61,463 bases of DNA from positions 1-61,463 of the forward strand of contig CALVUX010000010.1 of the NCBI GenBank assembly GCA_944363715.1, written 5' to 3'. The DNA comes from an uncultured Bacilli bacterium (GTDB taxonomy: Bacteria > Bacillota_I > Bacilli_A > RF39 > UBA660). This document shows, in pieces, positions 1 through 61,463 of the stretch; positions within the stretch are counted from its first letter, which is position 1, and each line of letters opens with the position of its first letter. Below the pieces are notes generated by a model. It was not told where the DNA came from. It did not search any database and was given only the letters and a program-made list of their open reading frames with translations. The position numbers were made by a program, and so were the translations under genes.

Positions 1-91
1 AAAAAATCACAGGTTTACCACATAATACCCTCCATTCGTTGATATACTTAGATTATATTCTCACGTACTGGTCACCATAGAAAAATCCCAA
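1..91. other. 3' part of an unidentified upstream transcript or intergenic DNA
   Basis: There is no convincing ORF or ribosome-binding site here. Because an intrinsic terminator follows directly at 92-127 on the + strand, this is probably the 3' end of a transcript that starts before the window. I considered SRP RNA, tmRNA, 6S and RNase P tails and could not match any of them by eye. Confidence 0.3.
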
Positions 92-127
92 GTTCCCTGT
101 GAAAGGGAGCTTTTCCTTTTATTTTTT
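92..127 (+). terminator. intrinsic terminator
   Basis: A 7-bp stem (92-98 with 104-110, one G:T pair) and a 5-nt loop are followed by a long pyrimidine/T tract. It ends whatever enters from the left and lies just before the tRNA-Ser promoter. Confidence 0.7.
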
Positions 128-128
128 C

Positions 129-157
129 TTGACATTTATATTTCTTTAGGGTAATAT
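129..157 (+). promoter_or_regulatory. sigma-A promoter of tRNA-Ser
   Basis: TTGACA at 129-134, a 17-bp spacer and TAATAT at 152-157. This is close to consensus and about 44 bp upstream of the tRNA, as expected for a stable RNA gene. Confidence 0.85.
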
Positions 158-200
158 TATAAGTGTCTTATGACAAATATATTATTATTTAATGCGTTTT

Positions 201-291
201 GGAGTAGTACTCAAGAGGCTGAAGAGGCGCCCCTGCTAAGGGTGTAGGTCGGGCAACTGGCGCGAGAGTTCAAATCTCTCCTACTCCGCCA
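201..291 (+). tRNA. tRNA-Ser (GCT)
   Basis: Acceptor arms GGAGTAG and CTACTCC pair fully, followed by G and an encoded CCA. The anticodon stem 228-232/240-244 holds the loop CTGCTAA, anticodon GCT at 235-237, which reads AGC/AGT. A long variable arm makes it class II, as serine tRNAs are. It has its own promoter (129-157) and terminator (303-336). Confidence 0.97.
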
Positions 292-302
292 TTATAAAAA
301 TT

Positions 303-336
303 AAAACTTACTAGTGTTAAACTGGTAAGTTTTTTC
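303..336 (+). terminator. terminator of tRNA-Ser
   Basis: A 13-bp stem (303-315 with 321-333), GTTAA loop and T run. The hairpin overlaps the last codons of the convergent gene that ends at 317, so the same DNA serves both ends. Confidence 0.85.
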
Positions 337-1036
337 TTATTCTTGCAATATCATCTTCTAGGTTATACCATTTAATTTGCACTATAAACTTATCAATGTC
401 ATTATTACGTCCTTTAGATGCAAAAATTAGCCTAGAAAAATGAATTGTTGATGATGGTTCCTTCTTCAAAGAAAGTAGCAGTTTAATTATCTCATCTTTA
501 GTAATATAAGTAAAATTATCAACTGTTCCGTGTATCAAGATATCTGTACTTCCTATTACAAAACGATTAATTAATTTGATAAGTAAATCCTCATGTTTTA
601 TAAAATACTTATTAACTTTTCTAATTTTTCTTTTAAGTTTTAACTTATAATCAGGAAAAGTTAAAGTTCTTTTACCAGTTCCATTACGAGTACCATCAGC
701 AAAGAAATAATCTAGTATTATTTCTATAATCTTAGTGGGAACTTTTTCTTGTTCTAAAAACTTAGTAAAATTATAGATATACTCATTATGAACAGTATTG
801 CATTTACCCATTTTAATACTAATAGATTTCTTTACTTTGCCTACTTTAATCCAGATATCTTCTTTAGTTCTCTCAAAATTAACATAGGCAGTTATTTTCA
901 TATCATTGTTAATATACGGAAAGTTGGCAAGCAAGAATTTTCTAAACATAAGATTTACTTCTCCTACTTTTTTACCGTTAAGGTAGTTGAAGAAGTCCCA
1001 TTCGTTGTCAAAACCGTAGTTTCTTTTTACTGTCAT
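317..1036 (-). CDS. hypothetical protein, possible restriction-like nuclease
   Basis: I do not recognise the family. The 239-residue protein is basic and lysine-rich with no membrane segment or signal peptide. Around residues 58-80 it reads DIWIKVGK then SISIKMG and NTVHNE; a D-x(n)-x-I-K pattern of that kind occurs in PD-(D/E)XK nucleases, but the match is loose and is only inference. The start is awkward: a perfect AGGAGG sits only 2 nt before ATG at 1036, with a GTG codon overlapping it at 1039. It is monocistronic, convergent with tRNA-Ser and followed on its right by the ATPase terminator. Confidence 0.6.
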   Translation of the reverse strand: MTVKRNYGFDNEWDFFNYLNGKKVGEVNLMFRKFLLANFPYINNDMKITAYVNFERTKEDIWIKVGKVKKSISIKMGKCNTVHNEYIYNFTKFLEQEKVPTKIIEIILDYFFADGTRNGTGKRTLTFPDYKLKLKRKIRKVNKYFIKHEDLLIKLINRFVIGSTDILIHGTVDNFTYITKDEIIKLLLSLKKEPSSTIHFSRLIFASKGRNNDIDKFIVQIKWYNLEDDIARIRKNLPV

Positions 1037-1065
1037 CACCTCCTATAATAATAATTAACGATAAA

Positions 1066-1098
1066 TAAAAAAATGCTCCAAAAATTTTCGAAGCATTT
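1066..1098 (-). terminator. terminator of the P-type ATPase gene
   Basis: AAATGCT (1071-1077) pairs with AGCATTT (1092-1098). Read on the - strand, the stem is followed by a run of T residues. It overlaps the ATPase stop codon. Confidence 0.75.
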
Positions 1099-3430
1099 AT
1101 ATTTTTAACTTTTTAACAATTTTATCTACTAATATTTCAAATAGTTTATATAGTTCGTGAGATGCAAACATTAGAATAAAGGTTATAAATATCATTAGGT
1201 AATCAAAATGAGTAATTGAGAAGAGTGTTGTTAAGTTCATAATACAGTAGATGAATAAATAGAACATTAAAGCAAAGAGAATTAGGCGAACTCTATTAAA
1301 TGGTTGACATACTTTATATAAAAGAATAAATGATACATAGGCTGTAATTGTTAAAGATAGTGTTGATACTTTGGCATAAGTTAGTCCTATAGCACTACCA
1401 AATAAAGTAATAATAACAATATTTATAACAATAACAAAGGCAGGTGGTGCTGATTTTTTCAAGACATTAATTAGGAAGTTACCTTCTACTCTATCTTTAT
1501 TAGGCTCCAAAGCTAGTATAAATGAAGGTATTCCTATAGTTACAACACTTGATAAAGTTAACTGAACCGGGATAAATGGATATGATTCTTCTAAGAATAG
1601 GAAGATAAATGCAAGTAGTCCGGCATATATTGTTTTAACTAAGAAAAGGGATGCTGATCTTTGTAAGTTATTAATACTTCTTCTTCCTTCTAAAACAACA
1701 CTAGGCATAGAATCAAAGTTAGAGTCTAATAAGACAAGTTGTGAGACACTTCTTGCAGCATCTGTACCACTAGCCATAGCGATAGAACAATCTGCTTCCT
1801 TTAAAGCAAGACAGTCATTAACACCATCACCCGTCATTGCAACGGTATTACCAGCATCTTTTAAGGCTTTTATTAAGATATGTTTTTCTTCTGGTTTAAC
1901 TCTACCAAAAACATCATATTTTAAGGCTGAGTCTTTAATCTCTTCTTCGCTGTTTAAAGTAGACAAATCTATCGCTTTTAAGTTATCCCCTACTTTAGCA
2001 CGTTTAGCGATATTTAAAACGGTATTTTTATTATCACCTGAGATAATCTTAACTTTAACTCCTTGGTCTTTAAAGTACTTAATCGTAGACTCTGCTTCTT
2101 TTCTAATCTTATCTTGAAGTAGGACAAAACCTAGTAATTTTTGTTTTTCATTTTTCTTATTATAATTACTATACTCTACCACTGCCACTACTCTAGCATC
2201 ACTAGTTAGATTATCTACTTCATCTTTATATTTCTTATAATCTTTTAATAAAAACTCAGGGGCCCCTATAAAAATTGCTTTTCCATCTTTCATTATAAGT
2301 CCAGAGCATTTAGTAGTAGAATTAAATGGTACAATTTTCTCATAATCTAAAGTATTCTTATTATAAAAAGCAGTCTTTAAAGCTTTGGCAGTAGGATTAT
2401 CATCATCTATAATATGAACTATAGTTCCAAGCAAATCTTTTAACTCTACTTTAGACATTTCTTTATCTATAACATCTTTTACTTCCATAACACCTTCTGT
2501 AATTGTTCCTGTCTTATCAAGGCAAATAATATTAACTCTTGCAAGTGTTTCAATGCAGTATAAATCTTGAACAAGAACTTTTTTCTTTGATAGTCTTATA
2601 ACACTAACGGCAAAGACTGTACTTGTTAGTAATACTAAACCTTCTGGTATCATACCGATAAGAGCAGCGACAGTATTAACAACAGCATTTTCAAAGGTAT
2701 TGTCAGGAAGAAACATTTGTCTTGCGAATAAAAGTATTCCTAAAGGTACGATGACAAAAGAGATTGTCTTAACTATTTTATTTAAACTTCTCATAATTTC
2801 ACTAGATACTTCTTTAATATATTTAGTATCACTACTTATTTTAGCAGTATAGTTATCATAACCAATATGCTCTACCTTACAAGTACATGTGCCACTTACA
2901 ATAAAACTACCTGATAAAAGCATATCTCCCTCTTTTTTCAAAACATTTTCTTCTTCTCCTGTAATAAATGATTCATCTACTAGGACTTCTCCTTCTTTAA
3001 TGATAGAGTCTACTACTATTTGATTACCACTAGTAAATTTAACAATATCATCAAGTACTACTTCATCAAGAGATACTTCTTCTATTTTTGAATCTCTTAT
3101 TACTTTAATCTTATGCTCTGATATTACGCTTAACTTATCTATTGTATATTTAGATCTTAACTCTTGAATTGTACTAATTAAAGTATTTAGGACGATTATA
3201 ATTATAAAGGTTAAATTTTTAAAAGAACCTACTGATATTATAGCGATAGCTAGGACAATATTAATGATATTAAATAGAGTAAAGACATTTTCTTTTACAA
3301 TTTCTTTAACACTTTTAGTTTTTACATCAGTATTAAAATTAACTAAATTATTAGTAAATCTCTCCTCTACTTGTTTACTAGTTAGCCCACGTCTTATATC
3401 AGGATTATATCTTTTAATTTTCTCTTTCAT
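1097..3430 (-). CDS. cation-translocating P-type ATPase (Exp7/CtpE-like)
   Basis: About 777 residues. The core of a P-type ATPase is visible: actuator-domain TGEE (in DESFITGEEE), membrane PEGL, phosphorylation motif DKTGT, and hinge motif TGDGVND followed by CLALKEADCSIAMASGTDAA. No heavy-metal-binding N-terminal domain and no CPC motif are present, so this is not a copper/zinc pump. Length and the PEGL segment resemble the streptococcal Exp7 and mycobacterial CtpE group, likely moving Ca2+ or another light cation; the ion is inference. I start at 3430 because GAAGGTG lies 7 nt upstream; the longer frame to 3463 has no ribosome-binding site. Confidence 0.9.
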   Translation of the reverse strand: MKEKIKRYNPDIRRGLTSKQVEERFTNNLVNFNTDVKTKSVKEIVKENVFTLFNIINIVLAIAIISVGSFKNLTFIIIIVLNTLISTIQELRSKYTIDKLSVISEHKIKVIRDSKIEEVSLDEVVLDDIVKFTSGNQIVVDSIIKEGEVLVDESFITGEEENVLKKEGDMLLSGSFIVSGTCTCKVEHIGYDNYTAKISSDTKYIKEVSSEIMRSLNKIVKTISFVIVPLGILLFARQMFLPDNTFENAVVNTVAALIGMIPEGLVLLTSTVFAVSVIRLSKKKVLVQDLYCIETLARVNIICLDKTGTITEGVMEVKDVIDKEMSKVELKDLLGTIVHIIDDDNPTAKALKTAFYNKNTLDYEKIVPFNSTTKCSGLIMKDGKAIFIGAPEFLLKDYKKYKDEVDNLTSDARVVAVVEYSNYNKKNEKQKLLGFVLLQDKIRKEAESTIKYFKDQGVKVKIISGDNKNTVLNIAKRAKVGDNLKAIDLSTLNSEEEIKDSALKYDVFGRVKPEEKHILIKALKDAGNTVAMTGDGVNDCLALKEADCSIAMASGTDAARSVSQLVLLDSNFDSMPSVVLEGRRSINNLQRSASLFLVKTIYAGLLAFIFLFLEESYPFIPVQLTLSSVVTIGIPSFILALEPNKDRVEGNFLINVLKKSAPPAFVIVINIVIITLFGSAIGLTYAKVSTLSLTITAYVSFILLYKVCQPFNRVRLILFALMFYLFIYCIMNLTTLFSITHFDYLMIFITFILMFASHELYKLFEILVDKIVKKLKI

Positions 3431-3474
3431 AAGTACACCTTCATTTCTATTTAATAATAACATAAATTTATATA

Positions 3475-3503
3475 TTTATAAACTGTTAAACGCGTGCTAT
3501 AAT
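3475..3503 (+). promoter_or_regulatory. promoter of the 3526 gene
   Basis: TATAAT at 3498-3503 is preceded by TG one base upstream (extended -10). The -35 TTTATA at 3475-3480 is weak, which fits an extended -10 promoter. The region is shared with the divergent ATPase gene. Confidence 0.6.
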
Positions 3504-3525
3504 AAGGGCAAAGAAGGAGGAATTT

Positions 3526-4377
3526 ATGAAAACTTTTATTAATTATTTACTTACTATTACTTTATTTATTGCAGTTATTGTTACTATTACGGTATTTACT
3601 GTAGGTAGTCTAACAAGTCCAAGTTCTACAAGAGAAATACTTGATAGTATTGATTACGAGGTTGTAGTTAATGATTTTAAGGAAACTGATTATGGGCAAG
3701 AGATTTATAATTATGCAAATAGTTATGGTGTTTCTTCTGATCAGGTTGATTCTATTTTACAAACAGATGAAGCGAAAGATTATGTTAATGAAATATTACA
3801 ACAAGGAATTGATGCTTATTTAAATAATGGTAATATTGAAGTTAATGAGGAGACTAGAGAATTTATTGATAAGGCAAATGAGAAATATGAACTTAATTTG
3901 GATGATAATGAGAAAAGTGAATTAGAAAGTTATGCAAATGAAGCGATTAATAATAATTTAAGTATTGTTATTAATGGAACTAGTAGTGATGATAGTAATG
4001 GTGAAGTGTCTAGTAGTGGACAGTTTTTAGTTGATATTATTAAGCTTTGTAGGGATGATAATTTACATACTACTCTTTATATAATAATAGCAGTTATTGC
4101 AGTATTATTATTTATAAGTAGTTTTAAGAAGAAAAATTTCTTAGAATATATTGGTATTGTTTCTATAACAGTAGCGATATCCACCCTATTATTTAATGGT
4201 TTAATGGCTTTAGTAAGTGATAGAATGTCTAGTGTTGCAAACGCTACTATTATCTTAAAGCCTGTTACTGATACATTCTATATGATTACATTTATTGGTA
4301 TTATTCTTGGTATAGTTTTACTTATTGTACAGCATTTTATTAATAAACAAGTTAATAAAGAAGTTGTTCCTTTCTAA
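3526..4377 (+). CDS. membrane protein with helical extracytoplasmic domain, unknown function
   Basis: The 283 residues begin with a membrane helix or uncleaved signal anchor (about 5-28). An acidic, Asn/Asp-rich helical domain follows (about 30-170), then three hydrophobic segments (about 184-201, 207-230 and 248-268), and the protein ends in a short polar tail. The layout suggests an N-in protein with one outside domain. GGAGG lies 8 nt before the ATG. It is transcribed alone between an extended -10 promoter and the terminator at 4399. Its divergent neighbour is the P-type ATPase; no functional link can be shown. Confidence 0.75.
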   Translation: MKTFINYLLTITLFIAVIVTITVFTVGSLTSPSSTREILDSIDYEVVVNDFKETDYGQEIYNYANSYGVSSDQVDSILQTDEAKDYVNEILQQGIDAYLNNGNIEVNEETREFIDKANEKYELNLDDNEKSELESYANEAINNNLSIVINGTSSDDSNGEVSSSGQFLVDIIKLCRDDNLHTTLYIIIAVIAVLLFISSFKKKNFLEYIGIVSITVAISTLLFNGLMALVSDRMSSVANATIILKPVTDTFYMITFIGIILGIVLLIVQHFINKQVNKEVVPF

Positions 4378-4398
4378 AAAACAAATACAAGTTAGATT

Positions 4399-4423
4399 AA
4401 ATTAGATTTTAATCTAATTTTTT
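4399..4423 (+). terminator. terminator of the 3526 gene
   Basis: A perfect 9-bp stem AAATTAGAT/ATCTAATTT with a 4-nt loop, then T residues. Confidence 0.85.
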
Positions 4424-4446
4424 GTTATACTTAAAGTGGTGATGAT

Positions 4447-5178
4447 ATGAAAGTAAATATTGTAGGAAGTGGTTCTATTGGTTCATCTTTTATGAGTGCT
4501 TCTGCTATTATTGATGACCATATTTTGGTAGATGCTCCTAATGGAATTATTAAATACTTAAAGCATTTAGATTATAATATTTTAAAAATAGATACTATAA
4601 TCATTACTCATTTACATGGAGACCATTTTTTTGATTTGCCCTTTTTGATATTGGATAAATATTTTAATCATGATAAAACTTTAATAAAGGTTATTTGTCC
4701 ATATGGCACTACTAAGAAAATACAGAAATTATTTCGTTTAGGTTTTCCTGATGATTTTAGAAAAGTTATGAATAATATTAATATAGAGTTTATTGAACAT
4801 AAAGGCAGAAATAACACAGTATTAGATGATAATATCCATATTCAGTCTATAAATGTTAAGCATGGTACTATGAATCCTTGTTTTGGTTATATTATTAATA
4901 TTGATGGCAAAAGTGTGGGTTTTTCTGGAGATTCTAGTTATTGTAATGCTATTGATAAAATTGTAGAGGTATCTGATATTTCTATTTTAGATATGAGTTT
5001 AAAAGAAAATGGTGATAAATCTCATATGGGATTTTTGGATGTAAAAGAAATATGTAAAAAGTATCCAAATAAAAAAATAATCGCTACTCATATGCGTAAT
5101 AGTACTAGAGAAGTCGCTTTAGATAATCCTATTAAGAATTTAATAATACCAACAGAGAACTTTGAAATAAAATTATAG
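4447..5178 (+). CDS. MBL-fold metallohydrolase, RNase Z-like
   Basis: The 243-residue protein carries the metallo-beta-lactamase signature THLHGDH (His55, His57, Asp59, His60). Later metal ligands are visible as GHG-like KHGTMNP near residue 139, SGDSS (about 160) and THMRN near the C-terminus. N-terminal GSGSIGSS and the ligand spacing place it with the RNase Z / phosphodiesterase branch, but it is shorter than true tRNase Z (about 305 aa), so I do not call it rnz. Single gene with a TATACT -10 at 4426-4431 and GGTGAT before the ATG. Confidence 0.85.
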   Translation: MKVNIVGSGSIGSSFMSASAIIDDHILVDAPNGIIKYLKHLDYNILKIDTIIITHLHGDHFFDLPFLILDKYFNHDKTLIKVICPYGTTKKIQKLFRLGFPDDFRKVMNNINIEFIEHKGRNNTVLDDNIHIQSINVKHGTMNPCFGYIINIDGKSVGFSGDSSYCNAIDKIVEVSDISILDMSLKENGDKSHMGFLDVKEICKKYPNKKIIATHMRNSTREVALDNPIKNLIIPTENFEIKL

Positions 5179-5237
5179 TGTTATAGCGATTTTTTGACAT
5201 TTTGTAACAAAAAATACTTTCTTTTTTAGAATTTCTA

Positions 5238-5246
5238 TGCTATATT
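5238..5246 (+). promoter_or_regulatory. extended -10 promoter of tRNA-Lys
   Basis: TGCTATATT at 5238-5246, about 20 bp before the tRNA. A consensus TTGACA at 5194-5199 lies too far upstream to be its -35 element and may belong to another start. Confidence 0.5.
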
Positions 5247-5265
5247 ATATGAGTAATCAGTTTAT

Positions 5266-5341
5266 GGGCTGTTAGCTCAGTTGGTAGAGCAACTGACTCT
5301 TAATCAGTGGGTCTAGGGTTCGAATCCCTAACAGCCCACCA
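5266..5341 (+). tRNA. tRNA-Lys (CTT)
   Basis: Acceptor GGGCTGT/ACAGCCC, discriminator A and encoded CCA. The anticodon loop is CTCTTAA within stem ACTGA/TCAGT, giving anticodon CTT, which reads AAG. Reading CTT rather than TTT means a separate TTT gene must exist elsewhere for AAA. Confidence 0.97.
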
Positions 5342-5355
5342 CTATATAGAGATTC

Positions 5356-5383
5356 AACTAGGTCTTTTGGCTTAGTTTTTTTA
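5356..5383 (+). terminator. terminator of tRNA-Lys
   Basis: A 7-bp stem AACTAGG/CTTAGTT with one G:T pair and an 8-nt loop, then seven T residues. Confidence 0.75.
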
Positions 5384-5384
5384 T

Positions 5385-5498
5385 TTATATTTTTAAAGGA
5401 TAATCTATAATATTTCTATATAATGCTATATTTTTTATATCTGCTAAATCCATTTTTATCATCTCATCTTCTTCGAATAAAATGAAGTTACTAATCAT
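5385..5498 (-). CDS. small ORF, 37 aa, translationally coupled to the DUF4186 gene
   Basis: ATG at 5496-5498 overlaps the TGA of the upstream DUF4186 gene in an ATGA arrangement, and AAAGGGG lies 4-5 nt before it, inside that gene. The peptide starts MISNFILFEEDEMIK and is acidic in the middle with an amphipathic second half; no known family. It ends exactly at the foot of the convergent tRNA-Lys terminator. The overlap and ribosome-binding site support translation, but length alone does not, so it remains a candidate. Confidence 0.5.
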   Translation of the reverse strand: MISNFILFEEDEMIKMDLADIKNIALYRNIIDYPLKI

Positions 5499-5857
5499 CC
5501 CCTTTTATTATATTTATTTGTTATCCACGTCATAATTACTTTTACTATAAAGTCTACTTCCACATCAGTTAATTCTCTGTTTTTAGGAATACCATACCAT
5601 TTATTTAGACAACCTCTACAACAAGTTGCAGTTGCGTGTTCTGCTATAAAAACAGGATGTCCTCTCATAGGTGTTTGTTTTCCGTCATTGGGAATAATGT
5701 TTGGTCTTAACCTTTTGTTTATAAAGTCATAAGCGTGATCTTTAATTTTATCTAATCCTTTTTTATCAATATATTCTATATCTTTTTCTTTAAGATGAAA
5801 ACTACTTCTAAACTTTGATTTAGATAATCTATATAATAAATAATTTATGTCTTGCAT
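5495..5857 (-). CDS. DUF4186 family protein
   Basis: The 120 residues contain the family's signature blocks: KFRSSFHL near residue 15, RGHPVFIAEHATATCCRGCL in the middle with the CCRGCL cysteines, and a W-x-G-I segment after it. The Cys/His content suggests metal binding, but the biochemical role of DUF4186 is not known. AGAAGGTG lies before the ATG. It is divergent from the DNA glycosylase gene at 5918 and overlaps the 37-aa ORF downstream. Confidence 0.9.
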   Translation of the reverse strand: MQDINYLLYRLSKSKFRSSFHLKEKDIEYIDKKGLDKIKDHAYDFINKRLRPNIIPNDGKQTPMRGHPVFIAEHATATCCRGCLNKWYGIPKNRELTDVEVDFIVKVIMTWITNKYNKRG

Positions 5858-5917
5858 TAAAACACCTTCTTTACAAAAACAAATTCTATAATTATACTAA
5901 CACAAGAGGTGGTATTT

Positions 5918-6409
5918 TTGAAAGTAGTTCATCCATTAAAACCAATTTATAATAGTGAGTCTAAAGTTTTAATATTAGGAAGTTTCCCTTCTATTAAATC
6001 AAGAGAAAATAGTTTTTATTATGCTCATCCTAAGAATAGATTTTGGTCTACTTTAGAAAAGATCTTTAATGAGGATATTGGAAGTTCTAATCAAGATAGG
6101 GAAAAGTTTCTCTTAGCTCATAAAATTGCTCTTTTTGATGTCGTATATAGTTGTAATATAACAGCATCAAGTGATAGTAGTATTAAAGATGTTATACCTA
6201 ATGATATTAAGAAAATTGTTGATGAAAGTAAGATTGAAGCAATATTTACAACTGGTACTAAGGCATATAGTTTATATAATAAATATCTTCTTAAAGATGT
6301 AGGGATAGAAGCGATTAAACTTCCATCTCCATCCCCTGCTAATTGTAAAAGAGGGATAGAAGAAGTACTAGTTAATAGTTATAGCAAAATAAAAGAATAC
6401 TTGGACTAA
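5918..6409 (+). CDS. DNA-deoxyinosine glycosylase (UDG superfamily, HDG type)
   Basis: Excises hypoxanthine or uracil-type damaged bases from DNA to start base-excision repair. Motif 1 is LGSFPS (active-site loop), then HPKNRFW, and the C-terminal LPSPSPAN motif replaces the HPSP loop of other UDGs; this combination is typical of the hypoxanthine-DNA glycosylase family. About 163 aa, normal length. I choose TTG at 5918: AGAGGTGG (5905-5912) is 6-8 nt before it, while GTG at 5909 lies inside that ribosome-binding site. -10 TATAAT at 5887-5892. Confidence 0.9.
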   Translation: MKVVHPLKPIYNSESKVLILGSFPSIKSRENSFYYAHPKNRFWSTLEKIFNEDIGSSNQDREKFLLAHKIALFDVVYSCNITASSDSSIKDVIPNDIKKIVDESKIEAIFTTGTKAYSLYNKYLLKDVGIEAIKLPSPSPANCKRGIEEVLVNSYSKIKEYLD

Positions 6410-6427
6410 TTTATCCAAGTATTTTTA
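6396..6427. terminator. bidirectional terminator
   Basis: A perfect 10-bp stem AATACTTGGA/TCCAAGTATT with T runs on both sides, shared by the convergent glycosylase and HMA genes. Confidence 0.9.
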
Positions 6428-6643
6428 TTTAACGATATCTTCACTATTTACAGGAAAATCTAAATTATTAAGTAAATCTTTAACTTCATTACTTACTTTT
6501 TCATTTTTTAACTCTACAATAACTTCACCTTTGTTATGGTCTGCTAAAACACTCTTAACTCCTTTTATCATCTTTAAAGAGTTCATTATTCTGTTCTCGC
6601 AACCAATACACTTTATATTAGAAACATTATATTTTATTTTCAT
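6425..6643 (-). CDS. heavy-metal-associated domain protein (CopZ-like)
   Basis: A 72-residue stand-alone HMA domain with metal-binding Cys12 and Cys15 in NIKCIGC; the usual Met two residues before the first Cys is Ile/Lys here. Predicted beta-alpha-beta-beta-alpha-beta fold. Such proteins carry Cu(I) or other soft metals to P-type ATPases or regulators, but no CPC-type ATPase or CopY/CsoR regulator is in this window, so the partner is unknown. GGGAGAG precedes the ATG. Confidence 0.85.
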   Translation of the reverse strand: MKIKYNVSNIKCIGCENRIMNSLKMIKGVKSVLADHNKGEVIVELKNEKVSNEVKDLLNNLDFPVNSEDIVK

Positions 6644-6707
6644 TATTAATCTCTCCCTTCTTTATAATTACAAACAAAATTTCTATCAAAAAATGTATCT
6701 TGTTCGA

Positions 6708-6736
6708 TTGTTTTATTTTAATATATATGTTACATT
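6708..6736 (+). promoter_or_regulatory. candidate promoter of the 30-aa peptide locus
   Basis: TTGTTT at 6708-6713, a 17-bp spacer and TACATT at 6731-6736. A start near 6743 would put the 5' repeat arm (6758-6771) inside the leader. The better-looking TATAAT at 6791-6796 would start transcription within the ribosome-binding site, so it is less likely. Confidence 0.45.
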
Positions 6737-6757
6737 ATTAATGGAATATCTAGTTGT

Positions 6758-6953
6758 TTAGGTACTATCCCCCTAACTTATACTAATTTATATAATGTGA
6801 AAGGGGAATTGATAATATGAGAAAAACAGAGAAATATTTATGCAATATCATCATATTGCTTATCATTGTAATTATTATCATTCTAATAAAATTAGTACCA
6901 ACTACTTGAGTCGGTACCATCTTTTAAAATAACTTTTAAGGGATAGTACCTAA
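6758..6953. repeat. 14-bp perfect inverted repeat flanking the 30-aa ORF
   Basis: TTAGGTACTATCCC at 6758-6771 is the exact reverse complement of GGGATAGTACCTAA at 6940-6953, 168 bp apart. The right arm is also the 5' half of the terminator stem at 6940-6975. There is no target-site duplication outside the arms. Confidence 0.85.
6817..6909 (+). CDS. 30-aa hydrophobic peptide, type I toxin-like candidate
   Basis: The ORF has a charged head (MRKTEKY), one run of about 18 Ile/Leu/Val residues and a short VPTT tail, so a single membrane helix is expected. AAAGGGG at 6800-6806 sits 10 nt before the ATG. Charged head plus single helix is what type I toxins of Gram-positive bacteria look like, but the sequence matches none I know. 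RNA features support a regulated short message: a 5' CCCCT that can mask the AGGGG of the ribosome-binding site, a 14-bp long-range pairing and a strong terminator. This otherwise geneless 408-bp region holds nothing else I can support. Confidence 0.55.
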   Translation: MRKTEKYLCNIIILLIIVIIIILIKLVPTT

Positions 6954-6981
6954 CATAGGAAAACTAGGTATTCCCTTTTTT
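6940..6981 (+). terminator. terminator of the 30-aa peptide transcript
   Basis: GGGATAGTACCTA (6940-6952) pairs with TAGGTATTCCC (6965-6975) with a small bulge, followed by TTTTTT. Its left arm can instead pair with 6758-6771. Confidence 0.75.
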
Positions 6982-7051
6982 ATTTATATGTAAATTTTCT
7001 TTACGTATTCATCATATCATAAATATATCTTATTTTCAAGTTCTTATAAGC

Positions 7052-8617
7052 TTAAAAACCTACACTATCAAGATATTCTCTTGCAACATCTCTTGGATTT
7101 TCTCCTAGTTCATCTACTCTATAATTTAATTCACTCATAATATTATTATTTAACTTATTACCAAGATCACTTAATACATCTTCTATTTCTGGATATTCTT
7201 CTAAAGTATCACTTCTAACAAGAGGTATTGCATAATATGGTGGAAAAGCATTTTTATCATCTTCTAAGACGACAAGATTAAATTTCTTTAATAGTCCATC
7301 TGTTGCAAAGGCATCTACTACATCACTTTCATTATTCATTAAAGCTGTGTATCTTGGACTACCATCTATTCCAATTATATCTTTAAAATTATAAGAATAT
7401 ACACTACTAACTCTATTTAATCCATCTTCTCTATTGATAAATTCAAGACTTGGGCTGATGACAAGATTACTTGAAACACGTGATAAATCACTCATTGTCT
7501 TTAGGTTATAAAGATTAGCAGTTTCCTGTTTAACTGCAAGTGTATAAGTATTATTAAATCCCATTTGATTTAATACTTTAATATTATATGTACTATTTAA
7601 ATCATTCTTAACAGTATTATAAACTTTTTCTATATCAGTAATAGGCTCATAATTTAGAGTATCTCCATAGACAGTACCTGTATAGTCTATATATAAATCA
7701 ATATCTCCTCTTTTTAAAGCTTCAAAACATACTTGAGTACCACCTAGATTACAGTTTTCAACCGTCTCATAATCAGTTTTATCTTTAATCGCATCACTTA
7801 CCATATAACAAAGGATATTTTGTTCTGTAAAGTCTTTACTACCTACGACAATAGCATTGTCATTTTTATTTGATGAAAAAAATGTATAACCAAAGATTAT
7901 GATTAAGATGATAGCAGTTACTACTAAGATAATCTTTTGATGGAATCTTTTTTTCTTTAATAATTTTTTATCTAAATCACTACCCTTTTGAAGACTTATA
8001 GGGGTTACTAGTTTTTCAACTATACCAATAATGTAATCGACTGCTAAAGCAAGTAGACATGCTGGTATTGCCCCTGCTAGTATTTGGTAGTTATTAACAG
8101 TCCTAATACCTGAGAAAACAAGATAACCTAGACCTCCACCTCCGATAAAGGCAGCCATTGTCATAAGTCCTACCGCTGTAACAGCACTTATTCTAATACC
8201 TGCCATAATTACTGGTAGAGCTAGAGGTATTTGAATTTTGTAAAGTATTTGCCATTTAGTTAAGCCAATACCAGTTGCAGACTCTATCATATTACTATCT
8301 ATATTACTAATACCTGTATAAGTGTTCTTAATAATTGGTAGTAAGGAATATAAAACTACCATTACAATAGCAGGGGTTGTACCTATTCCAAGAAAAGGAA
8401 TAGCAAAACCCAAAAGAGCCATACTAGGTATCGCTTGAATAACACTTGCAACTCCTAAGACAGGTTTATTTATCTTTTTAACATAACTAATTAAAATACC
8501 AATAGGAACACCTATTACGATAGCAAGTAAGACTGATAGAAAAGTTAGTTCAATATGCTCTATTAGTAAAGATATAATTTGATCTATATTATTACCGATG
8601 TACTCTAAAAAGTCCAT
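7052..8617 (-). CDS. glycine betaine/carnitine/choline ABC transporter, permease-binding protein fusion
   Basis: Residues 1-210 are an OpuBB/ProW-type permease with about five or six helices and the EAA-like loop ESATGIGLTKWQILYKIQIPLALP. One more helix follows at about 230-250, then an OpuBC-type substrate-binding domain (about 258-521) held on the outer membrane face, with VGSKDFTEQNIL at its start and YIDYTGTVYGD inside, typical of quaternary-ammonium-compound binding proteins. Fusion of both parts is known for OpuA/BusAB-type systems. The start ATG shares one base with the ATPase stop codon (TAATG), so the two are translationally coupled. Confidence 0.92.
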   Translation of the reverse strand: MDFLEYIGNNIDQIISLLIEHIELTFLSVLLAIVIGVPIGILISYVKKINKPVLGVASVIQAIPSMALLGFAIPFLGIGTTPAIVMVVLYSLLPIIKNTYTGISNIDSNMIESATGIGLTKWQILYKIQIPLALPVIMAGIRISAVTAVGLMTMAAFIGGGGLGYLVFSGIRTVNNYQILAGAIPACLLALAVDYIIGIVEKLVTPISLQKGSDLDKKLLKKKRFHQKIILVVTAIILIIIFGYTFFSSNKNDNAIVVGSKDFTEQNILCYMVSDAIKDKTDYETVENCNLGGTQVCFEALKRGDIDLYIDYTGTVYGDTLNYEPITDIEKVYNTVKNDLNSTYNIKVLNQMGFNNTYTLAVKQETANLYNLKTMSDLSRVSSNLVISPSLEFINREDGLNRVSSVYSYNFKDIIGIDGSPRYTALMNNESDVVDAFATDGLLKKFNLVVLEDDKNAFPPYYAIPLVRSDTLEEYPEIEDVLSDLGNKLNNNIMSELNYRVDELGENPRDVAREYLDSVGF

Positions 8618-9738
8618 TATTCATCTCTCCCTTCTAGAAATTGACTACTTAGGGAAGTAAGAAGACTACCTCTTGTAATTAAGCCTTGTAATATTCCTTT
8701 AGAATTAACTACAGGAATAGTCGTTGTTTTAGCATTATTAACAACATTTAAAACATCTACAAGAGAATCTGTTTCTTTAACACTAATAGAGTTTTTAGAT
8801 ATATAGTTACTAGCATTTTTCTTCAAATCAGAATCTTTTGATAATTCATCTATAATAATAGAACCTAAATATTTTTTCTTACTATCTACAACCATTAGAG
8901 TATCTACTTTTAGATTTCTCATTTTAGTAAGACATCTAAATAAAGATAAATTTTCTCTACAAGTTACAGGATTTTTTAACATAATATCTTTTACTTTAAT
9001 AAACTCAGGTGATGTCCATATTCTTTTAGGTCCTACGAAGTCACTAACAAATTTATTTTTAGGATGTTTTAAAATATTTTCAGGTGTATCATACTGAATA
9101 ATATGTCCTCCATCCATAATACAGATTTTATCGGCTATTTTAATCGCTTCATCCATATCGTGAGTAACAAAAACAATTGTCTTTTTAAACTTCTCCTCTA
9201 TCCTTAAAAGTTCATCTTGTAAAGAGTTTCTAGTCATAGGATCCAAAGCTGAAAAAGGCTCATCCATAAGTATTATAGATGGATCTGTTAAGAAGGCTCT
9301 TGCAACTCCTACTCGTTGTTGTTGTCCTCCTGATAATTCTGTAGGATATCTATCTAGATAAGACATATCTAGTCCTACCATATCCATCATTTCTTTAGTC
9401 TTTTTATTGATTTCATCCTCTGGCATCTTCTTTAATCTTGCAATTAAATCAATATTTTCTCTAATTGTAAGATGTGGAAAAAGACCTGTCTGTTGGATAA
9501 CATAACCTATATTTCTTCTTAGTTCAATAACATTTTTATTAGTAATATCTTCTCCATCTATTAAAATATGTCCTTTAGTAGGATTAATTAGTCTATTAAT
9601 CATCTTTAAAGTAGTAGTCTTTCCACAACCACTTTCTCCTATTAGACAAACGATGTTACCTGTCTCAATTTTAAAAGAAATATTAGAAAGAACATTAGTA
9701 CTTTTATACTTTTTAAAAACATTTTTAAATTCTATCAT
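8617..9738 (-). CDS. compatible-solute ABC transporter ATPase with CBS domains
   Basis: Walker A GESGCGKTT (about 34-42), signature LSGGQQQRVG, Walker B ILMDEP, D-loop SALDP and the switch His in VTHDMDEA are all present. Residues 240-373 hold a pair of CBS modules, as in OpuCA, OpuBA and ProV, which sense ionic strength or nucleotides. It energises the fusion permease encoded immediately downstream. AAAGGGG lies before the ATG. The gene follows the MBL gene by 14 nt, so the three form one operon. Confidence 0.93.
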   Translation of the reverse strand: MIEFKNVFKKYKSTNVLSNISFKIETGNIVCLIGESGCGKTTTLKMINRLINPTKGHILIDGEDITNKNVIELRRNIGYVIQQTGLFPHLTIRENIDLIARLKKMPEDEINKKTKEMMDMVGLDMSYLDRYPTELSGGQQQRVGVARAFLTDPSIILMDEPFSALDPMTRNSLQDELLRIEEKFKKTIVFVTHDMDEAIKIADKICIMDGGHIIQYDTPENILKHPKNKFVSDFVGPKRIWTSPEFIKVKDIMLKNPVTCRENLSLFRCLTKMRNLKVDTLMVVDSKKKYLGSIIIDELSKDSDLKKNASNYISKNSISVKETDSLVDVLNVVNNAKTTTIPVVNSKGILQGLITRGSLLTSLSSQFLEGRDE

Positions 9739-9752
9739 TTTATTACCCCTTT

Positions 9753-10379
9753 TTAATAAAATATTTTACTATTTATTTCTTTATTTAAATTATCTATAAA
9801 GTATTCAGCATCTTCCCTACTTCCTATAGCAAGTCCATAATGAATAGGAATAGCATATTTAGGCTTAATTGTATTAGCAAGTCCTACCGCTTCTTCTCTA
9901 TCCATTGTATAAGTTCCTCCTACTGGTAAGAAGATAACGTCTGCATTAAGTTCTTTTAATTGTTCTATTACATCAGTATCTCCTGGTATGTAGTAAGTAA
10001 TATCATTTAAAGTTAAAAGATAACCAACATATCTAGTATCTTTTGGATGATAATCACGTCCTATATTATAAGAAGGTACAGTCTTAAAAGAAATGTTATT
10101 TAGATTATAAGTCTTATTAGGTTCTACTTCTAATAAATTAAAACTTTTATCTAACTTTTCAATAACACTAGATGGTCCAACTATTATAGTCTTTTCATTT
10201 GCAATATTATTAATTGAATCTATATCTAAATGGTCCCAATGTGGATGAGTTATGAAAATATAGGCGGCATTGTTTATTTTTTCTTTAATATCATAAGGAT
10301 CAAAATAGATAATTAAGCCATCACTAATCTTAATACTACTTTGACAATTTATAGAAATATTGTCTATTTCTTTAAGCAT
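9753..10379 (-). CDS. MBL-fold metal-dependent hydrolase (UPF0173/UlaG-like)
   Basis: The 208 residues have THPHWDH (four metal ligands), then PGDTD in the middle and IPIHYG near the C-terminus, which is the layout of the UPF0173/UlaG branch of the metallo-beta-lactamase fold. The substrate cannot be told from sequence. Start set at ATG 10379 with GAGGAAG upstream; the GTG at 10388 lies inside that site. It is the first gene of the transporter operon, an unusual companion for an osmoprotectant transporter, so the pairing may be just co-transcription. Confidence 0.85.
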   Translation of the reverse strand: MLKEIDNISINCQSSIKISDGLIIYFDPYDIKEKINNAAYIFITHPHWDHLDIDSINNIANEKTIIVGPSSVIEKLDKSFNLLEVEPNKTYNLNNISFKTVPSYNIGRDYHPKDTRYVGYLLTLNDITYYIPGDTDVIEQLKELNADVIFLPVGGTYTMDREEAVGLANTIKPKYAIPIHYGLAIGSREDAEYFIDNLNKEINSKIFY

Positions 10380-10480
10380 ACTTTCCACTTCCTCTACCTT
10401 ATTAATTATATCAATTTCTCTTAATATTTGGAATAAAAGAATAAAAAAAGTTCATATTAAAGATGAAAGGAATGATTTAA

Positions 10481-10921
10481 ATGGATGAAAGTTTAGAAAT
10501 TGTTAATCATATTTATAAAGATAGTGAAATGGCTATTTCCACTTTAACTAAGCTTAGTAATACTTTAGAGAAGAAGGATAATAAGATTAAAGATACTGTT
10601 GAAGATATTATTAAAGGTTATGAAAGATATTTTAAAGATGCTAAAAAGATATTAAATAAGAATAACTGTAAAAAAGAAAAAAATGGTATTGTTTCTAAAG
10701 TAATGGCTAATATGGGTATTGATAAAGAAGTTAGAGATGATAATAGTGACTCTGCTATGGCAGATATGCTTATTAAAGGTGTATCTATGGGTAGTATTGA
10801 TTTAGAGAAGAAGTTAGCGAAGTATAAAGATAAGGAAATTGATGATAAAGTCTTAGAACTTGCTAATGATTTTAAGAATTTTCAAGATGATATTATTAAA
10901 AAACTAAAAGAATTTTTGTAA
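10481..10921 (+). CDS. helical-bundle protein, ferritin-like (DUF2383-type) hypothetical
   Basis: The 146 residues are nearly all predicted helix in four segments. The pattern of an N-terminal hydrophobic/acidic helix, KKKNGIVSKVMANMGI in the middle, SDSAMADMLIKGVSMGSID and a C-terminal helix with FQDDIIKKLKEF resembles clostridial ferritin-like proteins of unknown role. Metal-ligand Glu-x-x-His motifs are not evident. AAAGGA precedes the ATG. Single gene, divergent from the transporter operon, ended by a shared terminator. Confidence 0.65.
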   Translation: MDESLEIVNHIYKDSEMAISTLTKLSNTLEKKDNKIKDTVEDIIKGYERYFKDAKKILNKNNCKKEKNGIVSKVMANMGIDKEVRDDNSDSAMADMLIKGVSMGSIDLEKKLAKYKDKEIDDKVLELANDFKNFQDDIIKKLKEFL

Positions 10922-10926
10922 AAGAA

Positions 10927-10958
10927 AACTACTGAGCATTTAAGTTCAGTAGTTATTT
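10927..10958. terminator. bidirectional terminator
   Basis: A 9-bp stem AACTACTGA/TCAGTAGTT between convergent genes, with T-rich flanks on both strands. Confidence 0.85.
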
Positions 10959-11651
10959 TAAAGCCCTCTTTAAAAGATGAGGTGTTTCTTCTCCTATTTC
11001 TCCACCAATATTAGAATATTTATCAGTAAGAATAATATCGCCTTGTTCTATTAAGTCTCCCGTACTATCAAAGTAAATTGTATTACTGGCAGAATCAACA
11101 ATAATATCATTACATTTAGCATAAGCATGGTAATGTCCTCCTACAAAGATATTAGGTATATAACTAACAATGGCATCATACTCTTCATTTTCTCTAACAA
11201 ACTCTAAAGTTCTATCAAAACACTCTCCTGATAGTTGTTTATTAAAAATGTATGATGATTTAGTATCTTTAAAATATTCACTTGCTTTTCCTAATCTAAT
11301 AGTTCCAACCGTTGTTTCTAATATCATTTTATCTTTATCATTAGTTACTTTATTTATAAGTGGAACATCTTCTAATTTAATTAAAGGATTAGATGATAAA
11401 GCTTCATAAATACACTCATTTAATAAAGCTTGTTGGTTACAATTTTTTTGCTTTAATACTAGCTTTATATCATCTTTTTGATATTTAGATAACTCTACAT
11501 AGTTGTAGATAAAGTTATCTTGTAGTTTAGATAGTTCTTTATAAGGTAAATTATAGTGAATTGCAAGATGCTTTAAGTACATCACTACTTGCTCTACCAC
11601 CCTTTTATCAGCCTTTCTCATTACTTCTTCTTTAAATTCATAATCACCCAT
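10953..11651 (-). CDS. uncharacterised protein with Cys-His-Asp pattern
   Basis: I do not recognise this 232-residue protein. The N-terminal half (1-100) is helical and charged. The C-terminal half contains, in order, SGECFDRT, then GGHYHAYA, then IIVDSASN about ten residues later. A Cys followed by His and Asp with this spacing is the arrangement of transglutaminase/papain-like folds, so a cysteine-peptidase-like domain is possible but unproven. GGATGAGG stands before the ATG. There is no signal peptide, so it should act in the cytoplasm. Confidence 0.6.
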   Translation of the reverse strand: MGDYEFKEEVMRKADKRVVEQVVMYLKHLAIHYNLPYKELSKLQDNFIYNYVELSKYQKDDIKLVLKQKNCNQQALLNECIYEALSSNPLIKLEDVPLINKVTNDKDKMILETTVGTIRLGKASEYFKDTKSSYIFNKQLSGECFDRTLEFVRENEEYDAIVSYIPNIFVGGHYHAYAKCNDIIVDSASNTIYFDSTGDLIEQGDIILTDKYSNIGGEIGEETPHLLKRALK

Positions 11652-11708
11652 AACCTCATCCCCTTTTGATGGCTACATTATATCATATTTTTACAAAAAA
11701 AGAAAGTC

Positions 11709-12713
11709 CTAGTTGGACTTATTGTTAAGTATAAAGTTATAAGAGTCTCTACACATATCTTCTATACCATATTCTGCTTTAAATCCTAGTTCTTTATAAG
11801 CTTTAGTAGGATCTGCGTAACATGCTGCGATATCACCAGGACGTCTATCTACTATTTTATATGGTACTTCAACATTATTTACTTTTTCAAAAGTATTAAC
11901 TAAATCTAGGACACTATAACCTGTTCCTGTTCCTAAGTTATAGTACTCTATTCCTTTAAAGTTGACACTCTTCTCTAATGCTTTTAAATGTCCTTTAGCA
12001 AGATCAACTACGTGGATATAGTCTCTTACCCCTGTACCATCATGAGTTTCATAATCATTTCCAAAGACACTTAAAATTGGTAATTCTTTATTTGCAACTC
12101 TAACAATATATGGCATTAAGTTATTTGGAATACCATTAGGTTTTTCTCCTATTAAGCCACTCTTATGGGCTCCTATTGGATTAAAATATCTAAGTACAAT
12201 TATAGATAAATCTTTATCTGCTTTAGAAACATCAGCAAGGATTCTTTCTATCATCAATTTAGTTGTACCATAGGGGTTTGTTGTAGATAGTGGGAAATCT
12301 TCTTTAATTGGTAATTCCTTAGGTGAACCATAGACAGTAGCACTTGATGAAAAGACAAAATTATGACAATTCTCTTCCTTCATAACTTCTAATAATGTAA
12401 GAGTTGAATCTAAATTATTACGATAATACTTTAATGGTTCACTAACTGATTCCCCTACTGCTTTGTATCCTGCAAAATGGATAACGGCATCTATTTTATT
12501 TTCTTTAAACACAGCACTAACTTTTTCTTTATCACAGGCATCAATCTCATAAAATTTAGGTCTTTTAGAAGTTATTTCTTCTATTTTATCTAAAACATCA
12601 ATACTAGAATTAGATAAGTTATCTATAATAACAACTTCATAGTTTTCATTTAATAGTTCTACACAGGTATGACTTCCAATAAAACCTAGTCCTCCTGTTA
12701 CTAATATCTTCAT
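11709..12713 (-). CDS. galE: UDP-glucose 4-epimerase
   Basis: Interconverts UDP-glucose and UDP-galactose in the Leloir pathway and feeds galactosyl donors to cell-envelope glycans. The NAD-binding [10 protein letters not shown] is at the N-terminus, the catalytic Ser/Thr region FSSSATVYG and YGTTK (the YxxxK of the short-chain dehydrogenase family) are intact, and the C-terminal [11 protein letters not shown] and RRPGD are typical of GalE. Length 334 is normal. GAGGAGATG lies upstream. No other gal gene is adjacent, which suggests envelope supply rather than a galactose operon. Confidence 0.96.
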
Positions 12714-12784
12714 TTTATCATCTCCTCATATAATTATGATATCATACATATAATATTTTAGAAAAGAAAATTTACAATTTTCAC

Positions 12785-12813
12785 TTGACGAAGTGAGAAA
12801 TCAGTGATAATAT
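12785..12813 (+). promoter_or_regulatory. sigma-A promoter of the tRNA-Arg/tRNA-Pro transcript
   Basis: TTGACG at 12785-12790, a 17-bp spacer and TAATAT at 12808-12813, about 30 bp before the first tRNA. The 12714-13058 interval between protein genes holds only this promoter, two tRNAs and their terminator. Confidence 0.85.
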
Positions 12814-12845
12814 AGTATCAGTTTTAAAGAAAGACCTATGTAGCT

Positions 12846-12922
<77 letters not shown>

Positions 12923-12928
12923 TTATAT

Positions 12929-13005
12929 CGGGAAGTGGCTCAACTTGGTAGAGCACTTGGTTTGGGACCAAGGGGTTGCAGGTTCAAATCCTGTCTTCCC
13001 GACCA
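12929..13005 (+). tRNA. tRNA-Pro (TGG)
   Basis: Acceptor CGGGAAG/CTTCCCG, discriminator A and encoded CCA. The anticodon loop TTTGGGA in stem CTTGG/CCAAG gives TGG. Only 6 nt separate it from tRNA-Arg, so both come from one transcript. Confidence 0.97.
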
Positions 13006-13016
13006 TTTAGATTATT

Positions 13017-13040
13017 AACTCTCTATATGAGAGTTTTTTT
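13017..13040 (+). terminator. terminator of the tRNA-Arg/tRNA-Pro transcript
   Basis: A perfect 7-bp stem AACTCTC/GAGAGTT, loop TATAT, and a run of seven T residues. Confidence 0.9.
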
Positions 13041-13058
13041 GTGCAAGAAAAAAGAAGG

Positions 13059-14180
13059 TTATCCTTTCTCTACTTGAAAATTACTATTTAAAACAGCATA
13101 CATCCCTGGAAAATAGTTCATAACTGTCCATATGGAAATACCACCTAAATTATACTTAGTAACTAGATCTAGCTTTGCTTTTATACTTCTAGCATCTTCA
13201 AACCAAACTATATGTAAGGCTCCACTTTCATCTTTATAATAGAAATATGGAACTTTCGCTACAGGGTCAAACTGTATCTCTACTCCTTTTTCTACAGCAA
13301 GAGCGATAGCATTAGTATTAGAAATTGATCTAGCAGGTCTTCCTGGTTCATAAGGTAAGGTCCAGTCATATCCATAGTTAGGTATACCCATTAGTATTTT
13401 CTTACTTGGTATAGCAGTAACAGCATATTGTATTACTCTTTCTACTTGATTTAAAGGGGCAACAGCCATAGGTGGTCCATAGGTATAACCCCATTCATAA
13501 GTCATTATGATTACATGATTAGCAAGTCTTCCATGAGTAGCATAATCATGGGCTTCATATAAAGTTCCTGTCTGATTTTCTCTTACTTTAGGTGCTAAAG
13601 CTGTTGTTACAATAAATTCTTCTTCATGAAGCCTAGTTACTACTTTTTCTAGGAAATCATTATATAACTCTTTATCCATAGGATATACATATTCAAAGTC
13701 AATATCAACTCCTGCATAGCCTTTATTTCTTAGAGTTGTTATTAAATTAGAAATTAATCTATCTTGTACTTCTTCATTAGATAAAATAGTATGGGCAAGA
13801 TCACTATCAAATCTACCAGTAGAGCCTATATTAGTCATTACAAGCATAGGTAGTGTATTATTATCTTTTGCTGCTCTTATCGCTCTACTATCACTTATTG
13901 GTGTTAAGTTACCACTAGGTGTTACATGATAACTAAAGATACTTAAAAATGTCAAACTAGGTAGTGTTAAAGCAAGAGTTGTATCACTAATAGTTGGATA
14001 AGCATAGCCATTTACTAAAATACTTGGTAATACTTCACTAGGTATTACTAAAGCTTGACCTATCATTAAACGATTTACATTAGATAGTCCATTTAAATCA
14101 GTTATTTCTCTTACTGGAACTTTAAACTTTCTAGCAATACCGTAAAGGGTATCACCTCTTTGTACTGTATATATAGTCAA
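13059..14180 (-). CDS. LysM-glycoside hydrolase family 18 protein, YaaH/SleL-like
   Basis: One LysM peptidoglycan-binding domain (about 2-47, with VQRGDTLYGIARKF and LMIGQALVIP) precedes a GH18 domain. The GH18 catalytic signature is GVDIDFEYV, with the acid Glu in place, followed by YEWGYTYG and the C-terminal GISIWTVMNY. This is the layout of the spore cortex-lytic N-acetylglucosaminidases YaaH and SleL, which also lack a classical signal peptide, as here. The start is TTG at 14180, with AGGAG 7 nt upstream. It hints at sporulation genes in this lineage but does not prove it, since non-sporulating relatives keep homologues. Confidence 0.9.
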   Translation of the reverse strand: MTIYTVQRGDTLYGIARKFKVPVREITDLNGLSNVNRLMIGQALVIPSEVLPSILVNGYAYPTISDTTLALTLPSLTFLSIFSYHVTPSGNLTPISDSRAIRAAKDNNTLPMLVMTNIGSTGRFDSDLAHTILSNEEVQDRLISNLITTLRNKGYAGVDIDFEYVYPMDKELYNDFLEKVVTRLHEEEFIVTTALAPKVRENQTGTLYEAHDYATHGRLANHVIIMTYEWGYTYGPPMAVAPLNQVERVIQYAVTAIPSKKILMGIPNYGYDWTLPYEPGRPARSISNTNAIALAVEKGVEIQFDPVAKVPYFYYKDESGALHIVWFEDARSIKAKLDLVTKYNLGGISIWTVMNYFPGMYAVLNSNFQVEKG

Positions 14181-14225
14181 AGTATCACTCCTTACACTTT
14201 AACTATATGTTTTTACTTATAAAGA

Positions 14226-15119
14226 TTATACTTCTTTTATTCTTGTAGTACTTTTCTTAGTCTTATATTTTTTAGTAGATTTTATGTGATTACCTATAAT
14301 ATCAGAAACATCTAATATAGTTATAAAAGCACTCTCATCCATTTCATTAGCAATCTTTTTAAGTTCAAATACTTCTATTCTTGTTAAGACACAATACATT
14401 ACTTCTTTTTCTCCTGATAAAAGACCACTACCATTTATTTTAGTTACAGTTCTACCAAGTCTTTTATATATCTCATTAGCCATATCTGTACCTTTCTCAG
14501 TTACAATTAAAGCGGCTTTCGCTTGTTCTAATCCTTCTGAGACAAGATCTATTACTTTATAAGTTATAAAGTAAGTTAAAACTGAATAAAGGGCTCTATC
14601 TATTCCGAATGTTAAAGCGGCAATACTATAAATAATAAAGTTAAAAATCATTACAATTTGTCCTACAGAAAGTGATGTTTTTTTACTTATAACAAGAGCG
14701 ACTGATTCAGTTCCATCAACACATGCTCCAAGTCTAATAACTAATCCTACTCCTATTCCTAGTAAAACTCCTCCAAAGATAGTCGCTAATAATATTTCAT
14801 CTGTAACTTCATGGAATGATTCAAAGAAACTAAGAGAAAGTGAAAAAGTTAGCATACTAATAATTGTTCTTAGTAGGAAACTTTTACCTAAATTACGATA
14901 ACCTATATAAATAAAAGGAATGTTAATAAGGATAACTAGTAAACTCATTGGTATAGAGAACACTTTAGAAATGATTATAGAAATACCTGTAACTCCCCCA
15001 TCTAAAATATTATTAGGTATTAAAAACGTATCAAGAGAATATGCTGCTAGCATTGCTCCTAAAATAATTAAAATATAAGATAAAATTGTTTTTAAACGAT
15101 TATTTTTTATTTTTACCAT
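14226..15119 (-). CDS. YitT family membrane protein
   Basis: The N-terminal 200 residues hold five or six helices (DUF161; motif PNNILDGGVTGISII), followed by a cytoplasmic DUF2179 domain (about 200-285, IVTEKGTDMANEIYKRLGR and TRIEVFELKKI). The function of the family is unknown; transport of a small molecule is usually assumed. Start moved to ATG 15119: GGAGG lies 8 nt upstream, and the longer frame begins inside it. Monocistronic. Confidence 0.93.
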   Translation of the reverse strand: MVKIKNNRLKTILSYILIILGAMLAAYSLDTFLIPNNILDGGVTGISIIISKVFSIPMSLLVILINIPFIYIGYRNLGKSFLLRTIISMLTFSLSLSFFESFHEVTDEILLATIFGGVLLGIGVGLVIRLGACVDGTESVALVISKKTSLSVGQIVMIFNFIIYSIAALTFGIDRALYSVLTYFITYKVIDLVSEGLEQAKAALIVTEKGTDMANEIYKRLGRTVTKINGSGLLSGEKEVMYCVLTRIEVFELKKIANEMDESAFITILDVSDIIGNHIKSTKKYKTKKSTTRIKEV

Positions 15120-15163
15120 ACATATAACCTCCATCTATATTATACAGGAAAAAGTTAATTTTT

Positions 15164-15193
15164 TTGTAATTTTATATAAATTATTGGTATAAT
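15164..15193 (+). promoter_or_regulatory. promoter of the GNAT gene
   Basis: TTGTAA at 15164-15169, an 18-bp spacer and TATAAT at 15188-15193 with TG one base upstream (extended -10). Confidence 0.75.
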
Positions 15194-15225
15194 TGCTTTA
15201 GAAAAGATAAATTTGGAGGAAGATT

Positions 15226-15642
15226 ATGGATAATTTAGTTATTAGAAAATATGTTAATGAAGATTTTAATGAAGTTATAAAATTATTAAAAAAGCATTTT
15301 AATATCAGTGATAATATTAAATCTATAGATGATAGTCTTAATAGTTTTGGTATAGTCGCTACTACTGATAAAAAAATAGTTGGTTATCTTAGAATTGATA
15401 AATTATATAATCCTTTTAAGAAATGTTATTACTATTTTCTTTCTTATGTTTGTGTTGATAGTATTTATCAAAATATGAGTATTGGTACTAAAATGTTAGA
15501 GTTTGTCTTTAATTATGCAAAGAATAATAGTATTAGTTATATAGAATTAACTTCTAGATCTTCTAGGGAAGCGGCAAATCACTTATATTTAAAGAATGGT
15601 TTTGTTATTAGAGATACTAATGTATTTAGAAAAGATATTTAA
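15226..15642 (+). CDS. GNAT family N-acetyltransferase
   Basis: The 138 residues follow the GNAT fold: N-terminal VIRKYVNEDF, a central beta strand FLSYVCVDSIYQNMSIGTKML (the acetyl-CoA pyrophosphate loop, Q-x-x-x-I-G), then IELTSRSSREAANHLYLKNGF, which is motif B of the superfamily. The acceptor substrate cannot be inferred. GGAGGA before the ATG; extended -10 promoter upstream. Confidence 0.88.
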   Translation: MDNLVIRKYVNEDFNEVIKLLKKHFNISDNIKSIDDSLNSFGIVATTDKKIVGYLRIDKLYNPFKKCYYYFLSYVCVDSIYQNMSIGTKMLEFVFNYAKNNSISYIELTSRSSREAANHLYLKNGFVIRDTNVFRKDI

Positions 15643-15644
15643 AA

Positions 15645-15669
15645 ATAGTCTTGACTATTCAAAGACTAT
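15645..15669 (-). terminator. terminator of the 15677 gene
   Basis: ATAGTCTT (15645-15652) pairs with AAGACTAT (15662-15669). On the - strand the stem is followed by TTTTT; on the + strand only weak T enrichment follows, so it may also slow the GNAT transcript. Confidence 0.7.
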
Positions 15670-15676
15670 CTAGTAA

Positions 15677-16222
15677 TTATTTATTAATAAATTTTAATAA
15701 ACTTTTAAAGTTAGAAATTATATATTTCTGTACATCTTCACTATATGAAACGAGGTCATACTCTCTAAACTCATTAACTACATGTTCAATTGTCATTCCC
15801 ATATTTTGTCCTTTTTCTGTAGGTCTTTTTAGCTTATGACCGTTTTCTTCTATTACTTGCAAAATACCTATTTCTATTAACCAATTACACATTTCAGTAA
15901 CTTTTAGTTTTTCCATATTTTCGTTTGTTCTTAATGCATTAATCTTTTGTACTACTTTTGTAATCGCTAAATTTCCAGTATATTCATATTTGTTAAGTTC
16001 TTCTAGAGTTAAACTAAATGGAATTTTTTTAACTTTATTTTTATTAACTCCACCATTTGCAATAACTTCTTTTAAAACGTCGTTAACATAGAATAGACAC
16101 CTAGATATTTTTACATTATTTATCATATCATTACTTGGAGTAATTTCTCCTGTTAAAGGATTAATACCATTAGCCATTTTTTCAATATACCCTTGAGCAT
16201 GCTTTAATAATTCTAGATTCAT
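15677..16222 (-). CDS. conserved hypothetical protein, winged-helix-like C-terminus
   Basis: I do not recognise a named family. The 181 residues begin with a block, MANGINPLTGE then NNVKISRCLFYVNDVL, that I associate with uncharacterised Firmicutes proteins. Later residues (about 108-145: EMCNWLIEIGILQVI, then KRPTEKGQNMGM) look like a winged helix with a beta-hairpin wing. DNA or RNA binding is therefore plausible but is inference. AAGGAGATGG stands before the ATG. Convergent with the GNAT gene. Confidence 0.65.
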   Translation of the reverse strand: MNLELLKHAQGYIEKMANGINPLTGEITPSNDMINNVKISRCLFYVNDVLKEVIANGGVNKNKVKKIPFSLTLEELNKYEYTGNLAITKVVQKINALRTNENMEKLKVTEMCNWLIEIGILQVIEENGHKLKRPTEKGQNMGMTIEHVVNEFREYDLVSYSEDVQKYIISNFKSLLKFINK

Positions 16223-16308
16223 TTAAGCCATCTCCTTTTTTGTGCATATTATAATACAATTATGCCAAAAAGTCTATAATAACCTATTTTGTTTACTCAT
16301 ATAATAGT

Positions 16309-16834
16309 TTATTGCTCACTATGCTTTCCTACTAAATTTGCTGGATATATTTCAAACAATCCTATAGAACTAACGGTTAATTCAATAGGAATAAAGCTTT
16401 GTTCTAGTTCTTTTTTTATTTTAATTATTTTATCGTAATCTCTATCGACATGAATAGTTATATGAAACTTAAATTTATTGGGATTATATTTTTCAATAGG
16501 TAAAATATTATATACCCTTTCTTGTAATTTTTTTAGTTCCCTATTTTCTTTAATTTTAAAATACAATACATAACTATTTTCTCTGCCATTCATTACTTCT
16601 ATACTGCTAACAGTTATTTTAAAGCTATTAAATTTTATATTTGATAACTTTTTTTAATATAAAGTCATTTTCTTCTATATTCCAAGCAGATAAAGTAAAA
16701 TGATAAGGTAATGTATCTATATTTTTTATATATGGTACTTTACATAATGGTTCTGTTACATTCTTTATAACATTATCTATTTTATTTAAATCTTCTATAC
16801 TTAAAAGTGATATTAAGGTTATTCTATAGTTCAT
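16309..16834 (-). pseudogene. 2'-5' RNA ligase-like (2H phosphoesterase) gene interrupted by a frameshift
   Basis: Two reading frames (16834 to 16628, and 16593 back to 16309) together make one 2H phosphoesterase of about 175 aa. The first has YHFTLS and the second FHITIH, the paired H-x-T/S motifs of the LigT/CPDase fold. The frames can be joined at a run of seven A residues (plus-strand T at 16649-16655): with six A the protein continues FILKK-LSNIKFNSFKITVSSIEV into the second frame. Both catalytic motifs and the rest of the sequence are intact, so this is a recent lesion, a slippage-controlled gene or a sequencing error. Confidence 0.75.
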
Positions 16835-16994
16835 ATTATTATTTCTTTCAATAAATTCCTATAATATAAAACTCACACAATTAAGTGCGAGTATTAATTT
16901 CATTATGGAGTATTTACTAAAGATGTCATGCACACTATAGTAAAAAAGTTCATTTGTATTTTATGTATCAATCATAGCGTAGCACTATTTGTGA

Positions 16995-17046
16995 TACAAT
17001 TTTATAGGAAATTTACTAGGAAATTACTAGGAAATTACTAGGAAAT
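16995..17046 (+). promoter_or_regulatory. extended -10 promoter followed by 11-bp direct repeats
   Basis: TGATACAAT (TACAAT at 16995-17000) is an extended -10. Directly after the expected start point come about four copies of an 11-bp unit, ACTAGGAAATT (17004-17014 imperfect, 17015-17025, 17026-17036, 17037-17046), in the leader of the AlbA_2 gene. Such phased repeats usually bind a regulator, possibly the encoded protein itself (inference). The rest of the 16835-17084 interval shows nothing I can name. Confidence 0.6.
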
Positions 17047-17084
17047 GTGATATTATTAATTTGACCGTAATTGGAGGTGTAAAA

Positions 17085-18425
17085 ATGATAGAAGCTATTG
17101 AAGATTCACGAACAGAATTTAAAATTAAATTAGTAGATGACTTAGAAGAAACGGTTATAGCCTTTTTGAATAAAGATGGAGGTAGCATCTATATTGGAGT
17201 TGATGATAATGGTAATGTAGTTGGATTAAAAAATAATATGGATTTATTTCAACGAAAAATAAAAGATAAAATAATTTCTAGTATCGAACCATCTGTTTTA
17301 GGATTATTTGATTTAGAAGTATTTACAAAAGAAGGCAAAAAATACTTAAAGATAACAATAGCGAAAGGATATGAAACTCCATATCATATAAAAGGTATGG
17401 GAATGACTCCAGATAGTTGTTTTATTAGAGTTGGTAGTTCTAATGAAAAAATGGATGGACATCTAATAAATAAGATGTTTAGAGAAAGAACAAAAAATTC
17501 TTTAAAAAATATTATTTCACCAAGACAAGATTTAACTTTTACTGATTTAAAAATATATTATGCAGAAAAAGGTTTTGATGTAGGTGATAATTTTGAAAGA
17601 CAATTGGGCTTTTTTACAAGAGACGGAAAATATAATTATGTTGCTTATCTTCTAGCTGATAATAATAGAGTCTCAATTAAAGTTGCCAAATATGTTGGTG
17701 AAGATGTTGATGAAATAGAAGAATATTATGAATTTGGTGATTGTTCTTTAGTCAAAGCAACTTATAGAGTACTAGAAAAGTTTAGAACAGAGAATAAAAT
17801 TTATGCTAAAATAGCATATCCAGAAAGAATTGAACAACCAATGTATGATTATAATGCTGTTAGAGAAGTTATTATCAATGCTATTGTTCATAATGATTGG
17901 TCTAATGAATATCCACCAAAATTTGAATTTTTTAGTGATAGATTAGAAATATCCTCATTTGGTGGGATACAAAGTGAATTTACTGAAGAAGAATTTTTAG
18001 AAGGATATTCTGCACCTAAAAATCCAGAACTTATGCGAGTTTTTCACGACTTGGAACTTGTTGAGCATTTAGGAACTGGTATAAGAAGAATATTAAAAAA
18101 ATACGATAAAAGCATCTATCATTTCTTCCCACATTTTATAAGAGTAAGTATCAAATATAATCAAAATGAATTTGACTATGAGAATTCTAACAAAAGAATA
18201 GAAAAAATTTCTTATTCTGATATTGTTCTAACAAAAGTTCAAGAAGGAATTATTGGTTTAATAGAAGATAGACCTAGTATTACTCAAGAGGAAATGTCTA
18301 GTTTGCTAGGTGTAACATCAAGAACAATTAGAAATCATATAAAATTTTTGGTTGAAAACAATTATATAAAAAGAGTTGGGGCTGATAAAAATGGCAAATG
18401 GATTATTATTTATAAAAATAATTGA
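17085..18425 (+). CDS. AlbA_2 (Schlafen-type) / RecG-related DNA-binding protein
   Basis: Residues 1-125 form an AlbA_2 domain (DSRTEFKIKL, then NKDGGSIYIGVDDNGNVVG, and RVGSSNEKM). Residues 235-340 match the RecG-like C-terminal ATP-binding region (VREVIINAIVHNDWS, then NPELMRVFHDLELVEHLGTG). A C-terminal helix-turn-helix (about 390-440, ITQEEMSSLLGVTSRTIRNHI) is clear. These proteins are called transcriptional regulators and some sit in defence or toxin loci; the role here is unknown. Start is ATG 17085 with GGAGGTG 7 nt upstream. The gene is flanked by its own promoter repeats and a terminator, like an accessory insertion. Confidence 0.88.
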   Translation: MIEAIEDSRTEFKIKLVDDLEETVIAFLNKDGGSIYIGVDDNGNVVGLKNNMDLFQRKIKDKIISSIEPSVLGLFDLEVFTKEGKKYLKITIAKGYETPYHIKGMGMTPDSCFIRVGSSNEKMDGHLINKMFRERTKNSLKNIISPRQDLTFTDLKIYYAEKGFDVGDNFERQLGFFTRDGKYNYVAYLLADNNRVSIKVAKYVGEDVDEIEEYYEFGDCSLVKATYRVLEKFRTENKIYAKIAYPERIEQPMYDYNAVREVIINAIVHNDWSNEYPPKFEFFSDRLEISSFGGIQSEFTEEEFLEGYSAPKNPELMRVFHDLELVEHLGTGIRRILKKYDKSIYHFFPHFIRVSIKYNQNEFDYENSNKRIEKISYSDIVLTKVQEGIIGLIEDRPSITQEEMSSLLGVTSRTIRNHIKFLVENNYIKRVGADKNGKWIIIYKNN

Positions 18426-18435
18426 ATATATAATG

Positions 18436-18466
18436 AAAATCGTAGCAGTAAATTGCTATGATTTTT
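18436..18466 (+). terminator. terminator of the AlbA_2 gene
   Basis: An 11-bp stem AAATCGTAGCA/TGCTATGATTT (one G:T pair), 6-nt loop, T run. Confidence 0.85.
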
Positions 18467-18512
18467 GCTTATATAAAGTACTTAATTTGTACCTAATTAT
18501 TTTAAAGCACAA

Positions 18513-18536
18513 TAAAACCTTTGATATACAAAGGTT
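18513..18536 (-). terminator. terminator of tRNA-Gly
   Basis: An 8-bp perfect stem AACCTTTG/CAAAGGTT with a 5-nt loop; on the - strand TTATT follows. It lies 10 nt after the tRNA 3' end. Confidence 0.75.
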
Positions 18537-18546
18537 AATTTCATTA

Positions 18547-18621
18547 TGGAGCGGATGAGGGAAATCGAATCCCCGTCACAGCCTTGGCAAGGCCATATTC
18601 TAACCACTAAACTACATCCGC
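18547..18621 (-). tRNA. tRNA-Gly (GCC)
   Basis: On the - strand the acceptor arms GCGGATG and CATCCGC pair, followed by T and an encoded CCA. The anticodon loop TTGCCAA gives GCC. T-arm GATTCGATTTC is present. A promoter lies 18-45 bp upstream. Confidence 0.96.
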
Positions 18622-18638
18622 AAAACAGATACATATAT

Positions 18639-18666
18639 ATTGTATCATAAATTCTAAAAGAGGCAA
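18639..18666 (-). promoter_or_regulatory. promoter of tRNA-Gly
   Basis: On the - strand TTGCCT (18661-18666), 16-bp spacer, TACAAT (18639-18644) with TG upstream as an extended -10. It lies just past the 3' end of the 18679 gene. Confidence 0.7.
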
Positions 18667-18678
18667 GTGCTTTTTATG

Positions 18679-18936
18679 TTACAAATTAAAGCTTTCTTTA
18701 TTTTTTAGATATTCTTTATAACTAATTAGATTTTTATAGTAATCTAGTGGATTATCTATATCTAATTCTATTAATATAGAATATGCTATAGAACTATTAA
18801 TTTTAAAGAAACAAGCATCATCTTTTAATAGTTCTTCTATTAATCTATATTTCTTTAAGTTCTCTAACTCTTCTATAGTATTTGCATTTTCTAACATATT
18901 TACTTTCTTTGTTACTAATTCCCTTAAATAATTCAT
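18679..18936 (-). CDS. small helical protein, coupled to the transglutaminase-like gene
   Basis: The 85 residues are acidic/lysine-rich and helical throughout; no family is recognised. Its ATG overlaps the stop of the upstream transglutaminase-like gene by four bases (ATGA), with AAGGAGG just before it, so both are translated together and are probably functionally linked. It could be a small partner or immunity-type protein, but there is no direct evidence. Confidence 0.6.
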   Translation of the reverse strand: MNYLRELVTKKVNMLENANTIEELENLKKYRLIEELLKDDACFFKINSSIAYSILIELDIDNPLDYYKNLISYKEYLKNKESFNL

Positions 18937-19991
18937 AGACTTCCTCCTTTATTACTAAGTACATCTATATCAATATTCATAGAGTCTTCTATAACTTTAC
19001 GAGCTTTTCTTTTGGTTAAATATTCTAAGGAACCATCTCTATAGATAAAGTTATATCCCTCTAAAGTAGGTATACCCATTGTATAATCATGTTTATGAAT
19101 TCTTTCTTTATTAGGATTATAGTTAATTACTTCGCTATTTTTGTATTCATCTTCTCCTTTACCCTTCTCTTTTATTTGAACATAAGCTAGGTGTTGTTGT
19201 TGGTCCTTAGTAAATAATATTTTTATTAAGGTATTTATATAAGAGATAGCAGAGACACCTCCTAAATCTTCTTCTAATAGTAAATTATTAATTAAAGAAA
19301 AGTTATCTGTAACTTCATCTGTTATCTCTGGTATATTACGTATTTTAAAAGTTTTACAATTAGTAAGGTTTCTAATAATTGCATTAGTTCTATCTTCAAA
19401 GTTTACATAGTCTATTTCTGTTGATATATCTAGATTAAGCCCTAAATCATAAATATTAACTTTCTTAGCACCTACTTCTTCATCACTGATTATGGCATTA
19501 AAGCCACTTGGTCTTAGTCCTAACTTACTTCTTGTTAAATCATCCATTTTATAGTTATCATTTTTATCTTTATTTATTATAGTAGCATCAGCATTAAAAA
19601 GGTATCCTTCTTCTTTAAGATAAACACTGTAATGGACTCCACTTATATTAACTACACAGGGAATATTATGTTTATTTAAGAAGAAAGCATAAAGTTCTGC
19701 CCAGTTTTTACATACTACTTGATTATCTGTTAAATTAATACTATTTATAGGTTTTTCATAAATTCTTTTTAAAAAGTCTAAACTTAAATCTTGTCCAAAA
19801 GCTTCAAATTTTTCTGAGAATTCTACTACTTCATTTAAATTATTATAAAGTTTTAAAGCAATAGAAAGATTATTAGAGTCTAGTGGTAAATCCTTCTCTA
19901 CTCTTTTTATAAACTCTTTACCTGGTTTAACATCTGAAACAAATGGCTTTCCAAATGTTTCTAAAGGTCTATCATATCCATAAGGTGTCAT
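18933..19991 (-). CDS. transglutaminase-like protein
   Basis: Residues 90-140 contain VVCKNWAELYAFFLNKHNIP, then GVHYSVYL and LFNADATI, which give Cys, His and Asp in the order of a transglutaminase-like catalytic triad. Members of the fold act as cysteine peptidases or amide-modifying enzymes. The C-terminal 200 residues are unassigned. No signal peptide, so cytoplasmic. Start set to ATG 19991 (AAGGAG upstream, promoter at 20011-20039); the 5' extension of the open frame to 20150 is antisense to tRNA-Cys and not real. About 352 aa. Confidence 0.75.
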   Translation of the reverse strand: MTPYGYDRPLETFGKPFVSDVKPGKEFIKRVEKDLPLDSNNLSIALKLYNNLNEVVEFSEKFEAFGQDLSLDFLKRIYEKPINSINLTDNQVVCKNWAELYAFFLNKHNIPCVVNISGVHYSVYLKEEGYLFNADATIINKDKNDNYKMDDLTRSKLGLRPSGFNAIISDEEVGAKKVNIYDLGLNLDISTEIDYVNFEDRTNAIIRNLTNCKTFKIRNIPEITDEVTDNFSLINNLLLEEDLGGVSAISYINTLIKILFTKDQQQHLAYVQIKEKGKGEDEYKNSEVINYNPNKERIHKHDYTMGIPTLEGYNFIYRDGSLEYLTKRKARKVIEDSMNIDIDVLSNKGGSL

Positions 19992-20010
19992 GTTATCACT
20001 CCTTATTATC

Positions 20011-20039
20011 ATTATACAATTTAACTTAGTATTTGACAA
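20011..20039 (-). promoter_or_regulatory. promoter of the transglutaminase-like operon
   Basis: On the - strand TTGTCA (20034-20039), 17-bp spacer and perfect TATAAT (20011-20016). The -35 overlaps a + strand TTGACA (20033-20038) in the palindrome TTTGACAAA, facing tRNA-Cys. Confidence 0.85.
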
Positions 20040-20094
20040 ATAGAAAGATATATGAGAGAATATATTTGCAATTGATACATACAATGTATTAGAT

Positions 20095-20168
20095 GGGTCT
20101 ATAGCCAAGTGGTAAGGCGTGGGACTGCAACTCCCTGATCGTTGGTTCAAATCCGACTAGGCCCTCCA
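20095..20168 (+). tRNA. tRNA-Cys (GCA)
   Basis: Acceptor GGGTCTA/TAGGCCC (one G:T), discriminator T and encoded CCA; anticodon GCA within GACTGCAACT. D-arm AGCCAAGTGGTAAGGC and T-arm GGTTCAAATCC are typical. Transcribed divergently from the transglutaminase-like operon, and followed by a terminator and the XRE gene. Confidence 0.95.
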
Positions 20169-20182
20169 TTGAAATATAAAGG

Positions 20183-20208
20183 AATTCTAGTGGTAGAATT
20201 TCTTTTTA
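20183..20208 (+). terminator. terminator of tRNA-Cys
   Basis: A 7-bp stem AATTCTA/TAGAATT, loop GTGG, then TCTTTTTATT. Confidence 0.75.
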
Positions 20209-20236
20209 TTATATAATCGTTATGGAGGACTAAATA

Positions 20237-20524
20237 ATGGCAAGAAAAGATATAAGAGATATATTTAGAATTAATCTAAGATACTATAGAATTAAAAATA
20301 AAATGACACAGGAAGATTTAGCTGTAAAGTCTGATTTAACTGATAAATATATATCTGATTTAGAAAGAGGAATATTCTCACCAAGTTTAGAAAAATTAGA
20401 TATGTTAGCAGAAGCTCTTAATATTGATACATATTTATTATTAAAAGATGACAATGCTCACGAAAACATACCAAATCGTTTAGATAAAGTAACAGGCAGT
20501 AGGAAATCAAAGAGAAAGTATTAA
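20237..20524 (+). CDS. XRE family transcriptional regulator
   Basis: The 95 residues are essentially one Cro/C1-type helix-turn-helix (about 12-68: YRIKNKMTQEDLAVKSDLTDKYISDLERG). The recognition helix lies in DLTDKYISDLERG. The C-terminal tail is basic (SRKSKRKY). No ligand domain is present, as in small repressors of mobile or defence loci. GGAGG precedes the ATG and TATAAT stands at 20212-20217. Confidence 0.9.
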   Translation: MARKDIRDIFRINLRYYRIKNKMTQEDLAVKSDLTDKYISDLERGIFSPSLEKLDMLAEALNIDTYLLLKDDNAHENIPNRLDKVTGSRKSKRKY

Positions 20525-20578
20525 ACTATTTTGGCAGGGTGTGGTACTGCAACACTCTAAGTAGTAGTTTTAATATAA

Positions 20579-20604
20579 TAAAAAGAAAGCTAGATAGACT
20601 TCCT
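20579..20604 (-). terminator. terminator of the ABC exporter operon
   Basis: On the - strand AGGAAG pairs with CTTTCT (one G:T), followed by TTTTTATT. It lies 5 nt after the permease stop codon. Confidence 0.6.
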
Positions 20605-20608
20605 TTTA

Positions 20609-21262
20609 TTATAGTTCTTTATTTTTATATATTCTAACTGAGATGTAATAGGATATAGACATTACTATGCTTGTTAAAATTATTAATAGTAAAGTAATCA
20701 TACCTAAACTTAAGTTATTTAGACTATTTAATAGATTCATTAGCTCTTTGTTGTTAAATATATCTAAACTAGTAATCATTCCTATTAGTAAAGCAAGTAT
20801 TACTATACAAAGGAATAACATTATTCTTCCCTTATTTGCACCAAATTTATAATAGAATGGTATTAGTAGAGAGATTACTAAACATATACCAAAGGCAACT
20901 CCTATTATGCTTGCAAAAAGGGATTCAAAGGTAGTATTTTCTATAAAGTTTGGAATGATGAGAGATGAAAGTATTCCTACTATTAAAACAATAAGTGATG
21001 TAGCATTAAATAATATATATTTAGATTTAACTATTTCTTTTCTACTAAGAGGTAAGCTGTTACAATAAGAGTCCCATTTATTAAATTCATCATAATTAAA
21101 AGTAGTTATAAGAATCATTATCATATAAAATGGTACTAAGAAAAGAATGAATGTTGCATCTTCACTGATAATTGAGAAGATAATGAAGAAAGCTAATACT
21201 AATAATAATGTTTTCATTTGATTTTTTATAACACATAAATCTTTAATAATTAAACCTTTCAT
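20609..21262 (-). CDS. ABC-2 type transporter permease
   Basis: 217 residues with six hydrophobic segments (about 15-33, 38-55, 82-105, 113-135, 143-163, 185-208). N-terminal MKGLIIKDLCVIKNQ and the SLPLSRKEIVKSKY cytoplasmic loop are features of the ABC-2 permeases in YtrA-regulated exporters, related to the staphylococcal Pmt proteins. The cargo is unknown: phenol-soluble-modulin-like peptides, antimicrobial peptides and lipids are all possible. Overlaps the ATPase stop by one base. Confidence 0.85.
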   Translation of the reverse strand: MKGLIIKDLCVIKNQMKTLLLVLAFFIIFSIISEDATFILFLVPFYMIMILITTFNYDEFNKWDSYCNSLPLSRKEIVKSKYILFNATSLIVLIVGILSSLIIPNFIENTTFESLFASIIGVAFGICLVISLLIPFYYKFGANKGRIMLFLCIVILALLIGMITSLDIFNNKELMNLLNSLNNLSLGMITLLLIILTSIVMSISYYISVRIYKNKEL

Positions 21263-22110
21263 TATTTTTCTCCTTTCACTATTAATAGCATAATATCTTC
21301 TAATGTTGCTTTATCAACAACTAAGTTAGAATTATTTTTCTTAACTTTTTTTCTATCATTAACTAATACTTCATAGTTATATTTATTTTTACGATAAGAT
21401 ATTATATCTTCTTTAGAAATCTTCTTAAAGTCACTATCATTACATTTAACTATTCCATAATTATCTAAGATATCATCTTTTTCTTTATCAAAGACTAATT
21501 TACCATTATCTACAAAGATTATATAGTCAGCGATAGATTCAATATCACTAGTTATATGTGAAGAGAATAAAATACTGTTCTCACCATTTTCAATAAAGTC
21601 TAGAAATATATCTAATATTTCTTTTCTAACAACTGGATCTAATCCACTAGTTGGTTCATCTAATATTAAGAGTTTAGGATGATGAGCAAGTGCAGTTATT
21701 ATTTCTAGTTTCTTTTTCATTCCTTTAGATAAGTTTTTTATTAACATATTTTCATTTAAAGAAAAGTCTTTTAGGTATTTAAAAAACAATTTTTCATCCC
21801 AAGATTTATAGATATTTTTCATAATAGAGTTAACATCTTTTACTTTAATAACTTCTGGAAAGAATGAATCATCTAAGACTACACCAATATCTTCTTTTAC
21901 TTTACTATTTAAAGTTTTATTAAATATTAAAATATCTCCTTTATCTTTTTTTATTAAACCTAATAGTAGTTTAATTAGAGTTGTCTTCCCTGCACCATTT
22001 TCTCCTATTAGACCAATGATACTTCCTTTTTTTATTTCAAGAGTAATATTATCTAGTTTAAAGTTATCATAAGTTTTAGTTAAATTATTAACTTTAATTA
22101 TATTATCCAT
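21262..22110 (-). CDS. ABC transporter ATPase (PmtA/YtrB-like)
   Basis: Walker A GENGAGKTT (about 35-43), signature LSKGMKKKL (the BcrA-like variant), Walker B LLILDEPTSGLDP and switch SSHITSD are complete. The C-terminal 75 residues are the variable extension of this export subfamily. It is encoded between its GntR regulator (8-base overlap) and its permease (1-base overlap) and should energise that permease. Confidence 0.92.
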   Translation of the reverse strand: MDNIIKVNNLTKTYDNFKLDNITLEIKKGSIIGLIGENGAGKTTLIKLLLGLIKKDKGDILIFNKTLNSKVKEDIGVVLDDSFFPEVIKVKDVNSIMKNIYKSWDEKLFFKYLKDFSLNENMLIKNLSKGMKKKLEIITALAHHPKLLILDEPTSGLDPVVRKEILDIFLDFIENGENSILFSSHITSDIESIADYIIFVDNGKLVFDKEKDDILDNYGIVKCNDSDFKKISKEDIISYRKNKYNYEVLVNDRKKVKKNNSNLVVDKATLEDIMLLIVKGEK

Positions 22111-22483
22111 TATTATCCTCCTTCAAAGCATTAAGTATCTCTAAGACTTCATCATAACTAATATGATATGTATTAGCGATAGTTAAAGCTTCTTCTAAAT
22201 TTTCTTCTATTTTCTTTAATATTTCTTCTTTTAAATAATTCTCACTTTTATTTTTAACAAAGTATCCTTTTGTAGCGACTGCTTCAATAAAACCATCCTT
22301 TTCTAATTCTTCATAAGCTCTTTTAGTGGTAATATTACTAATTCTTAAATCTTTTGCAAGAGTTCTAATAGAAGGTAAGGCCTCTCCCCCTACTAAGTTT
22401 CCATTAAGTATTTCTCTTTTAATGTTATCAACTATCTGTTGGTAAATTGGTATATCACTACTATTACTGATAATTATCTGCAT
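22103..22483 (-). CDS. GntR family repressor, YtrA subfamily
   Basis: 126 residues: an N-terminal winged helix (about 10-75; PIYQQIVDNIKREILNGNL, then LPSIRTLAKDLRISNITTKRAYEELE) and a very short C-terminal dimerisation helix with no ligand domain, which defines the YtrA type. It should repress its own operon through the TATA-rich palindrome at 22497-22517, which covers the -10 of the promoter. First gene of the three-gene operon. Confidence 0.93.
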   Translation of the reverse strand: MQIIISNSSDIPIYQQIVDNIKREILNGNLVGGEALPSIRTLAKDLRISNITTKRAYEELEKDGFIEAVATKGYFVKNKSENYLKEEILKKIEENLEEALTIANTYHISYDEVLEILNALKEDNNG

Positions 22484-22496
22484 TTAATCACCTCTT

Positions 22497-22536
22497 TGTA
22501 TATATACAGTATATACAGTTATTATATGATTGTCAA
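22497..22536 (-). promoter_or_regulatory. promoter and palindromic operator of the GntR-ABC operon
   Basis: On the - strand TTGACA (22531-22536), 17-bp spacer and TATACT (22508-22513). The -10 is embedded in the near-perfect palindrome TGTATATACTGTATATATACA (mirror of 22497-22517), a typical YtrA-type operator, so bound repressor would block RNA polymerase directly. Confidence 0.8.
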
Positions 22537-22538
22537 TA

Positions 22539-22572
22539 TAAAAAGATACTATTTTGTTTTAACAGTATCTTT
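22539..22572 (-). terminator. terminator of the 22549 gene
   Basis: A perfect 9-bp stem AAAGATACT/AGTATCTTT; on the - strand followed by TTTTTAT. It overlaps the gene's 3' end and abuts the -35 of the next operon. Confidence 0.8.
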
Positions 22573-23226
22573 AACATAAATTTCTATAATATATTTTAAA
22601 TCTTCTATCGCTTTATCTATATTAAATGTTCCATTACCAACTGGATAATAGACTGGAAATACTTTATAAGTATTACTACCTATTTCTTTTTCAAAGTATT
22701 GTTTTCTACACTCACCTACTGATATTTTCTTATTTAAAATAATTGATGATACTTGATTACCAAAAGTAATTATTATTTTTGGTTTAACGATATCTATTTC
22801 TTGTTCTAAAAGTCCAAGATAACTTCTTAAGACATCATCTTTTAGAGGTCTTGCATTATCCTGCGTACACTTACCTAAATTTGTTATAAAGTAATTATTT
22901 CTTTTAACCTCGTCATAGACCTTATTCGCAAAGTCATAGTCCCAGTCTTTAGGCTTCTTTTTATTTATCTCATCTAAAAGATTTTTATCAAAAAGATTAA
23001 TGGCTGTGAATAATTTCCAAATGTTCTTAGTACCAAGCCAAGGAGCCTTTAAGCCTTTCCAAGCTTTAGGACTTGCAATGTTTCTTCCTGTTGGATTCAT
23101 AAAAACAAAAAGAATATCAGGATTATCAGATTCTCCTCCATTATAGATAGAATCTAATGTTTTATCACCATACTTATTTTGTAATTTATCATATTCTTTA
23201 TATAGTTGTTTAAACTTCTCTTGCAT
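22549..23226 (-). CDS. uracil-DNA glycosylase superfamily protein
   Basis: 225 residues. ILFVFMNPTGRN occupies the place of the UDG active-site loop (GxxPG), IIITFGNQ is the conserved core strand, and the C-terminal YYPVGNGTFN replaces HPSPLN. The acidic catalytic residue of motif 1 is not obvious, so this may be a divergent family-4-like enzyme or a non-catalytic relative. AAAGG before the ATG. Monogenic. Confidence 0.75.
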   Translation of the reverse strand: MQEKFKQLYKEYDKLQNKYGDKTLDSIYNGGESDNPDILFVFMNPTGRNIASPKAWKGLKAPWLGTKNIWKLFTAINLFDKNLLDEINKKKPKDWDYDFANKVYDEVKRNNYFITNLGKCTQDNARPLKDDVLRSYLGLLEQEIDIVKPKIIITFGNQVSSIILNKKISVGECRKQYFEKEIGSNTYKVFPVYYPVGNGTFNIDKAIEDLKYIIEIYVKDTVKTK

Positions 23227-23267
23227 ACAATTAACCTTTCTATATTTTTTATGCTCTATAATAAGTA

Positions 23268-23765
23268 TTATTTTCTTACTTTTGTTTCTTCTTCTACTTC
23301 TTTTTGAGCTTCTTTTAACTTCTCATTATATTCTTCCATAATAGAGTCAAAATCTTGTCCTTTATAATAAAAATCTATTTTTATATGATTGTTAATCTTA
23401 CCTGTTTCTTTATTTATACTTATAGCATCCATTCCTCTTCTACTAGTTGGAGGCATACTTTTAATTTCAAAAAATGGGCTTACTCCCATTGTGTCATCTT
23501 TTGCAAATCTATCGACTAAATCACTAGTAAACTGTTTGGTAAAGACATCACTATGAATACTTGAAATACCCAAATTTAAATGTTTTTCTTTACCATTATT
23601 TAACATGATATCTACAGTACACATTTTTTCTTTTTCTCCATCTACTTTATTAGAACTAAAAATCATATTACCTGATATGTTATCATCACTTAATATTTGC
23701 TCTAAATATTCTATCATTACTCTTGATTCATCTATAGCGATTAATTCTGCTTCTTGTTTTTTCAT
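23268..23765 (-). CDS. hypothetical protein, 165 aa
   Basis: Not recognised. It alternates predicted beta strands in the middle (CTVDIMLNNGKEKHLNLGI, SPFFEIKSMPPTSRRGMDAIS, HIKIDFYY) and ends in a long charged coiled-coil helix (EEYNEKLKEAQKEVEEE). No membrane segment. AAGGAGATG is 7 nt before the ATG. It lies 18 nt from the HAD gene upstream, so the two are probably co-transcribed. Confidence 0.65.
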   Translation of the reverse strand: MKKQEAELIAIDESRVMIEYLEQILSDDNISGNMIFSSNKVDGEKEKMCTVDIMLNNGKEKHLNLGISSIHSDVFTKQFTSDLVDRFAKDDTMGVSPFFEIKSMPPTSRRGMDAISINKETGKINNHIKIDFYYKGQDFDSIMEEYNEKLKEAQKEVEEETKVRK

Positions 23766-23783
23766 ATTTTAACATCTCCTTAC

Positions 23784-24254
23784 TTACTCCATAAATGAAC
23801 TTGGATGATATGCTGTTATTCCTAACTCTTCTGCTTTTCTTAAGACATCTAATCTATCATCTACAAAAACTACTTCTTCTTTATTAATGTTTAGATGTTT
23901 ACAGTACTCTAATATTACTTCTGGCTTTAACATTGTAGATGAGATGAAACAGACATTTTCATGTTTTACATTAGGATAATTTTCTTTTAACCAAGTATAT
24001 TTTTGTTCTATTTCATTATTTGTTACAATTGTTCCTAATACAAATACTTTATTAGAATCTAGATTACTAACTATCTTTTGCATTGTTTTTAATGGCCTTG
24101 CTTTAGAGAAAAGATTAGAGAATAATAAATCTTCTAGAGTTTGACAACCTAATTCAGGATGACCTCCACTATATAATCTATCATTATATCTATATTCTGA
24201 TAAAGTTCCATCGACATCAAAAAATACATATTTATCTTTTAACTTTTCTAACAT
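23784..24254 (-). CDS. HAD superfamily hydrolase
   Basis: About 156 residues. Motif I is FFDVDGTLSEY (nucleophile Asp and acid Asp), motif II-like FVLGTIVTN, a Lys in LKPEVI, and motif III/IV VVFVDDRLDVLRKAEELG. With its small cap region it resembles pyrimidine 5'-nucleotidase-type or phosphatase HADs; the substrate is not identifiable. GTGAGAG favours the ATG at 24254 over the ATG at 24260. Confidence 0.85.
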   Translation of the reverse strand: MLEKLKDKYVFFDVDGTLSEYRYNDRLYSGGHPELGCQTLEDLLFSNLFSKARPLKTMQKIVSNLDSNKVFVLGTIVTNNEIEQKYTWLKENYPNVKHENVCFISSTMLKPEVILEYCKHLNINKEEVVFVDDRLDVLRKAEELGITAYHPSSFME

Positions 24255-24287
24255 AAACATCTCTCACTTTCTTTTATTATTCTACCA

Positions 24288-24315
24288 TAAAAAGAAGCCT
24301 ATTTCCTAGACTTCT
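24288..24315 (-). terminator. terminator of pflB-pflA
   Basis: On the - strand AGAAGTCT pairs with AGGCTTCT (one mismatch) across the pflA stop codon, followed by TTTTTA. Confidence 0.7.
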
Positions 24316-25021
24316 CATATTTTTTCATAAACTTTTTATATAGTTCGTCACATTTATTAACATCCATCTCAGGTGTATCTTTTAATGGATTAGGAATATT
24401 AAGTTTTTGATACTTTTCAAAACCTAAGTGATGGAATGGTAGAAATTCTATTTTTTCAATATTTTTTATTTTCTTTAAATATTCTACTAAACCATCTAAA
24501 TATTCATCATTATCCATAATACCTGGAACAATTACTTGTCTAATCCAAACTGGTTTACCACTTTTATTTAACTCTTCGATAAACTTCTCTGACTCTTCTA
24601 TATCTCTTCCTGTTAAGTCTTTATAACCTTCTTTAGTAACGTGTTTAATATCTAAAATAACAAGATCTATTAACTCTAATATTTCTTTATATTTACCGAT
24701 ACCAACACCTGCTGTATCTAAGGCAATGTGGATACCTTCTTTTTTTAGTTTCTTACAGATATCTAATAAGAAATTAATTTGTAAAAGAGGTTCTCCACCA
24801 GAGAAAGTTACACCTCCATTATTTCTTTTAAAGTATGGTTTGTTACGAAGAATTTTTTTAACTAGTTCATTTGTATCATAGTTTACTTCATTCATAGCCC
24901 AAGTTTCTGGATTATGACAGTATTTACATCTTAGAGTACAACCATCTAAAAATACTACGGTTCTAATTCCTGGTCCATCTACAAGACCAAAGGTTTCAAG
25001 TGAATCTACGCTTGCTTTCAT
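24299..25021 (-). CDS. pflA: pyruvate formate-lyase activating enzyme
   Basis: Radical SAM enzyme that puts the glycyl radical on PflB anaerobically. The cluster motif C-x3-C-x2-C is in DGCTLRCKYCHNPETW (about 28-43), with GGVTFSGGEPLLQ (SAM binding) and VWIRQVIVPG after it. Length 240 is normal. Its ATG follows the pflB stop codon with no gap, so the pair is one operon ending at the hairpin across 24299. Confidence 0.97.
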   Translation of the reverse strand: MKASVDSLETFGLVDGPGIRTVVFLDGCTLRCKYCHNPETWAMNEVNYDTNELVKKILRNKPYFKRNNGGVTFSGGEPLLQINFLLDICKKLKKEGIHIALDTAGVGIGKYKEILELIDLVILDIKHVTKEGYKDLTGRDIEESEKFIEELNKSGKPVWIRQVIVPGIMDNDEYLDGLVEYLKKIKNIEKIEFLPFHHLGFEKYQKLNIPNPLKDTPEMDVNKCDELYKKFMKKYEKSRK

Positions 25022-27253
25022 TTACATCTTCTCGTGGAAAGTTCTTGAAATAACTTCTTCTTGTTGTTTTCTAGTTAAACGATTAAATCTAACAGCATAA
25101 CCTGATACTCTAATTGTTAATAATGGATATTTATCTGGATTATTCATAGCATCTATTAACATTTCTCTTTGTAAAACATTAACATTTAAGTGATGTGCTC
25201 CTTGTACGAAGTAACCATCAAGTAGACTTACTAAGTTATCAATTTGTTCATCTTTATTATGTCCTAAAGATGATGGAACAATTGAGAATGTATTAGAGAT
25301 ACCATCACGACAACAGTCAGCATAGTTAAGTTTTGCAACTGAGTTTAATGATGCAATGGCACCACTTGAATCTCTTCCATGCATTGGATTTGCTCCTGGT
25401 GCGAATGGTTCTCCTGCTTTACGTCCATCTGGAGTTGATCCTGTTTTACTACCATAAACTACGTTTGAAGTGATTGTTAATACTGATAATGTTGGTGTAG
25501 CGTTACGATAACATTTATGTTTAGATAATTCTTTATACATCTTATCAAGTATTTCTTTAGCGATATTATCTACTCTATCATCATCATTACCATATTTAGG
25601 ATAGTCTCCTTCTACTTCAAAGTCTATTGCAATACCCTCTTCATTTCTAATTGGTTTTACTTTAGCATACTTAATTGCAGAAAGTGAGTCTGTTGCAACT
25701 GATAGCCCTGCTACACCATAAGCCATTAGACGATTTACATTAGTATCGTGTAAAGCCATTTGTCCTGCTTCATAAGCATATTTATCATGCATATAGTGAA
25801 TAACATTCATTGCATTAGAATAAACTTCGGCAACTTTTTCTATTATCTTGAAGTATGCATCTTTTACTTTGTCATAATCAAGTACTTCATCAGTCATCTT
25901 AGGGAATCCTTCAACAACTAGATCACCTTTAACTTCATCAACACCACCGTTAATAGCATATAAAAGGGCTTTAGCAAGATTACAACGAGCTCCAAAGAAT
26001 TGCATATCTTTACCTTCTCTCATTGCAGATACACAACAAGCGATAGCATAGTCATCACCATATACTGGACGCATAACATCATCGTTTTCATATTGGATAG
26101 CATCTGTTTCAATACTCATCTTAGCACAGTATTTCTTAAAGTTTTCTGGTAATCCTCTCGCCCACAATACAGTCATATTTGGTTCAGGTGCAGTATCTAA
26201 GTTAGTTAGTGTATGTAAGATACGATAACTTGTCTTAGTTACCATACTCTTTCCTTCAGTAGTAACACCACCGATAGATGCAGTTACCCAAGTTGGATCA
26301 CCTGAGAATAACTCATCATAATCAGGTGTTCTTAAGTGTCTAACTAATCTTAGTTTAATAACAAACTGATCAATAATCTCTTGAATTTCTTTTTCAGTTA
26401 TTGTTCCATCATTTAAATCTCTTTCAAAGTAAATATCAAAGAAAGCATCAACTCTACCTAAACTCATAGCAGCACCATTATTTTCTTTAACTGATGCTAG
26501 ATAACCAAAGTAAGTCCATTGTACTGCTTCTTTACCATTACGTGCTGGTCTTGAGATATCAAAACCATAGCCTTTAGCCATTTTCTTAATTTCATCTAAA
26601 GCACGATATTGCATAGAAACATCTTCTCTTAATTGGATTAACTCATTAGTCATTGGTCCTAATAGTTTATTATCCCACTCATCTTTCTTTTGTTCCATTA
26701 GATAGTCAATACCATATAAAGCGACACGTCTATAATCACCAATTATTCTACCTCTACCATAAGCATCAGGTAGTCCTGTTAATAGACCTACATGTCTTGC
26801 TTTTCTAATCTCAGGTGTATAAGCATCAAAAACACCTTGATTATGAGTTTTACGGTATTCATTAAAATATTTATCAACTTCAGGATTTAATTTATATCCA
26901 TAAGCATCTAATTCTTGATAAACCATTCTAATTCCACCATAAGGATTAACTATTCTTTTTAGTGGAGCATCTGTTTGAAGTCCTACGATTACATCATCAT
27001 CTTTACTGATATAACCTGGATCAAAAGCATTAATCCCTGACATATGGTCAACATCAATATCAAGTACATGTTTTTTTAATTCTTCTTTTAATAGGTCACT
27101 ACATTTTCCCCAAACTCTATCAGTTTTCTCTGTAGTCCCTTCTAGGAAACTTTCATCTCCATCATATCCCTTATAGTTAGTTTTAATAAAATCACTAACA
27201 TTTATTTCTTTAGTCCAGGCTCCTTCTTTAAAGCCTTTCCATTCTTCTCTCAT
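25022..27253 (-). CDS. pflB: formate acetyltransferase (pyruvate formate-lyase)
   Basis: Converts pyruvate and CoA to acetyl-CoA and formate in anaerobic mixed-acid fermentation. The catalytic Cys pair is in IACCVSAM, and the radical Gly in RVSGYAVRF near residue 718 of 743. [18 protein letters not shown] and the [20 protein letters not shown] block are classical. AAGGAGG is 9 nt before the ATG, and TGGTATAAT, an extended -10, lies upstream. Normal length, no lesions. Confidence 0.98.
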
Positions 27254-27305
27254 TCTTTCATACCTCCTTGCATTCTTATTATACCATTAAATGTGTAATT
27301 TCATT

Positions 27306-27333
27306 AAAAAAAATACTATTCTTGACAGTATTT
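27306..27333 (-). terminator. terminator of the 54-aa membrane protein gene
   Basis: AAATACT (27311-27317) pairs with AGTATTT (27327-27333); on the - strand followed by eight T residues. Confidence 0.85.
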
Positions 27334-27334
27334 T

Positions 27335-27499
27335 TTAAGCATAGATACTTGTAATGATAATAGTTGCAACTAAAGCGATTAGAAATAGTACTAAACTAGT
27401 TACCCATACTTTCTTTTGTTTCTTTTTATAACCTAATATAAATAAAGCGATTAAAGCAATATACAAAATTGCAAATAAAATAATCATACCAATTCTCAT
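27335..27499 (-). CDS. 54-aa membrane protein, two helices
   Basis: The ORF codes for 54 residues: MRIGMIILFAILYIALIALF (helix 1), a basic turn GYKKKQKKVW, then helix 2 (VTSLVLFLIALVATIIITSI). Promoter, ribosome-binding site (AAGGTG, 6 nt before ATG) and terminator are all good, so it is a real small gene although below common ORF cut-offs. A two-helix hairpin with a positive loop inside is predicted. The remainder of the 27254-27633 interval holds only its promoter and that of pflB. Confidence 0.75.
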   Translation of the reverse strand: MRIGMIILFAILYIALIALFILGYKKKQKKVWVTSLVLFLIALVATIIITSIYA

Positions 27500-27524
27500 T
27501 AATTACACCTTCTATTCTATAAGT

Positions 27525-27553
27525 ATTATATCAATAGTTTTAGTAAGATACAA
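27525..27553 (-). promoter_or_regulatory. promoter of the 54-aa membrane protein gene
   Basis: On the - strand TTGTAT (27548-27553), 17-bp spacer and TATAAT (27525-27530). Confidence 0.8.
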
Positions 27554-27633
27554 TTGTTAAAATTTACCTAAAATATTTTTGCTATTTTAATTAGAATTAA
27601 CATTTGACAAGTAGAAATAGTTATCATTTATTT

Positions 27634-28896
27634 TTAATCTTTTAAAGTTCCAATTGATACTACATATATTCCATCATCTCGTTTATATGAATAATCTGCC
27701 CCTGTTAATACCATTAAAAATGATGGTTCTTTATATTTATCTGTATCTACATTTTCTTTAAATTTAGTTAAATTTGAAACTGCATCAGGAATTTCTCCTG
27801 CTCCTAATTTAATTTCAATTGCTCCCCATTTACCATCAGCTGTTTCTAAAATACAATCTACTTCAAAATTATTTTTATCTCTATAATAAGATAATCTTGC
27901 ATCAATAGCATCAGCATATATCTTTAAATCTCTCATACACATATTTTCAAAGACGAAGCCTGTAAAATTTAAATCATTTATTAAATCTTCTCTTTTCAAA
28001 TTTAATGTCGCTATTACAATGGAAGGATCAACTAATTCTAATTTAGGTGAAACTCTTAAAGGAGTTTTAGATCTTAAATTAAGATTTGTAGCAGGAATAT
28101 ATTCTAATATATATAGTTTTTCTAAGGTATTTAAATAATCATCTAATGTAGGCCTTGAAACTTCACTAGCAAATTCTGTTTTAACATTTTCTAAAATAGT
28201 ACTTTTACTTACATTTGTTGATATATTCCTAGAGATACTCTTTAAAACTGCCCTCATTTTTGAAGTATTTCGGATGGTACCATCTACAGTTTTTATTTCT
28301 TCGTTTAATAAACTTTGAACATAATCTTTAGAAATTTTATATTTATTATCTCCATCAATATTTAAAGATTCAGGCCACCCACCTCTTATCATAGCATTGA
28401 TTAAGCCGTCAAAGTCTAGTTCTGATATTCCTGATATATCATTACCATTTATAATATCATTTAAAGATACACTACCAGTAGATTCTAAAGATTCATATAA
28501 TGACATAGGTCTCATAAGTAACTTTGTAATTCTCCCAGTTCCAGTATGCATAACACTGTCTTCCTGTGGTCTAGCAGAACCAGTTAAAATATATTGTCCT
28601 TTTAGTCCTGTATGATCAATATCCATTCTTATAGAATCCCAAAGGACAGGATACATTTGCCATTCATCAAATAGTCTTGGTTTTTCACCTTCTAAAAATA
28701 ATGATGGTTTAGTTTGATTTGTTTTATCATATTGCATCTTTTTATCAGGATCTTGAAATTCAATATAACTTTTGGCGAATTGTTTTGCTGTAGTTGATTT
28801 TCCACACCATTTACATCCTTCAATTAAAACTGCTCCCATATATTCGAGTTTATTTTGTAATACTTTATCTACAATTCTAGGTAAATATTTTTCCAT
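27634..28896 (-). CDS. AAA-type ATPase with DUF4143 domain
   Basis: N-terminal AAA_14 domain with Walker A EGCKWCGKSTT (about 25-35), RLFDEWQMYP as Walker B and LTGSARPQ as sensor. The C-terminal DUF4143 domain (about 190-400) has YYRDKNNFEVDCIL then WGAIEIKLG, the D-x(n)-E-x-K core of a PD-(D/E)XK nuclease-like fold. Family members are mostly uncharacterised, often near toxin-antitoxin or mobile loci. Upstream lie the repeats at 28957-29013. GGAGGAG precedes the ATG. Confidence 0.92.
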   Translation of the reverse strand: MEKYLPRIVDKVLQNKLEYMGAVLIEGCKWCGKSTTAKQFAKSYIEFQDPDKKMQYDKTNQTKPSLFLEGEKPRLFDEWQMYPVLWDSIRMDIDHTGLKGQYILTGSARPQEDSVMHTGTGRITKLLMRPMSLYESLESTGSVSLNDIINGNDISGISELDFDGLINAMIRGGWPESLNIDGDNKYKISKDYVQSLLNEEIKTVDGTIRNTSKMRAVLKSISRNISTNVSKSTILENVKTEFASEVSRPTLDDYLNTLEKLYILEYIPATNLNLRSKTPLRVSPKLELVDPSIVIATLNLKREDLINDLNFTGFVFENMCMRDLKIYADAIDARLSYYRDKNNFEVDCILETADGKWGAIEIKLGAGEIPDAVSNLTKFKENVDTDKYKEPSFLMVLTGADYSYKRDDGIYVVSIGTLKD

Positions 28897-28956
28897 TAAT
28901 ATCTCCTCCTAATTAAATTATACTATATTTTTAAGTTTTTGTTAATGTTTATTTTA

Positions 28957-29013
28957 CATTTTGGCTCACTTTCATTTTGCATTTTGGCTGTATTTTGCTT
29001 TATCTTTTGGCTA
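28957..29013. repeat. short repeats in the leader of the DUF4143 ATPase gene
   Basis: CATTTTGGCT-type units recur at 28957, 28980 and, degenerate, near 29002, with CATTTTG also at 28973. On the - strand they read AGCCAAAATG and lie 60-120 bp before the ATPase start. Confidence 0.65.
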
Positions 29014-29024
29014 TTCAATATTTT

Positions 29025-29411
29025 CTAATTATTAAACCTTAATAAATAACCATCAGGATCTTGAATTAAAAACTCTTTATCTAAATATGTTTTATCATTA
29101 ACATCGTATTCATTTGTCATTATGTCTTTAAAGAATGTTATATTTTTATTAACTAATTCTTGATAATAGTTATCTATATCACTTACAGTCATGCTTATAT
29201 TTATACCCCTACCAAAGGGATACTCTAACTTTCCTGTATTCCAGTTATCATTAATTTCTTCTATCATTAATTGATTACCTTCTAATTCTAAAAAGGCAAA
29301 TTTATCTTCTTTTCTTTCATACATTATTTTAAATCCTAGAGTAAGGTAAAACTCTTTACTTTTATCTATATTAGTTACACTTAATTCTGGTATTAATTTG
29401 TTAAATTTCAT
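29025..29411 (-). CDS. VOC family protein (glyoxalase/bleomycin-resistance type)
   Basis: 128 residues with the paired beta-alpha-beta-beta-beta units of the vicinal-oxygen-chelate fold: NKLIPELSVTNIDKSKEFYLTLGFKIMYE at the start, FAFLELEGNQLMIEE, then NISMTVSDIDNYYQELVNK and IQDPDGYLLRF. It resembles bleomycin-resistance proteins more than glyoxalase I (few His/Glu ligands). AAGGAATT stands before the ATG. Monogenic. Confidence 0.88.
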   Translation of the reverse strand: MKFNKLIPELSVTNIDKSKEFYLTLGFKIMYERKEDKFAFLELEGNQLMIEEINDNWNTGKLEYPFGRGINISMTVSDIDNYYQELVNKNITFFKDIMTNEYDVNDKTYLDKEFLIQDPDGYLLRFNN

Positions 29412-29510
29412 AATAAATTCCTTCCTTTGTTACAATTATATCATTTACTAGACTATAATAATAACTTATTTTCTTATTAAGAATAAACTATATTGGAAAG
29501 GAGAATTGCT

Positions 29511-29993
<483 letters not shown>

Positions 29994-30018
29994 AAACTCA
30001 CATTATCGTGAGTTTTTT
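29994..30018. terminator. terminator of the collagen-like gene, shared with tspO
   Basis: A perfect 8-bp stem AAACTCAC/GTGAGTTT, 6-nt loop and T run, between convergent genes. Confidence 0.88.
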
Positions 30019-30463
30019 AGTTTAATAGAAATATACCAATATTAAGGTACGTAGCAAATAATAGCCAGATAAGATAAGGAATTTGTAAGTAACCACTTAT
30101 TTTATTATTCTTCAATAATTCTTTAATCATAACTATAACTAATATTATTAAAAGAATTATCCAAAGAAAAGCAGTAAAGTACATTTTTAAAACAAAGAAT
30201 ATTATAGGCCAAAAGAAATTTACTAAAAGTTGTAATATGTATATTTGATTTAAGTCTTTATCATTTTCTTTGTCTTTGGTAGCAATAAAGTAAGATATTC
30301 CCATTAAAATATAAAGTATAGTCCAAACTATAGGAAATATATAGGATGGAGGGCTAAGTGGAGGCTTTACCATATCTCCGTAATTCATATAACCTGATAT
30401 AATTAAGCCTACTAATACCCCTCCTACTATTGGCAATAAACTATAAATTATTCTTTTAATCAT
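30017..30463 (-). CDS. TspO/MBR family protein
   Basis: Five hydrophobic segments in 148 residues; the loop PLSPPSYIFPIVWTILYILM (about 37-56) is the family's W-x-P signature, and NFFWPIIFF is the conserved fourth-helix motif. TspO proteins bind porphyrins and similar ligands in the membrane; in bacteria the role varies. GGAGGACTTT before the ATG. Convergent with the collagen-like gene. Confidence 0.93.
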   Translation of the reverse strand: MIKRIIYSLLPIVGGVLVGLIISGYMNYGDMVKPPLSPPSYIFPIVWTILYILMGISYFIATKDKENDKDLNQIYILQLLVNFFWPIIFFVLKMYFTAFLWIILLIILVIVMIKELLKNNKISGYLQIPYLIWLLFATYLNIGIFLLN

Positions 30464-30539
30464 AAAGTCCTCCTTAATATATTTATATGCAACTATTACT
30501 TTTTTATAAGTCTTTCATAAAATATATAGAGGTGTATTT

Positions 30540-31631
30540 ATGAGTAAATATAAAGTATGTGTTTATACTATATGTTTAAATGAAGAGAAATTTGTTGATA
30601 GATGGTATGAATCTATGAAAGAAGCTGATGAGATTTATGTTCTTGATACAGGTTCTACTGATAATACGGTAGAAAAACTAAAAGAAAAAGGTGTTCATGT
30701 AGAGGTTAAAAAAATAGAGCCTTGGAGATTTGATGTAGCAAGAAATGAGTCTTTAAAATTAGTTCCAGTTGATACTGATATTTGTGTATGTACTGATTTA
30801 GATGAAGTATTCTTACCTGGTTGGAGAGATGAGTTAGAGAAAGCTTGGCATGATAATACTACAAGACTTAGATATATTTATAACTGGTATTTAGATGAAA
30901 ACAATAATCCTATAATAAGTTTTTATTATGAGAAGATTCATAAAAGATTAGGTTATTCTTGGTATCATCCAGTTCATGAAATATTAAAGTATGATGGGGT
31001 TGAAACTTTTAATGTTACTGATAATATTATTTTAAATCATTATCCTGATAGAACTAAGTCTAGAAGTAGTTATCTTCCTTTACTTGAAATCTCCGTTAAA
31101 GAAGATCCTAATGATGATAGAAATATGCATTACTTAGGTCGTGAATATATGTATTATGGTAAATATAACGAAGCGATTGATACTTTGATTAAGCATTTAA
31201 ATTTAGAAAATGCTACTTGGAAAGATGAGCGATGTGCTTCTATGAGATTTATTGGTAGATGTTATAAGTACTTAAAAAGATATGATGAAGCGAAGATGTG
31301 GCTTCTAAAAGCAATTAAGGAAGCGCCATACTTAAGAGATCCTTATATGGAAATGGCCCTACTCTATTATTCTTTAGAGGATTATGATAATACTATTCAT
31401 TATGTAAATCTTGCTTTAAATATAAAAAGTCATACTAAGAGTTATATAAATGAGACGTTTAGTTTTGGTTATACTCCATATGACTTATTAAGTATTTCAT
31501 ACTATAATAAAGGAGAAATAGAAGCTAGTAAGGTATTCTTAGAGAAAGCAATAAAGATAGAGCCAAACGATGAGAGGCTTAATAATAACTTAAAGATAAT
31601 TAATGAGAAGTTAAAAGAAACTACTGAGTAA
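30540..31631 (+). CDS. family 2 glycosyltransferase fused to TPR repeats
   Basis: Residues 1-190 are a GT-A domain: VYTICLNEEKFVDRWYES, VLDTGSTDNTVE and VCTDLDEVFLPGW (DxD motif). Residues 195-360 are about four tetratricopeptide repeats (YGKYNEAIDTLIKHL, YKRYDEAKMWLLKAI, LEDYDNTIHYVNLALN and the C-terminal AIKIEPNDERL). The arrangement is that of SPBc2 SunS-like/lipopolysaccharide GT2 proteins; a sugar is probably added to a protein or surface glycan. GAGGTG before the ATG; monocistronic. Confidence 0.92.
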   Translation: MSKYKVCVYTICLNEEKFVDRWYESMKEADEIYVLDTGSTDNTVEKLKEKGVHVEVKKIEPWRFDVARNESLKLVPVDTDICVCTDLDEVFLPGWRDELEKAWHDNTTRLRYIYNWYLDENNNPIISFYYEKIHKRLGYSWYHPVHEILKYDGVETFNVTDNIILNHYPDRTKSRSSYLPLLEISVKEDPNDDRNMHYLGREYMYYGKYNEAIDTLIKHLNLENATWKDERCASMRFIGRCYKYLKRYDEAKMWLLKAIKEAPYLRDPYMEMALLYYSLEDYDNTIHYVNLALNIKSHTKSYINETFSFGYTPYDLLSISYYNKGEIEASKVFLEKAIKIEPNDERLNNNLKIINEKLKETTE

Positions 31632-31648
31632 ATTTTCAGTAGTTTTAA
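31618..31648. terminator. bidirectional terminator
   Basis: A perfect 10-bp stem AAACTACTGA/TCAGTAGTTT between convergent genes. The core matches the stem at 10927-10954 almost base for base, a recurring terminator type. Confidence 0.88.
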
Positions 31649-32409
31649 TCTATGAAGTCAAAACCTTTTATTTTTACCTTACTTCTTCTATATTTATCAC
31701 GTTTTTCTAAAGGTACAGTTTTACAGATTGACTCAAGTTCCATTTTTAATCTTAATTCTTTATCAGAAATCATATAATCGGGTAAAGACCAATTAACATA
31801 CTTACCTTGTTTTTCATTATAGACTTGTTTAGGGATTTGATATATCTTATAGTCATGTAAAATATAATCATAGAAGGTCTCATAGATATTAAATTTTGAT
31901 GTAGTAATCGTTCTATAAAGGGTACTTTCAACAGAATCATAATTACAAGCCATTACTAAAATATCTTTTAAAAATCTATCTCTTCCTATAAAGTTTTCTG
32001 TTTCTTTCTTTATCCCGGTAGCGTAAGACAAATCAACATATTCATTTATGTCATCCCAAATAGTATATTTACTTTTATAAACATTGATTAAATATTTTAC
32101 TAAAGCTAAACGCATTTTTTGTTCTTTGGGATTAACATCATATTCTCTTGTACATAGAGCATGTTCCCAATCTATTAAATTTTGTAATATCTCCTCTTTA
32201 GTAAAGTATCTTAATTCATCTTCATCTGGATTAGTATAACTCATGAAAAATGGAAGAACGAATCCACCTGCGTGAGCAACTCTTGCATAACCATCGACAT
32301 CAAAAAGTGTTCCTTCAGGGGTAATATAAGTTCCATCATTCCACCACTTTTTATCATTTTTATCTCTTTTTCCAAATCTTTCAACATAGTTATCATAATA
32401 ATAAGTCAT
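31645..32409 (-). CDS. hypothetical protein, 254 aa
   Basis: Not recognised. Rich in Tyr, Asp and Lys, no membrane segment or signal. It opens with MTYYYDNYVERFGKRDKNDK, contains a Gly/Pro/Phe-rich stretch HAGGFVLPFFMSYTNP and a helical remainder with a conserved-looking WEHALCTREYD. The aromatic content and two His suggest a folded enzyme, but no catalytic signature can be named. GGAGGAATA before the ATG; divergent from the 32527 gene. Confidence 0.6.
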   Translation of the reverse strand: MTYYYDNYVERFGKRDKNDKKWWNDGTYITPEGTLFDVDGYARVAHAGGFVLPFFMSYTNPDEDELRYFTKEEILQNLIDWEHALCTREYDVNPKEQKMRLALVKYLINVYKSKYTIWDDINEYVDLSYATGIKKETENFIGRDRFLKDILVMACNYDSVESTLYRTITTSKFNIYETFYDYILHDYKIYQIPKQVYNEKQGKYVNWSLPDYMISDKELRLKMELESICKTVPLEKRDKYRRSKVKIKGFDFID

Positions 32410-32476
32410 AGATATTCCTCCAATTAATAAATTAGTTTTATAATATCACATTTTTATATGTTTCACACTAATTTGT

Positions 32477-32505
32477 TTGCTATTTCCCCTTCTTTTCATT
32501 ATAAT
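32477..32505 (+). promoter_or_regulatory. promoter of the 32527 gene
   Basis: TTGCTA (32477-32482), 17-bp spacer, perfect TATAAT (32500-32505). Confidence 0.75.
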
Positions 32506-32526
32506 AACTAGCATGGAGGGAGTACT

Positions 32527-33315
32527 ATGAAAGAAAAAGAAGCTTTAGGTATTAATGATTATGACTTTATTTATTATGAACTTAGTCCAGAACAACAGCC
32601 TATTGAAGAAGTAATTAAAACAAGTGAATTTATTGAAAATGACTTTGCTAATTACCTAAAGGAAAATTATCCTAATTATTATAGTAAAAACATAAGAATT
32701 AAGTTTATAAACTGGGGACATATGGAAGTTGTTTATGTCTTAGATAATGGGCATAAAAAATATACTTTATTAATGGGACAACCTAATTTAGAATATGGTA
32801 AAGTAAAGAGTGAATATGACAACTTAAAAATCCTTAGTAAAAATAATGATGATGTAGTTAGTCCCCTACTTTATTATGGTAGTCCTAAGTATAATAGAGA
32901 AATTTATATGACTCCTTACTATTATCAAGCTAGATGTATAAGTTATTTAGATGAAAAGTTAGGTATTTATGTACCTGAACCTGATTATCACTTTGAAGAG
33001 TTTAAGGAAGATGATAAAGATGTTATTGAAGAAGTTATTACTGCTAAGATAATATCTTTATATAATCAAAATACTCATATTGGTCTTGATGAGTTTAATG
33101 TTAATAGTGGTGACTTTATTTTAGAAAAAGGATTTGAAGATACTATAAATAATGTTAACAATGTATTTAATGATATGAAAGTAATTGCAGCAAGGAAACT
33201 AGTTAATATGTCATTAGATGATTATATAGATTTAATTTATGAAAGACTTGAGATGTTTGATAGTAAAAACATTGATAAAGGTATAGAATTAGGCTTTAGT
33301 AAAGTCAAAAAATAG
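32527..33315 (+). CDS. hypothetical protein, possible kinase-fold relative
   Basis: Not recognised. The middle part (about 80-140: a YTLLMGQPNLEYGKVKSEYD strand-turn-helix, then LKILSKNNDDVVSPLLYYG and REIYMTPYY) follows the pattern of the N-lobe of aminoglycoside-phosphotransferase/protein-kinase-like folds, with Glu in the C-helix position (EYDNLKIL) and a hinge-like IYMTPYY. No HxD or DFG triad is seen downstream, so activity is doubtful. GGAGGG stands before the ATG. Confidence 0.5.
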   Translation: MKEKEALGINDYDFIYYELSPEQQPIEEVIKTSEFIENDFANYLKENYPNYYSKNIRIKFINWGHMEVVYVLDNGHKKYTLLMGQPNLEYGKVKSEYDNLKILSKNNDDVVSPLLYYGSPKYNREIYMTPYYYQARCISYLDEKLGIYVPEPDYHFEEFKEDDKDVIEEVITAKIISLYNQNTHIGLDEFNVNSGDFILEKGFEDTINNVNNVFNDMKVIAARKLVNMSLDDYIDLIYERLEMFDSKNIDKGIELGFSKVKK

Positions 33316-33371
33316 ATAAATATTATGAGATTTAACGTTATAATAAGTTGCTTATAAGGAACGACATAAAT

Positions 33372-33400
33372 TTGACAAAATAATGTAGATATGTTATAAT
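33372..33400 (+). promoter_or_regulatory. consensus sigma-A promoter of the metallophosphoesterase gene
   Basis: TTGACA (33372-33377), exactly 17 bp, TATAAT (33395-33400). This is the best promoter in the window and implies high transcription of the next gene. Confidence 0.92.
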
Positions 33401-33433
33401 ATGGCTACATTAAATTTAAAGGGGGGTAATATT

Positions 33434-34309
33434 ATGGCTCATATAACTAATGTTAATATTAATACCGATAAAATAGATAGAGATAGGAGAATACTTTCTC
33501 TTAGTGATTTTCATTTAACAGAGGATAAAGGATTTGAACACTTAAAAGAAATAAAAAGCAAAACTGATATGACAAAAATATCACATATTGTAATGCCTGG
33601 GGATATTATCAATGATGTTAATGAACTAAAAGATAATAAATTTAGAAATAAAGTGTTACAAGCATTATCAGATTTTGCTGATGATAAACACGTATTTTTA
33701 AGTGCTGGTAATCACGATCAAATGACACTTAATAATAAAGAATGGCAAAGAGGAGATTATTCTTTGCTACAAGAGACTATTAAAGAATTGCCTAAGTTTC
33801 ATTTATTGGAAAATGGCGAAACAATAACTGCTAATGATATTACATATAGTGCTTTTTCTCCTGATTATTCTTATTATGAAGATGAGAATAAAGAAAGAAA
33901 AGATTTAGAGTCTGAAAGTGATTATGAAGAAGCATTTATGAAAAATTATAATGCTAGTCTATTTGATAATACTACATTTAATATTTTATTAACACATGAA
34001 CCTCAATCTATTATTAAACTTAGTACAAAAAAAGGTAGTTGTATCCAAGATAATACTGACTTAGTTTTATCTGGTCACATGCATGATGGAATGGTACCAC
34101 ACTTTTTTAAGAGATTTTGTGGTAACATAGGAGTTATTTCACCTCAGATGCAAATATTTCCAAAATATGCACATGGAACTGTAAATGTTGGAGATACTAC
34201 TTTTGTTATTAATGGACCTGTTAATGCTAGAGTTGAAAGTAGTTTAATTAACGAATTATATGGTTCTAATGCGACTGTTATTGATTTAGTAAAAACAAAG
34301 AGACGATAA
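33434..34309 (+). CDS. calcineurin-like metallophosphoesterase
   Basis: About 291 residues with all five metal-binding blocks: SLSDFHLTED, MPGDIIND, SAGNHDQM, LLTHEP and SGHMHDG. It belongs to the general phosphohydrolase superfamily; the substrate is unknown. Start is ATG 33434 with a long GGGGGG ribosome-binding site; the upstream ATG at 33401 abuts the -10 and cannot be used. Strong promoter and own terminator. Confidence 0.92.
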   Translation: MAHITNVNINTDKIDRDRRILSLSDFHLTEDKGFEHLKEIKSKTDMTKISHIVMPGDIINDVNELKDNKFRNKVLQALSDFADDKHVFLSAGNHDQMTLNNKEWQRGDYSLLQETIKELPKFHLLENGETITANDITYSAFSPDYSYYEDENKERKDLESESDYEEAFMKNYNASLFDNTTFNILLTHEPQSIIKLSTKKGSCIQDNTDLVLSGHMHDGMVPHFFKRFCGNIGVISPQMQIFPKYAHGTVNVGDTTFVINGPVNARVESSLINELYGSNATVIDLVKTKRR

Positions 34310-34342
34310 AAGACTATTGCAAGCTTTACAATAGTCTTTTTA
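34309..34342. terminator. bidirectional terminator
   Basis: An 11-bp perfect stem AAAGACTATTG/CAATAGTCTTT, 9-nt loop, T run; shared with the convergent gene that ends at 34343. Confidence 0.9.
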
Positions 34343-35206
34343 TTATGCTTTAGTTCTTTCTACACTTGTTAAGTAATAAAAACCATCATCGTTAAGAGTA
34401 TATGTATAAGTATATTGTTCTAAATTATCTTTATTATCATCTATATATTGATCTTCTAAATTATTTCTTTCTTCATCAGTATAATTATTATTATAATATG
34501 TATATTCTCCTAAAGATGTAGTTTGATTATAATCTTTATACATTTGATTATCCATACCATTTATATAAAAGGCAGCACTTACTATTTCTATTCTGTCATT
34601 ATATTTTGTAGCACTTATTATCTTTTCATGTACACTAAAGACAGTAGTTCCACCGCAACCATTAGTACCTACATAAAAAAATCTTTTATTTTCATCATCA
34701 TATGTATAAGTATAACATCTATAACTGTCAGTTATACTGTTGACATGGCTATAGGTATCAGGTCCAAAAGTTCTTTCATAAATACTCTTTAAATCTGCTT
34801 CATTCACATAATACATACTATTATAATTATTATCTATTTCTATAGAAGATTCTTTTACATAATTCTTCCACTGGCCATATAGTAATAATATTTTATCCTC
34901 TCCACTCATCTCACTTACTTTATAACCACCATCTCTATAAATTTGTGCTTCTGGTCCTATAGATGGACGATGGGCATTATTAAATAAATATTTAATATTT
35001 TCATTTTCAATGTCAAGTTTTACTCCTGTATCTTTTTCTTCATTATCATCATCAGTATTATTTTTTTCTACTTGTTCATTTGCAACTGTAGTGTTATTTA
35101 ATTTAATAATATCTTTATCTACTAAAATGTAAAATACAAGTCCTACAATACATAATATTAAGACAACAATTAAAACTATTATGCCTTTGTTTTTCTTTTT
35201 CTCCAT
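34343..35206 (-). CDS. membrane-anchored extracytoplasmic protein, unknown function
   Basis: One N-terminal helix (about 8-32) after a basic MEKKKNKG head, then an acidic Asn-rich linker and an outside domain with conserved-looking TNGCGGTT near residue 180. No lipobox. GTG 35215 lies inside AGGAGAG, so ATG 35206 is taken. Single gene upstream of ddl with a separate transcript end. Confidence 0.75.
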   Translation of the reverse strand: MEKKKNKGIIVLIVVLILCIVGLVFYILVDKDIIKLNNTTVANEQVEKNNTDDDNEEKDTGVKLDIENENIKYLFNNAHRPSIGPEAQIYRDGGYKVSEMSGEDKILLLYGQWKNYVKESSIEIDNNYNSMYYVNEADLKSIYERTFGPDTYSHVNSITDSYRCYTYTYDDENKRFFYVGTNGCGGTTVFSVHEKIISATKYNDRIEIVSAAFYINGMDNQMYKDYNQTTSLGEYTYYNNNYTDEERNNLEDQYIDDNKDNLEQYTYTYTLNDDGFYYLTSVERTKA

Positions 35207-35289
35207 AACATTCACTCTCCTACTATTAGGATAACATATTTCTTATACTTTAGGGTTATATAAATATAAAAACATTTGTCTACAAACGT

Positions 35290-35322
35290 AAAAACTGCAC
35301 TAGTTTTCACTAATACAGTTTT
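35290..35322 (-). terminator. terminator of the murF-ddl operon
   Basis: AAAACTG pairs with CAGTTTT, with further imperfect pairing inside; T-rich after the stem on the - strand. Confidence 0.7.
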
Positions 35323-36541
35323 ATTTGTTTTGTAGTTTACCTTTCATTCCTTTTAGACCATTTTTAGCAAATCCTTGTAAGATGTTTGTATTGAATGAAT
35401 GTGTTTTACTTTCACGTTTTTTATAATCTTTAATAGCAATACTAATCATATCATCTAATAGTTCAGTATAATCTTTTCCTTTAGGATCCCATAGATAGAA
35501 TGCTAGTGAACCTGGTATTGAGTTAATCTCATTAACATATACTTTTTTAGCTTTGCTATCAATTAACATATCAATACGAGCATCTCCACTACTTCCTAGG
35601 GCTTTAAATACTTTAATAGCAAGTTCTTCTACTTCTTTACTCATTTTATCTGTAAGATCTGCAGGTATTTTTCTATCAGCTGAAGCCATACCTTTAGAAC
35701 CTTTAAGAGGTGTCATTTTAGCTCCTAGTTTTCCTTTAACTTTACCACTACCAATATACTTTTCATCATATGTTAGAAAAGCACTCTTAGATAATACTTC
35801 TTCTATAACACTTGTCTCCTGATTTTCATAATTACCTAAAACAGAGATATTTACTTCCATTAAGTTTTTAATTACTTCTTCTACTACGATTTTACTATCA
35901 TAGTTAATAGCTTCTTCAATAGCTTTAACTAACTCATCTTTATTGTTTGCAACACCTATTCCTACACTACTACCTGTTGTAGCAGGTTTAACAATAACAG
36001 GGTATTTTATTTTCTCTATCTTTTTAATTACTTCATCAGAATCATTTTTATAATCTGTATCATAGAACCATGTATAGTTTGGTACTGGGATATCATTAGC
36101 TTTAAAGATATCTCTCATATATGCTTTATCTTGTGATACAACTGCTGAGTAAACATTAGGTCCAACATATGGAATACCGACTGTTTGGAAATATCCTTGT
36201 AGTACACCATCTTCTACATTAGTACCATGGGTAATTGGAAATATTACATCTAAGTCAGTAACAATTTTCTTAAATAATCCTTTACTTTGTAATACAAAGG
36301 CTCCATCTTTTTTATATAATACGACATTACTTGCATATTTCTTAATTAAATCTAAATCCTGATATACTTCAACATCCATTAACATGTTACCAGTATACCA
36401 CTCACCATCTTTAGTTATATAGATAGGAATAATGTCATACTTTTCTTGATTTATTTTATTCATGGCTTGAACTGCTGAAATAATACTTACTTCATGTTCA
36501 ACGGATTCACCACCGAATACAACTCCTAATTTAATTTTCAT
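35321..36541 (-). CDS. ddl: D-alanine--D-alanine ligase
   Basis: Makes the D-Ala-D-Ala dipeptide for peptidoglycan. The N-terminus VVFGGESVEHEVS is the classic Ddl start; VKPATTGSSVGIGVA is the ATP-grasp glycine-rich loop, SGDARIDM the metal-binding strand and EINSIPGSLAFYLW the C-terminal active-site motif. The tail (about 375-406) is longer than in E. coli DdlB. GAGGATG lies before the ATG; it follows murF by 12 nt. Confidence 0.95.
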   Translation of the reverse strand: MKIKLGVVFGGESVEHEVSIISAVQAMNKINQEKYDIIPIYITKDGEWYTGNMLMDVEVYQDLDLIKKYASNVVLYKKDGAFVLQSKGLFKKIVTDLDVIFPITHGTNVEDGVLQGYFQTVGIPYVGPNVYSAVVSQDKAYMRDIFKANDIPVPNYTWFYDTDYKNDSDEVIKKIEKIKYPVIVKPATTGSSVGIGVANNKDELVKAIEEAINYDSKIVVEEVIKNLMEVNISVLGNYENQETSVIEEVLSKSAFLTYDEKYIGSGKVKGKLGAKMTPLKGSKGMASADRKIPADLTDKMSKEVEELAIKVFKALGSSGDARIDMLIDSKAKKVYVNEINSIPGSLAFYLWDPKGKDYTELLDDMISIAIKDYKKRESKTHSFNTNILQGFAKNGLKGMKGKLQNK

Positions 36542-36553
36542 TTTTTCATCCTC

Positions 36554-38173
36554 CTACTTTTCATTATACGTATCAGGTAAATCATTTTCAAATAAGGCAT
36601 AGATTTCTTTCTTTGTTTTTATACCTCTTATAAAATTATATGCTTCTTTGACATCATTGTAAACAATTAAATTATCCATATTATATTTAGCTTCTTTTAA
36701 TCCCTCTTTAATTGGTTTAGTTCTCTTCTCACCAATTAGAACTACATAGTCTGCTTTAGAAATAGTAGCGATTTGTTTTCCAAACTCTTTATTAAGTTCT
36801 TCTTCTTTATCACCAAGTTCTATCATACCTGGTGTTACTACTACTTTTAGTCCTGGCATCATAGATAAAACTTCTAAAGCACTCTTAGCACCAACAGGAT
36901 TAGAGTTATAAGCATCATCTATTTGATAGAAGTAACCCATTTTCTTAAGTTCTAGTCTATGTTCTACTTGTTTAACATTTCTAACAGCTTGTTGTAATCT
37001 AGTAATTGATATACCAAATTCACGTCCTAAAGCAAGTCCTGCTAATATATTATAAACGTTATGTTTACCTAATAGTTTAGTCTCAAATTCATATTTTTTC
37101 TTATCACCCTTAAAGGTTACATCAAAGGTTGTTCCAACACTAGAACATCTTATATTGCTAGCATGAACATCTACATCTTTTTCATCGATACCAATCCATA
37201 ATATTTTACACTTATTTTTCAAATCATAACTTACTTGCTTAGGATCATCTCTATTAAGTACTCCTACTCCATCAAGAGGTAATGATTCAATAAGTTCAAA
37301 TTTAGTCTTTTGAATATTCTCTTCGCTACCAAAACTTTCTAAGTGAGCAGTTCCAATTCTTGTTAAGATACCATATTTAGGATGAACTAAATTACATAAA
37401 TCTTTAATCTCTCCTCTAACATAAGCACCCATTTCAGCGATAAATACTTCTGTAAATTTATCTAAGTGATTATTAATAGTAATAATTAATCCATAAGGAG
37501 TATTTAAGTTACGAGGTGTTGGAAGAGTTGCATATTTAATATTTAATATATCTGCTAGAATATTCTTACTACTTGTCTTACCATAACTACCTGTTACACC
37601 GATAACTTTTAAGTTAGGCATATTTTTTAACTTTTTAATAGCCATACTCTTGAAATGATGATATACATATTTTTCTAAAGTATATTTATTAATAAAGTTA
37701 GCAAGTAAGATTACAAATGTATTTAGATAGGCAAAAAGTATAAAGATAAAGATTAAGAAATGACTAATTAATAGATTATCTCTATATATAATAATAAATA
37801 CTATTGGTATTAAATGTAGTATTGTTGTAGTTGCAATTAATCTTTTTACTCTTGCAGTTATTACTAAAGGTTTCTTTACTTGTTCATTCTTTAAGTCTTT
37901 TCTAAATTTGATAGCATAAACTACATATAGAATAATTGCTATAATATTTAAGACTAAACTTATAGTATCATCATTAATTAAGAAGACATTTGCAACTGCT
38001 ACTATAAGTACTGCTAAAAGTTCTAGTGAAAAGAAATTAGAACTATTATTAACAACCCATTTAATATAACGGTTGTTTTCATTATATAAATTTTGTTGTA
38101 ACATATGTAAACTTTTTTTAGATTTGATGATAATTGCTATCACAGCAACTAAAATTAAAAGTATTTCAATCAT
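36554..38173 (-). CDS. murF: MurF-type Mur ligase with N-terminal membrane domain
   Basis: Adds D-Ala-D-Ala to UDP-MurNAc-tripeptide. The ATP-binding P-loop is GVTGSYGKTSS (about 192-202), then NLNTPYG, the HLESFGSEENI block and the DDAYNSNPVGA motif of MurF. Unusually, the first 160 residues hold several hydrophobic segments (about 3-18, 52-92, 112-165), a membrane-tethered N-terminus that B. subtilis and E. coli MurF lack. The order hydrolase-murF-ddl, with gaps of 1 and 12 nt, supports one envelope operon. Confidence 0.93.
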   Translation of the reverse strand: MIEILLILVAVIAIIIKSKKSLHMLQQNLYNENNRYIKWVVNNSSNFFSLELLAVLIVAVANVFLINDDTISLVLNIIAIILYVVYAIKFRKDLKNEQVKKPLVITARVKRLIATTTILHLIPIVFIIIYRDNLLISHFLIFIFILFAYLNTFVILLANFINKYTLEKYVYHHFKSMAIKKLKNMPNLKVIGVTGSYGKTSSKNILADILNIKYATLPTPRNLNTPYGLIITINNHLDKFTEVFIAEMGAYVRGEIKDLCNLVHPKYGILTRIGTAHLESFGSEENIQKTKFELIESLPLDGVGVLNRDDPKQVSYDLKNKCKILWIGIDEKDVDVHASNIRCSSVGTTFDVTFKGDKKKYEFETKLLGKHNVYNILAGLALGREFGISITRLQQAVRNVKQVEHRLELKKMGYFYQIDDAYNSNPVGAKSALEVLSMMPGLKVVVTPGMIELGDKEEELNKEFGKQIATISKADYVVLIGEKRTKPIKEGLKEAKYNMDNLIVYNDVKEAYNFIRGIKTKKEIYALFENDLPDTYNEK

Positions 38174-38174
38174 A

Positions 38175-38903
38175 TTATCCCTCCATAAAATTATTTATAA
38201 TATTTATTACCTGGTTTAAATTCTCAAGATAGGCATAATGTGTTCCAGGTAGAACAATTAAGGCTCCATCAGTAAGTAACTCTTCTAAGAGTTTTGCTTC
38301 TTCAAGTGGAGCTGCTTCATCCATTTCTCCCCATATAAGTAATGTTGGAGCAGTTATCTTTTTAGCATAATCCGATAAATCTTCATTCACTGTTTTTACT
38401 AAGATTTCTCTCATTCTTGGACTTGCATTTTTATAGTCTTCAGAGCCTATATAGTTCTTAGCAATCTCTGCAATTTTACCCATACCTGGTAATGTTTTTG
38501 CTTTCTTTAACATTTTCTCTTTTAGAGTTAGTCCTTTTTTAGTTCTAACACAAGGGGCCCCAAATAATACTACTCTATCAACTGCATACTTTGAAGCATA
38601 GACTATAGCAACTCTACCTCCAAAAGAGTGTCCTATTAAAGTAGGTTTCTTAATCTTTAACTTTTTCACTAGCTCATGGACTAGTTCGGCATAATCAGAT
38701 ACTGTCCAAACTTCATCTGGTTCAGCACTTTTACCATAGCCAGGAAAATCTAATATTGTAATATGATATTTACAAGATAGCGGATTACCAAGTGGTTCCA
38801 TCATTTCAATGTTTTGCCCCCATCCATGCAGTAAAATAATATCCTTACCTTTAACATTACCATATTGTATGTAATTTACTTTATCTAGGTTAATCTTTTC
38901 CAT
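38175..38903 (-). CDS. alpha/beta hydrolase
   Basis: 242 residues with LHGWGQ (oxyanion loop), nucleophile elbow GHSFGG, LLIWGEMDEAAP (acid region) and the catalytic His in GTHYAYLE. It is most like esterases/hydrolases of the MhpC type. It is the first gene of the murF-ddl operon (AGGAGGAAG before the ATG), but its substrate and link to wall synthesis are not known. Confidence 0.92.
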   Translation of the reverse strand: MEKINLDKVNYIQYGNVKGKDIILLHGWGQNIEMMEPLGNPLSCKYHITILDFPGYGKSAEPDEVWTVSDYAELVHELVKKLKIKKPTLIGHSFGGRVAIVYASKYAVDRVVLFGAPCVRTKKGLTLKEKMLKKAKTLPGMGKIAEIAKNYIGSEDYKNASPRMREILVKTVNEDLSDYAKKITAPTLLIWGEMDEAAPLEEAKLLEELLTDGALIVLPGTHYAYLENLNQVINIINNFMEG

Positions 38904-38967
38904 ACTTCCTCCTATTAGAAGTATATCACAAAAAGAAAAAAGAATCTTTATATTTTGCTCTTTTTTC

Positions 38968-39408
38968 TTATTTTGTCTTTGATTTAACCATATCTTTTAA
39001 ATAGTTATATAATTCTTCGGAACTAAGTTCTTCTTCTCTATCTTCTCTTACACTACTAAATATATCATCATGATAATGAAGTCCTAGAAAAGGAGCATCT
39101 TTATCTAAATAATTTTCTTCATAATAGTTTAATTGAGTATCACTTAAATTTTCCGGAATTGTACAAACAACACTATCAATAGATGCTTCATCATTATCTA
39201 CTTCTAAATAAAGCATCATATCTAGATATTTTGTAACAAGCCCTGCATTTGGCCAAATCTTAATATAACCATCACCTTTTAGTTCTTCATCTTGCAATGG
39301 TTCTAGAAACTCTTCAAACAGTTCATAGACAAGCTCATTATGTCCTTTTCTCTCGTCTTCAATTTGTAAAACTTTTCCATCACTATCAACTGCAGTTACT
39401 CTTCTCAT
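38968..39408 (-). CDS. unknown protein, paralogue A of a tandem pair
   Basis: 146 residues, acidic, not recognised. It shares with the next gene upstream the start (R/K)(R/K)V(T/I)AV, then the blocks HNELVYELFEEFLEPL, NAGLVTKYL and SVVCTIPENL, over its entire length, so the two arose by duplication. No membrane segment or signal. AAGGAAG before the ATG. It lies 16 nt from paralogue B, in one transcript. Confidence 0.65.
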   Translation of the reverse strand: MRRVTAVDSDGKVLQIEDERKGHNELVYELFEEFLEPLQDEELKGDGYIKIWPNAGLVTKYLDMMLYLEVDNDEASIDSVVCTIPENLSDTQLNYYEENYLDKDAPFLGLHYHDDIFSSVREDREEELSSEELYNYLKDMVKSKTK

Positions 39409-39424
39409 ATAATAACTTCCTTTC

Positions 39425-39856
39425 TTAACTTTTAGTTTTATGATTCATTTTATCTTTTAAAACATTATATATACCAGTGCTATCAAGTGACTTATCGCTA
39501 GATAAAGAAAATTTATCTCCCTCAAATGAAACTCCAATAAAAGTATCAATACTATTTAAGTAATTATTTTCAAAATATTCAAGTTGGCTAGTAGTAATAT
39601 CTTTAGGAATAATGCAAACAACGCTATTAACCATTTCATCTTCTTTAATATCTTCTAAGTAAAACATAGTCCCTAAATATTTAGTGATAAGGCCTGCATT
39701 ATTCCAAAATTGAATTATATCTCCTTCGACTTTTTCTTCTTTTATAGGTTCTAATACTTCTTTAAACATTTCATAAACCAAATCATTATGTAATTTAACT
39801 ACATCTTCAGCTGATGTAATGTTACCATAACTACCTACTGCTATTACTTTTTTCAT
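39425..39856 (-). CDS. unknown protein, paralogue B of a tandem pair
   Basis: 143 residues with a matching block order: HNDLVYEMFKEVLEPI, NNAGLITKYLGTMFYLE, NSVVCIIPKDI and a C-terminal helix. Divergence between the copies is large, so the duplication is old. Not a known family. AGGAGGATAAGC before the ATG; first of the pair, starting just after the polC terminator. Confidence 0.65.
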   Translation of the reverse strand: MKKVIAVGSYGNITSAEDVVKLHNDLVYEMFKEVLEPIKEEKVEGDIIQFWNNAGLITKYLGTMFYLEDIKEDEMVNSVVCIIPKDITTSQLEYFENNYLNSIDTFIGVSFEGDKFSLSSDKSLDSTGIYNVLKDKMNHKTKS

Positions 39857-39890
39857 GCTTATCCTCCTAGTTCTATGTTAACACAAAAAG

Positions 39891-39913
39891 AAAAAAGAGT
39901 CTATTACGACCCT
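39891..39913 (-). terminator. terminator of polC
   Basis: On the - strand AGGGTC pairs with GACTCT (one G:T), loop GTAATA, then TTTTTTC. Confidence 0.75.
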
Positions 39914-39954
39914 ATATTCTTCAGTTAAACTATAACTATAAACTTTAATGTCAA

Positions 39955-42900
39955 CTAAAATAAACTTAACTGATTAGAATCAGGTAATTCGTTAAGAATA
40001 CCCATCTCTGACATCTTATCTGTTAAGGTTTTTGAAACCTTACCTCGTTTTTGTAAATCTTCTTTACTTAGGAATGGCCCTTTTTCTCTTGCTTCCACGA
40101 TAGTTTTGGCAACTGTTAAACCTAGTCCATCAATAGTTTTAAATGGTGGTATTAAAGTATTTTCATGTTCGGTATCAACAACAAACCTTGTCGCATCACT
40201 TTTCTCTAAAGAAATAGGGGCAAATTTAATACCACGTGCCGTCGCTTCTAGGGCAACATGAAGTGAATCTATGATATTAGTCTCTTTATTAGTCGCTTCA
40301 AAGCCTTTAGCCATTAAGTCTTCATATCTCGTTTTAATAGCATTATAGCCTTTTATCATAGTTTCTATATCAAAGTCATCTACTCTAATTGAGAAGAAGG
40401 CTGCATAGTAGAATAGTGGTTTATAGACTTTAAACCAGGCGATTCTAATGGCACTCATAACATAGGCACAAGCATGGGCTTTTGGGAACATGTATTTTAT
40501 TTTATGACATGACTCTATATACCATTCTGGAACGTTAGCAGCTTTCATTTCTTCGACCATACCCTTCCATGTTTCAGGGTCTTTAGTCGCCTTACCTTTT
40601 CTAACATGCTCCATTATTTTAAAGGCTCTAATAGGTTTCATGCCCCAGTTCATTAGGTTAACCATGATATCATCACGACAGCCTATAACGTCTTTAAAAG
40701 GAACAATATTATTTCTAATTAATTCACTAGCGTTTCCTGCCCAAACATCAGTACCGTGTGATAGCCCTGATATTTTAACTAGTTCAGCGAAAGTACTTGG
40801 TTTTGTCTCTACTAACATTTGAATAACAAAACGGGTTCCAAGTTCAGGAAGTCCTAATGTTCCAGTAGGACAAAGAATCTCATCTTCTGTTACTCCTAAG
40901 GCTTCAGGACTAGAAAGAATTGAGAATATCTTTTTATCATCCATTGGTAGTGTTGTGATATCTATCCCTGATAAATCTTGTAACATTCTAAGGACTGTAG
41001 GATCATCGTGACCTAGTATATCTAGTTTTAAAACGTCTTGGTCGATGGCATGGTAATCAAAGTGAGTTGTTCGCCAAAGCGATGTATTATCATCGGCAGG
41101 ATACTGGAATGGTGTAAAATCAAAGACATCCATGTATCCTGGTATTACAACGATACCTCCAGGGTGTTGTCCTGTTGTTCTTTTAACACCTGTACACCCT
41201 TTAGCAAGACGTTCAATCTCTGTACTTCTTTTACCTACAATACCGTGTTCTTCAAAGTAACCTCTAACATAACCGTAAGCGGTTTTTTCTGCTACTGTAC
41301 CGATTGTTCCTGCTCTATATACATTATCAACTCCGAATAGTACTTTCGTATATTCATGAGCTTTCCATTGATATTCTCCTGAGAAGTTAAGGTCGATATC
41401 GGGAACTTTATCGGCATTGAAACCTAAGAAGGTTGCAAATGGCATATCTTGTCCTTCTTTACCTAGAGGCTCGCCACATTTAGGGCAAGTCTTATCTGGC
41501 AAGTCATAACCTGATGGATAATCTTTTCCATAAGGAACTCCATCATCATTAATAAATTCTGAATACTTACAGTCTTTATTACGACATAGATAGTGTGCTG
41601 GAAGAGGATTTACTTCAGTTATTCCCATCATGGTAGCGACGAAAGATGAACCAACAGAACCACGGGAACCAACGATATAACCATCATCATTAGAATGCTT
41701 AACTAACTTTTGAGCGATTAGGTAAATAACATCGAAACCTCCACCTATTACACCACCTAAGTTCTTTTTAAGAGTTTTCTCTAAGTCTTCATCGGTTATA
41801 TCAGAATCAGTTATTTTTAGATTTTCTTTTATTACTGTCTTTACTTCATCAAAGCCTTTTAAAAGAGTATTATGTAAATTAGAGAATAATTTTTTCTTAA
41901 ACTCATCTTCATTTAGATTAGGCTCTTCTCTTTTTAACTTAGCTTCTACGGCTTTAAAAACTCCATCTCCATATAACTCTGTACTAATTCTCTCTTCAAT
42001 ATTATAAGGAAGTGGTTCTCCATACATATCACTTGCTTTTGTAAAGACTAAGTCAGTAACTGTTTCTACACTTTTATCAATTTTAGGAGAGAAAGGTATT
42101 CCTCCTGTTTCAATAATAACTTCTATAATCTCTGTCATATCAGCAATTTTATTAGGATTATCTATAACTATTAGTTTTCTTGTTTCTTCATCTAAGAATG
42201 AGAAGTCTTCTAACATTTCTGTTGTAGTTCTAAAGTGATTAGATGGAATATTTTTAATACCCCCTCTTGCTAGAGGATGACGTCCTCCTCCTGGTACTTT
42301 TTGATTAACTATGATTTCTCTATATATTTTGTCTTCTCTTGTTAAGTGATGAACATCTCCTGTTGCCACAATCAGTTTACCGGCATCAATAGTTGTATTA
42401 ATGATTTTATTGATATTACTAATTACTTCACCTTCATTGGCAAAGTCACCTGTTTCTACTAAGTGAGAATAACATTCAGGTGGTTGTACTTCTACATAGT
42501 CATAGAATCTAATGATATTAGATAGTTCTTCTTCACTCTTACTAGAAGCCTGTTTAAAGACTTCACTTTCATAACAACCACTACCAATTAAAAGACCTTC
42601 TCTATATTCATTAATAACACTTCTTGGTATTCTTGGTGTTTTATATAGATAAGTTGTATTGGCAAAAGATACTATTTTAAATAGATTCTTTAATCCTTTT
42701 TTATTTAGAGCGATAATATTGATATGATTAGTATTACCATATTTATACATCTCTTTAGAATCTACTATATTTGAAAGTTGTTCCATTGTCTCTATATTTC
42801 TACTATCTAGTTTCTCTAACATTTTATATAGGACTAAAGCAGTACCTTCAGCATCGTAATCTCCTCTATGATGGCTCTCTTCATCCCATGGAACATTATA

Positions 42901-44568
42901 TCTTTTAACTAAGGCAGATAGACCATGACGAGCATAGTTATTATCTAGAGTTCTTGATAGTTCTAAGGTGTCAATAACAGGATTTTTAAACTCACCTAGA
43001 TTATATTTTTTATAAGCCATCTCTAAGAATGAAACATCGAACTTAGCATTATGGGCAACCATAGGTAAGTCACCAAACCATTCAATAAATCTTTTAACAG
43101 CATTTTCTTCATTATCTTTATCTTCTAGCATTAAATCTGTTATATTTGTTATCTCTGTTATTTTAGCAGGTAAAGGTCTTCCTGGATTAATTAGTTCATC
43201 ATAACGTTCTAATATCTCTCCACCTTTCATCTTAACCGCACCAATTTCAATAATAGAGTCTGCACCTCCGGCATTAAATCCTGTAGTTTCAAAGTCAAAA
43301 ACAACATAAGTTTGGTCTAATAGTTTACCATCATTAGGTCTAATAACGATATCTACATTATCATCTACCATAACAAGTTCTGTTCCATATAGGGCTTTAA
43401 ACTTATCTTTATCTTCTTTACCTTTATTATAATCTCTTACTAAGTTATAAACATGAGGAAAGGCTTGAACACCATTATGGTCTGTAATTGCAATTGCTTT
43501 ATGTCCCCACTTCATCGCTTGTTTTACTAGTTTTACTTCATCTGCTACTCCATCCATCTGACTCATCATCGTATGGGCATGTAGTTCTACTCTTTTTTCT
43601 TTCGCTTCATCAGTAATTTCTTCTTCTTCATGCTCTACTGGCATAATATCTCTAGCATTAAGTACTAACTCATCTTTAGAAAAATTATCTATTTTCGTAT
43701 ATCCTCTAATCTTAAGCCATGTACCTACTTTTAAAGCTTTACAAAGTCTAGCATATTCTTCATCTTCATTACAAAATACTTTACAAGCGATACTATCTGT
43801 TTCATCTGTTATTTTTAAAGTAATAATCTTAAAATTAGTCTTACTAGACTCAAAATAATCAGTACCAAAGATATATCCTTCTACTGTTACATCATTATCT
43901 TCTCCTAATAATAAACTCATCTTAATAGGATCACTATCTATAGTCTTACCTAGAATACATCCTTCATCAGTACTTTTTCTTCTTCTAGGAGTTCCACTAT
44001 TATTATAACGTTTAGGTTCTTCTTTAATAACATCTTTCTTAATAGGTTCAGGAATAGTAACATTAGATAATTCATTACTTATCTCTTCTTCTATTAAATT
44101 ATCTTCTCTTAAAATAACAGGTATATAGTCATGAAAGCCTATATTATGATAGAAATTATTTATATCATTACTTATTTCTTTTAGTCTATCTTCTTCTTTT
44201 TTATTATAAGCGATAAGTCTTAGAGTATCACTTTCATAAACTAGTGAATCTTTATAAACATCTATTAGTTTTATTTTATCTTTAGATTTTAAGATATCTA
44301 AAAAGTAAGGATAATAATCTAATAGCATATTATTATCAGGGTTTCTAACTGTAAAGTTATAGGTTAAATCATCTGAAAATAAAGACTTATTCTCTACTAG
44401 ATTAGATAATATGTCTTTAGGTAAATATTTATCAATAGTTATTTTAACTAAAAAGCTTTTATTATTTTTATTAATTACTATTTTATCTAAGGTTGAACTC
44501 TTAAAAAAGTCAAAGTACTCACTATTTAAGTTAATCTTTTTCAAAAATAAATTTAGTTTACTATCCAT
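39955..44568 (-). CDS. polC: DNA polymerase III alpha subunit, PolC type
   Basis: Main leading/lagging-strand replicase of low-GC Gram-positives. Domains in order: N-terminal region (1-200), OB fold (about 225-310), PHP start (ELHAHTMMSQMDG, about 328), 3'-5' exonuclease (VFDFETTGFNAGG, about 423, then HNAKFD and RGDYDAEG), second PHP part, palm with GSRGSVGSSFV (about 967), zinc Cys pairs at about 995/1000 and 1028/1031, catalytic PDIDLNFSGEYQ (about 1056), and C-terminal fingers. At 1537 aa it is about 100 longer than B. subtilis PolC, largely from an inserted block near 865-930. It starts 14 nt after the 44583 gene. Confidence 0.97.
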   Translation of the reverse strand: MDSKLNLFLKKINLNSEYFDFFKSSTLDKIVINKNNKSFLVKITIDKYLPKDILSNLVENKSLFSDDLTYNFTVRNPDNNMLLDYYPYFLDILKSKDKIKLIDVYKDSLVYESDTLRLIAYNKKEEDRLKEISNDINNFYHNIGFHDYIPVILREDNLIEEEISNELSNVTIPEPIKKDVIKEEPKRYNNSGTPRRRKSTDEGCILGKTIDSDPIKMSLLLGEDNDVTVEGYIFGTDYFESSKTNFKIITLKITDETDSIACKVFCNEDEEYARLCKALKVGTWLKIRGYTKIDNFSKDELVLNARDIMPVEHEEEEITDEAKEKRVELHAHTMMSQMDGVADEVKLVKQAMKWGHKAIAITDHNGVQAFPHVYNLVRDYNKGKEDKDKFKALYGTELVMVDDNVDIVIRPNDGKLLDQTYVVFDFETTGFNAGGADSIIEIGAVKMKGGEILERYDELINPGRPLPAKITEITNITDLMLEDKDNEENAVKRFIEWFGDLPMVAHNAKFDVSFLEMAYKKYNLGEFKNPVIDTLELSRTLDNNYARHGLSALVKRYNVPWDEESHHRGDYDAEGTALVLYKMLEKLDSRNIETMEQLSNIVDSKEMYKYGNTNHINIIALNKKGLKNLFKIVSFANTTYLYKTPRIPRSVINEYREGLLIGSGCYESEVFKQASSKSEEELSNIIRFYDYVEVQPPECYSHLVETGDFANEGEVISNINKIINTTIDAGKLIVATGDVHHLTREDKIYREIIVNQKVPGGGRHPLARGGIKNIPSNHFRTTTEMLEDFSFLDEETRKLIVIDNPNKIADMTEIIEVIIETGGIPFSPKIDKSVETVTDLVFTKASDMYGEPLPYNIEERISTELYGDGVFKAVEAKLKREEPNLNEDEFKKKLFSNLHNTLLKGFDEVKTVIKENLKITDSDITDEDLEKTLKKNLGGVIGGGFDVIYLIAQKLVKHSNDDGYIVGSRGSVGSSFVATMMGITEVNPLPAHYLCRNKDCKYSEFINDDGVPYGKDYPSGYDLPDKTCPKCGEPLGKEGQDMPFATFLGFNADKVPDIDLNFSGEYQWKAHEYTKVLFGVDNVYRAGTIGTVAEKTAYGYVRGYFEEHGIVGKRSTEIERLAKGCTGVKRTTGQHPGGIVVIPGYMDVFDFTPFQYPADDNTSLWRTTHFDYHAIDQDVLKLDILGHDDPTVLRMLQDLSGIDITTLPMDDKKIFSILSSPEALGVTEDEILCPTGTLGLPELGTRFVIQMLVETKPSTFAELVKISGLSHGTDVWAGNASELIRNNIVPFKDVIGCRDDIMVNLMNWGMKPIRAFKIMEHVRKGKATKDPETWKGMVEEMKAANVPEWYIESCHKIKYMFPKAHACAYVMSAIRIAWFKVYKPLFYYAAFFSIRVDDFDIETMIKGYNAIKTRYEDLMAKGFEATNKETNIIDSLHVALEATARGIKFAPISLEKSDATRFVVDTEHENTLIPPFKTIDGLGLTVAKTIVEAREKGPFLSKEDLQKRGKVSKTLTDKMSEMGILNELPDSNQLSLF

Positions 44569-44582
44569 ACCGCACCACTATC

Positions 44583-45422
44583 CTATATTATTTCTAATTC
44601 TTTAATCTTTAAAATATGTTTTTGATTCTTAATACAAAAGTTAATAAAAGTCTTTAAATCAACAGTTGCTAATCCTCTTTCAAAAGTATATTTATCTAGT
44701 TCAAAGATAATCTTATCTTCCATCATTCTATTTAATATCTCTTCTTTAGAATATCCTAAGTACATAAGAAAGTAAGGATATAGTTGTCTTTTAAGATATT
44801 TTAGAGAACTATCTCCTCTTAAGTAAACACTTTTCTTTAATGTTCTTGATGTTAGTTCATTATCAATAGCAAGTTCTATAATGGCATCTACTATATCTTT
44901 ATATTCGCTCTTGTATGTTGCTAGTTCTTTTCTTACAATATGTTCAATGATATTGATGATAGCAAGGGTATAATTATCACTATCAACTCTATTTCCCCAA
45001 GTAATAGTATTTACTCTTCTACTTTTAGGTATTTTCATTCCTATAACATCTAATTTTTTATCAACAACTAAAACATGATATAGTTTAATATCAAATCTAA
45101 GTATTTCTTTTAAGTTTTTATTTAAGTCTTTTTTTATTTTATCCCAAGTATGTAATAATTCTAGACGATATTTTTCAGTATCTTCTCTTATTTCTTTATA
45201 TATATCACTAGCTTTTACCATATCAAAGATAGTATCATCAGCTGGTATATAGTTTTTAGGGTCTTTTAAAATATGTTCTTCTTCTTTATATAAATCATTA
45301 TAACTATGACGATAGTTTTTCCACAACTTCTGTTTAAAAATTTGGATATTAGAAGAAATAGAGGCACCAAATAAAAGATTCCATATTAAAACGTAATCAT
45401 TTAAGACGAAGTTTAAATTCAT
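44583..45422 (-). CDS. hypothetical protein upstream of polC
   Basis: The 279 residues are helical, lysine-rich and of unknown family. Near the N-terminus a hydrophobic stretch (LIWNLLFGASIS) precedes YRHSYNDLYKEEEHILKDP; MKIPKSRRVNTITWGNR (about 130) is a distinctive mid-block and the rest is helix. It precedes polC by 14 nt, so it is co-transcribed; a replisome-linked role is possible but inferred only from position. The region 45423-45592 upstream carries the phased repeats. Confidence 0.6.
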   Translation of the reverse strand: MNLNFVLNDYVLIWNLLFGASISSNIQIFKQKLWKNYRHSYNDLYKEEEHILKDPKNYIPADDTIFDMVKASDIYKEIREDTEKYRLELLHTWDKIKKDLNKNLKEILRFDIKLYHVLVVDKKLDVIGMKIPKSRRVNTITWGNRVDSDNYTLAIINIIEHIVRKELATYKSEYKDIVDAIIELAIDNELTSRTLKKSVYLRGDSSLKYLKRQLYPYFLMYLGYSKEEILNRMMEDKIIFELDKYTFERGLATVDLKTFINFCIKNQKHILKIKELEII

Positions 45423-45536
45423 TTTCTATTCCCCCTTATCGATATTATTGCTTGTATAAAGTTTATCATAAAAATCGCCACAATAAAAGAGAATAGAAAA
45501 TAAATATTATTATTTTCTAATTCTCTAAATTCTTAA

Positions 45537-45590
45537 TATACATTTTTTAAGGAATTTAATATACAGATTTTAAGACTTTTGGTATACAAT
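45537..45590. repeat. three phased 23-bp direct repeats
   Basis: TATACA occurs at 45537, 45560 and 45583, exactly 23 bp apart each time, each followed by a run such as TTTTTTAA or GATTTTAA. They lie between the 45593 gene and the gene before polC, 115 bp or more from the latter's start. No ORF runs through them. Confidence 0.7.
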
Positions 45591-45592
45591 TT

Positions 45593-46780
<1,188 letters not shown>

Positions 46781-46834
46781 AATCAAGAGGAAGAAGAAAA
46801 AGCTGCTTAATCTTGATAAATGTATTTTTAGAAG

Positions 46835-46863
46835 AAGAAGCTTTATTTAAGGGCTTCTTTTTT
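46835..46863 (+). terminator. terminator after ferredoxin
   Basis: AAGAAGC pairs with GCTTCTT, followed by TTTTTT. A second inverted repeat, ATCAAGA...TCTTGAT, lies between it and the ferredoxin stop. Confidence 0.75.
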
Positions 46864-46929
46864 GTATGATTTCAAATAATATATATGCTTAAGTTGCTTA
46901 TTCTAAAAGTAATAATGCAATTAATTCCT

Positions 46930-46951
46930 ATTTTGGTGTAAACACCAAAAT
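46930..46951. promoter_or_regulatory. perfect palindrome, likely operator
   Basis: ATTTTGGTGT and ACACCAAAAT, 10 bp each and perfect, separated by AA. It stands in the geneless gap between two transcript ends (ferredoxin and RluB), with no obvious promoter next to it. Confidence 0.5.
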
Positions 46952-46962
46952 CGTTAAAAGTG

Positions 46963-46989
46963 AAAAAATAAAAGAGCAAACGAGCTCTT
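46963..46989 (-). terminator. terminator of the rluB-ended operon
   Basis: AAGAGC pairs with GCTCTT across a 6-nt loop; on the - strand TTTTATTTTTTC follows. Confidence 0.75.
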
Positions 46990-47704
46990 ATTTCTTTTCT
47001 AAGCTATAAACAATAGCCACTTCTTTAGGAGTTAGTTTTCTATATTCTCCGCTCTTTAATCCTTTTAAATCAAAGATAAACTCTCTTTCTCTTCTAAGCT
47101 TTAAAACAGGAAAACCAACTGCTTCAAACATCTTCTTAACTTCATGATTACGTCCCTCATGTATTGTTACTGTAAGCATAGAAGTATTTGTTTTATAATC
47201 TGTTTTTCTTAACTTAACTTTAGCTTTCTCATAAGAAACACCATCTACTGTTACACCATTTTTAATAGTATTAATGGCATCTCCTTTAATAATACCTTTT
47301 ACTTTAACGATATATACTTTCTCTACCAAATCACTTGGATGCATAAGTATATTTGCAAACTCTCCATCATTAGTAAGTAATAAGACTCCTGTTGTATCAT
47401 AATCAAGTCTACCTACGGGATAAATTCTCTCATTACATGGTATTAAGTCAACTACTGTCTTCCTTTCCTTATCATCAGTAACACTAGTAATAATACCTCT
47501 TGGTTTATTAAGTAGATAATAAACTTTTTTTTCTTTTTCTATTTCTTTACCATCTACTTTAATTATATCTTTATTAGTTACTTTAGTACCAAGTTCAGTT
47601 ACCATAACACCATTTACTGTTACTCTACCTTCTTTAATTAATTCTTCCGCTTTACGTCTTGATGTAATTCCTGCATTTGCTATTACTTTTTGTAATCTTT
47701 CCAC
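46988..47704 (-). CDS. rluB: 23S rRNA pseudouridine synthase RluB
   Basis: N-terminal S4 RNA-binding domain (about 1-60, RLQKVIANAGITSRRKAEELI), then the pseudouridine synthase domain with catalytic GRLDYDTTGVLLLTNDG (Asp in RLD) and GRNHEVKKMF. It modifies helix 89 region uridines of 23S rRNA. The start is GTG 47704, which restores the family's usual MERLQK start; AAAGG lies upstream. Last gene of the surface operon. Confidence 0.94.
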   Translation of the reverse strand: MERLQKVIANAGITSRRKAEELIKEGRVTVNGVMVTELGTKVTNKDIIKVDGKEIEKEKKVYYLLNKPRGIITSVTDDKERKTVVDLIPCNERIYPVGRLDYDTTGVLLLTNDGEFANILMHPSDLVEKVYIVKVKGIIKGDAINTIKNGVTVDGVSYEKAKVKLRKTDYKTNTSMLTVTIHEGRNHEVKKMFEAVGFPVLKLRREREFIFDLKGLKSGEYRKLTPKEVAIVYSLEKK

Positions 47705-47719
47705 TTTAATCACTACCTT

Positions 47720-48526
47720 TTATAATTTCTTAACTTTTTGTCTATTTAGTTTTTTATCTAGAAAATCTACTATACCATCTTCATTATTAGATTTAGCAAT
47801 ATCTTTAGCATTTTCTTTAATTTCTTCTAAAGCATTTCCCATCGCTACACTTAATCCTACTTCCTTCATTACTTCTAAGTCATTTAGTCCATCACCAAAG
47901 AAAATCATTTCATCTAAACTTATATCTTCCATTTTGCCTAGTTCTTTTAATGTATTCGCTTTATTTACACCTTTAGGATTTAAAACAATCCATTTATCAG
48001 TACTATCTGAAGCTTGCATTATAAAACATTTAATATTTTCGTACCTAGCTTTTATTAGTTTATAATGATCATTTACTTTGCTTTTATCTTTTAAGAATAA
48101 ATTCATTCTAGCTACTTGTTCATCTATTTCTTCAATACTATTAATATCTCTAATATAGTCAATATTACTATTTTTCTTATTAATATATGTGTAATAAATA
48201 TTATCTGTTAAATAATCTATTTGAAAGCAAAAGTCTTCCATTTCCATGGTAATCGCTTTAGCAGTTTCTTTATCAATAGTTTCTTGATAAATCATACCAT
48301 TATCATCAACATTATAAATAGATGCTCCATTATTTATAATAATATAATTAAAGATATCTAAAGGTATTACATCCTTTGTACTATTTAGGTTTCTTGCTGT
48401 TACGCCTACAATTAAATAACCTAACTTTCTATATAATTTTAAAATGGTTTTTGTGTTTTCTGATATAGTCTTATCATCTCTTAAAAGAGTACCATCAAAA
48501 TCCATAGCAATTAGTTTGTAATTCAT
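47720..48526 (-). CDS. Cof-type HAD hydrolase
   Basis: 268 residues: MDFDGTLLRDD (motif I), VGVTARN (motif II), LKELGK preceded by Lys of motif III and IFFGDGLNDLEVMKEVGLSVAMGNA (motif IV), with the large C2B cap. Cof-type HADs dephosphorylate sugar phosphates or flavin/pyridoxal intermediates. 6 nt from rluB, so one transcript. Confidence 0.93.
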   Translation of the reverse strand: MNYKLIAMDFDGTLLRDDKTISENTKTILKLYRKLGYLIVGVTARNLNSTKDVIPLDIFNYIIINNGASIYNVDDNGMIYQETIDKETAKAITMEMEDFCFQIDYLTDNIYYTYINKKNSNIDYIRDINSIEEIDEQVARMNLFLKDKSKVNDHYKLIKARYENIKCFIMQASDSTDKWIVLNPKGVNKANTLKELGKMEDISLDEMIFFGDGLNDLEVMKEVGLSVAMGNALEEIKENAKDIAKSNNEDGIVDFLDKKLNRQKVKKL

Positions 48527-48559
48527 TTAATATTCTCCCTATTAAAGAAAAAGAAGATA

Positions 48560-49177
48560 TTATTCCATTTCTACTAGAGATAGTTTATTATCTTCATGTA
48601 CAAAGATAAGTGTAGCTTTAGTAGGATAATCCATATCTTCTTTATATTTTAAGGAAACTTCTACCTGATAAGCAGAATCATCCGTAAAATCTGTTCCTAT
48701 AGTATACTCTATATTCTCAACCTTTTCAACAGTTACTTCAGTAACTTCTGGTAATTGTTGTTCTCTATTACCATAAATATCATTTTCTACATACTTATAA
48801 ACGGTATCTTCTGCCTTTTCTAAGAAGTTAGTTTTAGCATCAGTATGAACAAAATCAATACCACCTACATCTGTATTAGCAAGTTTATCATTTAAAGTAT
48901 AGAAATCCATTATAAACATTTTACTAATCTGTTTTAGATATGCTTCTTCATCTACATCTTTCTTACTTAAAATGTCTTTTAGTTTTTGAAATGCCTTTTT
49001 ATATCTATCATTTCTTGTAGATTTAAGGGTATATCCATACTCTGCTATTTCATTTTCAACAGTTGCTGTTTTAACTGCTTTAGGTTTTATGCTTTCATAA
49101 GCTAGAAATCCTAAACCTATGCTTATTAAGATAATTGCAATTATCAATATTACTTTTACTTTTTTCTTTAGTCTCAT
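48560..49177 (-). CDS. membrane-anchored protein downstream of ltaS
   Basis: 205 residues: basic head, one helix (about 8-26, VKVILIIAIILISIGLGFLAY), then an outside domain with helices and beta strands and no recognised family. No lipobox Cys. It follows ltaS by 14 nt and may act at the outer membrane face near lipoteichoic acid synthesis (inference from position). Confidence 0.7.
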   Translation of the reverse strand: MRLKKKVKVILIIAIILISIGLGFLAYESIKPKAVKTATVENEIAEYGYTLKSTRNDRYKKAFQKLKDILSKKDVDEEAYLKQISKMFIMDFYTLNDKLANTDVGGIDFVHTDAKTNFLEKAEDTVYKYVENDIYGNREQQLPEVTEVTVEKVENIEYTIGTDFTDDSAYQVEVSLKYKEDMDYPTKATLIFVHEDNKLSLVEME

Positions 49178-49191
49178 AGTTTTTCTCCCCT

Positions 49192-51252
49192 CTAATTCTC
49201 TTTAGATACGGCTTCTTCTTCACTATTAGGATTAAATAAATCAAAGACAATAGCTTTATTTGAAACATCTAATAGTTTTTCAGCATATTCATTATTTTCT
49301 GTTATATAATTCTCATCTATTATAGCATCTTTAAGAAGCTTATACTCCCCTTTTTGACTATTATAATACATTAAATTAGTTACCCAATTACCATTAGGAA
49401 AGACAACAATATTATCATCTTTAGTTTCAAATATATCATGTCCTAGAGCATATTTATTATAGAAACCTAACATATTACCAATGGTAGGCATTACATCATA
49501 CATTCCCATTGTATAGTCAACTTGTCCTTTAACAGCACCATCTTTGGTCCAAATTAGTAATGGTACTTTTCGATCTAGTTCATAATCAAAACTATCATAT
49601 TCTACATAAGTTGGATCTTCTTCATCTTTAATATCATCAGTTACAGGATCATAATTATACATTAAGTTAAAATCATTTCTTGGAAGTCTAGCATCATGAT
49701 CTCCATAAAGTACTACAACGGTATTTTCTAGTAATCCAGCTTCTTCCATTTCATTAAAGAACTCTCCTAAGGCTTCATCAGCATAATGAACTGATTTAAA
49801 GTAATTACCAAGTTTTGTTCCTTCTAAGTATGGAGATTCTATTTCTTCTTCTGTTCCATCTTCATTAGTTATAGTTGTTTTCATTGTAACAGCGAATTCT
49901 CCATATTTATCAGTATCAGAGAATGGTGTATGATTTGTTAGTGTTATTAATAATCCATAATATTTATCATGTTCTTCACTTATCTTTTTAATTTTTTCTA
50001 CTGACTGAGCAAAGAACTCTTTATCTGATAGTCCTAGACCAATTACATTTTCATCATCTACATCATATGTCTCTTTACTATAGAACTTATCATAACCAAG
50101 TGATTCATGCATAGCACGTCTATTCCAAAAGTCTGCATTATTAGCATGCATACTAAATGTATAATAGCCTTTTTCTTTTAATAAAGATGGAGTTGAGATA
50201 TAAGTTCTATCAAAGTAACTTACAAAGGCTGTTCCATTTTGAGTTGGCATAAGACTGGTATTATACGTTAATTCCGTATCACTACTTGTTCCAACACTTA
50301 CTTGTGAATAGAAATTACTAAAGTATAATCCCTCTTTAATTAAACTATTTAAATTTGGTGTTACTTCTTCTCCATTAAAAGTTCTATTCAAGGCAATTCC
50401 TTGCATACTTTCAGCATGAATTACAATAACATTACGTCCTTCAAGAACATTGGTATATTCATTAGTATAATCTTGTTCATTAGGTCTATCTTTGTAATAC
50501 TCAGTAAATTCTTTTTTAGCATCATCATATCCAAACATAGCAGAAATTTTAGGTTGGATACTTGCAACGATATCATTACCTTGATACATGTAAATACCAA
50601 ATCTCATAACTATATATTCTCTATTCCATTGTTTAACAAATCTACTTATTTCAAGACTTGATAAAGATATTATGAATAAAAGAAGAACAATACCACCTGC
50701 TATAATGGTGTTTTTAAACTTTTTAATTCTCTTTTCTTTAGTATAAATTTTGTATTTATTTTTCTTTGTAAGACGATGATAATAATATATAAAGAATATA
50801 AGTGGAAAAATATAAACTAAATCTTTTATTTGTAAGACATTTTCAACTACAGCATCTCCTACTTCTCCTATGTACTGAGTAAGTGATAACATAGAGACAC
50901 TAGCGAATGATGTATAGAATGTATAATAAGCTGAGTTAATTGTACAAATAGCAGTAAAGATGATAGCCCATACTAATAGATAGATATATCTTTTCTTTCC
51001 TTTAAATAAATATGAGAAAGATCCTATGATAGTAACAACTGCTATATCTGCAATAATTGGTTTAAATGATAAATAGTTTTCCATTGTAGGCATAGTAAAA
51101 AATCTAAGTAATGTAGAGTTTAATACACAGACTAAAACATAGACAAGGAAAAGTCTATTATTCTTAAAGAAATTACTTATCATTTTTTCTTCTTTTATCT
51201 TTTTAATTTTTTTTATAATTTTATCTTTCAATTTAATTAGTTTTTTCTTCAT
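49192..51252 (-). CDS. lipoteichoic acid synthase family protein (LtaS-like)
   Basis: About 686 residues: five N-terminal helices (about 30-215), then an extracellular sulfatase-fold domain with VIHAESMQGIALNRTF (metal Glu), SVGTSSDTELTYNTSLMP (catalytic Thr region), MHANNADFWNRRAMHESLGYD and YGDHDARLPR (metal Asp/His). LTA synthases polymerise glycerol phosphate on a glycolipid anchor; cleavage by signal peptidase is typical. Start set at ATG 51252 with GAGGTAATT upstream. Adjacent to sortase and adhesin, it forms a cell-surface operon. Confidence 0.93.
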   Translation of the reverse strand: MKKKLIKLKDKIIKKIKKIKEEKMISNFFKNNRLFLVYVLVCVLNSTLLRFFTMPTMENYLSFKPIIADIAVVTIIGSFSYLFKGKKRYIYLLVWAIIFTAICTINSAYYTFYTSFASVSMLSLTQYIGEVGDAVVENVLQIKDLVYIFPLIFFIYYYHRLTKKNKYKIYTKEKRIKKFKNTIIAGGIVLLLFIISLSSLEISRFVKQWNREYIVMRFGIYMYQGNDIVASIQPKISAMFGYDDAKKEFTEYYKDRPNEQDYTNEYTNVLEGRNVIVIHAESMQGIALNRTFNGEEVTPNLNSLIKEGLYFSNFYSQVSVGTSSDTELTYNTSLMPTQNGTAFVSYFDRTYISTPSLLKEKGYYTFSMHANNADFWNRRAMHESLGYDKFYSKETYDVDDENVIGLGLSDKEFFAQSVEKIKKISEEHDKYYGLLITLTNHTPFSDTDKYGEFAVTMKTTITNEDGTEEEIESPYLEGTKLGNYFKSVHYADEALGEFFNEMEEAGLLENTVVVLYGDHDARLPRNDFNLMYNYDPVTDDIKDEEDPTYVEYDSFDYELDRKVPLLIWTKDGAVKGQVDYTMGMYDVMPTIGNMLGFYNKYALGHDIFETKDDNIVVFPNGNWVTNLMYYNSQKGEYKLLKDAIIDENYITENNEYAEKLLDVSNKAIVFDLFNPNSEEEAVSKEN

Positions 51253-51282
51253 AATTACCTCACTCCTAGACATTATATCATT

Positions 51283-51864
51283 TTACTTTATATTTTTCAA
51301 TTTTCTATACTTAATATAACAAAAATGATAGATTACTTTGTAAATTATTAGAAGTATAAAGATAATTTGGCTAAATAGAACTATTACAAACATATCATCA
51401 TATTGATAGATGTTAGCAGTATCTGTTAAAGAGATATTATTGATAATTGCTAAAGATATAAAGTTTGTGAATAAATAAAGATGTATGATGGTAAATATAT
51501 AAGTAATAATTTTATTTAGTTTAGTTAAGTTATTTTTTAAAGAAGTATATATTAATAAGATTAAAGAGATAAGTGCTGTTATTATATAAAAGATAATATT
51601 AGGAAAATAGAAGCATCTCATTAATGTTTTAATTATTTCACTTAGTACTGTTATTATATCTTCTGAGAAATAAAAGACTAATAATGAGAAAAAGAATATA
51701 ATTAAAGCGGTAAATGATATTTTTACTTTTTTACTCTTTCTTTTTTCATTATATAACAAAAATATAAGAAGAATAATAAAGATTAAAAGTATTTCAATCG
51801 TTAAAAATGATTGAAATGGAAGTGTTATAAATGTCATTAATTGTTCTAGTATACTTAAGTCCAT
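51283..51864 (-). CDS. polytopic membrane protein, unknown
   Basis: 193 residues, mostly hydrophobic, five or six membrane segments (about 20-38, 47-67, 88-108, 115-137, 152-185). No family recognised. 9 nt upstream of ltaS and 20 nt downstream of the sortase, so it is part of the surface operon; a role in LTA or surface-protein assembly is inferred only from location. Confidence 0.7.
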   Translation of the reverse strand: MDLSILEQLMTFITLPFQSFLTIEILLIFIILLIFLLYNEKRKSKKVKISFTALIIFFFSLLVFYFSEDIITVLSEIIKTLMRCFYFPNIIFYIITALISLILLIYTSLKNNLTKLNKIITYIFTIIHLYLFTNFISLAIINNISLTDTANIYQYDDMFVIVLFSQIIFILLIIYKVIYHFCYIKYRKLKNIK

Positions 51865-51884
51865 AATTATTCTCCTTTTTATTC

Positions 51885-52535
51885 TTATATTTCTTCAAAA
51901 ATGTAGATTGTTTGGTTGTAGTCATCATTATGAGTACATGTAATTAAGGTTAATGTTTTTACATTTGGATTACGATATATCGCCACAGTTCCTGTTTTAG
52001 CTTGATTATATATATTAGTTAAACGATAATTATAGGTATTAGCATTATAACTAACACTGGCTTCATCACCTATCTGTAATTTATATAGTTTATCAAAAAA
52101 TGATATATAGGCATTACCTGAATGAGCCATAAGAATAAAATTTCCCATTGGAACATCAGGATAATCTGCTTCTTGTGCAATAGTTATATTATATTCTATA
52201 TTGTTATATCTTGATTCTTTAGATACAAAGCCTCTTCTTAGTTTGATTTTAGGTATTGATAATTCTCCTATATAAGAATAATTAGCTTTCTTATCATTTT
52301 CTTCTGCTACTTCAGTATTTTCAGTGGTCATTTCTAAATTTTCGGTATTTATATCACTAATAGTTGTGTTTTCTTTATTAATATTTAACTGAAAAATAGC
52401 GAGTCTCATTTCTTCAAAGACTTCACCTTTTAATTTTGTTAAGGGTGTACTTATAATTACTAGTATTCCTACTATAAGGAAGAAAAAGCCAACTTTAAAG
52501 AGCTGGCTTTTTATGTTCTTATTTTTTCTTTGCAT
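51885..52535 (-). CDS. sortase
   Basis: About 216 residues: N-terminal signal anchor (about 12-32), a linker rich in Thr/Asn/Glu, and a sortase beta barrel with catalytic His in LMAHSGN (about 138) and Cys in TLITCT (about 200). The third residue, an Arg in the last strand, is not apparent: the strand after Cys reads HNDDYNQTIYIF. Its gene overlaps the adhesin gene's 3' end by 17 nt, so it is very probably the enzyme that attaches that adhesin. The TTG at 52556 is possible but ATG 52535 is preferred. Confidence 0.85.
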   Translation of the reverse strand: MQRKNKNIKSQLFKVGFFFLIVGILVIISTPLTKLKGEVFEEMRLAIFQLNINKENTTISDINTENLEMTTENTEVAEENDKKANYSYIGELSIPKIKLRRGFVSKESRYNNIEYNITIAQEADYPDVPMGNFILMAHSGNAYISFFDKLYKLQIGDEASVSYNANTYNYRLTNIYNQAKTGTVAIYRNPNVKTLTLITCTHNDDYNQTIYIFEEI

Positions 52536-53874
52536 TGTTTGGTCTTTTAGCCACAACTATTAGGACAATACCTGCTATTATAACTAGTGCTCCTATTCCA
52601 TATACTAAGTATGATGTACTTGCTGTATCTGGAGTTGGAATTGTTGGTGCTTCTAAATTAAGAGATGTAGATGCAGATTGTTTTTCTATTTGACCTAGTA
52701 AAGCCCTTTGTGCATTTATGTTATCTGTCTTATATATATAAGCATCATAATAGTCCTTATAGTAAGCATTTATAGTTATATTAGCTTTGAACGTTTCATT
52801 ATTTAATTCTGAAATAGGCACTCTAAGTTTAAATCCTTGATCAGCACTAATTGAAGAAGAGTCTAAAACATTATTATTTTCATCAACAATTTCAATATTT
52901 CCAACAGAATTATTTATGCTAACTGAATATGATTCAAAAGTAGAATTTGAACTAGTTGGTCTTATTAAACTTGTTTCAACATAGTCATTATTCATTGTAT
53001 ATGTTATATTGCTTTCATCAATATTAATATCAATATTACCTTTATCGCCAGCATAGTCACTCTCATGATTTATAGCTTCAGTTACTAGTTGTTTTATTCT
53101 TAATCCTATTGGCTGATTAGCTTTTGACAATGTTTCTTTATCCAATCTAGTTAAGTTATTTAAAAATCTATATTCCCCTTCATTATATCTATCATCATAG
53201 TTATCTTCTACAACATCTGAAACCTTATAATTGTTATTACATCCTTCAGTACCTGTAGTACAATATTCATAATTATTTTCGTCCGAATATCCATTTGCTA
53301 AATCTACATACCACCATACTGCAAGTTGAGTATAATAATAATTTTCATCTTCAGTACCACCTAGTGTTTCATGATTTTCCAAAATATAAATCAAACCTGG
53401 ATAATCAGCAGTAACTGAAATTGGTTCTGTTTCTTCAGAGTATTCTGGTGCTATGTTTATAAAATCTTTTACAGAACTGCTTTTTACATAAATTTTACCA
53501 GAATTTGGCATTCCTAATCTGCCATCAATACAATAGATATCACTTATACCATTTTCAAATAGAGGAGAACTTCCTTCAAATACACTTCGAAAAGGAATGT
53601 AATGTCCGTTTTCTGTGTCAGTAATCATTATTTCATTACCATTTTCAACTTGGCGTATACTTGAAGTAAATTGTTCAGGAACTGTTACAAGAAAATCAGC
53701 AGCATAACTTTCTTCATTACTAATAAATATTCCCACTACTAGTAATACTGCTAATAAACAGCAAGAAATAATACCTATTTTTTTCACATCGTTCATTGCT
53801 TTGTCCATTTTATCTTGGTTTCTTTTTTCTTTACTTCTTTTTATTTGTCTTTTTGAACTCATTTTAGAACTCAT
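52519..53874 (-). CDS. thioester-domain surface adhesin, sortase substrate
   Basis: 451 residues. A basic head and signal anchor (about 30-55, ending ESYAAD) lead to an extracellular region with Cys115 (in YCIDG) and Gln183 (in TQLAVWW), the paired residues whose side chains form the internal thioester of thioester domains (TED/TQXA). Streptococcal relatives bind host surfaces covalently. A C-terminal sorting signal follows: a pentad TPDTA at 414-418, a hydrophobic helix (422-441) and a basic KRPNNAKKK tail. AAGGTGAT before the ATG; first gene of the surface operon. Confidence 0.85.
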   Translation of the reverse strand: MSSKMSSKRQIKRSKEKRNQDKMDKAMNDVKKIGIISCCLLAVLLVVGIFISNEESYAADFLVTVPEQFTSSIRQVENGNEIMITDTENGHYIPFRSVFEGSSPLFENGISDIYCIDGRLGMPNSGKIYVKSSSVKDFINIAPEYSEETEPISVTADYPGLIYILENHETLGGTEDENYYYTQLAVWWYVDLANGYSDENNYEYCTTGTEGCNNNYKVSDVVEDNYDDRYNEGEYRFLNNLTRLDKETLSKANQPIGLRIKQLVTEAINHESDYAGDKGNIDINIDESNITYTMNNDYVETSLIRPTSSNSTFESYSVSINNSVGNIEIVDENNNVLDSSSISADQGFKLRVPISELNNETFKANITINAYYKDYYDAYIYKTDNINAQRALLGQIEKQSASTSLNLEAPTIPTPDTASTSYLVYGIGALVIIAGIVLIVVAKRPNNAKKK

Positions 53875-53921
53875 ATAATCACCTTACCTTATTTAGAGTA
53901 TAGCAAAAGGAAATAGTTTTT

Positions 53922-55145
53922 TCAAGAAATTTCAAATATTCTTTCAAGATTAAATTTTTTATTGTCAACATTTGTATAAATAGTTGCTAGTATATCTCCT
54001 TCTTTTATCTCATCACCTATATCTTTTTTTATAATGATTCCTGCATTATAATCAATTTTATCTTCTTTACTTTTTCTTCCTGCTCCTAAGCTTTCACTAA
54101 GTTTAGCAATGGATAGAGCATTTATATCTTTTAAAACACCTGTTTTATTAGCTTTAATATTATAGACTTTTGCATCTATATTAAGGCTATCAATATCACC
54201 ATATTGATATTTAACAAACTCTAAAAACTTATCTAAAGCTTTTCCATTTTCTAAATTTTCTTTTACTTCCTTCATAGCATCAGCTTCACTTATCTCTTTA
54301 CCCATAGATACCATTTTACTAGCAAGTTCTAACGATAAATCTAAAAGTTCACCTTTAACATTGCCTTTTAATACATCAAGTGCTTCTAATACTTCTAACT
54401 TATTACCAATATTGTGTCCTAATGGTCTATCCATATTAGATATAACTGTTCTAACTTCTTTTTGATAATAAGTTCCTATTTTTATCAATAAACTTTCTAA
54501 TCTTTTAGCATCTTCCATGTTTTTAAGTAAAGCTCCATTCCCAACTTTAATATCAATAACTATCTTATCAGCATTTCCTGCTATTTTTTTACTCATAATA
54601 CTACTTGCAATCAACGGTATAGAATTAGTAGTAGCAGTTACATCTCGAAGCGCATAAATTTTCTTATCAAGTGGTGCTAAATCTTTGGTTTGACTAGTTA
54701 TAACAATTCCTATCTCTTTAGCTTGTTTTTCTATCTCTTCAAGGGTTAGATCTACTTTAAGACCAGGTATGGACTCTAATTTATCAATTGTACCTCCAGT
54801 ATAGCCTAGACCTCTACCACTCATTTTAATTACTGGGACACCACAACTTGCAACTATAGGTGCAACTATTAAAGTTGTTTTATCTCCTACTCCACCTGTA
54901 GAATGTTTATCTACTTTTATACCATCAATAAAACTTAAATCCAAGATATCACCACTATTAATAAAAATATCTGTCAAAGCAAAAATCTCACTATCACTCA
55001 TATCATTAATACAAATGGCCATTAAAAATGCACTCATTTGATAATCTTTTACTTTATTATTCAAATATCCCATAAAAATAGTTTCTAGTTCTTCTTTAGT
55101 TAATTCATATTTATTTGCTTTTTTACTTATTATATCCAATATCAT
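53922..55145 (-). CDS. pyrimidine-nucleoside / thymidine phosphorylase
   Basis: Splits thymidine or other pyrimidine nucleosides with phosphate. DKHSTGGVGDKTTL (phosphate/thymidine site), KMSGRGLGYTGGTIDKLESIPG, KIAGNADKIVIDIKVGNGALL and the C-terminal biotin-like fold (NKTGVLKDINAL to GIIIKKDIGDEIKEGD) are intact. About 407 residues, a little shorter than the usual 430. Start set to ATG 55145; GTG 55154 is in AGGTGAT. Not next to deoC, cdd or nupG. Confidence 0.93.
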   Translation of the reverse strand: MILDIISKKANKYELTKEELETIFMGYLNNKVKDYQMSAFLMAICINDMSDSEIFALTDIFINSGDILDLSFIDGIKVDKHSTGGVGDKTTLIVAPIVASCGVPVIKMSGRGLGYTGGTIDKLESIPGLKVDLTLEEIEKQAKEIGIVITSQTKDLAPLDKKIYALRDVTATTNSIPLIASSIMSKKIAGNADKIVIDIKVGNGALLKNMEDAKRLESLLIKIGTYYQKEVRTVISNMDRPLGHNIGNKLEVLEALDVLKGNVKGELLDLSLELASKMVSMGKEISEADAMKEVKENLENGKALDKFLEFVKYQYGDIDSLNIDAKVYNIKANKTGVLKDINALSIAKLSESLGAGRKSKEDKIDYNAGIIIKKDIGDEIKEGDILATIYTNVDNKKFNLERIFEIS

Positions 55146-55154
55146 TTTTATCAC

Positions 55155-55379
55155 CTATCTCTAAGCATTCTTACTTCATATGAATAGTGTTCAACCTATT
55201 CTTTATAATCTTATTTTTAAGTACTAATTATCATAGTATTTTATTATTTGTTCATTCCTATTATATCAAACATTACTTAACTTTGATAGTATTAACTTTA
55301 CTCTTTCTATTACTTGTAAATATAAAAAAATATACATGATAATATATTAATATTAACTATTGTGATAAGAGTACTTTAA
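55155..55379. other. intergenic AT-rich gap
   Basis: About 225 bp before the 55380 hairpin, with no ORF above 20 codons, no tRNA and no palindrome longer than 8 bp that I can find. Only promoters of the phosphorylase gene are expected here. Confidence 0.5.
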
Positions 55380-55413
55380 AATAAAAGAGTGATTTTATTT
55401 TCACTCTTTTATT
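55380..55413. terminator. terminator of the ABC-F operon
   Basis: A perfect 13-bp stem AATAAAAGAGTGA/TCACTCTTTTATT with an 8-nt T-rich loop, ending the 55409-57360 operon on the - strand. Confidence 0.85.
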
Positions 55414-55774
55414 TTCTACTATTTTTTAGTTTTAAATTGTTACTTCTATTTTGCATTTTAATTAACTTCTTTTTATTATTATAATCAGGTATTGGATACT
55501 TAGTATCAACTCTTCCTTCTGCAATAGTAAATTCTATTAAATCATCATCAATACTTAATCTTTTAGAAACTTCTAATTCATTTAAAGTCTTATAAATTTT
55601 CTCTAAAGCATCTTCTAAACTATTATCTTTGCTATCATAAAATTTATAAATTTTATCTAAAAAATGAACTTCGTCTTCTACTCTTACATAACTAATATTA
55701 TGTTGAGATAAATATCTCAATAAAAAATCAATAACCTCTTCTTTAGCATTAGTATATATATTTTTAATATTCAT
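55409..55774 (-). CDS. hypothetical protein coupled to ABC-F gene
   Basis: 121 residues, not recognised: an N-terminal helical half with charged residues (EEVIDFLLRYLSQHNIS), a middle of alternating Lys/Asp helices and a basic Asn/Lys tail (KMQNRSNNLKLKNS). Starts 2 nt after the ABC-F stop codon, so it is in its transcript. May act on the ribosome with the ABC-F protein, but this is a guess from position. Confidence 0.6.
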   Translation of the reverse strand: MNIKNIYTNAKEEVIDFLLRYLSQHNISYVRVEDEVHFLDKIYKFYDSKDNSLEDALEKIYKTLNELEVSKRLSIDDDLIEFTIAEGRVDTKYPIPDYNNKKKLIKMQNRSNNLKLKNSRK

Positions 55775-55776
55775 AA

Positions 55777-57360
55777 TTACTTTCTCTCATAATACTCATC
55801 AAATGTCATTCTCCTATCTATAATAGAACCATCATCTAATATTTCAATAACTCTATTACAAACAGTTTGATTTAATTCATGGTCTCTTGAAGTTAAGATT
55901 AACTCTCCTCCAAAGTTCTCTAATCCTTTATTTAATGATGTAATACTCTCTAAATCTAAATGATTAGTAGGTTCATCTAATATAAGAAAATTAGGCTCTT
56001 CTAACATTAATTTACTTAACATACAACGTGCCTTCTCTCCTCCTGATAAAACACTAACTTTCTTAAATACATCTTCACCTGAAAATAACATTCTTCCTAA
56101 GAAACCTCTTAAGTGTGTCTCATCATCTACTCTATAGAATTGTGATAACCATTCTAAAATATTTTTATCATTTTCAAAATAACTACTATTATCTTGGGGT
56201 AAATAACCAGCATCTATTGTTTTACCAAACACTACTTCTCCTTCATCACATTCACTAACACCTGCAAGTATATCAAAAAGTGTTGTCTTTGCTAAATCAT
56301 TATTAGATATAACTGCAATTTTATCTCCTCTAAGAATAGTAAATGATATTTTATTAAGTATTTTCTTACCATCTACTTCTTTACTTAAATTATCTACTTT
56401 AAGTACTTCTTTACCAATATTTTTAGTAATTTTAAAATCTATATAAGGATATTTTCTAGATGAAGGTACAATTTCGTCTAATTCAATTTTTTCTAACATC
56501 TTCTTTCTAGAAGTAGCTTGCCTACTCTTAGAAGCGTTAGCACTAAACCTTGCAATAAAGTCTTGTAACTCTTTAATCTTTTCTTCTTTCTTCTTATTAG
56601 CATCCTTCATTTGTTTTAAAGCTAACTCACTAGACTGATACCAAAAGTCATAATTACCTATATACAAATTCATTTTACCATAATCTATATCTACTATATG
56701 TGTACATACTTTATTTAGGAAATGTCTATCATGACTAACAACTATTACGGTATTAGGATAATTAATAATAAACTCTTCTAACCAACTAATTGCATCTAAA
56801 TCCAAACTATTAGTAGGTTCATCTAATAAAAGAATATCTGGATTACCAAATAAAGCAGATGCTAACATTACTTTAACTCTTAACTTAACAGGTATATCTT
56901 TCATACTTTTTTCAAAGTATTCATCACTAACTCCTAAATTAGTAAGAAGTATCGCTGCTTGGTCTTCTGCATTCCAACCATCCATATCTAAAAACTCTGC
57001 TTCAAGGTCTGCTAATCTATACCCATCTTCTTCAGTAAACTCAGTATGAGAATATAACTCTTCTTTTTCTTTCATTATCTTATAAAGTCTATCATTACCC
57101 ATAATAACAACATCAAGTACTCTCATATCATCATACTGATAGTGGTCTTGTTTTAATATTGATATTCTTTCATCCTTACTAACAGTAATATCTCCTGTAG
57201 TAGTATCAATCTCTCCTGTAAGAAGCTTTAAAAAGGTACTTTTCCCAGCCCCATTCGCTCCTATTATTCCATAACAATTACCATTAGTAAATTTTAAATT
57301 AACATCACTAAACAAAGTTCTCTTATCAAACTTTAAACTAACATTATTTACTTGTAACAT
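55777..57360 (-). CDS. ABC-F family ATPase (YbiT/YkpA-like)
   Basis: Two nucleotide-binding domains in one chain: Walker A GANGAGKST (about 35-43) and, in the second, SNNDLAKTT, a divergent P-loop that lacks the GxxGxGK glycines. The signature LSGGEKARCML in the second half and LLLDEPTNSLDLD / LILDEPTNHLDLES Walker B motifs are clear. The linker (about 230-310) has the charged coiled coil of ABC-F proteins, which act on ribosomes rather than as transporters. 527 aa. Confidence 0.92.
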   Translation of the reverse strand: MLQVNNVSLKFDKRTLFSDVNLKFTNGNCYGIIGANGAGKSTFLKLLTGEIDTTTGDITVSKDERISILKQDHYQYDDMRVLDVVIMGNDRLYKIMKEKEELYSHTEFTEEDGYRLADLEAEFLDMDGWNAEDQAAILLTNLGVSDEYFEKSMKDIPVKLRVKVMLASALFGNPDILLLDEPTNSLDLDAISWLEEFIINYPNTVIVVSHDRHFLNKVCTHIVDIDYGKMNLYIGNYDFWYQSSELALKQMKDANKKKEEKIKELQDFIARFSANASKSRQATSRKKMLEKIELDEIVPSSRKYPYIDFKITKNIGKEVLKVDNLSKEVDGKKILNKISFTILRGDKIAVISNNDLAKTTLFDILAGVSECDEGEVVFGKTIDAGYLPQDNSSYFENDKNILEWLSQFYRVDDETHLRGFLGRMLFSGEDVFKKVSVLSGGEKARCMLSKLMLEEPNFLILDEPTNHLDLESITSLNKGLENFGGELILTSRDHELNQTVCNRVIEILDDGSIIDRRMTFDEYYERK

Positions 57361-57400
57361 AATACCACCTCAAAACAATTAAAATTTTAACAGAAAACTA

Positions 57401-57432
57401 AAGAAAAAGAAAGTCATTTCAATACTTTCTTT
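57401..57432 (-). terminator. terminator of the EEP pair
   Basis: AAAGAAAGT pairs with ACTTTCTTT (9 bp perfect) across the 3' end of the 57414 gene; on the - strand TTTTTC follows. Confidence 0.7.
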
Positions 57433-58058
57433 AAAGTTACCTCTATAGGATAAGCTTCCCCTATTTTAGATACTTCAGTCATACCTACTAATTTATGAAC
57501 ATTCATACATTCTAAATTTCTAGATACAAAGAAATGATTTAACATTTCTCTATTATTTTTAGCATGCGTCTTTTGTCCTATTAAAGTAGAAACATCTTCT
57601 AAATCAAATGCATCACAAAATAAATTTGTATCAACTTCTCTTGGAAATCTTCCTGCAACTATTCTACTTTTTACATAATGTGGGTCATCTTCTTTTGAAT
57701 AAACATCACAAGCTTTAAATACTTTATCCATATCTTTAGGATTCTTACAATTAACATTAATAATAGATAAAGGACTTCTATCATAATAAGTTACAAAACT
57801 ATTAACAATACCAAAATTAGAAAAATCAATATCACAAACAAGAAAACTACTTCTTAAAAATGTTATAACTTTATTATTACTATTTATCTCTTCATAACCT
57901 AAATTTCGATAACTAACATTTATATCATTCCCCTGCAACATAATAATATCATAATCTTCTTCTTTAATAAAATCCCTTAAATATTCTTTTTTTCTCTTAT
58001 CTTTAACAGGTATAAAACCTCTTCCTAAATTCATACTAAATATTTTTAAATTTTTCAT
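57414..58058 (-). CDS. degenerate EEP-fold protein B
   Basis: 214 residues of an endonuclease/exonuclease/phosphatase-like fold: NLKIFSMNLGRG (strand 1), YDIIMLQGND (usual IMLQE, with Gly43 replacing the catalytic Glu), a middle VAGRFPRE where GDFN is expected, then MLNHFFVSR and a C-terminal AYPIEV, where catalytic SDH is normal. All key residues are replaced, so hydrolase activity is unlikely. The gene overlaps the start of its upstream paralogue's 3' end by 23 bp. No other function can be named. Confidence 0.65.
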   Translation of the reverse strand: MKNLKIFSMNLGRGFIPVKDKRKKEYLRDFIKEEDYDIIMLQGNDINVSYRNLGYEEINSNNKVITFLRSSFLVCDIDFSNFGIVNSFVTYYDRSPLSIINVNCKNPKDMDKVFKACDVYSKEDDPHYVKSRIVAGRFPREVDTNLFCDAFDLEDVSTLIGQKTHAKNNREMLNHFFVSRNLECMNVHKLVGMTEVSKIGEAYPIEVTLKKVLK

Positions 58059-58647
58059 AATCGCTTCTCACTTTCTTATAAGTAATATCAACAACCATAG
58101 GTTGTACTTCAACTGATTCCATCATATGACTATCTACTACCCTAGCATCTAATTCTTTAGATACAAGAATATGATTACTTCTAGGCCCACTACAAATATT
58201 ATCAAGATTATATTTATCACAAAAACTATCTATATTTACATTCTGTAATGTTCCTGCTAAGACTTTATGGTCTATGTTTTTATATTCTTTAAATATTCTT
58301 TTAAATCCACTTAAGCTTTCTTTCTTATATTTCTTTACGTTATAAAAAGCTAAATCTTCTCCATTTACAAATCTAGTAATATAGCCACCACAATCATACT
58401 GTAAATAATCATCTACAAACACTAAATCAGGTTTCATTAAAAATAAATAATTTAAATAATTATAAATTTTTGCATATTCATTATCTTCAACTACAGTATT
58501 ATAAATTAAATTATTATCTCCTTGTAATAAAGCTAAATCAACATCTAAATTTCTAATATAATCTATTACTCTTTTAGATTTCTCTTCTTTACTTTTAACT
58601 AAAGTAAAAGAATCTAAATCAAAACTCATAATTCTAAGCTTTTCCAT
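58036..58647 (-). CDS. degenerate EEP-fold protein A
   Basis: About 203 residues of the same layout as protein B: LRIMSFDLDSF, DLALLQGDNN (Gly43 in place of catalytic Glu), VLAGTLQNVNIDSFCDKYNLD and SNHILVSKEL, then VQPMVVDI where the catalytic His-Asp pair would be. Start set at ATG 58647 with GGAGGAG upstream; the open frame to 58677 is not preceded by one. Co-transcribed and overlapping with B, and the two diverge strongly. Confidence 0.65.
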   Translation of the reverse strand: MEKLRIMSFDLDSFTLVKSKEEKSKRVIDYIRNLDVDLALLQGDNNLIYNTVVEDNEYAKIYNYLNYLFLMKPDLVFVDDYLQYDCGGYITRFVNGEDLAFYNVKKYKKESLSGFKRIFKEYKNIDHKVLAGTLQNVNIDSFCDKYNLDNICSGPRSNHILVSKELDARVVDSHMMESVEVQPMVVDITYKKVRSDYEKFKNI

Positions 58648-58687
58648 ACTTCTCCTCCAGTGATTTATATTATACAACTAATACTTC

Positions 58688-61300
58688 TTAAACACAACCA
58701 AGTTTCCCTTTACTTTTAAGATATAATTTTCTAAAGAATTCTACTGGTATAACCGAAAAAGCACAGATTAGCATTATCTCTATTTCTTTTAGACTAAGAG
58801 ATGTTGTTCTAAACAAATCTCCTCCATAGTATATAAGTATAACTTGTACTATTACTATAAAGATAATTACTCCTAAAAAGACTTTATTAGATAAAAGGTT
58901 AGCGAAAATATTAAGGCGACTTGTCCTAGCATTAAAACTATTAAATATCATCATAAAGATAAATAATCCAAAGAATGCACTCATAAAGTAAATATCATTT
59001 CTACCACTTCTAAAGAAGGAATGAATAAAAGGACTTTTTAAGAAGAAAATACAAAGTAAAAAAGAATAAATACTAGTAAAGACTATCTCATGAATCATAT
59101 AACTATTTAATATTTTCTCATCACGCCTCTTAGGAGGTTCTTCCATATATTCTAAAAGAGGTGCTTCATAAGAAAAAGCAATTCCTGCAAGAGTATCCAT
59201 AACCATATTAACCCAAAGCATTTGAATAACTGTAACTGGATTAGCGACTCCAATAAATGGTCCTACTATTGATAAGAAAACAGCACAGAAATTAACTGTT
59301 AATTGAAAGATAATAAATTTACGAATACTTTTAAAGATTGTTCTACCATAAAGTATAGATTTTACTATAGAATTAAAGTTATTATCAAGTAAAATTATAT
59401 CAGATGCTTCTTTAGCAACTTCAGTACCACTTCCCATACTAAAACCAACATCACTCATCTTTAAAGCAGGAGCATCATTAACACCATCCCCTGTCATACC
59501 TACAACAAGACCTAACTCTTGACTAAGTCTTACTAATCTACTCTTATCAGTAGGTAAAGCTCTTGCCACAACACATAATTTAGGAATAATCTCTTTAACC
59601 TTTTCATCACTCATACTATTTAACTCACTACTAGTAAGAACAATATCTCTATTACTACTAATAATTCCTGCATCTCTTGCAATAGACTTAGCAGTTACTT
59701 TATTATCACCTGTTATCATAACTGTCTTAATACCAGCTTTTCTAACTAACTCTATTCCATCCTTTACTTCTTCTCTTAATTCATCTTTAATAAATAATAA
59801 AGATATAAAAGTTAACCCCTTCCCTTCATCCATCGCAAGCATTAAGACTCTAATACCCTTCCTTGCATATTCATCAATTATATTAACAATTCTATTTTTA
59901 TTAACAAAAGGAACACTCCTTCCACTAGAAGAAATATAATATTTACACTTATCAAGTAATACTTCAGAAGCTCCTTTATAATAAGTTATCTCTTTATTCC
60001 CATCCAATACTTTAGTATAGGAATACTTATTCTTACTATCAAAAGGGACTTCTTTTATTTTTTTAACAGAATAATTATTCTCCCCTAAATAATTAACAAC
60101 CGCCTTATCAGTAGCATTCCCCCCAATCCAAATATTTTTTTTCTCGCTATAAACACAATTAGTATTAGATAAAATCGCTTTTTTCAAAACATTATAGTAA
60201 GTTATACTATTCTTAAGTCTCTCTTTTTCTTTATAATAATCTAAATTACCAAACATAACCCCTACTACTTCAAGTTCCCCTTTAGTAAGAGTACCTGTTT
60301 TATCAGTAAATAATATATTTAAACTACCAGCAGTCTCTATTCCCATAAGTTTCCTAACTAAAACATTATCTTTAAGCATTCTTTTCATATTACTAGATAA
60401 TACCAAGGTTATCATCATAGGTAACCCTTCAGGAACAGATACTACTATTATTGTAACTGCAAGTGTTAAAGCTTGAAGGAAATAGGCAAACAGTAAAGAA
60501 GTATCAGATAAAGTAACAACAATTCTACTTATATCAAAGTTATTATCTATAATAAGAACAGAAAAAAGATAGGAAAATGCTACTAAAAATGCTCCAATAT
60601 AGCCTATTCTACTAATTACTTTAGCAAGATCTCTTAGTCTTATCTTTAAAGGACTTTCTCTTGTCTTTTCTTGTAATTCTAAAGATATCTTTCCATAAAA
60701 AGTATTTACTCCTACTTTAGTAACTATCATCTCTCCAACTCCATGATAAATTACACTACCTCTTAAAAGTTCATTACAATTACTAGGATTAATACCCCCT
60801 ATAAAAGGTTTCTTATAGACTTCTTTACTTTCCCCTGTAATAGATGCCTCATCTACACTAAGTTCTCCTTTAATTAAAACTCCATCAGAAACTACCCTAT
60901 CACCACTTTCAAGTAAAATAATATCTCCTACTACCACATCGTTAATATCTATTAACATTACTTTACTATTACGTCTTACTTTTACTTTAATAGATTCCGC
61001 TTCACTTTGTAATTTTAAAAAAGCTTTTTCACTTCCATACTCTGATATAGTAGAGATAAATGATGCAAGAAAAATAGCGATTACAATACCAACAGTCTCA
61101 TACCAATCAAAGTCTTGAATTAAAAAGATTGTTTTAATACCAAGAGCAATTAAAAGTATTTTTATAATAGGGTCTCCTAAGCTTCTAATTAAACTCTTAA
61201 AAAAACTATCTTTTTTTATCATTACCAAAGCATTACTACCATACTTATCCCGAGATTTAATTACTTCTTCATTACTAAGACCATTACTATTTATTTTCAT
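58688..61300 (-). CDS. calcium-translocating P-type ATPase (P2 type)
   Basis: About 870 residues. TGESKEV (actuator), PEGLPMM (helix 4 Ca2+-site motif), phosphorylation DKTGTLTKGE, KGASEVLL (nucleotide domain) and TGDGVNDAPALKMSDVGFSMG (hinge) are all present, as in Ca2+ pumps of the PacL/PMCA group; NMVMDTLAGIAFSYE in helix 6 adds the N-x-x-M-D ion-binding set. It should export Ca2+ or a similar ion. Start set to ATG 61300 with GGAGGATACTT upstream. A second P-type ATPase lies at 1097-3430. Confidence 0.94.
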   Translation of the reverse strand: MKINSNGLSNEEVIKSRDKYGSNALVMIKKDSFFKSLIRSLGDPIIKILLIALGIKTIFLIQDFDWYETVGIVIAIFLASFISTISEYGSEKAFLKLQSEAESIKVKVRRNSKVMLIDINDVVVGDIILLESGDRVVSDGVLIKGELSVDEASITGESKEVYKKPFIGGINPSNCNELLRGSVIYHGVGEMIVTKVGVNTFYGKISLELQEKTRESPLKIRLRDLAKVISRIGYIGAFLVAFSYLFSVLIIDNNFDISRIVVTLSDTSLLFAYFLQALTLAVTIIVVSVPEGLPMMITLVLSSNMKRMLKDNVLVRKLMGIETAGSLNILFTDKTGTLTKGELEVVGVMFGNLDYYKEKERLKNSITYYNVLKKAILSNTNCVYSEKKNIWIGGNATDKAVVNYLGENNYSVKKIKEVPFDSKNKYSYTKVLDGNKEITYYKGASEVLLDKCKYYISSSGRSVPFVNKNRIVNIIDEYARKGIRVLMLAMDEGKGLTFISLLFIKDELREEVKDGIELVRKAGIKTVMITGDNKVTAKSIARDAGIISSNRDIVLTSSELNSMSDEKVKEIIPKLCVVARALPTDKSRLVRLSQELGLVVGMTGDGVNDAPALKMSDVGFSMGSGTEVAKEASDIILLDNNFNSIVKSILYGRTIFKSIRKFIIFQLTVNFCAVFLSIVGPFIGVANPVTVIQMLWVNMVMDTLAGIAFSYEAPLLEYMEEPPKRRDEKILNSYMIHEIVFTSIYSFLLCIFFLKSPFIHSFFRSGRNDIYFMSAFFGLFIFMMIFNSFNARTSRLNIFANLLSNKVFLGVIIFIVIVQVILIYYGGDLFRTTSLSLKEIEIMLICAFSVIPVEFFRKLYLKSKGKLGCV

Positions 61301-61393
61301 AAGTATCCTCCTACAAAATACTATGAAAATAATAATAAGGATAATATAATTAAAGAATGACAAAAAAATACATATAAATTAATATAGACCGTG

Positions 61394-61427
61394 TATAATC
61401 TAGTGTGTAAATAAAACATACTAGATT
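61394..61427 (+). promoter_or_regulatory. promoter with overlapping inverted repeat
   Basis: TATAAT (61394-61399) overlaps a 12-bp inverted repeat, AATCTAGTGTGT/ACATACTAGATT with one G:T, loop 61409-61415. The repeat spans the expected start, so it looks like an operator rather than a terminator. A + gene begins beyond the window (GAGGAG at 61449). Confidence 0.45.
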
Positions 61428-61463
61428 TTATTTATCAAAAATAATAAGAGGAGATGGTATAAA

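Follow-up and report, generated by a model that had tools for sequence, protein, structure and literature searches.

The window, a stretch of 61,463 nucleotides, comes from a draft genome of 1.4 Mb in 39 contigs. Here, a short open reading frame (ORF), a set of complementary RNA arms, and a predicted gene on the opposite strand lie together, with their features being as follows.

6690-6711, plus strand: block AAAATGTATCTTGTTCGATTG, overlapping the sense -35 region
6708-6736, plus strand: predicted toxin promoter, TTGTTT (6708-6713), 17 bp, TACATT (6731-6736), start at about 6743
6743-6981, plus strand: predicted toxin mRNA, with a terminator and then a U run at its 3' end
6743-6755, plus strand: arm 1, pairing with arm 4 in the full mRNA and with arm 2 in the nascent leader
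6758-6771, plus strand: arm 2, TTAGGTACTATCCC, perfect complement of arm 3
6770-6774, plus strand: anti-SD CCCCT, pairing with the Shine-Dalgarno (SD) sequence at 6802-6806
6802-6806, plus strand: SD sequence AGGGG, as read from the sequence
6817-6909, plus strand: ORF of the family A putative membrane toxin, 30 codons, TGA at 6907, peptide MRKTEKYLCNIIILLIIVIIIILIKLVPTT
6940-6953, plus strand: arm 3, pairing with arm 2, or with the arm 4 side in the terminator
6962-6974, plus strand: arm 4, which together with arm 3 makes up the mRNA's intrinsic terminator (6938-6978), with a T run after it
6893-6919, minus strand (6919 to 6893): antisense intrinsic terminator, a hairpin (-13.7 kcal/mol) and T run, conserved
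6887-7004, minus strand: predicted antisense RNA (putative antitoxin) of about 117 nt, bounded by promoter and terminator
7011-7039, minus strand (7039 to 7011): predicted antisense promoter TTGAAA-17-TATGAT, scoring 10/12 in the pattern scan, with TG before the -10

The initial annotation had described a 30-codon ORF with its own ribosome-binding site, and both the ORF and the SD sequence are indeed present, this being the small hydrophobic peptide ORF that a type I toxin-antitoxin locus contains. The sense promoter has weak hexamers relative to the consensus and is absent from the output of a pattern scan of 6640-7100, while the aligned copies show a readable -35/-10 pair at the matching place. 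The 30-aa ORF itself is intact in all 44 aligned copies and is conserved across genera. As the antisense terminator sits on the conserved C-terminal VPT codons, part of the peptide conservation may be an RNA constraint, and selection was therefore computed without the last six codons. The resulting dN/dS is about 0.40 in the 30-aa class (38 copies), and pN/pS is 0.19 in the 33-aa class (six copies), both being point estimates from pairs that are not independent. Judged by these ratios, the family A peptide is under purifying selection.

Three pairings within the transcript had been proposed earlier, and each can be seen: the 14-bp arm at 6758-6771 is exactly complementary to 6940-6953, the latter also forms the terminator hairpin with about 6965-6978, and CCCCT at 6770-6774 is complementary to the AGGGG of the SD sequence, which it can mask. 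Moreover, we observed a second end-closing helix of 13 bp (6743-6755/6962-6974) that was absent from the initial annotation. This second helix gives four mutually complementary arms, and so the pairing can be either 1:2 plus 3:4, which corresponds to a nascent leader hairpin and the terminator, or 1:4 plus 2:3, which corresponds to a closed mRNA. Folding of the 239-nt transcript (6743-6981), a comparison that had been suggested with the annotation, gave -62.6 kcal/mol with z = -5.5 (0 of 200 dinucleotide shuffles as good), and the closed form was favoured by 16.9 kcal/mol over the best fold without long-range pairs (those above 130 nt forbidden). In the full transcript, the SD region is predicted to be 92% paired, and the predicted cost of opening it is 7.6 kcal/mol in the full mRNA but 10.1 kcal/mol with the 3' part taken out of the fold, as if bound by antisense. 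All truncated forms of the mRNA leave the SD sequence mostly paired, and the fold energies by themselves do not reveal how translation would be switched on.

Conservation of the ORF and arms in relatives and covariation of the pairing, the two further checks put forward with the annotation, both came out in its favour, in that ORF and arms are kept across genera and both the long-distance helix and the SD hairpin covary among the 44 copies. The long-distance helix is 98.8% paired, as against 29-48% for slid controls. Since the copies are related sequences, the following shuffle figures are not probabilities: the covariation score of the long-distance helix exceeds all 500 shuffles (and lies far above the slid controls), its cells changed on both sides number 29 versus 10 in shuffles (0/500), its pairs with a two-sided change number 4 versus 2.5 (39/500), a modest excess, and the SD hairpin, which is 87% paired, likewise scores above all shuffles.

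Competition between a terminator and antiterminator-like pairings is also what a leader peptide or an attenuator/riboswitch-type regulator of the adjoining gene would display. Nonetheless, the element ends in a full terminator, the 3' gene (7052-8617) lies on the minus strand, copies adjoin unrelated genes, and the Rfam families here are all below threshold, and we thus regard such a regulator as hardly credible.

On the minus strand, the promoter and terminator of the predicted antisense gene are both additions to the initial annotation. The predicted RNA would pair with the mRNA over about 95 nt, in the 3' UTR and the end of the coding region, with its terminator overlapping the final codons of the ORF (LVPTT-stop). 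This terminator is the only one that the pattern scan found in 6640-7100, where shuffles lead one to expect 0.1. For the promoter, minus-strand matches this good number 4 against 3.9 expected, which is not above chance in AT-rich DNA, and so only conservation speaks for it. In this regard, the -35/-10 elements of most copies in the genus score 9.5-10.5 at the matching place with a 17-bp spacer, and the whole antisense unit is kept in 36 aligned copies from many genera. Folding of the antisense RNA gave a z of -3.6, and no pair with a double change was seen in the terminator within family A. By sequence and conservation, the locus carries a predicted antisense RNA gene directed against the predicted toxin mRNA, the second component of a type I toxin-antitoxin system.

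The antisense layout is common to several peptide families (A-E), with the following patterns.

Family A: MRKxEKxLCxII...IKxVPTx
Family B: M[SN]KKDFLI...
Family C: MK[IT]KTFI...VIKK
Family D: MTNREKSQFIIII...
Family E: MRKKDILII..., perhaps a variant of family B

In families A, B, and C, which were those examined, the 5'-3' helix is kept and the arm sequences differ. A covariance model (R1), built from the family A antisense region only, was then paired with an ORF scan: an SD-led hydrophobic ORF stands at the expected opposite-strand place in 22 of 28 matches (0.6% of dinucleotide shuffles), and reading the other six individually gave three more ORFs, with GGTGG as the SD sequence. Within the window's own 1.4-Mb genome, R1 locates 22 loci (the last at E 0.0011). 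Of these, 20 have an SD-led hydrophobic ORF of 22-33 aa on the opposite strand at a near-constant place (starts 224-263 nt from the antisense -35 side), as found with a slightly looser SD pattern and with the shuffle control belonging to the 28-match scan rather than to this one. Going by these sequence comparisons, the finding is one of several new peptide families with about twenty loci per genome, rather than of one new peptide.

A DNA search was positive for 34 of 35 genomes in the genus, and for 128 of 291 genomes (84 of 150 genera) in the family. With R1, matches came from 213 of 288 genomes in the order, all in one family among the matches listed, and from 26 of 296 genomes sampled across the class, with one genome only lying outside the family. 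This sole outside match in the class sample (L254, G598:C32:11712-11861) encodes a family C-like peptide, and it is possibly a case of horizontal transfer or of a misbinned contig. The exact arm pattern occurs in records of metagenome-assembled genomes labelled mostly as uncultured Bacilli or Tenericutes, Candidatus Onthousia included, and the lineage is placed in the order RF39. UBA660/RF39 is named in PMC13155120, where a set of 61 samples from chicken caeca is described.

Dispersed, multi-copy occurrence with complementary ends, together with a strongly conserved block that extends past the RNA ends, could also describe a miniature mobile element (MITE-like), in which the arms are transposon ends and the ORF is incidental. 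We consider this very improbable, as the complementary ends match the positions predicted for the start and the terminator of the RNA, and the interior is under coding selection and carries a promoter, an SD sequence, and two terminators. Furthermore, the layout is kept despite different interiors, the locus is common to several species at matching genes, and a search of phages, plasmids, and viral contigs with the element gave no match.

Among relatives of several species, the window's own site between one pair of neighbouring genes is found in several states. In the window it is occupied by family A, with an upstream neighbour common also to L009-L014, while L011 has A plus B, L065 has B alone, and L029, L060, L061, and L062 have kept the antisense half with the ORF and leader gone. 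Frame-broken ORFs occur at other sites (L039 and L241). Such lopsided decay, with the ORF lost and the antisense half retained, fits a toxin held by its antitoxin. Other small membrane peptides are regulators, and the conserved peptides might likewise be antisense-controlled helper or stress peptides of benign function under a similar RNA control. However, the roughly twenty divergent copies per genome, the recurrent disappearance of the ORF where the antisense half persists, the frame-broken copies, and the double masking of the SD sequence are all habits of toxin genes, which makes a regulated small membrane protein of this kind unlikely. Downstream of the element, L009, L010, and L014 have several hundred extra bases ahead of the 3' neighbour gene, starting just after the antisense -35, and the edge of the element may be a preferred junction.

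The best explanation, and to our minds a very probable one given the sequence and its conservation, is a chromosomal type I toxin-antitoxin-like module made up of a 30-aa single-helix putative membrane toxin and a cis-antisense RNA. Its earlier description as type I toxin-like and possibly a new family thereby gains support from the conserved ORF and arms, the covarying helices, and the encoded antisense gene. The accompanying statement that no known toxin matches also holds, with Pfam, NCBIfam, PHROGs, and PADLOC giving nothing near the cut-off and peptide identity alone offering no link to a known toxin. In Rfam, no family reached the gathering threshold in this stretch. A permissive Rfam search returned Listeria rli22 on the minus strand (23 bits versus 80 required, E 0.21) and, more weakly, a snoRNA, both of which we took as chance.

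Of the systems compared, bsrG/SR4 from Bacillus subtilis is closest in its working. In that system, binding of the antisense to the 3' part of the mRNA's main helix lengthens the SD masking and brings about cleavage by RNase III (PMC6562991, PMC3531473), and the predicted change in SD opening here (7.6 to 10.1 kcal/mol) has a like direction. Both bsrG/SR4 and txpA/RatA share with the present module a small hydrophobic peptide and a convergent antisense RNA over the mRNA 3' end, with an overlap of about 100-140 nt in theirs and a predicted one of about 95 nt here. In contrast to these, the ORFs found here are 22-33 aa and without a Pfam or NCBIfam match, the loci are chromosomal, free of phage, plasmid, or viral matches, and number about twenty per 1.4-Mb genome, and the antisense terminator (in family A) lies on the last codons. 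No peptide similarity to TxpA/BsrG was detected, as judged by Pfam and NCBIfam profiles rather than by direct alignment to the toxins.

A likeness in RNA architecture is found with aapA/IsoA from Helicobacter pylori, which has a 30-aa peptide, several loci per genome, and a 5'-3' long-distance interaction together with metastable hairpins that mask the SD sequence, for which covariation gives support (PMC6733600). The present module, with both a 5'-3' helix and an SD-masking hairpin, resembles the long-range closed form and the metastable leader hairpins of hok and aapA3 (PMC6733600). IsoA base-pairs over 80 bp with the active truncated mRNA, whereas the predicted antisense here (6887-7004) covers the 3' UTR and does not target the 5' UTR and ORF of an active 3'-truncated mRNA. 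Clostridioides difficile, likewise a low-GC Gram-positive bacterium, has more than ten type I modules per genome, CD2517.1-RCd8 among them, in which the toxin and antisense genes converge and overlap and the toxins lack homology to others (PMC6563280). The toxins studied best in that species measure 47-53 aa, many lie in prophages, and the text consulted mentions no 5'-3' interaction (PMC6563280). Lastly, antitoxin-only loci are common for zor/orz in E. coli (PMC11264685) and in this they are alike, although the peptide and antisense arrangement differs.

Our best reading by analogy is that the module would work like bsrG/SR4, with peptide families that are undescribed, and we infer its transcription, toxicity, refolding order, processing, trigger, and the role of RNase III along the following lines. 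In the nascent mRNA, arm 1 would pair with arm 2 and the anti-SD would mask the SD sequence. Once arms 3 and 4 form the terminator, refolding to 1:4 plus 2:3 would join both ends of the mRNA in a stable and poorly translated form. Being nearly identical in sequence to the 5' arms, the antisense RNA can compete for arms 3 and 4, and its binding there would produce a long duplex, free the leader, and tighten the SD masking, with the duplex as a probable target of RNase III. A shortage of antisense or processing of the mRNA would then allow the peptide to be made, presumably harming or depolarising the membrane.

More tentatively, and with somewhat less than even confidence, we suggest a lineage-wide modular type I superfamily of about twenty members per reduced 1.4-Mb genome. 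In this arrangement, recombination between constant promoter and terminator ends would swap, tandemly duplicate, or delete the several unrelated-looking peptide cores that lie between them, with antitoxin-only scars left behind, and the density would point to a working network (e.g., phage defence or dormancy) and not to passive addiction genes. In the papers searched, we found no report of type I toxin-antitoxin genes packed this densely into the reduced genome of an uncultured gut member of the Bacilli. The hybrid layout of a 5'-3' closed mRNA with a convergent 3' antisense, in which the arms differ by family, offers natural replicates, and these allow tests of how antisense RNA silences circularised toxin mRNAs. 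In addition, R1 locates the loci via the antitoxin, while short peptides escape ordinary searches.

Upstream, block AAAATGTATCTTGTTCGATTG is common to most of the genus's copies in families A and B, and its core occurs in five exact copies across the genome, each of them at a family A/B element. Besides the window, the block stands at G000 C2:18261, C2:22814, C3:21959, and C22:1482. It is possibly an operator or a -35/UP element. In L051, L053, and L066, the block is lengthened into the inverted repeat AATGTATCTT...AAGATACATT, resembling an operator for a putative regulator. LexA/SOS control was considered as well, but in this block, ahead of the sense promoter, a single half-site, CGAAC (minus strand), is present and the second is lacking, and hence SOS control is unsupported. 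The lexA promoter of the same genome (L183, minus strand, upstream of lexA) contains a CGAAC-N4-GTTTA box, a probable LexA site in this lineage.
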